From a virus: DNA of 36,462 nt. Position 1 is the first letter of the stretch, and each line of letters begins with the position of its first letter. The notes under the pieces were generated by a model that did no database searches, had not been told where the DNA came from, and was given only the letters and a program-made list of their open reading frames with translations. The position numbers and the translations under genes were made by a program. Positions 1-36,462 of the stretch are shown in pieces. The stretch is from positions 1 through 36,462 of IMG/VR virus record IMGVR_UViG_3300019768_000012; one strand, 5' to 3'.

Positions 1-84
1 ACATCTGTAATCATAACTATCGCTATCTAAAGCAATACACGTTGTGCATGTTTTAACTTCTTTTGTATCTATAATGTATTTCAT
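1..84 (-). CDS. partial small protein, N-terminal part only
   Basis: The gene begins at the ATG at 84 and runs off the left edge, leaving 28 codons that start MKYIIDTKEVKTC. An AAGGAGGATTAA ribosome binding site lies just upstream, inside the end of the DUF1599-like gene whose stop abuts this start, so the two are translationally coupled. The visible part has Cys residues in a CTTC pattern, which could be half of a zinc site. Function is unknown. Confidence 0.6.
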   Translation of the reverse strand, partial: MKYIIDTKEVKTCTTCIALDSDSYDYRC

Positions 85-342
85 TTAATCCTCCTTACTT
101 GACATTAAAATGCCATACCCTGCAATATCTTCCCAACTATCTTCTTTGTGGCCTGCTGCTACTCTTTTTATTTTGTCGTAAATTCTAATTAATACGCCTA
201 TGTCATTGTATCTTTCTACTGGTATTCCATCTGGGTATAATAGTTTTAGAAACTCACCTGTATTATTAATAGCATCGCCGTACTGTTTGTTTTTTTCTTC
301 TACTACTTTGCCTATTTCATTAGCTTTGTTTTGGTATTTCAT
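85..342 (-). CDS. DUF1599-like phage protein (nucleotide-modification-associated family)
   Basis: 85 residues. The segment KNKQYGD near residue 18, then an RIYDKIKR helix and a closing SWEDIAGYGILM helix, match DUF1599, a small helical family common in Gram-positive phages and distantly MazG-like. It may act on nucleotides, but this is inferred from the family only. It sits in the tail of the replication operon just downstream of a 36-residue membrane peptide. The ATG at 342 has only a weak ribosome binding site (GGGGGTGGTAGGTA). Confidence 0.7.
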   Translation of the reverse strand: MKYQNKANEIGKVVEEKNKQYGDAINNTGEFLKLLYPDGIPVERYNDIGVLIRIYDKIKRVAAGHKEDSWEDIAGYGILMSSKED

Positions 343-345
343 TAC

Positions 346-456
346 CTACCACCCCCACATAATAACTTTAGCTGATCCAATTAATAATACTGGATGCAAT
401 ATAAATATAATCATTAACTCTGTTGGTGTGTATATGTTAAATAGTAAATTAATCAT
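346..456 (-). CDS. 36-residue hydrophobic single-span peptide
   Basis: Small ORF starting at the ATG at 456, 1-2 bases after an AGAGGAGGTATCT ribosome binding site. It overlaps the end of the 449-781 gene by 8 bases. The product begins MINLLFNIYTP and continues with a hydrophobic stretch (about residues 13-32), so it is predicted to be a membrane peptide. No family is recognised. The good ribosome binding site and overlapping layout are the main evidence. Confidence 0.55.
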   Translation of the reverse strand: MINLLFNIYTPTELMIIFILHPVLLIGSAKVIMWGW

Positions 457-781
457 TAGATACCTCCTCTAGTTTTTTCAATAATTCATCTTGATAAATT
501 CTTTGTTCTTCTAAATTTTTATCTATTACAACTGGTGCTGGAAGTGGAAATTTACATATTCCGTCTCTGGCTGCATCTTCATCGCTCCAGCAATCATCGT
601 TATCACTTTTATCTACACATCTATCACATAGAACTTTACCGTATCTATGATAATACTTTATTCCATACCACTGCATTTCTTCAGTGTGTTTAGTATGGCA
701 ATGTTCACATTCTGAAAACTGTCCAAAACCATTCAAATTCACTTTTCTATGTTCTTCTTTTAAACTTTTAGTATCGTACAT
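449..781 (-). CDS. hypothetical protein with paired-Cys zinc-binding pattern
   Basis: 110 residues. CEHC near residue 25 and CDRC near residue 52 form a probable zinc knuckle, and the C-terminus is an acidic helix. It follows the primase-helicase gene by 8 bases and has an AGGAGGCAAT ribosome binding site before the ATG at 781. No family is recognised. Its position suggests a replication-accessory role, which is inference only. Confidence 0.65.
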   Translation of the reverse strand: MYDTKSLKEEHRKVNLNGFGQFSECEHCHTKHTEEMQWYGIKYYHRYGKVLCDRCVDKSDNDDCWSDEDAARDGICKFPLPAPVVIDKNLEEQRIYQDELLKKLEEVSND

Positions 782-789
782 ATTGCCTC

Positions 790-2685
790 CTAGTTGTTGT
801 ATTTTTTTAAAACTGTTATTTTATCATATGTTTTTCTATCTACATCATCAGCAAGAAATTTTTTCCATGTTTCATCAGAATTAATTCTATTCATATCATC
901 GTTATAAAAATTAAGTGTTTCGTTATCAAATAGATATTTAAATCCATACCTCAAACTATTAACCTTGTTTTTTAAATTAGTCATAATCATATCAAAATAT
1001 TCACCAGAAAAATTTCTTTCTATTGATATTACGTTATGAGCCTTATTAGTAATATCTTTAGATCCAGATACATTATCTTTAGTTAAATTACCAGTAGATG
1101 TATTTTCATCAACTTTCAATTCCTCTACCTTATGAGGATGAACTATAACCATTACATGACAGTTATACGTTTTTGCAAATTGTCTACAACGTTCCATAAA
1201 AAATGATTGGTCTCTATTTAAATCAGAATATTTAGAAGTTAATATTGCTTGTAAATTATCTAATATAAATAACTTGACTCCAAATTTAGTAGCAAGTAAA
1301 GACATTCTCTCAAACATAATATCGTTATTTGATATCATTTCTGCATCTGTAGGATCTACTATAAACAATTTATCTTTAGTATATTTTCTTATTGCATCTA
1401 AAACCGAACTTTTAAGAGAATAAACCGCACCGTATTTACCAACTTTTCTATTGTAGCATTTTGATTCGCCGTTTATCATCTGTTTATATAACCATTCTTG
1501 TATACCTTGGTCTCCAAGTTCAGCACTATTTAAAAACGTTTTAGTATTTCTATACATTTGATGTGCTACTACTTGACTTATCCAAGTTGACTTACCTTCG
1601 TTATCTCTACCGACTATTACTGAAAGTTGTTGCATCCTTAAATCCTTAGTGTGTCTATCAAAATCAGTAAAACCAGTTTCAATTCTTTCAGCTTCTATCG
1701 GTTCATCAACATTATAATGAGCTTCTGAAATTCCTTTTATTCCGCTTGGTAAAGGTGGTAATTCGCTTAAAAACCTAACTATTTCTTTTTCACCTAAATT
1801 TATTAAAACTTCGTTAGCATCATTAAATTCTTTATGAATAACAACTCTTGCATTAGTAAACTTTTCTTTTAAGTTATTACCAGCTAATCTACCTGGATTA
1901 TCGTTATCTATCCAAAACACTAATTCCGGAAATTGTTTTAAAAATTCATAATTCACTTCTAAATATTTTCTATTAGATGCTCCTGCTGGTAATGAAACTA
2001 CATTAGTTACTCCACTTTGCCATATAGCCATTGCATCAAATTGACCTTCTGTTATTATCAATGGTTTGCTTGGGTCAACATGCCAAGCACCATACATAAT
2101 AAGTTTACAGCCGTATTCTTGCTTAAATAATTTGTCTTTTGATCTATAAGCAATATTTACTAACTCGTTATATTCGTCATACACTTCAAAAGCATAAGCT
2201 TTACGCTTTACAGTTTCGCCTTTTACTTTAAAATTAGTGGTAGCACTTTTAACTCTCCAAAATTCCAAAGTTGATTTTCTTATACCTCTGTTAAGTGCTT
2301 CGTTAATCATCGGTTGCTCTAAATCAACTGTTTTTACAGATGGCTTTGTATATTCTGTTTCATCTTGTCTCTTTTGCTGCGAATTATCTCTTTTTTCTAT
2401 TTGGCTATCAATACCTATTTCATCACACAATTTTTCTATAGCTTGAATATAACTCATATTATTAAAATCTATAGTGTGACTAACTATATCAACATTATGT
2501 CCACAACCGAAACAATGCCATGTAAAAGTATCTGGATTAAACTTAAAACTAGCTGTTTTTTCTGAATGAACTGGACATTTACCACTTTTATTCCTTTCGT
2601 TGTAAGATTCTAATCCAAGATCATTAGCAATTACATGCATTGCTTTATCACCATATGCTTTTACAACTTCAATCCTTTCAATCAT
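790..2685 (-). CDS. T7 gp4-like bifunctional DNA primase-helicase
   Basis: Replicative primase-helicase of 631 residues. Domains in order: a CHC2-type zinc-binding domain (C37, H40, C58, C61), a TOPRIM primase domain with E213 in the ITEGQFDAM segment and a WIDNDNPG acidic motif at 258-265, then a RecA/DnaB-type helicase with Walker A GRDNEGKST at 359-367 and Walker B LFILDNL at 472-478. A late SGSKDITN motif near 541 matches the DnaB/gp4 family. The start is the ATG at 2685, preceded by GAGGAGTGATAAC; an in-frame TTG 15 bases upstream lacks a placed ribosome binding site. It follows the O-like initiator gene with almost no gap, so origin recognition and helicase are encoded together. Confidence 0.93.
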   Translation of the reverse strand: MIERIEVVKAYGDKAMHVIANDLGLESYNERNKSGKCPVHSEKTASFKFNPDTFTWHCFGCGHNVDIVSHTIDFNNMSYIQAIEKLCDEIGIDSQIEKRDNSQQKRQDETEYTKPSVKTVDLEQPMINEALNRGIRKSTLEFWRVKSATTNFKVKGETVKRKAYAFEVYDEYNELVNIAYRSKDKLFKQEYGCKLIMYGAWHVDPSKPLIITEGQFDAMAIWQSGVTNVVSLPAGASNRKYLEVNYEFLKQFPELVFWIDNDNPGRLAGNNLKEKFTNARVVIHKEFNDANEVLINLGEKEIVRFLSELPPLPSGIKGISEAHYNVDEPIEAERIETGFTDFDRHTKDLRMQQLSVIVGRDNEGKSTWISQVVAHQMYRNTKTFLNSAELGDQGIQEWLYKQMINGESKCYNRKVGKYGAVYSLKSSVLDAIRKYTKDKLFIVDPTDAEMISNNDIMFERMSLLATKFGVKLFILDNLQAILTSKYSDLNRDQSFFMERCRQFAKTYNCHVMVIVHPHKVEELKVDENTSTGNLTKDNVSGSKDITNKAHNVISIERNFSGEYFDMIMTNLKNKVNSLRYGFKYLFDNETLNFYNDDMNRINSDETWKKFLADDVDRKTYDKITVLKKYNN

Positions 2686-2689
2686 GTTA

Positions 2690-3475
2690 TCACTCCTCAA
2701 ATACTTTTGGTCTGCGTGTTATTGTTCCTGTATTGCATTTAGAACCAATTATATGACCTTTGCTTTTATCATTTTCATATACAATACTTTTTTTAGCTTT
2801 GTATTTTCCTTCAATTATTTTAACAAAATTATTAGGATTGAAAATCCAATCAAAACTCAACCAACTCGTACCGATTGATTCATTTAAAAACTTAGATTCG
2901 CTAACAACTTCTAAAGAATACAATACTTCTGCAAGTCCGTAATCTTTTATTCTTGCATTTATCGAAGATTCTCTAACTTTAGTTATTTTTCTAGGTTGAG
3001 GAAATTCACTGCAAATATACTTGTAATAATCAACTACTTTCCAAGTGTCTTTATATTGTTTATTAAGTTCTCTTTTTTGGGTATCTAATCCGCTACCTGT
3101 AGGGGTATCGTTTTCGCTACCTGTAGGCGTATCTAATTCGATAGGTGGTATCGTTTTAGATACCTGTGTGCTATTTACATAATTTTTGTTAAAAGCTATA
3201 ACCCTACCAGTGTTGAATGTTGGTTCTTTTATAACTGTTAATATTTCAGATTGTATAAGTGTTCTTAATTCTCTTTTTATTTGTTGTTTGTGTATGTTTG
3301 TAGCTTTAGATAAAAATGTTTCTGATAACTCGTGTTCTTTCTTTTGCCAACCATATGTTGAACGCCACACAATCATTAGTATTCTGAATTGAGTACCGTT
3401 TAATTTAGTTTGTGCTACTTTTTCTAATATGGTATCAGCAATCCTTGTATAACCATCTTCTAATTGTGGACTCAT
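2690..3475 (-). CDS. phage replication initiator, O-protein N-terminal winged-helix type
   Basis: 261 residues. Residues 1-95 match the phage replication protein O N-terminal domain: an early DGYTRIADTILE segment, then a winged helix with TYGWQKKEH. Such proteins bind origin repeats and recruit the helicase, which is the next gene here. The middle (about residues 105-135) is low-complexity and repeats DTPTGS because the DNA there is a set of 24-bp repeats (see 3079-3165). The C-terminal part (TSWLSFDWIFNPNNF) resembles the helicase-loader or DnaD-like tails of phage initiators. An AGAGGAATAAGT ribosome binding site precedes the ATG at 3475. Confidence 0.88.
   Translation of the reverse strand: MSPQLEDGYTRIADTILEKVAQTKLNGTQFRILMIVWRSTYGWQKKEHELSETFLSKATNIHKQQIKRELRTLIQSEILTVIKEPTFNTGRVIAFNKNYVNSTQVSKTIPPIELDTPTGSENDTPTGSGLDTQKRELNKQYKDTWKVVDYYKYICSEFPQPRKITKVRESSINARIKDYGLAEVLYSLEVVSESKFLNESIGTSWLSFDWIFNPNNFVKIIEGKYKAKKSIVYENDKSKGHIIGSKCNTGTITRRPKVFEE
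3079..3165. repeat. iteron-like direct repeats inside the initiator gene; candidate replication origin
   Basis: GGGTATC, GGGTATC and GCGTATC start at 3079, 3103 and 3127, exactly 24 bp apart, and a fourth GGTATC copy follows near 3147. Each 24-bp unit also carries CTACCTGTAG, an imperfect dyad (CTAC/GTAG). An inverted copy (GATACC) closes the array near 3160. Repeats in the middle of an O-type gene are the layout of the lambda origin. The flanks are AT-rich, as expected for an unwinding region. Confidence 0.65.
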
Positions 3476-3477
3476 AC

Positions 3478-3651
3478 TTATTCCTCTTTCATTCTAATTT
3501 CAATACTACGATCGCTATAAATTACATATTCAACTGTTTGGCCTTTAACTGGCTTCAATATACTTCTAACAGATGATGGTAACGTTGCAAATATATTTGT
3601 TCCTTTCTGCTGCACTACTACTTCAGTTGTTAATACTACTTCTTTCTTCAT
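3478..3651 (-). CDS. AbrB/SpoVT-type small DNA-binding regulator
   Basis: 57 residues starting at the ATG at 3651, placed by AGGAGGTGAGAGA immediately upstream; a longer reading from 3702 would cover the promoter and is rejected. The protein is a short beta-rich domain (TTEVVVQQKG, then FATLPSSVRSILKPVKGQTVEYVI) typical of the swapped-hairpin AbrB/MazE fold. It is the first gene of the initiator-helicase transcript and lies directly below a strong promoter and two GCAAA-type palindromes, so autoregulation is plausible but unproven. Confidence 0.7.
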   Translation of the reverse strand: MKKEVVLTTEVVVQQKGTNIFATLPSSVRSILKPVKGQTVEYVIYSDRSIEIRMKEE

Positions 3652-3670
3652 TCTCTCACCTCCTATGAAC

Positions 3671-3699
3671 ATCATACCCCCTTTTTGTGATACTGTCAA
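3671..3699 (-). promoter_or_regulatory. strong sigma-A promoter for the replication operon
   Basis: On the minus strand, TTGACA (3694-3699), 17-bp spacer, TATGAT (3671-3676). It reads into the AbrB-like, initiator and primase-helicase genes. It is the closest match to consensus among the promoters noted in this window. Confidence 0.85.
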
Positions 3700-3712
3700 C
3701 ACCTTTTAACAT

Positions 3713-3746
3713 GCAAATTCTTGCAGTCTACCGCAAAATATTTTGC
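3713..3746. promoter_or_regulatory. palindromic site 1: GCAAAATATTTTGC plus a degenerate copy
   Basis: A perfect 14-bp palindrome at 3733-3746 and a shorter imperfect one (GCAAATTCTTGC) at 3713-3724 lie 14-50 bp upstream of the -35 box of the replication promoter. The same motif recurs at 8961, 24852, 29721 and 29940, each time between genes beside a promoter. Confidence 0.65.
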
Positions 3747-3752
3747 ACAAAG

Positions 3753-3776
3753 AAAAAGCCACCTGTTAAAGTGGCT
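3753..3776 (-). terminator. rho-independent terminator after ssb
   Basis: On the minus strand, AGCCAC, an 8-base loop, GTGGCT and then a T5 run, 18 bases past the ssb stop. It separates the early small-gene/ssb transcript from the replication operon. Confidence 0.8.
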
Positions 3777-3793
3777 GTAATCGTTGGTATTGC

Positions 3794-4204
3794 TTAGAAC
3801 GGGATATCATCATCATCTTCAATGGCTTGGAATTTAGATGGGTCTATACCGTAATTCATATTGGTAGTTCCACCACTATCACTAACACTAGCTTTTTTAT
3901 CTAAAAACTCAAACCTATCAATTTTAATGTACTCGTATTTGTTCCAGTTTCCATCATCACCCTTCCAGGTGTCAATTTGTGCTGAACCTTCAACTAATAT
4001 AGTAGAACCTTTTTTTAGATATTGCGCCATAGTTTCAGCTTGTTTACCAAACGCTTTTAAATTCCACCAGTCTGTATCTTGGTAACCTTCTTTAACAAAC
4101 ATTCTTTTTACTGCTAATTGTCCAGTCCCTATCATAGAACCACCAGTTGTGGCTTTTAATTCAAAATCTTTACCTAGATTTCCAGTAAGTATAATTTTAT
4201 TCAT
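3794..4204 (-). CDS. ssb: single-stranded DNA-binding protein
   Basis: 136 residues with the SSB OB-fold: MNKIILTGNLGKDFELK at the start, LAVKR, then DTDWWNLKAFGKQAE, and a C-terminal acidic tail ending DDDDIPF, which in this family docks partner proteins. It coats single-stranded DNA at the replication fork and during recombination. An AAGGAGAGAGATAAT ribosome binding site precedes the ATG at 4204. It is the last gene before a terminator, after the recombinase, winged-helix and MazG-like genes. Confidence 0.95.
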   Translation of the reverse strand: MNKIILTGNLGKDFELKATTGGSMIGTGQLAVKRMFVKEGYQDTDWWNLKAFGKQAETMAQYLKKGSTILVEGSAQIDTWKGDDGNWNKYEYIKIDRFEFLDKKASVSDSGGTTNMNYGIDPSKFQAIEDDDDIPF

Positions 4205-4205
4205 A

Positions 4206-4535
4206 TTATCTCTCTCCTTCGTAATATCTCTCGTCTATTCTCTCTAATGTACGTTTAATCTTCCACTTTCTAGCACGGTTATTAATTGAATCAACGTTCT
4301 GTGGTGTAATATCGTTTTTTATATTAATAGTACCATACATTAATTGGTTTATCATTATTTCTAAATCAGCCTTTTCAAAGATAAGGTTATCTAAGTTTTC
4401 CTCTGTTGGGTCTGATAAGTAAATATTAATAGCTTCTTTGTACTCTTCGAACTCTTCAATCATTTTAGCAAATTGACCGGTAAATCCAAAGTGTTTAAAT
4501 ATCTTTCTAATATCTTTCTTTTGATCGTCTGTCAT
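4206..4535 (-). CDS. MazG-like nucleotide pyrophosphohydrolase-type protein
   Basis: 109 residues, all helical in character. EEFEEYKE near residue 27 and EKADLEIMINQL near residue 53 give the paired acidic helices (EExxE and ExxD) of MazG-like NTP pyrophosphatases, which clean up or rebalance nucleotide pools. The C-terminal RKWKIKRTLERI helix also fits phage members. AAGGAGGAGTAA precedes the ATG at 4535 and overlaps the stop of the gene before it. Confidence 0.65.
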   Translation of the reverse strand: MTDDQKKDIRKIFKHFGFTGQFAKMIEEFEEYKEAINIYLSDPTEENLDNLIFEKADLEIMINQLMYGTINIKNDITPQNVDSINNRARKWKIKRTLERIDERYYEGER

Positions 4536-4778
4536 TTACTCCTCCTTATACTCTACATCAAACCCATTCTTTAAAGCAAACTCACCCTTTGGTGTTAGTA
4601 CCCATATCTGTTTGTTAAAACCCCTATCTATGAAATCGTTCTTGTAAAGTGTTTGTTTATCATAACTTATTTCTTGCCATGTTATATCAAATTTATTAGC
4701 TACATACTGATTAGAGTAAATGCCTTCAGATACAGCTTTTAATACCGCTAACTTTCTTTTTTGTGTATTTTTAAACAT
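4536..4778 (-). CDS. winged-helix DNA-binding protein (putative)
   Basis: 80 residues. KLAVLKAVSEGIYSNQYVAN followed by FDITWQEISYDKQTLYKN reads as a helix-turn-helix, and the end WVLTPKGEFALKNG is a typical winged-helix C-terminal signature. It is probably a small regulator or DNA-binding accessory. The ribosome binding site is AAAGGGTGGTTAAGA, one of four near-identical leaders in the window. Confidence 0.55.
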   Translation of the reverse strand: MFKNTQKRKLAVLKAVSEGIYSNQYVANKFDITWQEISYDKQTLYKNDFIDRGFNKQIWVLTPKGEFALKNGFDVEYKEE

Positions 4779-4803
4779 TCTTAACCACCCTTTCAGACGG
4801 ATT

Positions 4804-5310
4804 TTACACCGTCGGCTTCTTTACAAATACTCTTTTATTACTTTTACTATTAATTATTGACAGTCCGTCAATTGATCCATCTTCTAAATACGTTATCTTT
4901 TCTACTTCAAATTTATCATAAGTTGAGAATTTACCATTGTTTTCTTTTATATCAATATCTGAAGCATTAATCCATATAAAAGGACTTGTATATAATTCTC
5001 TACCTATTCCCCAGTTAAAACATGCTCTTTTAAATGAGTCTGAAGCTAATCCTTTTGCTTTTTCTGTGAATGACTCTGTTCCGGTATCTTCTTTAGATAC
5101 CCATTGTTTTAATTCATCTGACCAAATACTCACTATGCAATTAGCATTATCTCTAGTGTGATTTCTTTGCCACTTCATGCAGCCAACTGTTTCATCTAAT
5201 ATATTCATATCGCATCTAGCATCTTTGTAAAGTAATAATACCGCACCATTTTTTTTAACTTGCTGAACCCTTACATCTATTTCACTATGTTTAAGTTTTC
5301 TAAATTTCAA
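4804..5310 (-). CDS. Rad52/Sak-type single-strand annealing protein (putative)
   Basis: 168 residues. LLLYKDARCDMNILDE, then GTESFTEKAKGLASDSFKRA and WGIGRELYTSPFIWI are the conserved blocks of a phage family annotated as Rad52/22-like double-strand break repair (Sak-like) proteins. Those proteins anneal complementary strands during phage recombination. The reading frame starts at a TTG at 5310, eight bases after GGAGG; no ATG is available nearby. It clusters with ssb, as recombinases often do. Confidence 0.7.
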   Translation of the reverse strand: MKFRKLKHSEIDVRVQQVKKNGAVLLLYKDARCDMNILDETVGCMKWQRNHTRDNANCIVSIWSDELKQWVSKEDTGTESFTEKAKGLASDSFKRACFNWGIGRELYTSPFIWINASDIDIKENNGKFSTYDKFEVEKITYLEDGSIDGLSIINSKSNKRVFVKKPTV

Positions 5311-5504
5311 TTCAATCCCTCCAATAACAATAACGCTTGCCTGTGAAACTCTATTTCTTTTCTATACCTTATTACGTGTTTGTCGTAGTTATCCTTATAT
5401 TCGCCCATTTTGAGGTTATTATCTATATTTCTAATATCTTGATTAAGTTTTTTGAAGTACTTTTCCTTTTTTAAGTGGTATTCTATTAATTCTAGCTTAG
5501 TCAT
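5307..5504 (-). CDS. hypothetical protein, charged helical
   Basis: 65 residues from the ATG at 5504 (MTKLELIEYH), five bases after GGTGG; a further ATG 12 bases upstream has no ribosome binding site. Lys/Glu-rich helices suggest a coiled coil. Its last codons overlap the TTG start of the recombinase gene, so translation is probably coupled. Confidence 0.55.
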   Translation of the reverse strand: MTKLELIEYHLKKEKYFKKLNQDIRNIDNNLKMGEYKDNYDKHVIRYRKEIEFHRQALLLLEGLN

Positions 5505-5583
5505 AGTTACCACCATTTTCAGCTAACCACTCTTCATACTCTTTTATTACTTGTTCGCCTAATTGATCGTATTCGCTATTCAT
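5497..5583 (-). CDS. 28-residue micro-ORF
   Basis: ATG at 5583 after GAAGAGGTGCATA, product MNSEYDQLGEQVIKEYEEW and a short tail. It overlaps both neighbours by 8 bases. The good ribosome binding site and the close gene packing support translation; function is unknown. Confidence 0.45.
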   Translation of the reverse strand: MNSEYDQLGEQVIKEYEEWLAENGGNYD

Positions 5584-5797
5584 TATGCACCTCTTCCGAA
5601 ATCATTTCGCTTGTAGCAAATATAACCGTTTCGCTTGAATTGCTTATGTTATACAATTTATATGTTGCTGAATACTCACCATTATCATAATTACCTTCAT
5701 TAGCATTTACAAACAAACATACTCTTTCGTTAGGTGGTACACGTTTCATTAATTCAGTAAATAATTCATTAGTTGATACTTCTTTTAGATTCATCAT
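5576..5797 (-). CDS. hypothetical protein
   Basis: 73 residues from the ATG at 5797 (MMNLKEVSTNELF), five bases after AAGGAG; a GTG at 5803 overlaps the ribosome binding site and is less likely. Mixed alpha/beta character, with VCLFVNANEGNYDNGEYS in the middle. No family is recognised. Confidence 0.6.
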   Translation of the reverse strand: MMNLKEVSTNELFTELMKRVPPNERVCLFVNANEGNYDNGEYSATYKLYNISNSSETVIFATSEMISEEVHNE

Positions 5798-5806
5798 TTT
5801 CACTCC

Positions 5807-6034
5807 TTAATCTATCGTTTTAGACATATAACCACATCTTAATTTTTTGTTTATTTCTTCTTTTGATGAATAAAGGTTACAAGTGTTGTTTATAACATCT
5901 TCACATTTCCTAACAGTTCCCTTATTAGTCTTAACGTATTCAACTCCATCTTTTACAAATAATTCGTAAACCTTTTCTTTACAACCCCATCCCATACCAA
6001 GATAGTATAATTCTTGACCTATTTCTAATTTCAT
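5807..6034 (-). CDS. hypothetical protein, small beta-rich
   Basis: 75 residues. EIGQELYYLGMGWG and VYELFVKDGVEYVKTNKG look like beta strands of a small barrel; the tail is helical. It starts at the ATG at 6034 after AAGGAGGGTGTT, in a junction nearly identical to that before 6413. It ends in Asp-TAA, whose TAA begins the next ribosome binding site. Confidence 0.6.
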   Translation of the reverse strand: MKLEIGQELYYLGMGWGCKEKVYELFVKDGVEYVKTNKGTVRKCEDVINNTCNLYSSKEEINKKLRCGYMSKTID

Positions 6035-6044
6035 AACACCCTCC

Positions 6045-6221
6045 TTAATCTTTAATTTTCATATTTACCGATACTTCACCACTGTATACTTGAATGTTTC
6101 CTTGTTGGATTACAATTATATCGTGAGGACAAAATAACTCACCGTTATTAATTAATTCTTCGATAATTGGTTCAATCTTTTTAATCGCTTCTGTTCTTTT
6201 TTGATTTAATGTTTTTTCCAT
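6045..6221 (-). CDS. hypothetical protein
   Basis: 58 residues from the ATG at 6221, placed by AAGGAGTGGTTAAG. The N-terminal half is a charged helix (RTEAIKKIEPIIEELI), and the C-terminal half has alternating strand residues (IIVIQQGNIQVYSGEVSVNM). No family is recognised. Confidence 0.55.
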   Translation of the reverse strand: MEKTLNQKRTEAIKKIEPIIEELINNGELFCPHDIIVIQQGNIQVYSGEVSVNMKIKD

Positions 6222-6233
6222 CTTAACCACTCC

Positions 6234-6413
6234 TTAATCAGATAGTTTGTTTAATAGTTTTACCACTTCTTCAATATCCATCTTTCTAGCTTTTACGCCA
6301 AAACAATCAAAATAACTAAGTTCTGCATCTTTTTCACTTTCTGCCAAGCAATATGCATTTACTGGTTTTCCATCGCTACAAGGTACAATTAAACTAACTT
6401 CGTATATTTCCAT
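6234..6413 (-). CDS. hypothetical 59-residue protein
   Basis: ATG at 6413 after GATTAAGGAGGGTGTT, product beginning MEIYEVSLIVPCSDGKPVN. A beta-alpha pattern (AYCLAESEKDAELSYF) hints at a small dsRBD-like or regulatory fold, but nothing is recognised. It fills the gap between two clear genes, and its junctions share the repeated GATTAAGGAG sequence. Confidence 0.6.
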   Translation of the reverse strand: MEIYEVSLIVPCSDGKPVNAYCLAESEKDAELSYFDCFGVKARKMDIEEVVKLLNKLSD

Positions 6414-6423
6414 AACACCCTCC

Positions 6424-6612
6424 TTAATCTACATAACTTTTATTACAACAACTACAATAAGTTATTGCTTGTGTGCTACACTTTTCCATACTGTGATGCT
6501 TTAATATATCTTCGTGGCAGTTAGTGCATATACCGTCTTTAGGTATCCACATGTTCTTATCTTCTTCTATGCAGTGGTGGTATTGGGTTTCTAGTTTAGT
6601 ATATTTAGTCAT
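6424..6612 (-). CDS. small zinc-finger-like protein
   Basis: 62 residues. CTNC near residue 29 and CSCC near residue 54, with several His between, suggest a single treble-clef or zinc-ribbon site. It overlaps the upstream gene by 8 bases and has no clear ribosome binding site of its own, so it probably depends on coupled translation. Function unknown. Confidence 0.6.
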   Translation of the reverse strand: MTKYTKLETQYHHCIEEDKNMWIPKDGICTNCHEDILKHHSMEKCSTQAITYCSCCNKSYVD

Positions 6613-6952
6613 ATTCTTTCATCTCCATAGGTGTCATTAACCTAAATGTAAAATCTGAATTATCTCCATAACCTTCTTCTACATATTCTTTTATAAGTTC
6701 TTCACATTCAAATTCTTTTTCTATTCTGTCTGTAAAAACTTTACCTCCAAGCAATACACAATATTCAACTTCTTGTAACCAACAATTAGCGCAGGTGTCG
6801 TGTTCTCCATTTTCTCTTAATCCAATTCCTTCGCATTTAAAATAATCAAAACACGGATAATTATGAGGGCATTTAAAAAACAACAATTTGCCTCTGTTTA
6901 TCATATTATTTTCTAGTGATTGTTCTTTTAAAACTTTATCTATTCTTTTCAT
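6605..6952 (-). CDS. Cys-rich hypothetical protein
   Basis: 115 residues from the ATG at 6952, placed by AGGAGGGTTAAGT. Cys residues at CPHNYPC, the FKCEG segment and CANC give up to four ligands, suggesting a bound metal or cluster. The C-terminal half is acidic. It lies directly after the HTH regulator gene, so it is an early gene. Confidence 0.6.
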   Translation of the reverse strand: MKRIDKVLKEQSLENNMINRGKLLFFKCPHNYPCFDYFKCEGIGLRENGEHDTCANCWLQEVEYCVLLGGKVFTDRIEKEFECEELIKEYVEEGYGDNSDFTFRLMTPMEMKEYD

Positions 6953-6974
6953 ACTTAACCCTCCTCGTAATGTT

Positions 6975-7193
6975 CTATCCAAAATAAATATTATCTAAAC
7001 TTGCTCCGTACCATTCAACATACATTTTAGCTAGGTTAATTGATAATGACTTATGTCCGTTCTCTACTTGTTTTATTAAGCTAACACTTACGTTAAATTT
7101 GTTTGCTAGTTGACTTTGAGTTAATCTATTATCTTCTCTTATTTTCTTAACTCGTGAACCAACTAAAACGTTCTGTCTTTCTGTTTTATCCAT
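6975..7193 (-). CDS. Cro/C1-type (XRE family) HTH transcriptional regulator
   Basis: 72 residues with a full HTH_3 domain: VKKIREDNRLTQSQLANKF, SVSLIKQVENGHKSL and a closing helix. Known relatives repress or time phage early genes. It is the first gene of the leftward early operon, and its promoter spacer is filled by a TCAC-N5-GTGA palindrome that it may bind. AAGGGCGGTGAACGT precedes the ATG at 7193. Confidence 0.88.
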   Translation of the reverse strand: MDKTERQNVLVGSRVKKIREDNRLTQSQLANKFNVSVSLIKQVENGHKSLSINLAKMYVEWYGASLDNIYFG

Positions 7194-7216
7194 ACGTTCA
7201 CCGCCCTTCTAAATAC

Positions 7217-7245
7217 ATATTATCACGATATGTGAACCAAGTCAA
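7217..7245 (-). promoter_or_regulatory. promoter with built-in operator for the leftward early operon
   Basis: On the minus strand, TTGACT (7240-7245), 17 bp, TAATAT (7217-7222). Between the boxes lies TCACGATATGTGA (7223-7235), a dyad where a repressor would block RNA polymerase. The HTH gene it drives is the obvious candidate ligand. Confidence 0.75.
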
Positions 7246-7292
7246 CACTTATTTTAATTTATTTATTACTTCCTTATATAGAGTTTTAGGCA

Positions 7293-7319
7293 TAAAAAAA
7301 CCACCCTGTTAAGAGTGGT
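7293..7319 (-). terminator. terminator downstream of tRNA-Thr
   Basis: On the minus strand, AACCACTC, 6-base loop, GGGTGGTT, then T7. It ends the leftward tRNA transcript before the HTH promoter region. Confidence 0.85.
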
Positions 7320-7363
7320 TAGTTGTACCGAGCATATGACTAAATGTCCGCACCGATACTTGT

Positions 7364-7439
7364 TGGAGCTGAAAATGGGACTCGAACCCATAACCCTCTG
7401 CTTACAAGGCAGTTGCACTTCCATTTGTGCTTTATCAGC
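7364..7439 (-). tRNA. tRNA-Thr (anticodon TGT)
   Basis: 76 nt with CCA encoded. Acceptor GCTGATA/TTTCAGC has one T-T mismatch. The D stem is GCAC/GTGC. The anticodon loop CTTGTAA has a stem of four good pairs plus an A-A mismatch, and the T arm is ATGGG-TTCGAGT-CCCAT. Anticodon TGT reads ACA (Thr). Encoded CCA and mild stem decay are usual for phage tRNAs. It is transcribed leftward from the promoter at 7586-7614 and ends at the terminator at 7293. Confidence 0.9.
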
Positions 7440-7457
7440 ATGTATGCGAACGTCTGT

Positions 7458-7486
7458 TTGACTTATACGCTCGCTTTTGATATAAT
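7458..7486 (+). promoter_or_regulatory. sigma-A promoter, rightward
   Basis: TTGACT (7458-7463), 17 bp, TATAAT (7481-7486). The predicted start is near 7493, and no ORF with a ribosome binding site follows before the terminator at 7613, so the product is likely RNA only. Confidence 0.7.
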
Positions 7487-7585
7487 GTAGGTAACAACTG
7501 AATTAAGTCTCAATACCGCTACCAACGGTTTGAGCAGTTAAACGATACGACCATCGTGAAAAAGTAACTCAATTGCTATATCTCT

Positions 7586-7614
7586 ATTATATAGTATAAG
7601 TGAAAACATTTCAA
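7586..7614 (-). promoter_or_regulatory. sigma-A promoter for tRNA-Thr, leftward
   Basis: On the minus strand, TTGAAA (7609-7614), 17 bp, TATAAT (7586-7591). It fires into the rightward small RNA gene and on to tRNA-Thr, leaving a leader of about 140 nt. Its -35 box overlaps the small RNA's terminator stem. Confidence 0.7.
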
Positions 7615-7642
7615 GCCTTGCGTGTAATCGTGAGGCTTTTTT
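7613..7642 (+). terminator. terminator of the rightward small RNA
   Basis: AAGCCTTGCG, loop TGTAAT, CGTGAGGCTT (ten pairs, two G-T), then a T run. Confidence 0.75.
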
Positions 7643-7644
7643 AT

Positions 7645-7673
7645 TTGGTCGTGAGAGTTAATCACGTTAATAT
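7645..7673 (+). promoter_or_regulatory. possible rightward promoter with palindromic operator
   Basis: TTGGTC (7645-7650), 17 bp, TAATAT (7668-7673). The spacer holds CGTGA-N7-TCACG (7650-7666). The -10 is identical to that of the HTH promoter, and both spacers contain GTGA/TCAC dyads, so one regulator may control both directions. The -35 is weak. Confidence 0.45.
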
Positions 7674-7699
7674 AACACATACTCTAACTAAGTATGATT

Positions 7700-7724
7700 A
7701 GTCCGTCAGAAGGACTTTGTTTTT
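7700..7724 (+). terminator. terminator-like hairpin in the rightward leader
   Basis: AGTCC, loop GTCAGAA, GGACT, then TTGTTTTT. A second hairpin (CATACT/AGTATG, 7678-7696) sits just upstream. It may attenuate the rightward transcript or make a very short RNA. Confidence 0.5.
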
Positions 7725-7921
7725 CTTCGATGATCCGTCCTGTTAGCTTTGCTAGGATAGTACAACAATTAACTGTAGTGGTTTAGGTGGTAATGGCAGA
7801 CCGTAGCACCTTTGAGTTGTAAAGCGAATGATCAGTTAACGCTGAAACATTTTTTCTATTCCTTTTATAAGGGATAGTCAGCTCATTTCCTAGTTTCACT
7901 AAAACATTATTAAAACCTTTA
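7725..7921. other. gene-free stretch with several hairpins
   Basis: No ORF with a convincing ribosome binding site on either strand. Seen: TAGC-TTT-GCTA near 7745; a bulged hairpin AATG/TCAG...CTGA/CATT at 7827-7851 followed by a T run, which could terminate rightward transcription; and CTATTCCTT-TTAT-AAGGGATAG at 7856-7877, which has no T tail on either strand. A structured leader or another small RNA is possible. Confidence 0.4.
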
Positions 7922-7950
7922 TTGTACAATACATAATAATATGGTAAGAT
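7922..7950 (+). promoter_or_regulatory. candidate promoter of the rightward operon
   Basis: TTGTAC (7922-7927), 17 bp, TAAGAT (7945-7950), followed by AAGGTGGTGATAAC and the RHH gene. TTGTACAA at 7922-7929 is a perfect 8-bp palindrome at the -35 and could be an RHH autoregulatory half-site pair. Confidence 0.45.
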
Positions 7951-7972
7951 AAATATATAAGGTGGTGATAAC

Positions 7973-8110
7973 ATGAAGAAGAAAGTTACATATACAGTTA
8001 ATAAAGATACTGCTGAAATGTTCAAATCAGTAGCTGAACAAGAATCATTGAATATGTCTAAGTGGTTAGAAAATCAGATGATTAAGTATATTGAAGAAAA
8101 AACAAAATAA
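7973..8110 (+). CDS. ribbon-helix-helix (Arc/CopG-type) regulator
   Basis: 45 residues. The strand KKKVTYTVNKDTAEMFKSVA and helices around ESLNMSKWLENQMIKYI match the RHH fold, whose N-terminal strand inserts into the major groove as a dimer. AAGGTGGTGATAAC precedes the ATG at 7973. It heads the only rightward operon and faces the HTH gene across the control region, recalling a two-repressor switch; that role is inferred. Confidence 0.8.
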   Translation: MKKKVTYTVNKDTAEMFKSVAEQESLNMSKWLENQMIKYIEEKTK

Positions 8111-8141
8111 TTTATTGGGTAGAGCATTATAGGAGGTAATA

Positions 8142-8393
8142 ATGGATTTATATAAAAAGTATAAACTACAAGTAATAGGAAGTGACGAAATTTTATTACT
8201 TAAAACAGATACTAAGTACCCAGAAGAATTAGCTTATAATCAAACTGGTAAAAAAGTTAAAATTATAGATTTGGTAGTAGTTGATCCTTTTGAATATGAA
8301 CTGGATAAAAAAAGAAAATGTGTTACGTATGACGATTTTAGAGAGTTAGAATCAGCAGTAGAAGCTTATACTAAAAAATGGATGGAATATTAA
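8142..8393 (+). CDS. hypothetical protein
   Basis: 83 residues, ATG at 8142 after AGGAGGTAATA. Mixed strand/helix character with YKLQVIGSDEILLLKTDTKY at the start and a helical, charged C-terminus. It is in an operon with the RHH gene, and its ribosome binding site and spacer are nearly the same as those of the next gene. No family recognised. Confidence 0.65.
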   Translation: MDLYKKYKLQVIGSDEILLLKTDTKYPEELAYNQTGKKVKIIDLVVVDPFEYELDKKRKCVTYDDFRELESAVEAYTKKWMEY

Positions 8394-8407
8394 TAGGAGG
8401 TAATAGG

Positions 8408-8761
8408 ATGAAACAACATATAACAGAGGAACAATTATTAGAATTAAAAGATTTTCAGTTTGTAAGTTTATATAATTTCGTTACGGGTTATAAAAGAAAA
8501 ACAGTTAAAAGTAGTAATGGATATTCTGGATTTTACGGCGGAAAATACAAAGGTTTTGGTTATTGTAATCACGAAAATTTTGTAAAAGGTGTAACTATAG
8601 GTAAGATGATAGAAATATTAAGCTTTTATGAAAGTTCTTATTGTATAAATCATTGCGAAGGCGAGTATTGCATAACGCTTGATAGAGGTATGGGTGGAAT
8701 TGAAATACCTACAAATTGTTTATGCGATGCCTTATGGGAAGCTGTAAAAGAAGTTATTTAA
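8408..8761 (+). CDS. hypothetical protein
   Basis: 117 residues, ATG at 8408 after AGGAGGTAATAGG; an upstream in-frame ATG inside the previous gene is rejected. Rich in Tyr, Gly and Phe in the middle (GYSGFYGGKYKGFGY), with four Cys in ESSYCINHCEGEYC and further Cys near the end, suggesting a metal site. No family recognised. Confidence 0.65.
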   Translation: MKQHITEEQLLELKDFQFVSLYNFVTGYKRKTVKSSNGYSGFYGGKYKGFGYCNHENFVKGVTIGKMIEILSFYESSYCINHCEGEYCITLDRGMGGIEIPTNCLCDALWEAVKEVI

Positions 8762-8793
8762 TAGGTGTATGATAAAGAAAAGGAGTGGTGAGG

Positions 8794-8958
8794 GTGAAGA
8801 TAATTATAGAATGTGAATGCGGAAACAAAGGTATTCTCAAATCAGATACATGTAAAAACTCAATAAATGATGATAAATTTCAATTAGACGAGAACTATGA
8901 TGGATATTCAACAATAGAATGTAAAAAGTGTAAGAATTATATAAATATTAGAGGTTAA
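8794..8958 (+). CDS. small zinc-ribbon protein
   Basis: 54 residues, GTG start at 8794, eight bases after AAGGAG. ECECGNKG at residues 6-13 and ECKKCK at 42-47 form a CxC...CxxC zinc ribbon. It is similar in layout to the protein at 29167-29340 (ECSCGNK ... ECDEC), so the phage carries two related copies on opposite strands. Function unknown; such ribbons often bind nucleic acid. Confidence 0.6.
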   Translation: MKIIIECECGNKGILKSDTCKNSINDDKFQLDENYDGYSTIECKKCKNYINIRG

Positions 8959-8960
8959 AC

Positions 8961-9003
8961 GCAAAACATTTTGCATTGTATTATATTATAACAGTGATAC
9001 AAT
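8961..9003 (+). promoter_or_regulatory. palindromic site 2 and candidate promoter for the methyltransferase-like gene
   Basis: GCAAAACATTTTGC at 8961-8974, then TTGTAT (8976-8981), 16 bp, TACAAT (8998-9003). The 23-bp distance from palindrome to -10 is the same as at 29911-29953. Confidence 0.5.
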
Positions 9004-9038
9004 AAGTATATAAGCTAATTAAGGTTAGCAGTTGGTTA

Positions 9039-9135
9039 TTATGTGTTCTCTTCAATACAGTAACACATAAACAGAGGTTAAGGCATGTCGTGATGATATC
9101 CCCTCTTGCCTCTCTATTATAGGGAGGTTTTTTTT
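9039..9135 (+). promoter_or_regulatory. attenuator-like leader whose terminator contains the ribosome binding site
   Basis: Hairpin 1: TTATGTGTT/AACACATAA at 9039-9070. It holds a nine-codon ORF starting at 9041 that ends at the base of the stem. Hairpin 2: CCTCTCT-ATTAT-AGGGAGG at 9109-9127 followed by T8 (9128-9135), a textbook terminator that ends directly at the ATG at 9136 and buries GGGAGG. AGAGG at 9073-9077 and AGGCA at 9081-9085 can pair with CCTCT or TGCCT and so undo hairpin 2. This is the layout of a riboswitch or attenuator; no known class is recognised. Confidence 0.6.
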
Positions 9136-9831
9136 ATGAAAATTTTAGTAGCATGTGAAGAAAGTCAATCGGTAACAATAGAGTTAAGAAAGTTAGGTCA
9201 CGAAGCATACAGTTGTGACATTATGGAGTGCAGCGGTGGTCATCCAGAGTGGCATATTAAAGGTGATGTTGTTAGATTGCTTAATGGATTTTGCGAATTT
9301 ACAACAATGGATGGTATAAAGCATTTTATAAAAGAAAAATGGGGAATGATTATTGCGTTTCCACCGTGCATTTATTTAACAAATGCAGGAACTAGACATT
9401 ATTCATTAAAATGTAATCCTGTTGAAAAAGTTGAAGCTAGAAAATTGAAAAGAATTGAAGCATTTAATTTTTTTATGTTATTTGCTAATGCTGATTGCGA
9501 TCGTATAGCGATAGAAAATCCAGTTGGATGGGTTAATTCTCAATGGAGAAAGCCGGACCAAATTATTCACCCTTATTATTTTGGAGATGATTTTAAGAAA
9601 AGAACATGTCTTTGGTTAAAAGGATTACCTAAGTTGTTAGATACAAATAGATTGCCGGAACCAGAACCTAAATATATTTGTCAAGGTGAAAAATCAAAAG
9701 GTAAGAAAATTGGTTGGTGTGAAGGCATTAAAGGAACTACTGGAGGTCAAGCTGGACGTTCAAAAGCTAGAAGTAAAACATTTCCAGGAATAGCAAAAGC
9801 AATGGCTGAACAATGGGCAGGAAAAGAATAG
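9136..9831 (+). CDS. C5-cytosine DNA methyltransferase-like protein
   Basis: 231 residues from the ATG at 9136. KILVACEESQSVTIELRKLG resembles the SAM-binding start of the family. Then come DIMECSGG, a motif IV-like AFPPCIYLTN with the expected Cys, ENPVGW as motif VI, and KRTCLWLKGLP as a motif VIII-like block. It lacks a recognisable target-recognition domain and is shorter than typical 5mC enzymes, so target and activity are uncertain. It is last in the rightward operon, with its own palindrome-linked promoter and an attenuator leader. A related protein is at 30002-30703. Confidence 0.7.
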   Translation: MKILVACEESQSVTIELRKLGHEAYSCDIMECSGGHPEWHIKGDVVRLLNGFCEFTTMDGIKHFIKEKWGMIIAFPPCIYLTNAGTRHYSLKCNPVEKVEARKLKRIEAFNFFMLFANADCDRIAIENPVGWVNSQWRKPDQIIHPYYFGDDFKKRTCLWLKGLPKLLDTNRLPEPEPKYICQGEKSKGKKIGWCEGIKGTTGGQAGRSKARSKTFPGIAKAMAEQWAGKE

Positions 9832-9843
9832 ATAAATTCGATT

Positions 9844-9865
9844 AAAGGGCTTCGGCTCTTTTTTT
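9844..9865 (+). terminator. terminator of the rightward operon
   Basis: AAAGGGC, TTCG tetraloop, GCTCTTT, then T run. Confidence 0.85.
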
Positions 9866-9876
9866 CGTTACATAAG

Positions 9877-9896
9877 AAAACCCCGCATGAGCGAGG
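9877..9896 (-). terminator. terminator of the late/lysis operon
   Basis: On the minus strand, CCTCGC, TCAT loop, GCGGGG, then TTTTCTTA. It lies back-to-back with the rightward terminator, so the two operons converge here. Confidence 0.8.
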
Positions 9897-9934
9897 TAAT
9901 CAAAAGTGGTTAAGGGTGTATGTTTAGTATAGCA

Positions 9935-10096
9935 TTATTCTGAAATGCTGCCAAGTCCTACTCCTACTGCTAAACCAATTAATGCACCTATAATAGTTTC
10001 GGGATCTCCAATCTTAGCATATAAGCACCATGTTAAAATTGCTAGTATTGCAAATTGAAATAATACCGCTGTTACTGTTTTAAACTTATTATCCAT
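9935..10096 (-). CDS. putative holin
   Basis: 53 residues from the ATG at 10096 after AGAGGTTATAAC. Two hydrophobic spans, about residues 8-25 and 34-50, are joined by a short turn (KIGDPET), and there is a charged N-terminus. That is the shape of a small class II-type holin that opens the membrane for the endolysin. It follows the endolysin gene by one base and is the last gene before the late terminator. Confidence 0.65.
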   Translation of the reverse strand: MDNKFKTVTAVLFQFAILAILTWCLYAKIGDPETIIGALIGLAVGVGLGSISE

Positions 10097-10097
10097 G

Positions 10098-10679
10098 TTA
10101 TAACCTCTTCTTTCTTTCTATCTCTAAATAAGTTCCAATATCTAAAACTTCTAATGGGTCGTGATAGCTATCAATAACACCTTCTTTTAATGCCCATTGC
10201 ACAGCATCTTCTTTCCATTGTGGAGTTTCTTTATCATAAAACCATTTAGGTCTACTACCTTGTCTAATATCAGATGATTTTAAACCACCGTCTAATTGAA
10301 CGTGAGCGCCATCATAAAATGATTTCCAGTTACCACCCCAGGTTAAACCTTGCTTAACTGCTTCTTCACCCCAAATTTTAAGTAAACTTCTATCCCATTT
10401 AGGTTGTCCATTTACAAATGGTACTACATCAGCAGCAAGTCCGACTTTAACATTGTGAAAAGTAGGGCTTTTAACATTAGTTATAATAGATCCTTTTCTA
10501 GTTCTTCCTTGTTGATAGTAATAAGATTGCAACTCTTCACTTCTTACAGATTCAAATACTTTAAATACAACACCACTAGGGGCTCTTTTATTAGCGTTTT
10601 CTAAAGCTATAATTAATTTCTTTTTAAACTTCCAATGCAAATTATCTAAACTTGTAATTTTACTAGGTTGTCCCATCAT
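10098..10679 (-). CDS. endolysin, M15/VanY-type peptidase
   Basis: About 194 residues. The zinc-site pattern is seen as PTFHNVKVGLAADVV near residue 90 (His and Asp ligands) and AHVQLD near residue 140 (third His), as in L-Ala-D-Glu or D-Ala-D-Ala M15 peptidases that cut the stem peptide of peptidoglycan. The last 50 residues (WKEDAVQWALKEGVID) resemble an SLH-like wall-binding repeat. The start is the ATG pair at 10679/10676 after AAAGGTGG. Its start overlaps the end of the preceding helix-hairpin-helix gene. Confidence 0.88.
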   Translation of the reverse strand: MMGQPSKITSLDNLHWKFKKKLIIALENANKRAPSGVVFKVFESVRSEELQSYYYQQGRTRKGSIITNVKSPTFHNVKVGLAADVVPFVNGQPKWDRSLLKIWGEEAVKQGLTWGGNWKSFYDGAHVQLDGGLKSSDIRQGSRPKWFYDKETPQWKEDAVQWALKEGVIDSYHDPLEVLDIGTYLEIERKKRL

Positions 10680-10942
10680 TTCCACCTTTCTAATAATACT
10701 TTGATTGTTTCGTCTCCAATACCGTTTATATACTCCAAATCTTCCACAGATGCGTTTTTATTAGCGTCACAGTAGTAAATTATGTCTTGTGCTGTAACGT
10801 GTCCTATACCGTAAATATCGGTTAAGTCTTCGTATGTAGCTGTAGTTATACTGGGCTTGTTAAATGAAGCATATGCAGTTAAACAAATTACTAAAACAAT
10901 TATAAATACAATCAAATAAGTTTTGAATATATCTTTCTTCAT
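10676..10942 (-). CDS. membrane-anchored helix-hairpin-helix (ComEA-like) protein
   Basis: 88 residues. Residues 8-26 are a single hydrophobic anchor. After it come two helix-hairpin-helix motifs, LTDIYGIGHVTAQDII and LEYINGIGDETIKVL, the DNA-backbone-binding fold seen in ComEA, which holds incoming DNA outside the membrane in competent cells. Orientation would place the DNA-binding part outside. It sits between the XhlA-like gene and the endolysin. GAGGTGATAAT precedes the ATG at 10942. A second such protein is at 16088-16444. Confidence 0.75.
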   Translation of the reverse strand: MKKDIFKTYLIVFIIVLVICLTAYASFNKPSITTATYEDLTDIYGIGHVTAQDIIYYCDANKNASVEDLEYINGIGDETIKVLLERWK

Positions 10943-10946
10943 ATTA

Positions 10947-11147
10947 TCACCTCAAAAATGAAACAAGTATACCCACTAGGGAGAGGACACTTGTTATAAG
11001 AGTCCCCATTACTAATGCCCTGCTTTCCTTCTGACTATCTTTTATTTCTTTTATGTCTTGTTCCATGCCATCCTGTCTAGTTTCGACTCTGATAAGCCGT
11101 TTATCCATTTCATTTATGGTATCAACTTTGTTACAAACGTGATCCAT
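10947..11147 (-). CDS. XhlA-like holin-associated membrane protein
   Basis: 66 residues from the ATG at 11147 (GGGAGGT plus 7 bases). The N-terminal helix INEMDKRLIRVETRQDGMEQ is a coiled coil, and the C-terminal SRALVMGTLITSVLSLVGILVSF is one membrane span, as in the haemolysin XhlA family that helps phage lysis. It is in the lysis cluster. Confidence 0.75.
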   Translation of the reverse strand: MDHVCNKVDTINEMDKRLIRVETRQDGMEQDIKEIKDSQKESRALVMGTLITSVLSLVGILVSFLR

Positions 11148-11262
11148 TAGCATTACCTCCCGACTTGTTATATTTATGCTTTAAATACAAGTACATAGTA
11201 CTAATAACCACTATTGAAATTGCAAAGCAAATAACTTCAGAATATAACCATATTTTCATCAT
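11131..11262 (-). CDS. 43-residue single-span membrane protein
   Basis: ATG pair at 11262/11259, eight bases after AAGGGG, overlapping the stop of the 1104-residue gene. One membrane span (about residues 8-27) with a basic tail HKYNKS. It overlaps the XhlA-like gene start by 17 bases. It could be a holin partner or antiholin; not recognised. Confidence 0.5.
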   Translation of the reverse strand: MMKIWLYSEVICFAISIVVISTMYLYLKHKYNKSGGNANGSRL

Positions 11263-14200
11263 TTTATCAACCCCTTAGATTTTAAGTAATCAAACTTAGC
11301 TTTTTTATATCCTTCGTCGTTGATGTCCTTAATCCTATCACCTTTTTGTTCTGCTGTTAATCTATTGTAACTATTCTTATCAAGTAGTTTGTCTATTTCT
11401 TTTTTAGTGTATTCGCCCATTACTTTTTGGAATTCTGACTGTTCAGCAGTTGTTAAGTCGTAGTTAGTTTTTTCGTAAGTTAAACTACCCACTTTATTTC
11501 TAGGAAGGAAATCACTTCCAATTTCATTATACACCTTTACAATTTCTTGGGCAACTCTATCATCACTAGCACGTCCTACAAATCCAGGTGATAAAAATTG
11601 TTGTAATGCGTTAGTTGCGCCTGTACCATACGTTAACTCTTCGCCTAAAAGGCCTCTTTTTGCTGGTAAATCTTTGCTTGTAGGTAATAAAGGTAAAATA
11701 GAAGGTGTCTTGGCCTGTAATGATGTTTTAAACTCTGGAAGTATACCGCTATAGTCTCTCTGTCTTTTAACGGGGTCTGTAGTTCTAGCAACTTGGCCTA
11801 AAACAGTAGGTACTGCTTGGCCTATATAATCAAGTGGTAAACCTAATGCTTTTTCTGTAGTTGATCCATAATTACCACCAAATAAATCTTTTATACCTCT
11901 TAACATAGATGCGTTAACTAAAGAATCACCGCCAGCAATCATAGCTTCGAATCCTGCATCTAATAAGTCTGGGTTTTCTTTTTCTAGTGCTTCAGCAAAT
12001 GCAACACCCATAAATAATGGCATTGATGCTGGTTGGGCCCAATCTATAGTATAAGAACCGTTAGGCATTTTAATACTATTAGGCAATTCTCCTGCAAGCT
12101 GTAAAACTTGTTCTTCTTTCCCTTTACGCTTATAATCACCTCTGGCCATACCGTTTTTAGATAAGTAATAACCTAACATAGCTAATCCTGTACCGGTTAA
12201 ACCTTTAGACATTGTTTCTACAAATACCTCTGGCTCTGCTTTGTTAACTAGTTGTGTTACTGCCTTTCCTAATCCTGCTGGTGAGTAATCAATACCAGTC
12301 TTTAAAATATTAGCAGGTGTTTTACTAAAAGGTACAGCAGCTTCTAAAATTAATCCATATCTACTACTTTTACCCTTAGATATCATATCAGCTAATGCGT
12401 TAGTTTCTCTAAAAGTTGCTTCTTGTGCACGTCTCAAAGCATAATCTACAGCTTCTTGGGTAGGTTCTTTTATTCCTCTAGCTTGCATAAAACCAGCTAA
12501 ATCATTAACAAAATGTCTTTTAAGAAAGAAAATATCTTCACCTTCAAGAGTTTTCTTAGAAATGTCGTTAAGCGATTCTAATATTTCATTATCAAATATA
12601 CGTTTATCAGCAAATGGTGATTGAACACCAAATACTTCCCACCTAGAACCTTCTGATAGATCTTTTGCGTTCTTTTCCCAGTAATCAGATGCAATGTTTT
12701 TAACATCTTTATTTACACTTAATGATTTAGTACGTTTTTCTAGCGGAACAAGTAATTTTTCTCCACCTACAGCTACAGTATCAGCAAGTTTTTTAATGCC
12801 GGCCATTATAGAGTTACCTACAATATTTCTAACGTGAGTCTTTGGATTACCTAACATCGACATTCTACGGAAAGAATCAAACTTCTCTCTATTAGTAGTA
12901 GGTATCTTTTGAGCAATACTTTCAAACAATTCTTGGAAAACTGCTTCTTTTTCTGCATCTGTTGTGTCTGCTGTAAATTTACCAATTTTTTTAAGTTCTT
13001 CATCAGTTAAATTAATATCGTTCCACTTCTTACCGTAACGTTTTGCACCAGATGTATTAAGTCTATCTATTTCTTTTTCAACAAACTTTAAAACTGTAGA
13101 AGGATCATTTGATTCTCTTAAAATCCTTGCAGCTTGTGAAAATTGTCCAGCTGTAGTTAATGTTTCGGCTGTTTCTGATATAACACGTCTAGCAGTTGCT
13201 ATATCTCCACGTCTTGCAGCTTCGTTAGCAATTAACCTAGATAAAGGCACGTTGTCGGCCCTAAATATGTTTTTCGTTCTATCAAAATCTTCTAATGCTT
13301 GCTCATACCCTTGTGCAAATCTATTTTGTGCTGAATCTAAAGTTTCTTTATTACCCAGTGTAGTGTAATTTTCATTTAAGGCCTCAAAAGATTCTCTTAC
13401 TTCTTTTTGCATAGCTTCATCAGTACGGACATTTCTACTAAATCCACGTTCTTTTTCTAAACCTTGTGGAATTGGAGAAACAGAATCTCTTTTTAATGTT
13501 GTAGGTATGTCTAATTCAAAACTAGGTTGTTCAGCTTTTAAAGGTTGTGAAGTAGGTAAATCTGTTTTTAATGGTTGCGCTACTTCTTGCAATTCTTTTG
13601 CAATGTCTGGGTTAGCTTTTAAAACTGCGTCTAATTGCTCTGGTGCGTTTTGTTTTAAAGCATCAACTATTTCAGGTTTAGTTTCTATTGCTGTTTTTAA
13701 TGCTTTTTTATCAGAAAGTAAATTTTTTATACCTTCAACAGAGCCACCTATAACTAAGTTAAATGCAACATCAGCAAGGTTACCTAGTGCAAATTGTTTA
13801 GCTTGTTCACCTATAGTCATATCCTCTTCTATAGCTTTAATAATTCTTCCTGGTGCTTGTGCTACGTTATCTATCATTAAGTCAGTAATTTGAGTAGATA
13901 AAAATTGTTTAGAAATAGGAAGTGTTTTTCCAAATATTTTAGCTGTTTCTGGTGTTTTTTTAGCAATTTGACCTCCAACTCCTGCGAGTTTGCTACCAGC
14001 TACAACTTTACTAGACAAACCATAAGTACCTAATTGTTTAATTACATCAGTACCAAATTCACCTATATCTACACCCGTTATTTCACGTTCTTTAGTTATA
14101 GGTTCTAAATACTCTGGTGCTTTCTGTGTACTTGTGGATAATGTGAATAACCCTGTGGATTTTTCTTTCTGTTCGTCTAAAAACTGTTTCGTTTCATCTG

Positions 14201-14573
14201 TTTGTAAAAAACTAGGTTGCATTGACCTCTCGACGCCTACCGCTAAATCTTTAGCCAATGGCGTTCTAATTTGCGATATATCTTCCTCTAATGTTCTAGT
14301 TGCAAATCTAGGTGTACCTTGTGCGCCACCTCTCCCCTCAATAACATCTGAAGGGAGTTGTCTATCTGGAATAGGTAAAGATTTCTTAGCTTCTTGCAGT
14401 GGAGTTTTACCACTACCAAACACAGTAATATCTTCTGATTCAAAACTAGGCTTAGATCTACTTTGTGGTTTTAAAGCAAACTTTTGCTCTTGTGTAGTAG
14501 GTTTAAATGGTTTTCTAAATGACTCTTGTTCTATATCTTTTATATCTTTAGCTAATTTTAAATTAAAAGCCAT
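11259..14573 (-). CDS. very large internal virion / ejection-type protein
   Basis: 1104 residues. The N-terminal 150 are Lys/Gln/Pro-rich and disordered. A long helical middle follows. LGNPKTHVRNIVGN near residue 570 is a block shared by large phage polyvalent and internal virion proteins. A glycine-rich hydrophobic segment (GLTGTGLAMLGYYLS, near residue 795) could touch a membrane. Together with the 501-residue protein before it, it is placed like T7 gp15/gp16, which are ejected to carry DNA into the cell; that role is inferred. GGAGGTTAAC precedes the ATG. Confidence 0.65.
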   Translation of the reverse strand: MAFNLKLAKDIKDIEQESFRKPFKPTTQEQKFALKPQSRSKPSFESEDITVFGSGKTPLQEAKKSLPIPDRQLPSDVIEGRGGAQGTPRFATRTLEEDISQIRTPLAKDLAVGVERSMQPSFLQTDETKQFLDEQKEKSTGLFTLSTSTQKAPEYLEPITKEREITGVDIGEFGTDVIKQLGTYGLSSKVVAGSKLAGVGGQIAKKTPETAKIFGKTLPISKQFLSTQITDLMIDNVAQAPGRIIKAIEEDMTIGEQAKQFALGNLADVAFNLVIGGSVEGIKNLLSDKKALKTAIETKPEIVDALKQNAPEQLDAVLKANPDIAKELQEVAQPLKTDLPTSQPLKAEQPSFELDIPTTLKRDSVSPIPQGLEKERGFSRNVRTDEAMQKEVRESFEALNENYTTLGNKETLDSAQNRFAQGYEQALEDFDRTKNIFRADNVPLSRLIANEAARRGDIATARRVISETAETLTTAGQFSQAARILRESNDPSTVLKFVEKEIDRLNTSGAKRYGKKWNDINLTDEELKKIGKFTADTTDAEKEAVFQELFESIAQKIPTTNREKFDSFRRMSMLGNPKTHVRNIVGNSIMAGIKKLADTVAVGGEKLLVPLEKRTKSLSVNKDVKNIASDYWEKNAKDLSEGSRWEVFGVQSPFADKRIFDNEILESLNDISKKTLEGEDIFFLKRHFVNDLAGFMQARGIKEPTQEAVDYALRRAQEATFRETNALADMISKGKSSRYGLILEAAVPFSKTPANILKTGIDYSPAGLGKAVTQLVNKAEPEVFVETMSKGLTGTGLAMLGYYLSKNGMARGDYKRKGKEEQVLQLAGELPNSIKMPNGSYTIDWAQPASMPLFMGVAFAEALEKENPDLLDAGFEAMIAGGDSLVNASMLRGIKDLFGGNYGSTTEKALGLPLDYIGQAVPTVLGQVARTTDPVKRQRDYSGILPEFKTSLQAKTPSILPLLPTSKDLPAKRGLLGEELTYGTGATNALQQFLSPGFVGRASDDRVAQEIVKVYNEIGSDFLPRNKVGSLTYEKTNYDLTTAEQSEFQKVMGEYTKKEIDKLLDKNSYNRLTAEQKGDRIKDINDEGYKKAKFDYLKSKGLIK

Positions 14574-14582
14574 GTTAACCTC

Positions 14583-16088
14583 CTATCTGAATCTTTCCCC
14601 TGCTAATGCTTCTACTGCATCATCTGCATCATCCATAAGATCATAATATCTTTTAGCACCTTTAGCGTTAATTATTTCTCTTTTATTTTCTAATAATAAT
14701 TGCTTTGCTGTAGATGGATTAGTTTGTAAAGTTTCAATAAACACATTTTCAAAAGTTTTGTAATCATTAGTAGTGTCACCAGTAGTATCTAAACCTTGTT
14801 GTCCAGTAGCACCACTGCCACCTCTTGCTCTTTGTGCGTATGTGCTGTAATTATCGCCAAGATTAACTCCAAGTGCTCTGGCTATATCTTCATTAGCTTG
14901 TCCAGTTATACCCCATAATTGCATAGCTTGTGAAGGTGATAAATTAACCCCAGTTTCTAAAGGTTGTCCTGTAACAGGGTCTAAGTTTTGAGATTGAATC
15001 TTTTCTTGTCTAGCTAAGTTTAAGTATGGGATTAAAGGATCATTAGGATTAATAGCACTTCTTCTGTCTATTTCTGCTTGGTAATTACCAGCATATTGAC
15101 CAATTGTATTTAATTGTTCGTTAAAAGCTTGTTCTTCTGCTTCTCTTGCTCTATCTTGTGCATCTAACCCCTCTGCATAAGTTCTACGCTCTTGCAAGTC
15201 TGCTAATTCTTGTTGTCTTGCTAATTCTCTTTCTTGTGCTTCAAATTCAGATGCAGCTATATCACTAGCAAGTCCCGTTCTAACATCTGTCTCTCTTCTT
15301 GCTATATCAGCCAAAGTGTCAGCTTCTCTCTCTCTTAAACCACCTAATTCACCTTGTAAAGCTACATTTTGTGCTATTGTAGATTGTTGTTCTGCCCCTT
15401 GTGCTTGTTGGCCACCTCCGATACCTTTACTAGCTAAGAAATCACTAAAACCCTTTGCGCCTAATTCTGATTGAGTTTTAGCACCCGTTCTAGCTTGTCT
15501 AAATGCTGGCGCTACTAATGATCGTTCTTGATTTAACGCACTTAAACTTTGATTAGCTAACTTTTTAAGTGATTCAGCTTTGCTTTGATTTTTTATATTT
15601 GAAAAAGTATTTACAAAGTCATTAATATTAGAACTTCCAGAAGAAGCTACAACGTTATCATCTTTAGGTTTACTTATTTGTCTTTTGTAATCATCATAAC
15701 TTAAAAAAGCACTTCCTTTATTTCTAGCGTTCTGAACATATTCATTGTATTTAGGATCGTTAGTTTCTTCTGGATTTAATTGACTTGTAATAAATTTACC
15801 GTAATCAGTTAAATTACCTTTAGAATCATACTCTTTACCAGCTAATGCTGTTCCTGTAGCTTGTGGATTATATGATAAATTCGATTGTTTTGATAACTCT
15901 GCTTGTCTTTGATTTCTTTCCTCAACTAAATTTTTATAAGCTAAAGATAAGTCTCTGTTTTCTTTTGGTTCTTTTTTTGTAGTGTAAGGTGTAGAAATAT
16001 TAACAGATTTACCAGTGTTTTTTATTGTTTTAGGTCTATTTTGAATTTCTCTTATTCTTGCATATTCTTCTTTTGATAGTAATGCCAT
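14583..16088 (-). CDS. internal virion / ejection-type protein, coiled coil
   Basis: 501 residues. Residues about 160-340 are a long Glu/Gln/Ala/Arg coiled coil (EREADTLADIARRETD, ERELARQQELADLQER), flanked by low-complexity N- and C-termini. No enzyme motif is seen. It lies next to the 1104-residue protein, which suggests a shared role in the internal core or ejection channel. AAGGGGGTTAACTA precedes the ATG at 16088, which overlaps the stop of the helix-hairpin-helix gene. Confidence 0.6.
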   Translation of the reverse strand: MALLSKEEYARIREIQNRPKTIKNTGKSVNISTPYTTKKEPKENRDLSLAYKNLVEERNQRQAELSKQSNLSYNPQATGTALAGKEYDSKGNLTDYGKFITSQLNPEETNDPKYNEYVQNARNKGSAFLSYDDYKRQISKPKDDNVVASSGSSNINDFVNTFSNIKNQSKAESLKKLANQSLSALNQERSLVAPAFRQARTGAKTQSELGAKGFSDFLASKGIGGGQQAQGAEQQSTIAQNVALQGELGGLREREADTLADIARRETDVRTGLASDIAASEFEAQERELARQQELADLQERRTYAEGLDAQDRAREAEEQAFNEQLNTIGQYAGNYQAEIDRRSAINPNDPLIPYLNLARQEKIQSQNLDPVTGQPLETGVNLSPSQAMQLWGITGQANEDIARALGVNLGDNYSTYAQRARGGSGATGQQGLDTTGDTTNDYKTFENVFIETLQTNPSTAKQLLLENKREIINAKGAKRYYDLMDDADDAVEALAGERFR

Positions 16089-16444
16089 TAGTTAACCCCC
16101 TTTATATAGGTGAACTTTCTTAATTTTTCTATAGTTTTAAAAGATATACCGTTTATTTCTTCTAATTCCTCATAATCATCTAATCCGTTTTCTTTAATAT
16201 AATTATACACTAATTTAGCTTTATCTTCATTAATGTATTCGTTTAACTGTTCAATATCCATTTGTACGATGTTTTGTATTGGAACTATAATGTAATAGTT
16301 GCTTAAAACATATCCAGCGATACATAGAGATAATAGAGTTAATACGCTTATTTGAATAATATTAGTTTTAAAGGTAGAAGCTAATTTCTTAACTTCTCCT
16401 TTATCCACCGTTACTATTTTTATGTTTTTAGTAATGTTAAACAT
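16088..16444 (-). CDS. membrane-anchored helix-hairpin-helix protein, second copy
   Basis: 118 residues. A membrane span covers about residues 30-50 (IIQISVLTLLSLCIAGYVL). The C-terminal NEDKAKLVYNYIKENG ... LEEINGISFKTIEKL matches the ComEA-type helix-hairpin-helix pattern, with Gly-Ile-Ser in place of the usual Gly-Ile-Gly hairpin. It lies directly upstream of the two ejection-type genes. No clear ribosome binding site precedes the ATG at 16444, so coupling to the gene before is likely. Confidence 0.65.
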   Translation of the reverse strand: MFNITKNIKIVTVDKGEVKKLASTFKTNIIQISVLTLLSLCIAGYVLSNYYIIVPIQNIVQMDIEQLNEYINEDKAKLVYNYIKENGLDDYEELEEINGISFKTIEKLRKFTYIKGVN

Positions 16445-16445
16445 A

Positions 16446-16613
16446 TTACACGCTTAATGCAGTAACAACCATATCCATTAGTTCGTCGTGTTCTGCTTGA
16501 TTAATATCTCCGTTTGTTAGATATTTCGCAAGTGTTATATCCCTAAGTTTGGTTAATCCTGCTACGTCATATCTACCCATAAGTAGTGCTTTTTTAGTCA
16601 TATCGTAATACAT
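16446..16613 (-). CDS. 55-residue tail-associated protein, XkdX-like in position
   Basis: ATG at 16613 after GGGGGAAATCTA. The sequence YDMTKKALLMGRYDVAGLTK then NGDINQAEHDELMDMV is helical and resembles, in pattern and position behind the tail fibre, the short XkdX-type proteins of Gram-positive phages. Identity is uncertain. Confidence 0.5.
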   Translation of the reverse strand: MYYDMTKKALLMGRYDVAGLTKLRDITLAKYLTNGDINQAEHDELMDMVVTALSV

Positions 16614-16936
16614 TAGATTTCCCCCTTTATACGTTGAATTTCAACCCATAAAATAGCTGTGTTTTCTTCTTGTACTTCTATTTCGGTTTTTGGCGGTGTT
16701 GGTTGGCAACTTTCCCAATATTCAACATCTGCATCTGTCATTAATTCCATTGTATTCTTATACTTAGGACAACCACACTCTAAATACATAGGTGGGTTTA
16801 TGACACCTTCCCACTCAAAATGTCTACCACCTTCTTGGCATATACATGTATCCGTTTGTAACGGTTGTTCAAAAGCATCTGAAAAACCTTTTATTACTCT
16901 ATTATTAGAGTCGTGTCTTATATAGTGTTTATTCAT
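16613..16936 (-). CDS. tail-fibre-associated hypothetical protein
   Basis: 107 residues. The start YIRHDSNNRVIKGFSDAFEQP and the segment EGGRHFEW match a family found directly after tail fibre genes in Firmicutes phages; the end ENTAILWVEIQRIKGE is a helix. It may be a fibre tip or assembly helper. Three Cys (CICQ, CGC) may bind metal. AGGAGGTAAAA precedes the ATG. Confidence 0.6.
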   Translation of the reverse strand: MNKHYIRHDSNNRVIKGFSDAFEQPLQTDTCICQEGGRHFEWEGVINPPMYLECGCPKYKNTMELMTDADVEYWESCQPTPPKTEIEVQEENTAILWVEIQRIKGEI

Positions 16937-16945
16937 TTTTACCTC

Positions 16946-18199
16946 CTAAATTTCAGCATCTGCAAAAACTTTTTTAGTTGTTTTAATCCATACAAACGCA
17001 TCTGTAACACCGTGAGAAGTTTTATCCAACCTAAGACTACCATTAGAATCTAAGCTTGATAGCATAAAACCAGAAGATACGTTTCCGTCACTAACTACAA
17101 CATCGTAATCTGTACCCGTAACTGCTCCGTTAATAAATAAAGTTGGTGTAACTCTCATTTTAGTAGAAAGAGCAGAAGTTAAAAAAACTATATAATTAGG
17201 AGTATAAAAACCTAAAGTATGTCTACCAAATAGATCTAATAAATACCACGAACAATCTTCAAATTCATCTTTGTATTTCTTTGAAATAAAAGCATTAGCT
17301 TTATCTCCTATTTCTAATTTTGCATTAAATAAAGTCCCTGTATTAAACTCTACAATTAAATTAACGCCAGATGTTGCACTTTCCGTTATAGGAGAATCAC
17401 CAAAAGCATTCAAATCAACTCTTCCTTGAGATGTTCCTCCCCAACTTAGCGTATAATCATCTGATTGTAGGTTTGTTCCTAAAATCTCTTGGACTAAACT
17501 TCCCGAAGATATATTTAACGTAACAATTCCGTTAATTTCTGAAAAAGTGTAAGTACACCCTCCAGAACCAGCTTTCCATCTATCGTGACCATATACACCA
17601 GCTGATAATGTAACAGTTCCAGAAACCCCCCTTTGGTTAACACTAAAACCACCGTTAATTAATTCAGCACCACCTAATTGTTTAGGAGTTAATCCCATTT
17701 CGTAAGTAGCGACTCCGCCAGCTTGTTTTTTCATATCAGCGGCCATTTTTGTTTCTGTTAATGAATTATCTGGGATATTTAAAGGTGCTAAATCATCTAC
17801 ATATTTTTTAGTAACCGCTTGCGAATCAGTAGTAGGCGTCGGAACTATAGGACTTGATGTAAATGTTTTTACTCCATCTACAGATTGATTTCCAGTTAAT
17901 TTAACGTTATTAGTGTCTTTTGTATCTAAATCATCAGTAATAACCTTTACAGCTTTTAACTCATCCCCTACGTTATTAGTACCAAAAGTACCCTCCGCAC
18001 CTACCGAGTTAGCACCTGCATCATTTGGTGTTTCGCTTTGTATTTCTGCAATTAAACTAGTGTTTGTATAAGATTTAGCATCAATACCAGTTTGGTCAAA
18101 TGATAATTTAAGTGCTGAAGCTTGACCTTTTACTTGGTCTGGTTGGCTTTGTATGTTATTAGTAGCATACGCAGCTGGTGTTAAAATTTTCTTTGACAT
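16946..18199 (-). CDS. tail fibre / receptor-binding protein
   Basis: 417 residues. Residues 60-140 hold Asn/Asp-rich repeats and the QAVTKKYVDDLAPLN trimerisation-type segment common in phage fibres. The C-terminal half, from NGGFSVNQRGVSGTVTL and YGHDRWKAGSGG to FEDCSWYLLD, is a jelly-roll receptor-binding head seen in many fibres. It should decide host range. GGAGGTAACAC precedes the ATG at 18199. Confidence 0.85.
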   Translation of the reverse strand: MSKKILTPAAYATNNIQSQPDQVKGQASALKLSFDQTGIDAKSYTNTSLIAEIQSETPNDAGANSVGAEGTFGTNNVGDELKAVKVITDDLDTKDTNNVKLTGNQSVDGVKTFTSSPIVPTPTTDSQAVTKKYVDDLAPLNIPDNSLTETKMAADMKKQAGGVATYEMGLTPKQLGGAELINGGFSVNQRGVSGTVTLSAGVYGHDRWKAGSGGCTYTFSEINGIVTLNISSGSLVQEILGTNLQSDDYTLSWGGTSQGRVDLNAFGDSPITESATSGVNLIVEFNTGTLFNAKLEIGDKANAFISKKYKDEFEDCSWYLLDLFGRHTLGFYTPNYIVFLTSALSTKMRVTPTLFINGAVTGTDYDVVVSDGNVSSGFMLSSLDSNGSLRLDKTSHGVTDAFVWIKTTKKVFADAEI

Positions 18200-18209
18200 G
18201 TGTTACCTC

Positions 18210-20042
18210 CTATCTACTATAACCTTGTGTTTGTGCTTGTAATAGTAATTTTAGTACTGTTAAAGTTTCGTTATTCGTATCATTCATAAAAATTACTTGT
18301 AAATAAGTAAATTTCTTTATTTTACCTCTGAATCTGTGAGGTTGTGGGTTAACGTTTGTTAAAAAAGAAAAATCATCAAAATCAATATTATCAAAATCAA
18401 TTAAATTGTAACTAACTAAAAATTCTTTTGAATCTTCTTCATTTTTTCTATCCGTTACAAATTTTACTAATGTTGAAGTTTTACTGTCTGCTTTAATTGA
18501 GATCCATTCATTAGTCATAATTTTTCTATACTCTAATGAATCAAAATCAGCAAATCCAGTTTTCATAACACATGGTATAGAATCACCTAAAACTTCTCTA
18601 TCTGAAGTATATTCGTCATCAAACCTTGATACAAAACCATTACCAGCAAAATAAATTTGTCCTTCTATTTCAATAAATTCTGTTGCAGCTACATTAGAGT
18701 ATCTATAAAACGTATCGTTTCCATAGTTCCATATATACACATAACCACCAATATTAAGCCAGTATTCTTTTTCGTTTTGATTGTCAAACGTTACAGCGGT
18801 AGATAAATCAAGCACTTGTAAGCTTAATTTTAACCTATCAGAAACTATGCGCGCGTTACGTTCATCTTCTACACTTGTAGCACTTGACCAAAGCCACATA
18901 GAAAAACCATCTAATGATAATGGGTTATTTTCTATCAATCTAACTTGATTAGGTGCTAGGTTTCCCACTGCCACGTTTAAGTCTCTATATGGGTAATTAA
19001 ATTTATTTAATCCTGTGTTATTAGCATAGTTAGGATTTAACTCTGGTGTTACAATCTTAGTTTCGTTCTTTTTAAACACTAATAACGATTGGTATTGAGG
19101 CTCTAAATCTGTTATAGCAAATTCATCGGTTCCAACTGATACAAAAGAGTTAACAGGGAAATAGTTAGCTTTTAAAATACCACTGAATCTAAATCTATTT
19201 TTTTCATTAGGATTACCCCATATAAAAAGGTTTGTATCGTTTTCCACACCGTACGCAATAGCGTATTTATTGTTTTTAACTAAGTCTGTGCTTCCTGCAA
19301 CTGCTTTTACCCATGTAATTATAACTGGTAATTCGTTACCAGGTGCTACTGTAAAAGTAACTTGGCCCAGTGTTCTGTTAACTGTAAAATCTACTCCTTC
19401 TGTTTTAGGAACACCACTTATAGAAGCTAATACTTCATCTGCATCTATTGTTGTTTCTGCTAATTGATAAAGTGTAGATGATCCATCACCTATAAATGTT
19501 TGTGACTTTTGACCAGTTAACAGGTTTACTTCTTCGAATAGCGTTCCACCTCCTGCTGGTGGTGCATTAATAGCAACTGTAGGAATATAAGGGACTACAT
19601 CTTGGTAAGTTGTACCGTCATACTCTTTGTAGTCTGTACCATTCAAGAAATATACTTTACCTTCAAACCAAAACATACTAGTTTTTACATCTGTTATGTT
19701 ACCTATGATAGTAACTACTCCTATTGTAATTAATTCGCTTATAAGAGTATTGTCAACAGCTATAGACAAGTTATATTCATATACTTGACCATTCCAACAT
19801 ATAAGCATAATGTTTTTACCATTCAATTGAAACTCTGCTATACCTTGAACGTTACCAGCTCCAAAATTAACAAATTTATGATGTCCTGGTCTTTTCTGCA
19901 ACTTATAATCTTTAGTAATTCTAAAGTTGTCACAAATTAGAGCCTCACCAACTTCTAGCTCTGTTTCACCTACAGCTTCATTAATACCAAGAAACTTACT
20001 TAATTCAATTGGTGATGGTGGTTTTCTAAATTTATAAGCCAT
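18210..20042 (-). CDS. tail tube protein B, T7 gp12-like (nozzle)
   Basis: 610 residues, beta-rich throughout. The opening EAVGETELEVGEALICDNFR and LQKRPGHHKFVNF match the start of gp12-like stubby-tail nozzle proteins, and regular blade-like repeats follow. It follows the gp11-like gene by one base, as in podoviruses. GGAGGTTAAT precedes the ATG. Confidence 0.75.
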   Translation of the reverse strand: MAYKFRKPPSPIELSKFLGINEAVGETELEVGEALICDNFRITKDYKLQKRPGHHKFVNFGAGNVQGIAEFQLNGKNIMLICWNGQVYEYNLSIAVDNTLISELITIGVVTIIGNITDVKTSMFWFEGKVYFLNGTDYKEYDGTTYQDVVPYIPTVAINAPPAGGGTLFEEVNLLTGQKSQTFIGDGSSTLYQLAETTIDADEVLASISGVPKTEGVDFTVNRTLGQVTFTVAPGNELPVIITWVKAVAGSTDLVKNNKYAIAYGVENDTNLFIWGNPNEKNRFRFSGILKANYFPVNSFVSVGTDEFAITDLEPQYQSLLVFKKNETKIVTPELNPNYANNTGLNKFNYPYRDLNVAVGNLAPNQVRLIENNPLSLDGFSMWLWSSATSVEDERNARIVSDRLKLSLQVLDLSTAVTFDNQNEKEYWLNIGGYVYIWNYGNDTFYRYSNVAATEFIEIEGQIYFAGNGFVSRFDDEYTSDREVLGDSIPCVMKTGFADFDSLEYRKIMTNEWISIKADSKTSTLVKFVTDRKNEEDSKEFLVSYNLIDFDNIDFDDFSFLTNVNPQPHRFRGKIKKFTYLQVIFMNDTNNETLTVLKLLLQAQTQGYSR

Positions 20043-20043
20043 A

Positions 20044-20967
20044 TTAACCTCCGTAGAAGTCCACTATGATCTCCGCGCTTAATGGTTCATCACTCGTAGC
20101 TTCTTGTTTGTTTTCTATTCTCCTGCTATCAGCCCAGTTAATTAAGTTGTCGTTTTCTGAAAAACCTAATTTAGTAATAACATCGTAAATAATTGTTTGT
20201 GCAAAAGTTGTATTCATTTGCAATTCATCATCTAGTGAAGTTATTGTAACTGGTACTGGTTTGTAAGTAATTCTAATTGTTCCTTCGTAATAAAAGTTGT
20301 AATAAAAATCCCTAAAGTTTTCTAACTTGTAGTTAGCAGATTGACTGTATTGTCTTTGAGGAAATTCCTCTACAACCATATCAACAGAGTTAAAATCACT
20401 AGGTAAATCATACTTAACCCAAGGCTCGTAAGTTGGTACTTTGTCAGCTTGGTATAAATATTGCCACAAAGCCCTATTCATGTGCCTAAAATGAGTTGTA
20501 CCACTTACTTTTAGTCTAACTGGGTTTGATGTATCACTTACATTTAAAACGTCTTTAAACGTTGTTCTTGTAGTTATAGAGGTAGGTGTTAAAACTACTA
20601 AATCTACCCATAAACTACCTATTCTTTCTTGATATGTTAATACACAGTCACCATCTACTTGTATAGAGTACCCTTGTACGTTGTTTATTCCTGCTTCGTT
20701 AGGGTAATACTGATCTTCTCCTTCAAAGTCTACAATTTCAAAGTTAGATAGCAACCCGAGTCTATTAATCGGTGGCTTTCTTACAAGTTCAATAGGTTTA
20801 GTGTTCTTGTTATATTTCCACATTTCCTTTTGTGACATGTCTGTGAATTCAATTACTTTTTTCTCAATGTCAATATTATCTTCATCAGATACTGGAACAC
20901 CATCTTCGGTGAACTCATCCAACAGAGATAATATTTTGTTGTATATTTCTTCTCTTACAGTTGGCAT
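20044..20967 (-). CDS. tail tube protein A, T7 gp11-like
   Basis: 307 residues. The N-terminal helix pair MPTVREEIYNKILSLLDEF is followed by a carbohydrate-binding-like beta domain (ILNVSDTSNPVRLKV region). The C-terminal TTFAQTIIYDVITKLGFSEND helix and the position before the gp12-like gene fit a gp11-type adaptor ring under the portal. GGGAGGGTTAAT precedes the ATG. Confidence 0.65.
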   Translation of the reverse strand: MPTVREEIYNKILSLLDEFTEDGVPVSDEDNIDIEKKVIEFTDMSQKEMWKYNKNTKPIELVRKPPINRLGLLSNFEIVDFEGEDQYYPNEAGINNVQGYSIQVDGDCVLTYQERIGSLWVDLVVLTPTSITTRTTFKDVLNVSDTSNPVRLKVSGTTHFRHMNRALWQYLYQADKVPTYEPWVKYDLPSDFNSVDMVVEEFPQRQYSQSANYKLENFRDFYYNFYYEGTIRITYKPVPVTITSLDDELQMNTTFAQTIIYDVITKLGFSENDNLINWADSRRIENKQEATSDEPLSAEIIVDFYGG

Positions 20968-20968
20968 A

Positions 20969-21724
20969 TTAACCCTCCCTGTTACCTTCTACAACTGCTT
21001 CAAAACTACTTATAGTTGAAAGGTTATCTTGTACTAATATTTGCAATTCTTCGTTTTTTTCTAAAACTATTGGATTACCCAACTTATTAAATGTTAACCT
21101 TCCACTTAATCCGTTTATAGCTTGTGGAAATGAAGGGTCAAAGAAAGCAAAATCATACATAATTAATTGAAGTCTATTGTTTGTCTTTGCGTTAAAATAG
21201 TTTGTATATGTTCCGTCTGCGTTTTTCTTTCTAATCTCAATACCTCTAGTTAATCCTGGTGCTGCTATATCTCCAAATCCATCAAATGGCGGACTTGCAT
21301 CACAAACCATATTGATTAACATTCTAGTTAAATTTATTCTTTTATCAAATGAATTTTTATACACAAACTCAATTGGTGTAGTTTCCCCATTAACGTTTAA
21401 TAAGAAATTTTCTCTGTTAATAAACGAATCAGATGTAAACGCTCTATCTAAAGGTCTATCTAAAGTAAGTACGTTAGCTACATTAGTTAATACTTCTGCG
21501 TAAAAAGTAGTTGGAATACCGTTAAATTCTTCTTCTAATTTAATTAAAGAATTAGCAACAAATCCAGTAGAATCAACTAAAGTTAAAGTGTATTCACCAA
21601 CCACAGCATCTAAAGCTAATTCGTAACTATTTTGTAAGTCTTGTGCCAATGGGCCTATTAATAACCTATTATTAGCATTTAATTTTTTAATTAATTTAGT
21701 GTTAGTTTCATTTTGTAAAGCCAT
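20969..21724 (-). CDS. structural protein of unknown role
   Basis: 251 residues, mostly beta strands (EYTLTLVDSTGFVANSLIKL, AEVLTNVANVLTLDRPLDRA). It is between the head and tail genes, so a connector or tail component is likely. No family recognised. GGAGGTGTAAA precedes the ATG. Confidence 0.6.
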   Translation of the reverse strand: MALQNETNTKLIKKLNANNRLLIGPLAQDLQNSYELALDAVVGEYTLTLVDSTGFVANSLIKLEEEFNGIPTTFYAEVLTNVANVLTLDRPLDRAFTSDSFINRENFLLNVNGETTPIEFVYKNSFDKRINLTRMLINMVCDASPPFDGFGDIAAPGLTRGIEIRKKNADGTYTNYFNAKTNNRLQLIMYDFAFFDPSFPQAINGLSGRLTFNKLGNPIVLEKNEELQILVQDNLSTISSFEAVVEGNREG

Positions 21725-21725
21725 T

Positions 21726-22046
21726 TTACACCTCCAATGCTTCTATCAATTTAGTTTTACTCATTTTGTAAGTGTTAATACCTTTTTCAGATGCCATGCT
21801 TTTTAACTCTTGATAAGATAACTCTTTTAAATTAAGTTCTCCATCAGCTTTATGTTCTTTTACTGTATCTACTACTTCAAATAGAGTAGTTAATTTTTTA
21901 ATATCTGTAGCAGTTAATTTAGTTTCGTCAATTTCAGCTAAACCGTTTTCGTCAAATCTAAAAAATGGTACAACTCTAAACCCACCGCCGTATTTTCTAA
22001 CTTTTCTTTGTACAATTCTTCCTGGTACTTTAGTTTTGAGAATCAT
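21726..22046 (-). CDS. structural-region protein with SAP/Rho-N-like C-terminus
   Basis: 106 residues. The C-terminal ELSYQELKSMASEKGINTY and KTKLIEALEV match the short helix-extended-loop-helix found in SAP, LEM and Rho N-terminal domains, which often bind nucleic acid or act as an adaptor. The N-terminus is basic (KVPGRIVQRKVRKYGGG). AGGAGGTATAT precedes the ATG at 22046. Confidence 0.6.
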   Translation of the reverse strand: MILKTKVPGRIVQRKVRKYGGGFRVVPFFRFDENGLAEIDETKLTATDIKKLTTLFEVVDTVKEHKADGELNLKELSYQELKSMASEKGINTYKMSKTKLIEALEV

Positions 22047-22060
22047 ATATACCTCCTAAT

Positions 22061-22092
22061 AAAAAAGAGGTGAAGGTATAAACCCCCACCTC
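22061..22092 (-). terminator. terminator after the capsid/decoration genes
   Basis: On the minus strand, GAGGTG...CACCTC with inner GGT-TTAT-ACC, then T6. Probably leaky, since tail genes follow without an obvious promoter; it would raise head over tail protein levels. Confidence 0.65.
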
Positions 22093-22103
22093 CGTAAGTG
22101 TAA

Positions 22104-22481
22104 TTAATCTGTTAATGCTAATGGTGCGTTTAATTGTGTTAATAATACGTTTGTTACCGTACCACTAAAAGCAGTGTTATCTTGATCTAAGATTTCAAAT
22201 GTAACCTTTTGAGTAGATGGGTCTTTAAATCTATTTGATTCAAGAGGCCCAATTACTGCAAATTCGCCAGCTGCAATGTCAACGTCTAAATCAACAAATC
22301 CAGCACCGAAACCATCAGCAGATACTTTAATTCTACAATCTAAAGCATCACCATTCTCTACTAATAAGATAATCTTATCATCACTTCTATCATAAACCAT
22401 TGTTTGAGATGCAGCACCAGCAGTTTTTAGCCATACAGCACCATCATTTCTAAGTTGTTGAACTTTTACTAAATCAGCCAT
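22104..22481 (-). CDS. probable head decoration protein
   Basis: 125 residues, beta-rich (KIILLVENGDALDCRIKVSAD, FVDLDVDIAAGEFAVIGPLE), with the size and position right after the capsid gene expected of an Ig-like or trimeric decoration protein. GGAGGAATAACGA precedes the ATG. No specific family recognised. Confidence 0.6.
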   Translation of the reverse strand: MADLVKVQQLRNDGAVWLKTAGAASQTMVYDRSDDKIILLVENGDALDCRIKVSADGFGAGFVDLDVDIAAGEFAVIGPLESNRFKDPSTQKVTFEILDQDNTAFSGTVTNVLLTQLNAPLALTD

Positions 22482-22494
22482 TCGTTATTCCTCC

Positions 22495-23343
22495 TTAAAT
22501 AGTAGTTTCAGCAGCCATAGTTAAGTTTAAAGCTACTAATTCTAACGGTTTAACAGTTTTAGCACCGTAAACATGTAAGCCTTTAACAGCATCAGAGAAC
22601 GAGTTTTCTGGTCTGTATTTTTCTGTTTTCATGATTTGTTCAGCATAAGCAATAGCTTCTTTTGTTCTCATCATACAGAAAGTTTGTGCAGAGTCTGGGT
22701 CTGTACCAGTTCCGATTAAGTTATTAGATACATAAATCATCATACCTAGTTGCATTGAGTTACCAACCTTACCAGATGCAATTGTTTTACCTGTATCCGT
22801 GTAAACGATATCAGCAAGGATCATCTTATTTAATACGTAAGGCGAAACTTCTAAGCACATATCGCCATCATCAACGTTATTTGCCATTAAGATAGTCTTA
22901 GCTTTCATTAATGTAGATAATACGTTACCAGATGTTAAAGCGCCTTCAGTAACAGTTACGTTAGCATCAGCATATTTAGCAGCTACAAACGCTTCAGAAG
23001 CATTCTTTAAACCGATAATAGCTTTTCTAATACCTTCTTGAAGAACTCCACCAGTAGTTTGCTTTTCGTCTACATCATCAATGTAAAATGCAAAGTACTT
23101 TGATTCAGTGATTTCTAACCATCTTGATTCATCGTTTAATTCTTCTGGTGTAATAACAGTTGAATTAGGTGTGTAATCTCCGATAGTAGGCTCATTGATT
23201 GAATTGATCTTAACTCTTGAACCAACACCCGTAATTTGACCACTCCATTGAGTAGTACAGTTCTTTACTAATACTTGTTTCTTGTCTAACTCTTTTAAAA
23301 TCTTGCTAGACCACAGTTCTGGAATAAAGTTTTTTACTGACAT
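22495..23343 (-). CDS. major capsid protein
   Basis: 282 residues. The start VKNFIPELWSSKILKELDKKQVL, the beta segment GSRVKINSI, the long spine-helix region around ITESKYFAFYIDDVDEKQT, and the closing KAVKGLHVYGAKTV-type block fit HK97-fold coat proteins of Gram-positive phages. It follows the scaffold gene and has a strong ribosome binding site (GGAGGAGAAATAT). Confidence 0.85.
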   Translation of the reverse strand: MSVKNFIPELWSSKILKELDKKQVLVKNCTTQWSGQITGVGSRVKINSINEPTIGDYTPNSTVITPEELNDESRWLEITESKYFAFYIDDVDEKQTTGGVLQEGIRKAIIGLKNASEAFVAAKYADANVTVTEGALTSGNVLSTLMKAKTILMANNVDDGDMCLEVSPYVLNKMILADIVYTDTGKTIASGKVGNSMQLGMMIYVSNNLIGTGTDPDSAQTFCMMRTKEAIAYAEQIMKTEKYRPENSFSDAVKGLHVYGAKTVKPLELVALNLTMAAETTI

Positions 23344-23355
23344 ATATTTCTCCTC

Positions 23356-24225
23356 CTAATTAAAGTATCCAGACTTCTCAATCATTTTCCAGTTCTTTTC
23401 AATCCATTTAGATTTTTCCGAACTAGGTAACGCCGATAATGTCTGTTCTATTTTTTCATGTGATAAAGTAGCTTCATCTGAAGCCTTAGCTTTTAACTCG
23501 CCTGTTGAAGTTTCTTTATTTTTAGCAAGTTTCTTCAAAGTGTTTTGTTCAGTTTCAGTTTTAATACTCATAAGTAAGTGATCGGTATACGCTTCCTTCA
23601 TAGATTCTCCATTTTCGTATGCATCGATTACTGACTTAGGTAAATTATTTGGATCAAGTTCTTCTGTAAACGTACCAGCTTCAAACTTCCCTTGATGCCA
23701 ATTAACGAAACCTTCCATATCCCTTGTTCTCTTGTCTTGTTGATTTCCAAAGGCTTTGCTAACGTATTCTTCAGCTTCTTTCTGTGCTGCTTCTTCACTC
23801 ATTCCATTTTTCACATATTCATTGTATTTTTCATTAGTTCTAATAGCTTTTACAAACTCCGCTCCATCTTCATAGCCAGAAACTTTCATGTATTCATCTA
23901 GCCATTTGTAATGAGGCGAGTTAGTCTTAGCTTCTAACTCTGATAATTTCTCTTTGTATCTAGGTAAAGCACTGCCCATTTCAGCAGCTTCTTTCAATTC
24001 TTCGATAGTTTCAAACCTTTTAGGGTTCTTATTGAATTGAATTTCAAACCTTTCTAAAAAAGATTTATCAGCATCGGTGTAGTCTGGTTCCGCTTCTTCT
24101 GTATCTTCCTCTTCGGATGGCATTTCCTCTGTAGGTTCTTCAGCTTCCATAGATTCCTCAACTACTGGTTCTTCTACTCCCTCTTCTTCCGAGAATAGTT
24201 GTAAATCAAACTTTTGTTTAAGCAT
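23356..24225 (-). CDS. capsid scaffolding protein
   Basis: 289 residues from the ATG at 24225 (MLKQKFDLQLFSEEE), nine bases after AAGGAG; an ATG 6 bases upstream is also possible. Very acidic N-terminus (EEPTEEMPSEEEDTEEAE), then charged helices and a basic C-terminal helix (SSEKSKWIEKNWKMIEK) that would contact the coat, as in scaffolds. It is directly before the capsid gene. Confidence 0.8.
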   Translation of the reverse strand: MLKQKFDLQLFSEEEGVEEPVVEESMEAEEPTEEMPSEEEDTEEAEPDYTDADKSFLERFEIQFNKNPKRFETIEELKEAAEMGSALPRYKEKLSELEAKTNSPHYKWLDEYMKVSGYEDGAEFVKAIRTNEKYNEYVKNGMSEEAAQKEAEEYVSKAFGNQQDKRTRDMEGFVNWHQGKFEAGTFTEELDPNNLPKSVIDAYENGESMKEAYTDHLLMSIKTETEQNTLKKLAKNKETSTGELKAKASDEATLSHEKIEQTLSALPSSEKSKWIEKNWKMIEKSGYFN

Positions 24226-24275
24226 TGGCATATGCTCCTTTCTTTTGTATAAACAATCCCTGGCATGGGATATAT

Positions 24276-24306
24276 AAAAAAACGCCACTACATTTAAGTA
24301 ATGGCG
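24276..24306 (-). terminator. terminator upstream of the scaffold gene
   Basis: On the minus strand, CGCCATTAC, 6-base loop, GTAGTGGCG (nine pairs), then T7. A further small hairpin (ATCCC/GGGAT, 24256-24271) follows in the scaffold leader. No clear promoter is seen between here and the scaffold start. Confidence 0.8.
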
Positions 24307-24331
24307 CTCAATGGCACTCGTTATAATATTG

Positions 24332-24619
24332 TTACCATGTATTTAACGCATTGTTAATTTTACATCTTAATTCTATTTCGTCATTTTTCATGTATCTTAA
24401 ATCGCTTTCTAGTTCTTTAAACATAGGCGATTTGTATCTTTCTATAGTTTCTTCAAGTTGTTTTATAATTTCTTTAAATTCTAACTCTTTATCAATCCTA
24501 GAGTTGTAAGCTGAAACTACATATTCTAATGCATCTTCAACTACAGTATGTTCGCTCTGAAACATTCCTCTTTCTTCATCATAAACAACGTGAATACCAT
24601 CTATAACCTCATATTTCAT
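24332..24619 (-). CDS. hypothetical protein, coiled coil
   Basis: 95 residues. A short beta start (YEVIDGIHVVYDEE) is followed by a Glu/Lys-rich coiled coil (about residues 40-75). AAGGAGGTACAG precedes the ATG. It shares a promoter with the Com-like gene and ends before a strong terminator, so the pair forms a separate small unit inside the late genes. Confidence 0.6.
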   Translation of the reverse strand: MKYEVIDGIHVVYDEERGMFQSEHTVVEDALEYVVSAYNSRIDKELEFKEIIKQLEETIERYKSPMFKELESDLRYMKNDEIELRCKINNALNTW

Positions 24620-24638
24620 CTGTACCTCCTTAGGGTAT

Positions 24639-24812
24639 CTAAAACTTATTGTTAGCCTTACATCTTGGACATTTTATTTCTATGTCAATAGGTTGTCCTT
24701 TTTCATCATATGCTATGCTAACGTTTTTTAACTTGATATCAGTAGCAACATGTGAGTTTCCTATCTTTCCCAGCAACTTGTTGCAGGAACACCGTAACTC
24801 TTTAATGGTCAT
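24639..24812 (-). CDS. Com-like zinc-binding translational regulator
   Basis: 57 residues, ATG at 24812 after GGAGGTG. IKELRCSCNKLLGKIG at the start and IEIKCPRCKANN at the end are the paired-Cys signatures of the Mu Com family, small zinc proteins that bind mRNA to turn on translation (Com opens the mom ribosome binding site). No mom gene is visible here. Its own promoter carries the shared palindrome. Confidence 0.75.
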   Translation of the reverse strand: MTIKELRCSCNKLLGKIGNSHVATDIKLKNVSIAYDEKGQPIDIEIKCPRCKANNKF

Positions 24813-24826
24813 CACCTCCTAACTAC

Positions 24827-24865
24827 ATTATACTGCTTTTAATCAATAGGTGCAAATTATTTTGC
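24827..24865 (-). promoter_or_regulatory. promoter with palindromic site 3
   Basis: On the minus strand, TTGCAC (24850-24855), 17 bp, TATAAT (24827-24832). The palindrome copy GCAAATTATTTTGC (24852-24865, one mismatch) overlaps the -35 box. It drives the Com-like and 24332 genes. Confidence 0.7.
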
Positions 24866-24870
24866 ATCTG

Positions 24871-25110
24871 TTAGTTTTTAACCTCACCAGTTTCAAACCA
24901 AATACACAGGTAAGGTGCAAATTTAGAGTCATTCTTTTGGTTAGGTAAAGATATATATTCCGTCTTAACTCTTTTTACAGTAGCATTAGGATATTTGTTT
25001 TTAATATCATCCCTAGCTTTCTGATAAGGGTTAATCCTATTAAACTCAATAACATCTCCGTCATCACCTACAAACTCGTACATTTCTTTTATTCGTTCTG
25101 TATATCTCAC
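24871..25110 (-). CDS. hypothetical protein
   Basis: 79 residues, GTG start at 25110 after GGAGGTGTGCG; the first internal ATG would remove the conserved-looking start RYTERIKEMYEFVGDDG. Alpha-beta pattern with a final strand YLCIWFETGEV. No family recognised. Confidence 0.55.
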   Translation of the reverse strand: MRYTERIKEMYEFVGDDGDVIEFNRINPYQKARDDIKNKYPNATVKRVKTEYISLPNQKNDSKFAPYLCIWFETGEVKN

Positions 25111-25120
25111 CGCACACCTC

Positions 25121-25306
25121 CTAAACTTGTGTTCTAATTACTTCTGCTACTTTTAAAGGATTTGTCAAGTCTCCACCACAATACATTGAACATTTTGGAT
25201 TTACACATACTAACGTTTGTACAGCTTCAACCACATCTGTGCCCACTTCTGATTCCATTTTACAATTTGATACGTTTAAATCACTATTGCATTGTTTGCA
25301 TTTCAT
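25121..25306 (-). CDS. small zinc-ribbon protein
   Basis: 61 residues. CKQC at residues 3-6 and CVNPKCSMYC further on give a four-Cys zinc ribbon. GGAGGTCAAA precedes the ATG at 25306, and the gene overlaps the portal's last codons by 23 bases. Function unknown. Confidence 0.6.
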   Translation of the reverse strand: MKCKQCNSDLNVSNCKMESEVGTDVVEAVQTLVCVNPKCSMYCGGDLTNPLKVAEVIRTQV

Positions 25307-26990
25307 TTTGACCTCCTAATAACGCTCTAACAGCTTCTTTTAAATCATCGCCCTCTAGCCCTTGCATTTGTTGTTGTGCTTCTGGCGGTTGAGATTGGAT
25401 GAATAAATCAATAAACTGGTTAAGTAGTTCGGCATCTTCATTCTCTTGAATCAATCCTTCTAAATCTTTAATTAGATCACTAGGAATACGTTTAAAGATA
25501 TCGTTAGGATTTTTAATCAACCCTCTATCCCAGAAGTCCATTAAGAATTGAGTGCTTGTTACTTCAGACCATTGTGTTGATGCACCTACATCAATTCTAG
25601 TAGTAAAGTTTACATCTGCATAATCTGTACCCGTAAACTCTATTACTTCGCCTTCTTCATCTTTCATCTTTCTAGTAATGTTATACTTAGTCTTATAGAA
25701 ATCTTCCCAAATTAACGCCACTTGCTCTAAATAATCGTATAATCTACGCTTGTATGACTCATTAGGAATATTAGCTTGTTTAATTTGAGTTAATAAAGCT
25801 GCTGCATTCTCCGGCCTAGCTTCTCCTTTTATGTTCTGGTTAACTCCTGCTAAATCTTGGGTTCTCGTAATTCCCTCTTCTACTGATTTATCAACATCAA
25901 TAGTCATAGCTGTAGGCTGTACATATGTCATAGCGTCACCAATTCTAGTTTGTGGTGAAGCGTTTACAGGGTTTACACTACCAATAGCATTACTAAATGA
26001 TCCTAACATATTCTTATTGTATAATACTTTAGGTATAGCCAACATTAAAGCATGTTTGTGTCTTGCTGCTTGTTGTAAGTTAACTACACGTTGATTCTCT
26101 AGGTATCGAGTCATTTCAGCTTCACCATAGATAAATCTTTTTCTAGGCTTATATGTGAATACTGCAATAGGGTATCTAGTTAATTCAGTATCTTTCCAAT
26201 CTTCAATAATAATTGTTTTAGTAGTCATAGAAGAATGAATAACACCATCAATCTTTTTAAAGTTTACCACTAAAGTAGCTAAATCATCTTTATCATTAGT
26301 GCTGTCTTGTTCTGTATCTGTTTTCTCAAAAGCTGCGTAAGTACGTTCTTCTTCGTCAGATGTGATCATTCTTATTTCATCTTCTGATACACCTTTTTGC
26401 TTTGCTAGTTCTTTTAATTCAGTTACAGTCATTCTAATAGTTAACTTGTTCCAAGGTTGTTTCTGTACATCTACTTCAGCAGGATTAGCGACATATAAAT
26501 CAACCATATCAACTAATTGACCGTTAATATCTCCAATAGATACAAAACTATTACCGCTTTTAATTGAATCATCCCAGTACCAGTAACTTACTCCAATACC
26601 TTGAATAGCACCATCTAATACAACTTGCTCGTTCTTAGCGTCCATTTTTAACCGTTCCCAGTTCTTTTTATCAGCTAAGTTAAATGCTTTTACTGCTTCT
26701 TGAATTTCTTCGTTATCCTCGTCCATATCATCTACTGCACGTTGAATAGTTAACTCATTCGCTAATATAGATGCAACCTTAACATCTGTTGTCTGTCCGA
26801 TAAAGTTGTACGTAGTTCTTCTAAGGTTCTTAGCTTCGATACCTTTCCACTGGTCACCGATGTACTGTTCTTCGTTTATACGTGGTATTTCGTACAGTGA
26901 GTTAGCAGTTTTAAAGTTACGTGCATCTTGTAAGAACTTCCATTCCTTTACTGGATCTACTTTCTTTTTTTCATCTTTGTAGTCTTGCAC
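25284..26990 (-). CDS. portal protein
   Basis: 568 residues, GTG start at 26990 after AAGGGGGTGACTTCTA. Length and order (after large terminase, before scaffold and capsid) fit the portal. The segment YIGDQWKGIEAKNLRRTTYN, the stem-like charged middle, DLAGVNQNIKGEARPENAAALL before the clip region and a Gln/Glu-rich C-terminus are typical of Gram-positive podovirus portals. The portal forms the dodecameric DNA gate. Confidence 0.8.
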   Translation of the reverse strand: MQDYKDEKKKVDPVKEWKFLQDARNFKTANSLYEIPRINEEQYIGDQWKGIEAKNLRRTTYNFIGQTTDVKVASILANELTIQRAVDDMDEDNEEIQEAVKAFNLADKKNWERLKMDAKNEQVVLDGAIQGIGVSYWYWDDSIKSGNSFVSIGDINGQLVDMVDLYVANPAEVDVQKQPWNKLTIRMTVTELKELAKQKGVSEDEIRMITSDEEERTYAAFEKTDTEQDSTNDKDDLATLVVNFKKIDGVIHSSMTTKTIIIEDWKDTELTRYPIAVFTYKPRKRFIYGEAEMTRYLENQRVVNLQQAARHKHALMLAIPKVLYNKNMLGSFSNAIGSVNPVNASPQTRIGDAMTYVQPTAMTIDVDKSVEEGITRTQDLAGVNQNIKGEARPENAAALLTQIKQANIPNESYKRRLYDYLEQVALIWEDFYKTKYNITRKMKDEEGEVIEFTGTDYADVNFTTRIDVGASTQWSEVTSTQFLMDFWDRGLIKNPNDIFKRIPSDLIKDLEGLIQENEDAELLNQFIDLFIQSQPPEAQQQMQGLEGDDLKEAVRALLGGQNEMQTMQ

Positions 26991-27172
26991 TAGAAGTCAC
27001 CCCCTTGTTCCATCTCTTCTTGGATTTGTTCAGCTAATTTAATTGATGTTTCTTTATCCATTACTTTGTGATAGTTAATAGATATAATACCTTTACCTAT
27101 CGAATAACCGATAAATGTACCTAATCCAACTAAACATAATACATTAATTGCTAATATTGCGTATAATAACAT
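26990..27172 (-). CDS. 60-residue single-span membrane protein
   Basis: One N-terminal span (about residues 3-27, LLYAILAINVLCLVGLGTF) and a charged, probably cytoplasmic helix. It sits between terminase and portal genes with AAGGAGGTATC before the ATG. Membrane proteins here are unusual; role unknown. Confidence 0.6.
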   Translation of the reverse strand: MLLYAILAINVLCLVGLGTFIGYSIGKGIISINYHKVMDKETSIKLAEQIQEEMEQGGDF

Positions 27173-27181
27173 GATACCTCC

Positions 27182-28678
27182 TTAATATAAATCTCCACAC
27201 ATTGTATTGTTATCTTCTACTGGTTTGTTAAAGAATAAATCTTCAGTCTTTGCATTTGGTATACTCTTAATAGGTACAGCGTTATGAACAGAACAAAAGT
27301 ATCTTAATGCATCTGGACTATGAGTTAAGTCATGGTAATTTGATACAGTTGCATCTATTTCACTTGATAGCGTTGCGTATCTATTAGGGTTATTCTTGTC
27401 TGTAAGCACTTCTTTTATAGTTCTTATAAGTTCTGTACAATTACTAAATATTTTTAATCTAGTATCTTTCTTTATAGTTCCGTCCTCTTGCATACGGTCA
27501 AATACTTTTAACCATTCTTTCATAGCCAAACAACCTATATCTCTTTTATTGTTAGTTTCAGATAGATTCCAACCAGCTTTATTAAATAGATCCCAAGTAG
27601 TCTCACCGTTAGACTGTTGCCTCTTCATCAAATCGGGTGGACCGTAGTTAAGTTGCAAGTTATCACCATTAGTCATATCTAACATTCTTTTAGCTGCTTT
27701 ACTTATTATTAGATTCTTTTCGCATGTTTCTCTAGTTACATAAGCATTACCTTGAAAATCTAAAGCTATTCTGTAACCAGCCAACATATCAAGTCCATAA
27801 TCTATAGTAGTGTATAAATACCAACTTTCTGGAATAATAAAAGGTTCTATTACATGTATTTCATCGTCAAACTCTTTAAAGAATGCACCACTAGGTCTAA
27901 TAAATCTAGCTTCACCTAGTTGTTTATACTTATTAGGATCACTTGTCTTATACACTTCTATTGCTGCTCTTTGTTGAGATGTTAAATGAGGGTTGTCAAA
28001 GTGTGTTGATAGTATAACTAATATCTTAATTGTACTTACCTTTAATTTCCCGTCTATTTCATATTCTGTATTGATATTCTTTTCAAACACTTTAGGTCTA
28101 GGTTTACCATTCTTTTCTCTCTTAGGGAAATACTCCAGCACTCTGTCTGGTGTGGTCTGTATAAGTTCTTTATTAACAAAACACGACTCGTTCACTGGAT
28201 TTAAAAGTATATCTAAACGTCTATCATCTTCAACCTTACCTCTTAATTGTTGTACAAGTGCAAGGAAATCATCAAACGTCATCCATTCGCCCTCTTCAAC
28301 AACTATTTTAGTTACCTGGTCAATGTTCTTAACATCTTTCTTCTGCTGATTTGTTTTATATCCTCTAAATAATACCGAGTTACCGTTTATATTATTGGTT
28401 ATCTTTGTAGAAGAGGTTGTAATATTGTAAGCTGGTGTATGTTCGAACTGTTCTATCTTATCTACCAACCCTGCATAGTAACCATCTGAACCACCTTTGT
28501 CTAAATCTTGTATGATTAATAGCTTATAGTTTTCTTTACTTGCTAGATTAGCAGCTTCTTCTATTTGGCTATTGTATGATTTGCCACTATAACGACCACC
28601 AACTTCTATTACTGCATCATAATTAGCACCGAATACATAGTCAAAATATAATGGGGTTACTTTGATTTCTTTTTCCAT
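27182..28678 (-). CDS. terL: terminase large subunit
   Basis: 498 residues. ATPase with Walker A GGRYSGKS (27-34) and Walker B VTKIVVEEGEWM near residue 125. The C-terminal RNase H-like nuclease starts with TTIDYGLDMLAG (first Asp near residue 290) and has a late DATVSNYHDLTHSPDALRYF block. It packages DNA through the portal, cutting with the nuclease domain. AAGGTGATTAG precedes the ATG. Confidence 0.93.
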   Translation of the reverse strand: MEKEIKVTPLYFDYVFGANYDAVIEVGGRYSGKSYNSQIEEAANLASKENYKLLIIQDLDKGGSDGYYAGLVDKIEQFEHTPAYNITTSSTKITNNINGNSVLFRGYKTNQQKKDVKNIDQVTKIVVEEGEWMTFDDFLALVQQLRGKVEDDRRLDILLNPVNESCFVNKELIQTTPDRVLEYFPKREKNGKPRPKVFEKNINTEYEIDGKLKVSTIKILVILSTHFDNPHLTSQQRAAIEVYKTSDPNKYKQLGEARFIRPSGAFFKEFDDEIHVIEPFIIPESWYLYTTIDYGLDMLAGYRIALDFQGNAYVTRETCEKNLIISKAAKRMLDMTNGDNLQLNYGPPDLMKRQQSNGETTWDLFNKAGWNLSETNNKRDIGCLAMKEWLKVFDRMQEDGTIKKDTRLKIFSNCTELIRTIKEVLTDKNNPNRYATLSSEIDATVSNYHDLTHSPDALRYFCSVHNAVPIKSIPNAKTEDLFFNKPVEDNNTMCGDLY

Positions 28679-28731
28679 CTAATCACCTTGTCTCTCGCCT
28701 GTGGGCGTATGGCACTAAACCATTGCAATTG

Positions 28732-29154
28732 CTACTTTGTTATTTTTATAATTGGCATCTTAATTTCACCAGAATGTTCAGTCTCTGTCTTATCTCTCCA
28801 TTTATCTGGTTGTCTATTCTTCAACCAAAATATAGCTGCTGTTGTATCGGGTGCGTAATGCTTTGTGTATTCAACACTATCCGTTATTTGTCCTTCGTGT
28901 GTAGCAAATTTAGTATCAGAGTGACTATAACCAATAGCTTTTTCGTATAATGATCTTTCAACCTCTTCATCAGCTTTTATCTTCCATTCTTTTAAGGACT
29001 CAAAAAACTGTGGGTGTGCTATCTTCCAATTATTAATAGTTTGTTCTGTAACACCTATCACATCAGCCATCTGTGCATCTGTAAAACCCTTAGCAGCTAA
29101 TTTTAATAGTATGTCTTTCATATCTTCAAATTTACTTGGTCTTCCTCCTGCCAT
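28732..29154 (-). CDS. terS: terminase small subunit
   Basis: 140 residues from the ATG at 29154 (MAGGRPSKFEDM), placed by GGAGGTGAGAGTT. AAKGFTDAQMADVIGVTEQTINNWK is a helix-turn-helix for recognising the packaging site; the rest is an oligomerising helical part and a tail (IFWLKNRQPDKWRDK) typical of phage terminase small subunits. It lies directly upstream of terL. Confidence 0.88.
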   Translation of the reverse strand: MAGGRPSKFEDMKDILLKLAAKGFTDAQMADVIGVTEQTINNWKIAHPQFFESLKEWKIKADEEVERSLYEKAIGYSHSDTKFATHEGQITDSVEYTKHYAPDTTAAIFWLKNRQPDKWRDKTETEHSGEIKMPIIKITK

Positions 29155-29166
29155 AACTCTCACCTC

Positions 29167-29340
29167 CTATTCTAGTAAAATCCTAACTTTTTCTTGCTTA
29201 TTACATTCATCACATTCTATTACTATATATTCTTCACCGTCGGCTACAAAGCAATTAAAGTCTTGTTCCCACAAGCAAGTAATCACATTTCCTTCTACTT
29301 CTACCTTGTTACCGCAACTACATTCAATTGTTAGTTTCAT
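29167..29340 (-). CDS. small zinc-ribbon protein, relative of 8794-8958
   Basis: 57 residues, ATG at 29340 after GAGAGGTAGAAGAAT. IECSCGNKVEV at residues 5-15 and IECDECNKQ at 41-49 repeat the CxC...CxxC pattern of the protein at 8794. It overlaps the previous gene by 17 bases. Function unknown. Confidence 0.6.
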   Translation of the reverse strand: MKLTIECSCGNKVEVEGNVITCLWEQDFNCFVADGEEYIVIECDECNKQEKVRILLE

Positions 29341-29485
29341 ATTCTTCTACCTCTCTTTGTTCTTGCATTGTATACATCCATTCTTGCATAAACACATCGA
29401 AGTCATCTGTATTAGTATCTATATATCCATGTTCTTTTAAATGCCACTTTACAGCATCAGCTATTTGTTCATCTGTCCATTTCAT
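29324..29485 (-). CDS. 53-residue acidic helical protein
   Basis: ATG at 29485, overlapping the stop of the 29482 gene; the ribosome binding site is weak (GTGG), so coupled translation is likely. MKWTDEQIADAVKWHLKEHG then DFDVFMQEWMYTMQEQ is all helix. No family recognised. Confidence 0.5.
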   Translation of the reverse strand: MKWTDEQIADAVKWHLKEHGYIDTNTDDFDVFMQEWMYTMQEQREVEEYETNN

Positions 29486-29688
29486 AATTCAACCACTATC
29501 TTCACATAAGGCGTTGACTCCATACATGCGCTTGTATCTTGAATGTAAACACCTTTATGCTCTTCATCCACCTCTAAGTTGTGTTCTAATAATTCTTCTT
29601 TTGTAATTACATATATTTCATCAAATGATCCATAGCGTTCTTCTAATTCAGCTTTAAGTTTATTATATTCTTTAATCTTACTAATCAT
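29482..29688 (-). CDS. hypothetical protein
   Basis: 68 residues from the ATG at 29688, after GGAGGTGGTAAGG; the GTG 9 bases upstream is inside the ribosome binding site. A helical start (SKIKEYNKLKAELEERYG) is followed by strands (EIYVITKEEL, GVYIQDT). First gene after palindromic site 4, leading into the terminase genes. Confidence 0.6.
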   Translation of the reverse strand: MISKIKEYNKLKAELEERYGSFDEIYVITKEELLEHNLEVDEEHKGVYIQDTSACMESTPYVKIVVEL

Positions 29689-29707
29689 CCTTACCACCTC
29701 CTACTCT

Positions 29708-29734
29708 ATTATATCACACAGCAAAATATTTTGC
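29708..29734 (-). promoter_or_regulatory. extended -10 promoter with palindromic site 4
   Basis: On the minus strand, TGATATAAT gives a TATAAT -10 (29708-29713) with an extended TGN. The perfect palindrome GCAAAATATTTTGC (29721-29734) sits 7 bp upstream, where the -35 would be, and there is no good -35 sequence. The layout suits an activator, or a repressor site over the -35. Confidence 0.65.
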
Positions 29735-29752
29735 ATATTGTGTTTTGGACAT

Positions 29753-29787
29753 AAAAAAAGCTAACACCTATATATCATGTTAGCTTT
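29753..29787 (-). terminator. strong terminator of the short 29.8-kb transcript
   Basis: On the minus strand, AAAGCTAACA, loop, TGTTAGCTTT (ten pairs), then T7. It ends transcription from the promoter at 29911 just before palindromic site 4. Confidence 0.85.
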
Positions 29788-29832
29788 CGTTTCTTTTGCT
29801 CTTTGCGTTAATTCCGCAGCAGCGATCAATTA

Positions 29833-29883
29833 TTATTTAATATATTTTTTATATTTTTTATATGTCTTTTCGTTTACACCCAT
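29833..29883 (-). CDS. 16-residue micro-ORF in a short transcript
   Basis: MGVNEKTYKKYKKYIK, with AAAGGATGTGATG (close to the full anti-SD complement) nine bases before the ATG at 29883. Its transcript, from about 29904 to 29757, is only about 150 nt and has its own promoter and terminator. It may be a micro-protein, a regulatory RNA, or both. In the same frame after two TAA stops, another open run of about 22 codons follows. Confidence 0.35.
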   Translation of the reverse strand: MGVNEKTYKKYKKYIK

Positions 29884-29910
29884 ATAACATCACATCCTTT
29901 CTATAAAATT

Positions 29911-29953
29911 ATTATATCATACCAATTCAACATTACAACGCAAAATGTTTTGC
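29911..29953 (-). promoter_or_regulatory. extended -10 promoter with palindromic site 5
   Basis: On the minus strand, TATGATATAAT includes TGN-TATAAT (-10 at 29911-29916), with a weak TTGTAA 16 bp upstream. GCAAAATGTTTTGC lies at 29940-29953, 23 bp from the -10, the same spacing as at 8961. Confidence 0.65.
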
Positions 29954-29957
29954 ACTT

Positions 29958-29977
29958 AGAAGCCCGTTAGGACTCCT
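29958..29977 (-). other. hairpin after the 30002 gene, no T tail
   Basis: On the minus strand, AGGAGTCC-TAAC-GGGCTTCT, eight pairs with two G-T. It follows the methyltransferase-like stop but lacks a T run, so termination is doubtful; it may protect the mRNA 3' end. Confidence 0.4.
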
Positions 29978-30001
29978 CTATTTATTTAGTAAATACTATC
30001 T

Positions 30002-30703
30002 TTATACAACTTCTTCACTTATACTCACTATGTGTTCGCATAACTCTTTTGGTATCATAGAACGTTCTAAATTTCCTTTCTTTCCTTGAGTTCCAGTTTT
30101 ACTTCCTCTTGGTGCTGGTTGGTGATGACAATCTTTATTCCCATTAAAGCACATTGGTTTAAACTTAGGATTAGGATGATTAGTCCATATATCGGTTGGC
30201 TTCATAGATATATCACCATAACTACAATATGTAACAGTATTCCTGTACATTACTCCTCTCATTAAAGGACTTTTCCTTGCTCCACCTCTAGGATTTTCTA
30301 TAAAATATAATTTAGGTTTTAACTCCTGGATAAGCATTAATGTTTTTATTAACAATTGATCGTGAAACTTTGCCTTATCACTTTTTGCTATTAAAGTATT
30401 ACTATCTTTACGTTCTTTAAGAGTCTTTCCTATTCCATTATCCAAACTTTCTCTATGAGTGCTTATTGCTGCTATCGAATGAGTAGTACACAATATACTT
30501 GCCCATACTACATCTGGATATCCACCCAACCTTTTAATTATTTCTTTTGCAGTTACATCAGCTACACTTATAGTCCATTGTTTTAGATTCCATGGTGGCT
30601 TTGTAAAGTCCTCGTTCAACTCTATACTTAACACTTCGTGACCATTTCTTCTAAATGCATTACTTATACCTTGTGTACCGCTATATAATTCTAATACTTT
30701 CAT
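30002..30703 (-). CDS. C5-cytosine DNA methyltransferase-like protein
   Basis: 233 residues from the ATG at 30703 (AAAGGGTGGTTAGG upstream). MKVLELYSGTQGISNAFRR is a SAM-site start, SIELN is motif II, and WASILCTTHSIAA is a motif IV variant with Cys but no Pro-Cys pair. FIENPRGG is motif VI, and KPTDIWTN is a motif VIII-like block. The usual target-recognition domain is missing. It may methylate or otherwise modify phage DNA against host restriction, or have lost activity. It is similar in plan to the 9136 protein. Confidence 0.7.
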   Translation of the reverse strand: MKVLELYSGTQGISNAFRRNGHEVLSIELNEDFTKPPWNLKQWTISVADVTAKEIIKRLGGYPDVVWASILCTTHSIAAISTHRESLDNGIGKTLKERKDSNTLIAKSDKAKFHDQLLIKTLMLIQELKPKLYFIENPRGGARKSPLMRGVMYRNTVTYCSYGDISMKPTDIWTNHPNPKFKPMCFNGNKDCHHQPAPRGSKTGTQGKKGNLERSMIPKELCEHIVSISEEVV

Positions 30704-30723
30704 CCTAACCACCCTTTATAATA

Positions 30724-30758
30724 AATGACTTGACCTACTAGAGAGCCAAGTCATTATA
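30724..30758 (-). promoter_or_regulatory. promoter overlapped by a 9-bp-arm palindrome
   Basis: On the minus strand, a perfect TATAAT -10 (30753-30758) with a poor -35 (TTTTAA). AATGACTTG and CAAGTCATT, 14 bases apart (30724-30755), overlap the -10 and start region. Because the predicted start falls inside the palindrome, it is more likely an operator than an RNA hairpin. Confidence 0.5.
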
Positions 30759-30775
30759 GTATTGTTTATAATATG

Positions 30776-30976
30776 TTAAAATTCTTCTAGCACTCCTTTT
30801 ATCCTTACTAGGTATCTACCTTCTGAACATTCTTCTTGTGGTGTTCCGAAAAATATGCTTCTATTACAATCACAAGAGTAATTACCATCCACAAACATAT
30901 AGTAAGGATATTCTAGTTCTGTTTCACATTCTTTAATTTCTCCGGTAGATACTTTCTTTATTGAGTATTTTATAAT
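30776..30976 (-). CDS. hypothetical protein with non-standard start codon
   Basis: The frame has no ATG, GTG or TTG between an upstream stop (30980-30982) and an ATG in the middle of the protein. A GAGAGG ribosome binding site sits six bases before an ATT (30976) and nine before an ATA (30973). From ATA the product would start with KYSIKKVSTGEIKEC; the middle YYMFVDGNYSCDCNRSIFFG resembles small Cys-containing phage proteins. The start is either a rare ATT/ATA or a mutated ATG. Confidence 0.55.
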   Translation of the reverse strand: MIKYSIKKVSTGEIKECETELEYPYYMFVDGNYSCDCNRSIFFGTPQEECSEGRYLVRIKGVLEEF

Positions 30977-31021
30977 ATGTTACCTCTCTTTCTATAGATT
31001 AGATTTAAGATCACTTCCTTT

Positions 31022-31216
31022 CTAGCCATTATGACTAATTGACTTTGATAACCACATTACACATTCTTCTAGCTTTGTCATTGCTAATGCTTTTTCTCTT
31101 GAAGGTGGGCAATTTTTGTCGATATCATCCATTAAAAATGATGCTGAATTTTTGCAATCTTCAATTTTAATCTTTTGTTCTTCGTTAATGCTTTTATATT
31201 CTAATTCTTTTCTCAT
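31022..31216 (-). CDS. hypothetical protein, helical
   Basis: 64 residues. Two helices: ELEYKSINEEQKIKIEDCK and SREKALAMTKLEECVMWL. The CPPSREKALAMTKLEE pattern is like a common small phage protein family (DUF-type, Acb2/Tad1-unrelated as far as can be seen). AGGAGGATAAGAC precedes the ATG. Function unknown. Confidence 0.6.
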   Translation of the reverse strand: MRKELEYKSINEEQKIKIEDCKNSASFLMDDIDKNCPPSREKALAMTKLEECVMWLSKSISHNG

Positions 31217-31238
31217 GTCTTATCCTCCTATCTATAAA

Positions 31239-31484
31239 TTATTTTACATTTATTGGATTGCCTTTTCTATCACAAAATATCCACTCTATGTCCTGTGTTA
31301 CTAATGGCACATAATCTGTTTCACCTGTAATCATTTCTACTTTTACGCATAATCTTTTAGACCTATGCATGTATACTATTTCTTTTACCAACCTCATTTG
31401 ATTCTGCATATAGAAGCCTTGCACTACGCCTTTTATATAAACTTCATTATGACTACCTCTTGCTGGTTGTACTTTACCATCCAT
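31239..31484 (-). CDS. hypothetical protein, beta-rich
   Basis: 81 residues with alternating strands (EVYIKGVVQGFYMQ, LCVKVEMITGETDYVPL). ATG at 31484 after AGGAGTAATAAG. The leader TATAGATAGGAG is shared with the 31216 gene. No family recognised. Confidence 0.6.
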   Translation of the reverse strand: MDGKVQPARGSHNEVYIKGVVQGFYMQNQMRLVKEIVYMHRSKRLCVKVEMITGETDYVPLVTQDIEWIFCDRKGNPINVK

Positions 31485-31537
31485 CTTATTACTCCTATCT
31501 ATAATATATAGTGGTTATTTAGTTAACTTAACAAGTT

Positions 31538-31903
31538 CTAGCGCCTTTTGTTTAGCTTTAGCAACCTAGTTACATCACTCGCTGTATGCCCGTCCCATTT
31601 AGGTCCGCTTTCCCACTCTGGTACATCAAACATATCCCAATATTCTACATGGTAATGATAAGTAAACCATCCCTCTTTTGTATTTATACCAACTATGAAA
31701 CTATCTTCAAACATAGTGCCGTCATCGTGTTTCATAGATTTAAAAGAATCTAATTTATTTTCATTGCATATAACTGCAAATAGCACCATTCTATTAAAAT
31801 ACAATTCATCAAACGTATGATATCCATCTGTTATATCCTTAGAACTAATTCCTTTAGATTTGTTATCTTGTATCATTTGATTAATTGCTTTGTTATCATT
31901 CAT
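31538..31903 (-). CDS. WDGH-type phage protein
   Basis: 121 residues. DGYHTFDELYFNRMVLFAVI, the HDDGTMFEDSFIVGI block, TYHYHVEYWDMFDVPE and the WDGHTASD signature are hallmarks of a widespread uncharacterised phage family. Function unknown. It may start at the ATG at 31903 after GTAGGG, coupled to the gene before it. Confidence 0.75.
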   Translation of the reverse strand: MNDNKAINQMIQDNKSKGISSKDITDGYHTFDELYFNRMVLFAVICNENKLDSFKSMKHDDGTMFEDSFIVGINTKEGWFTYHYHVEYWDMFDVPEWESGPKWDGHTASDVTRLLKLNKRR

Positions 31904-31905
31904 CC

Positions 31906-32145
31906 CTACATCACCTCATACTCTTTCTCACTCATTGGGATTAGTAATGGTATGTTTGTATAGGAATACCATATAAAACCGTCTACGTCTCTATTTTTAT
32001 CGTTATAGCACTCTAAACACGATTCCTTTTGACTATCTCTTAAATCTTCCATTTTCATTACTTCTTCAATCGTGTATAAATACGCCGTTTCTTGTTTGTT
32101 ATTACTTCTTATATCTCCTGGATATAATAGTCTTATAGTTTTCGT
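31906..32145 (-). CDS. hypothetical protein with apparent ACG start
   Basis: The frame opens after a TGA at the ribosome binding site GGAGGTGA, and the only codon at the right distance is ACG (32145), giving KTIRLLYPGDIRSNN after the start and 79 residues in all. The rest is TAYLYTIEEVMKMEDL, two Cys (CLEC) and IWYSYTNIPLLIPMSEKE. The first in-frame ATG is at about residue 32 and lacks a ribosome binding site. This is either a true ACG start or an ATG to ACG change. Confidence 0.5.
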   Translation of the reverse strand, partial: TKTIRLLYPGDIRSNNKQETAYLYTIEEVMKMEDLRDSQKESCLECYNDKNRDVDGFIWYSYTNIPLLIPMSEKEYEVM

Positions 32146-32160
32146 AGTTGCTCACCTCCA

Positions 32161-32433
32161 CTACATTAACTTTGATGCAAAATATCCCATTATTAAAAAT
32201 AAAGTGTATGCAAACATTAGAATTGAATATGCTTTTATTTTTTCTTCATCGGTTCTATCTTCTAACATTTCATTATTTAACCTCATAGTCCAAAATTTAA
32301 CTAATAAATTTATTCCAAAAGCATGAGCCATTTTTATCTCAACTATACCAAATGGAACTATAAACCATGACCACAATTTCATACCTATAAATGCACCGTA
32401 AAACATATTTAAAATCATTATAATAATATTCAT
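32161..32433 (-). CDS. multi-span membrane protein
   Basis: 90 residues with two or three hydrophobic spans: about 2-33 (IIIMILNMFYGAFIGMKL then FIVPFG) and 70-88 (YSILMFAYTLFLIMGYF), with a basic/acidic loop between (NEMLEDRTDEEK). ATG at 32433 overlaps the end of the previous gene; the ribosome binding site is weak. Function unknown. Confidence 0.6.
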   Translation of the reverse strand: MNIIIMILNMFYGAFIGMKLWSWFIVPFGIVEIKMAHAFGINLLVKFWTMRLNNEMLEDRTDEEKIKAYSILMFAYTLFLIMGYFASKLM

Positions 32434-32772
32434 TTACTCACCCACTTCTATATATTCAGATGTTTTAAAATCCTCTACACCTTTTTTATCTACTAGATCA
32501 CTTATTATTTTATCACTCATATCCATTAATTCTATGTTAAACGCTAATAGTATGTCGTTTCTGTCTCCGCTGCATAATGCGTTGTATTGATTTTGACTAA
32601 TTCTTCCTTTTAGCAATAACTTCTGTAAGCTAGGTTCTTTTGAACTAACTATGTTAATACCACCTGGTTTCTGTTCTATGTCTTTTAAACCTAAAATATA
32701 ATCATTAGAACCGCTAATTGATTTAATCCAATCTTTAGGCCAATCTTTTTTCTTAACTACTAACTTTCTCAT
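32434..32772 (-). CDS. hypothetical protein
   Basis: 112 residues from the ATG at 32772, after GAAAGGGTGGTAAGA. A basic start (RKLVVKKKDWPKDW) is followed by mixed helices (EPSLQKLLLKGRISQNQYN). The tRNA-like RNA element at 32793-32921 ends about 20 bases before its start. No family recognised. Confidence 0.6.
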   Translation of the reverse strand: MRKLVVKKKDWPKDWIKSISGSNDYILGLKDIEQKPGGINIVSSKEPSLQKLLLKGRISQNQYNALCSGDRNDILLAFNIELMDMSDKIISDLVDKKGVEDFKTSEYIEVGE

Positions 32773-32792
32773 TCTTACCACCCTTTCAATAT

Positions 32793-32921
32793 GTATGAGG
32801 TTAGGGATTTGCACCCTACATAACTACCAATCTTGCAACCCATTCAATCAAGGCTAAATCTTTTCTCTGCGATTGATAATCTTAAAAGATGATAGAGTCT
32901 ACTTATTCCTCCACCTCATAC
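32793..32921 (-). other. tRNA-like structured RNA element
   Basis: On the minus strand, a 129-nt stretch is closed by a perfect 9-bp stem (GTATGAGGT/ACCTCATAC). Next to the 3' strand is a T-arm-like hairpin TAGGG-TGCAAAT-CCCTA. Next to the 5' strand, TGGAGGAATAAGTAGACTC matches a class II (Leu/Ser) D arm. A central ATC/GAT hairpin with a six-base loop fails as an anticodon arm, and about 55 nt lie between it and the T arm, including CAATC/GATTG. It has no encoded CCA. It looks like a decayed or expanded tRNA, or a tRNA-mimicking leader for the next gene. Confidence 0.5.
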
Positions 32922-32930
32922 TATAATTAA

Positions 32931-33143
32931 CTAAAATCTACGATTCTTTTCCTTCTTGTAGGCTAATACTACAAACACTACAAAACCTAATACCACTAGT
33001 AATGTACTAATCCAAATAGGGCTAAGTACCCACCACCAAGACCACGCAATTTTACCCAATAACTTTAAAGCTATAAATAAAATTGTTAATAACCCTACAA
33101 ATCCAATTCCACCACTGCTACTACTTGAACTATTTTTACTCAT
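32931..33143 (-). CDS. two-span membrane protein
   Basis: 70 residues. A Ser-rich start (SKNSSSSSSGGIG), two spans about 15-30 and 42-60 joined by WSWWWVLSP, and a basic end KKEKNRRF. AAGGAGAGAATGAT precedes the ATG. Small phage membrane protein, role unknown. Confidence 0.6.
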   Translation of the reverse strand: MSKNSSSSSSGGIGFVGLLTILFIALKLLGKIAWSWWWVLSPIWISTLLVVLGFVVFVVLAYKKEKNRRF

Positions 33144-33172
33144 ATCATTCTCTCCTTCTATTATACCATATT

Positions 33173-33298
33173 TTACTTCTTAACTGGCTTCAAATTACCA
33201 TTGTTCATTGCTTTATACTCATTACCCTTTTGTTTTATTATTAGCTTACCATCTTTATAATAAGCACTTGCTTTTTCTTTACTGTTGTTGTATCTCAT
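33173..33298 (-). CDS. 41-residue basic protein
   Basis: ATG at 33298 overlaps the TGA of the upstream gene by four bases (ATGA). The product MRYNNSKEKASAYYKDGKL continues with IIKQKGNEYKAMNNG and is very basic. Translation by coupling is likely. No family recognised. Confidence 0.5.
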   Translation of the reverse strand: MRYNNSKEKASAYYKDGKLIIKQKGNEYKAMNNGNLKPVKK

Positions 33299-33939
33299 AG
33301 TAATTCTTCCAGTTCTTGCTTGTAGTTATCTATTTCAATGTTAGATGTTCTGATGTAACTTTCTTCTAATTCGATTAGTTTGTTTAGTTCATCTATTCTC
33401 TTTTGGTTAGGGTTTGCTTCTGTGAATTGCATCAAATTAAAATCTTTAAAAGTCATAACAGGTATATCAAATAAAGAATCGTTAAATAAATTACCTTCCA
33501 TAACAGAGTATATGTAACCGTCTTTTTCAACATATTCTTTCCCTTCTTCCAACTCATTAATAGTTAGGTATTCTTTGTGTGGTTGTATTTGCATTTCATA
33601 AAAGTTATTAAAACTTATATAATCATTAACAGCATACGAAAGCATACCATCATCAAACTCACAAACACCATCTTTAAAATCGTAAACTTTTCCGAGTTTC
33701 ATCATTTCTCCATCCACATCAGTAAAACCCCTAGTGCATTTAAACTTACCATTCAACATATCATCTACCTCCCTAAAATATTCAGCTTTATAAGCCCTAC
33801 ACGCTCCATCGTCGCCCACTATTCTATATTTCTTTGTATTAGAGCCTATATATCCTACTTGTTTCTCTATTACCTTTAATACTGGATATCTAGCACCACG
33901 CTTTAAAGTTTTAGTATCTATGTTGCTAATTACTATCAC
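33295..33939 (-). CDS. hypothetical protein with repeated small beta modules
   Basis: 214 residues, GTG start at 33939 after GGAGGTTTAAAA. Repeating short beta units (RYPVLKVIEKQVGYIGSNTK, KYRIVGDDGACRAY, KYDFKDGVCEFDDG) resemble tandem SH3-like barrels; the last 35 residues are a coiled coil (RIDELNKLIELEESYIR). No specific function can be given. Confidence 0.6.
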   Translation of the reverse strand: MIVISNIDTKTLKRGARYPVLKVIEKQVGYIGSNTKKYRIVGDDGACRAYKAEYFREVDDMLNGKFKCTRGFTDVDGEMMKLGKVYDFKDGVCEFDDGMLSYAVNDYISFNNFYEMQIQPHKEYLTINELEEGKEYVEKDGYIYSVMEGNLFNDSLFDIPVMTFKDFNLMQFTEANPNQKRIDELNKLIELEESYIRTSNIEIDNYKQELEELL

Positions 33940-34033
33940 TTTTAAACCTCCTTAACCATGTTTTATCAAGTAATTTTTCTATCCATGTGCGATTATCTTT
34001 CTTCGGTTGTTGTCTTTGTATTGTTCTTCTCAT
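33926..34033 (-). CDS. 35-residue basic micro-ORF
   Basis: MRRTIQRQQPKKDNRTWIEK and a short tail. Its ATG at 34033 overlaps the stop of the HNH gene region; the nearest GGGAGG is 16 bases upstream, too far for a good site. Supported by gap filling and the overlap only. Confidence 0.35.
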   Translation of the reverse strand: MRRTIQRQQPKKDNRTWIEKLLDKTWLRRFKSDSN

Positions 34034-34034
34034 A

Positions 34035-34355
34035 CTAGCCAAGGTAATTCCTCCCAAATAATTTTATAAACTCTTGTCTACTTATACTCATTTCTAATGT
34101 TTCTTGATGTTTAACTTTTAATTTGTTGTCTAGGTCTTTATTTATTCCGTGTACTCCGTTGTTTCCTCTGTGGCATTCATTACATAACCACTCTACACAT
34201 TCATGCTTAGAACTTAAATTTCGATTGCCTACACCATAATAAACATGATGCACTTCTAATTGACTTGTACTTCCGCACCCTTGACAAAATCTATCACCTT
34301 TAGGTAATGGAGTTTTATATTTCTTTTTCTTTCGCTTAGTTGGTTTAGGTATCAT
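34035..34355 (-). CDS. putative HNH-type endonuclease
   Basis: 106 residues. A basic start (KPTKRKKKKYKTPLPKG), then CQGCGS near residue 24, LEVHHVYYG (HH of the HNH core) and WLCNECHRGNNGVHG give two paired-Cys zinc sites around an H-N-H fold. Phage HNH proteins of this size can aid packaging or recombination. It is not next to the terminase here, so its job is open. AAGGAGTAATT precedes the ATG. Confidence 0.7.
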   Translation of the reverse strand: MIPKPTKRKKKKYKTPLPKGDRFCQGCGSTSQLEVHHVYYGVGNRNLSSKHECVEWLCNECHRGNNGVHGINKDLDNKLKVKHQETLEMSISRQEFIKLFGRNYLG

Positions 34356-34357
34356 AA

Positions 34358-34660
34358 TTACTCCTTAGGCATTGTGTAAATAGCATTTTCTTTTAAGTTT
34401 AAAATGTAATAATTTTTGTGTTCTAATGAATTAAAATCCTCTACACTGACTTTAAATTCTCTAGCTACGTACGCTTGTCTAATATGTTCCTCTATTTCTT
34501 CCATAACTTCTTTTGCTCGTTCTACATCTTTGTATTTTCCTAGTATGTAAAAAGACTCATCGTCTAAACAAGTGCAATCAGTTGCAGTAATCATACTACC
34601 ACCAATGTTAATTTTTATATACTTTCCAACACTGTCGTTTTGACCCTTAATAATAATCAT
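34358..34660 (-). CDS. hypothetical protein
   Basis: 100 residues from the ATG at 34660, eight bases after GGAGG; a GTG at 34663 is nearer. Alternating strands and one helix (FYILGKYKDVERAKEVMEEI) give a ferredoxin-like pattern often seen in small phage proteins. No family recognised. Confidence 0.6.
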   Translation of the reverse strand: MIIIKGQNDSVGKYIKINIGGSMITATDCTCLDDESFYILGKYKDVERAKEVMEEIEEHIRQAYVAREFKVSVEDFNSLEHKNYYILNLKENAIYTMPKE

Positions 34661-34803
34661 CACTTAAACCTCCGTCTCTTCATATTCCTATAAGTTGCAT
34701 CTACTTTCATTGCCTTGCAATCTGCAATAGCTTTACGTTTTAACTCTTTCTTATGCTCTATTGCTTCCATTATTCCTTTTACTGCTGATTCTTTATTCGT
34801 CAT
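34660..34803 (-). CDS. 47-residue basic helical protein
   Basis: ATG at 34803 after CGAGGTAAAACTAC. KESAVKGIMEAIEHKKELKR and KAIADCKAMKVDATYRNMKR are charged helices. It overlaps the upstream gene end by 11 bases. Function unknown. Confidence 0.55.
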   Translation of the reverse strand: MTNKESAVKGIMEAIEHKKELKRKAIADCKAMKVDATYRNMKRRRFK

Positions 34804-35047
34804 GTAGTTTTACCTCGCATACTTTTAAAGCTACTTCACAATTTTGTTTTTCTTTGATCAACGATAGTATTTCCTTATTAGATGATTCATTGTAATTCTC
34901 TAACATTGTGTTTCTACTCTCTAAACATATGATTTTAGCTTTTAATTTTTGGTTCTTTGTGTATAGTTCGCTGTTCATTAATCCTAATAAGATGCTACAA
35001 ATAATTAATACTCCTAAGAATACATAAATAATAATTAAGTTAGTCAT
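34793..35047 (-). CDS. Rz-like N-anchored coiled-coil protein
   Basis: 84 residues. One membrane span at about 4-23 (LIIIYVFLGVLIICSILLG) is followed by a coiled coil to the end (NQKLKAKIICLESRNTMLEN). The shape is like spanin i-subunits, but Gram-positive phages do not need spanins and it is far from the lysis genes, so only the topology is claimed. GGTGGAGAAGTA precedes the ATG. Confidence 0.55.
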   Translation of the reverse strand: MTNLIIIYVFLGVLIICSILLGLMNSELYTKNQKLKAKIICLESRNTMLENYNESSNKEILSLIKEKQNCEVALKVCEVKLHDE

Positions 35048-35253
35048 TACTTCTCCACCTCTCTTAGTATAATAGTCTTAGGGCCTTTTTTTCCATTAAT
35101 GTTCTTGTACTCTACAGAAAACTTATCCCCTATATAAACGTCTAAATCTCTTTTTAAGTATTTATCAATTCTAATGCCTACACTGTTTCCGTTCCTTCCT
35201 ACACTTACAGTTAAATCTTCTGTTGTTGGTGGTGCGTATTTCTTTTCTTTCAT
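35047..35253 (-). CDS. AbrB/MazE-like DNA-binding protein
   Basis: 68 residues. GRNGNSVGIRIDKYLKRDLD then VYIGDKFSVEY follows the swapped-hairpin AbrB pattern (GNSxGIRIPKEL...GDxVEV), with Asp in place of the usual Pro. A second such protein is at 3478-3651. AAAGGAGGAATAAAG precedes the ATG. Confidence 0.65.
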   Translation of the reverse strand: MKEKKYAPPTTEDLTVSVGRNGNSVGIRIDKYLKRDLDVYIGDKFSVEYKNINGKKGPKTIILREVEK

Positions 35254-35255
35254 CT

Positions 35256-35402
35256 TTATTCCTCCTTTATTTTTTCATTTATATTTTCTTTTAATGAATT
35301 TAATTCTTTTTGCAAATAATGCATTTTTTTACACTCTTCTTTTATTACACAATCATTACACTTCATTTTGCATATTTTTAATACCTTTGTAGATAATTTC
35401 AT
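35256..35402 (-). CDS. 48-residue four-Cys helical protein
   Basis: ATG at 35402. Four Cys (residues 11, 15, 18, 24; CKMKCNDC then EEC) suggest a zinc or Fe-S site, followed by a Lys/Glu coiled coil ending EKIKEE. AAAGGATGG lies 11 bases upstream. Not recognised. Confidence 0.5.
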   Translation of the reverse strand: MKLSTKVLKICKMKCNDCVIKEECKKMHYLQKELNSLKENINEKIKEE

Positions 35403-35445
35403 TTTTTTAAACCATCCTTTAGCGGTAGGTCGCCACCCTTATATT

Positions 35446-35658
35446 TTAGTAATTAACTATTTCACCTTTATTCCATATAGGGTATATAACTTTTTCAACC
35501 ATTCTGTTTTGCCATAAGTATGGGTCTCCATTTATAGTTTTTCCTGTAAAGTTGTTTCTCGAAAGATTACTTTTAGATACCGTTCTTTCTTTACCCTCTA
35601 TATCTATTATCGTGTCACCAACCATTATTGATTCTATATGTACTAATTGTTTTTTCAT
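35446..35658 (-). CDS. hypothetical protein, small beta domain
   Basis: 70 residues from the ATG at 35658, after GAAAGGGTGGTAATT; the longer frame from 35739 crosses the promoter and is rejected. VHIESIMVGDTIIDIEGKER is like the opening of small Hint or SH3-like barrels. It follows its own consensus promoter. Function unknown. Confidence 0.6.
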   Translation of the reverse strand: MKKQLVHIESIMVGDTIIDIEGKERTVSKSNLSRNNFTGKTINGDPYLWQNRMVEKVIYPIWNKGEIVNY

Positions 35659-35706
35659 AATTACCACCCTTTCAAATTTGTGTTTCGCCATCTCTTTGAT
35701 AATACA

Positions 35707-35735
35707 AGTGTAATACATAAGTTTTACAATGTCAA
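35707..35735 (-). promoter_or_regulatory. sigma-A promoter
   Basis: On the minus strand, TTGACA (35730-35735), 17 bp, TACACT (35707-35712). ATTTT-AGC-AAAAT, a palindrome unlike the GCAAAA family, lies a few bases upstream. It drives the leftward block below 35658. Confidence 0.75.
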
Positions 35736-35750
35736 GCATTTTAGCAAAAT

Positions 35751-35774
35751 AAAAAGAGACTATTTCTAGTCCCT
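35751..35774 (-). terminator. terminator after 35777-36136
   Basis: On the minus strand, AGGGACTA, GAAA tetraloop, TAGTCTCT, then T5. Confidence 0.8.
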
Positions 35775-35776
35775 CT

Positions 35777-36136
35777 CTAACCTCCTGTTATTTCAATCCT
35801 TAGATAGTTTAGTATGCTTTGGTATACGGACATTACATCTCTAAGTGACCTTATATTTTCACGTTTGTTATCATACAATACATCTAATGCATCAAATTCT
35901 AATTTAAGCTGCGCTACTTCTTCATCACCTTTAACTAAATCAGTAATAATAGTTACTGGTACTTTAGCATCTCTTAGTATAACTATCTTTTGTGCCCTCA
36001 ATACTCTATATTTGCGTTCTGCTTCGCTTTTCTTATTACCTAGCTTAACTATTTCACCGTTTAAAGTTCCTAGCTTGTGCCTAAAGGTTTGAAGTTCTTT
36101 CATTATGCTTTGGGGATCAAGTTCTACGTTATCCAT
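35777..36136 (-). CDS. hypothetical coiled-coil protein
   Basis: 119 residues, nearly all helix (SIMKELQTFRHKLGTLNGEI, KKSEAERKYRVLRAQKIVIL). The layout resembles small phage proteins that act with recombination nucleases, and it follows a PD-(D/E)XK-like gene. AAGGCGGTGATTAA precedes the ATG. Function unknown. Confidence 0.65.
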   Translation of the reverse strand: MDNVELDPQSIMKELQTFRHKLGTLNGEIVKLGNKKSEAERKYRVLRAQKIVILRDAKVPVTIITDLVKGDEEVAQLKLEFDALDVLYDNKRENIRSLRDVMSVYQSILNYLRIEITGG

Positions 36137-36140
36137 TTAA

Positions 36141-36462
36141 TCACCGCCTTAACCATTCCATATCCGTTATTACCTCGCCCATTTCTAATGAGTCTTTATA
36201 ATTAAAACTGTTTTTCTTATGCGCCCCTGCAAATTTGAGGAAATCTTTCTTTGATATTTTAACCATTACATTTTCTTTTTCAAATCTCCATTCAACCACT
36301 AACCAATCCATTTTGCATATTTGATGGAACTTTAACCACACCTTTTTACTAGATTGATAAAGGCAATACCCGACCGTTTTATTATGTTCTGATGTTTTAA
36401 CCTCTAAATATATAGGGTTATCGTTCGGATATACCTCGTAGTCTGCTTTTTTATCAAGTTTC
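36141..36462 (-). CDS. partial PD-(D/E)XK-type nuclease-like protein
   Basis: The frame is open to the right edge, so the N-terminus is missing (about 106 residues seen). KADYEV, then PIYLEVKTS about 10 residues later, gives a D...ExK nuclease core as in RecU-like or VRR-type phage nucleases; YQSSKKVWLKFHQI and DWLVVEWRF follow. It could resolve recombination junctions, which is inference. The short reading that starts at 36341 is only a fragment of this gene. Confidence 0.55.
   Translation of the reverse strand, partial: KLDKKADYEVYPNDNPIYLEVKTSEHNKTVGYCLYQSSKKVWLKFHQICKMDWLVVEWRFEKENVMVKISKKDFLKFAGAHKKNSFNYKDSLEMGEVITDMEWLRR

Follow-up and report, generated by a model that had tools for sequence, protein, structure and literature searches.

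Convergent promoters and a predicted RNA antisense to the leader of a phage tRNA-Thr transcript

ColE1 RNA I and RNA II form the plasmid-type cis-antisense pair, and pR and pL of coliphage 186 are face-to-face phage promoters with transcriptional interference. The locus described here lies in a viral record from IMG/VR, of which the whole stretch of 36,462 bases was analysed and is called the window. It consists of two consensus promoters that point at each other, one directed leftward at a tRNA-Thr gene and the other rightward into a predicted short non-coding RNA. As in the ColE1 pair, a short terminated RNA would be complementary to a longer RNA in the folded part at its 5′ end, and the loops on the antisense side are 6-7 nt long; the target here, however, is a pre-tRNA leader rather than a replication primer or an mRNA, and no replication role is indicated. 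As with 186 pR and pL, the promoters are convergent, the predicted transcripts overlap, and the control region lies beside an HTH regulator gene. In contrast to the 186 promoters, both units are non-coding, short and terminated, and neither drives a repressor or integrase gene.

Two further systems involve tRNA transcripts. The 3′ ETS(leuZ) is a spacer of a tRNA precursor that sponges small RNAs (PMC8383071). Here, too, a non-tRNA part of a pre-tRNA is complementary to a small RNA, but it is the 5′ leader, and its complementarity is complete since it is encoded opposite the small RNA, unlike that of 3′ ETS(leuZ). Theta (HDV-like) ribozymes adjoin phage tRNAs (PMC10879173), and the window likewise has a structured element directly beside its phage tRNA. 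A ribozyme of this type at the tRNA 3′ end was rejected: there was no match to the HDV family of Rfam at E values up to 10, and the trailer folds as a plain bulged hairpin, in which inspection by eye showed no second helix for the theta/HDV nested double pseudoknot. In the literature searched, no title or abstract described an antisense RNA dedicated to the leader of a phage tRNA. Antisense pairs and convergent promoters are of a known kind, and their placement on a phage tRNA transcript is somewhat unusual. There is still dispute over the reason for single tRNA genes in phages and over their control; an antisense RNA opposite the tRNA leader, if it is made, would be a direct and testable control point.

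Genome context and the convergent promoters

Nearly all genes of the window are on the minus strand, and they encode, among others, a primase-helicase, a DnaD-like initiator, terminase, portal, major head protein and endolysin. The portal is approximately 33% identical to the portals of Bacillus megaterium Pagevirus phages and mostly 63-91% identical to portals from other IMG/VR contigs, and more distant relatives were found within Bacilli and Clostridia genomes. Because of the Pagevirus matches and these distant relatives, the virus is read as a tailed phage whose host probably belongs to the Bacillota. In another contig of the same phage, L003, window position 36462 is followed, after 204 extra bases (L003 6741-6944), by window position 1. 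Since L003 bridges both ends, the genome is circular or permuted, ~36.7 kb in size, and the window shows it cut open.

The control region lies where the leftward early genes meet a block of rightward genes, and an HTH_3 regulator gene adjoins the promoter region. GC skew is locally reversed at 7-10 kb, over the rightward block (7973-9831), in a genome that is otherwise leftward. Two contigs end inside the control region: that of a related phage, L010, inside the tRNA (window 7425), and that of the same phage, L003, at window 7732. These breaks suggest strain variation or an assembly obstacle there. The elements of the region are as follows.

7299..7320, minus strand: intrinsic terminator of the tRNA transcript (-10.5 kcal/mol)
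7325..7361, minus strand: predicted 3′ trailer hairpin, nearly identical in L010, with an alternative pairing to the leader (fold and comparison)
7364..7439, minus strand: intact tRNA-Thr gene, anticodon UGU, CCA encoded
7440..7579, minus strand: predicted 140-nt leader of the pre-tRNA-Thr transcript (fold)
7445..7474, minus strand: predicted leader hairpin GCGAGCGU/ACGUUCGC just before the tRNA, with an alternative pairing to the trailer (fold)
7458..7486, plus strand: rightward promoter TTGACT-17-TATAAT with an extended -10 TG (TGATATAAT), 11/12 consensus bases
7491..7578, minus strand: predicted three-way-junction domain of the leader, a 14-bp closing stem and two hairpins (z -3.9)
~7493..7645, plus strand: predicted non-coding RNA of ~150 nt, complementary to the tRNA leader (fold and lack of a credible ORF; start placed from the -10 box)
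7586..7614 (read 7614-7586), minus strand: leftward promoter TTGAAA-17-TATAAT of the tRNA-Thr transcript, 11/12 consensus bases
7613..7645, plus strand: intrinsic terminator of the rightward RNA (-13.5 kcal/mol)
7720..7823, plus strand: EGFOA RNA (RF02955), just beyond the plus-strand terminator (52.8 bits; Rfam gathering score 37.7)

An earlier note on this DNA had proposed that the two promoters face each other about 100 bp apart, and they do so at the positions it gave, with 99 bp between the -10 boxes. The predicted starts, ~7493 and ~7579, are 86 bp apart; both were placed from the -10 boxes, and the promoters themselves are consensus matches. The 36-kb window contains a third and last site with 11/12 consensus bases, on the minus strand at 3699-3671; a shuffled window would be expected to have 2.9. 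In terms of arrangement, the window has one pair of convergent 11/12 sites no more than 250 bp apart, against an average of 0.03 such pairs, and never more than 1, in 60 dinucleotide-shuffled windows.

Two ideas about the origin and control of the pair were discarded. That one promoter arose from the other by inverted duplication is not supported, as 15 of 500 shuffles align as well as the two promoter regions. A shared operator, TARCAAYTGARTTA, was considered at both starts, but its two perfect sites there are true by construction, and the remaining sites are only modestly above chance (76 vs 59).

Predicted overlapping RNAs and their folds

The rightward RNA would end at the hairpin AAGCCTTGCG-TGTAAT-CGTGAGGCTT, which is followed by a T run and lies ~125-150 bp downstream of the promoter. 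The starts within it open ORFs of 3, 3 and 8 codons, all without a Shine-Dalgarno site, and the frame of GTG 7600 reads through the terminator. The good terminator and the lack of an ORF that the earlier note had claimed are therefore borne out. Over 87 nt this RNA is complementary to the leftward pre-tRNA-Thr(UGU) transcript, at the 5′ end of the latter, close to the 85 nt or so first put forward; the complementarity is exact, and its length of 87 nt derives from the positions of the two predicted starts. As is typical of cis-antisense RNAs, the predicted RNA thus has, at the level of consensus, its own promoter and terminator on the strand opposite its target, and extended complementarity to it.

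Two hairpins are predicted in the rightward RNA. Hairpin 1, CUCAAuACCG-CUACCAA-CGGUUUGAG at ~7509-7534, is the CTCAA/TTGAG rod with a CTACCAA loop that had been noticed before, and hairpin 2, ACGAU-ACGACC-AUCGU, has a 6-nt loop. Because of these two loops, the likeness to antisense control RNAs that had been suggested is fair. It is the opposite strand, however, that folds better. As a leftward RNA, the overlap (7492-7579, 88 nt) has a fold of -27.2 kcal/mol (z -3.9; 2 of 500 shuffles as good), while as a rightward RNA it reaches -15.5 kcal/mol (z -1.9; 24 of 500). The leader fold gives z scores of -3.6 to -3.9, and the rightward RNA without its terminator -1.9 to -2.3. In the antisense RNA, three G-U pairs of the 14-bp leader stem are replaced by A.C mismatches. 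The structural constraint in these fold models therefore appears to be stronger on the tRNA leader than on the small RNA. The sequence supports, beyond shuffled expectation, an unannotated non-coding transcription unit of ~150 nt opposite this leader, for which antisense control of the tRNA is a more tentative proposal.

Within the leader, the three-way-junction domain extends across the segment that would pair with the small RNA. Its closing stem ends at 7578 and 7491, each no more than 2 nt from a predicted start, and a terminal closing helix of at least 12 bp was found in 29 of 2000 shuffles (1.5%). The overlap stops on the upstream side of the mature tRNA, 53 nt short of it, and this is the sole tRNA transcript of the virus. 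The share of ACA among Thr codons is 41-42% in early and late genes alike, and the late genes have no bias in codon choice that would indicate a codon need for tRNA-Thr.

Possible roles of the overlapping units

The explanation that we favour, tentatively and at a little less than an even chance, is a phage cis-antisense or convergent-promoter switch in which the two overlapping convergent units are mutually antagonistic. The leftward promoter would give pre-tRNA-Thr with its 140-nt folded leader, and the rightward promoter the ~150-nt terminated RNA, the first 87 nt of which would be the exact complement of the folded domain. Polymerase from either promoter would cross the other within 100 bp, and from the promoter geometry alone mutual transcriptional interference may be expected over this distance. 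If both RNAs are made, they should form an 87-bp duplex that would be cut by RNase III. In this way the pair would determine how much tRNA-Thr is made, or would clear the small RNA, where the gene blocks meet. From sequence, we infer that both RNAs are produced and interact, and likewise the direction of control. Since the duplex would lie 53 nt from the mature tRNA, an effect on the tRNA through RNA pairing alone is uncertain. RNase P should free the tRNA whatever the state of the leader, and DNA-level interference or control in the reverse direction is therefore at least as plausible as antisense repression.

The switch is supported by the rarity of the promoter pair, the terminators, the leader fold, the lack of an ORF in the small RNA, the intact tRNA, the orientation boundary and the HTH_3 neighbour. 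Against it stand the lack of a homologue, the break of the closest relative contig, L010, inside the tRNA, the absence of the pair from the complete relative L013/L028, the distance between duplex and mature tRNA, and the fact that the promoters are known as consensus matches.

Control in the reverse direction, from the tRNA transcript to the small RNA, is the basis of an alternative that we consider unlikely. The stable 140-nt leader with its closed 5′ stem, once released by RNase P, would titrate the small RNA, whose real targets would be elsewhere, in host or phage mRNAs. The better fold of the leader strand, with G-U pairs that only this strand can use, agrees with this, and the 3′ ETS of the glyW-cysT-leuZ pre-tRNA, which sponges RyhB and RybB, offers a precedent (PMC8383071). 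The z scores of the folded leader are suggestive of a stable ETS-type spacer that tRNA processing might release. Yet elsewhere in the 36-kb window the small RNA has no further complement of at least 13 nt, and no conserved leader was found in the collections searched. If the leader were the active RNA, the idea of a tRNA-precursor spacer as a sponge would extend to phages.

Comparison with other genomes neither supports nor refutes a function. For 7440-7660 no homologue was found in 50,697 phage records, in 72,556 plasmids or, beyond another contig of the same phage, in IMG/VR. A covariance model of the leader (R1) had no other match in 51 sources or 398 Bacilli genomes, a search whose reach is limited by the single sequence on which the model was built. 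Because no homologue was found, the leader and the small RNA are without covariation support. The neighbouring proteins (HTH at 6975-7193, and those at 6605-6982 and 8378-8761) have homologues only in the same phage or in distant phages that lack the region. An 18-base exact match to the unrelated contigs L002, L004 and L005 is about at chance level for the collection, and near-matches to isrJ, the greA leader, SNORD35, Phe_leader and psRNA6 in Rfam are far below their gathering scores and were also taken as chance.

This confinement to a single species is what would be expected if the leftward tRNA promoter alone were real, and the rightward hexamers and plus-strand folds were by-products of an A+T-rich intergenic region and a folded leader. 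One such promoter pair is expected per ~30 random windows, and the fold of the plus RNA is only moderately better than that of shuffles. A chance origin nevertheless seems improbable to us, as the rightward site has an extended -10 and a spacer of 17 bp, and is matched by a strong terminator downstream.

Elements on either side of the overlap

Downstream of the small RNA, the rightward block starts with the EGFOA RNA, followed by a small RHH-like gene at 7973 and further genes up to 9831. The rightward RNA could thus be the terminated leader of this block, with terminator read-through as the regulated step and the overlap with the tRNA leader secondary. The block is entirely on one strand and downstream of the promoter, and the terminator follows immediately. 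But this terminator is strong, the minimum-energy structure has no alternative antiterminator fold, and a further, weaker terminator-like site is present at 7700-7716, and we regard this explanation as rather improbable. The EGFOA RNA itself is above the cut-off in 10 of 299 Bacilli genomes and had no match in 196 genomes of the class of L043. Most of the EGFOA loci that were fetched have, as read by eye, a serine-recombinase-like ORF no more than 1.5 kb away; none was noticed among the window proteins scanned.

On the other side of the overlap, the leader and trailer segments that flank the tRNA (7440-7475 and 7325-7361) are near-bistable in the fold model. Their duplex has -23.4 kcal/mol, compared with -14.0 +/- 2.7 for shuffled leaders, of which 3 of 1000 are as good. 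When the cloverleaf is enforced, the model gives ~71% local hairpins and ~29% leader-trailer stalk; when it is not, the stalk is the minimum-energy state. The contig of L010, which begins inside the tRNA and so excludes its leader, has the only homologue of the trailer, with 33 of 36 positions invariant. Paired with the window leader, this trailer gives -19.9 kcal/mol, and its local hairpin is not better than shuffles. The conservation of the trailer is only mild evidence, because the two phages are ~85% identical elsewhere. That the tRNA-Thr transcript is both regulatory RNA and tRNA source, its 5′ domain paired off by or titrating the antisense RNA while the tRNA-adjacent segment switches between hairpins and stalk, is very unlikely; the phage would then control one tRNA through RNA structure and antisense together.

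In a complete relative, represented by L013 together with L027 and L028 and carrying a 123-base terminal repeat, the corresponding junction after the lysis genes has tRNA-Phe and tRNA-Pro, and no face-to-face promoter pair is present there. Between these two tRNAs, L028 7300-7390 has by eye the look of a decayed tRNA (CTAGT-CTCCAAA-ACTAG, anticodon CCA), for which ARAGORN made no call. Within the rightward block of the window, a conserved leader precedes a DNA methyltransferase gene (9074-9139, plus strand; L010 186-250). Its hairpin resembles an intrinsic terminator, encloses a likely ribosome-binding GGGAGG and is directly 5′ of the ATG. In L010 this leader, a short way downstream of the tRNA, precedes another gene.
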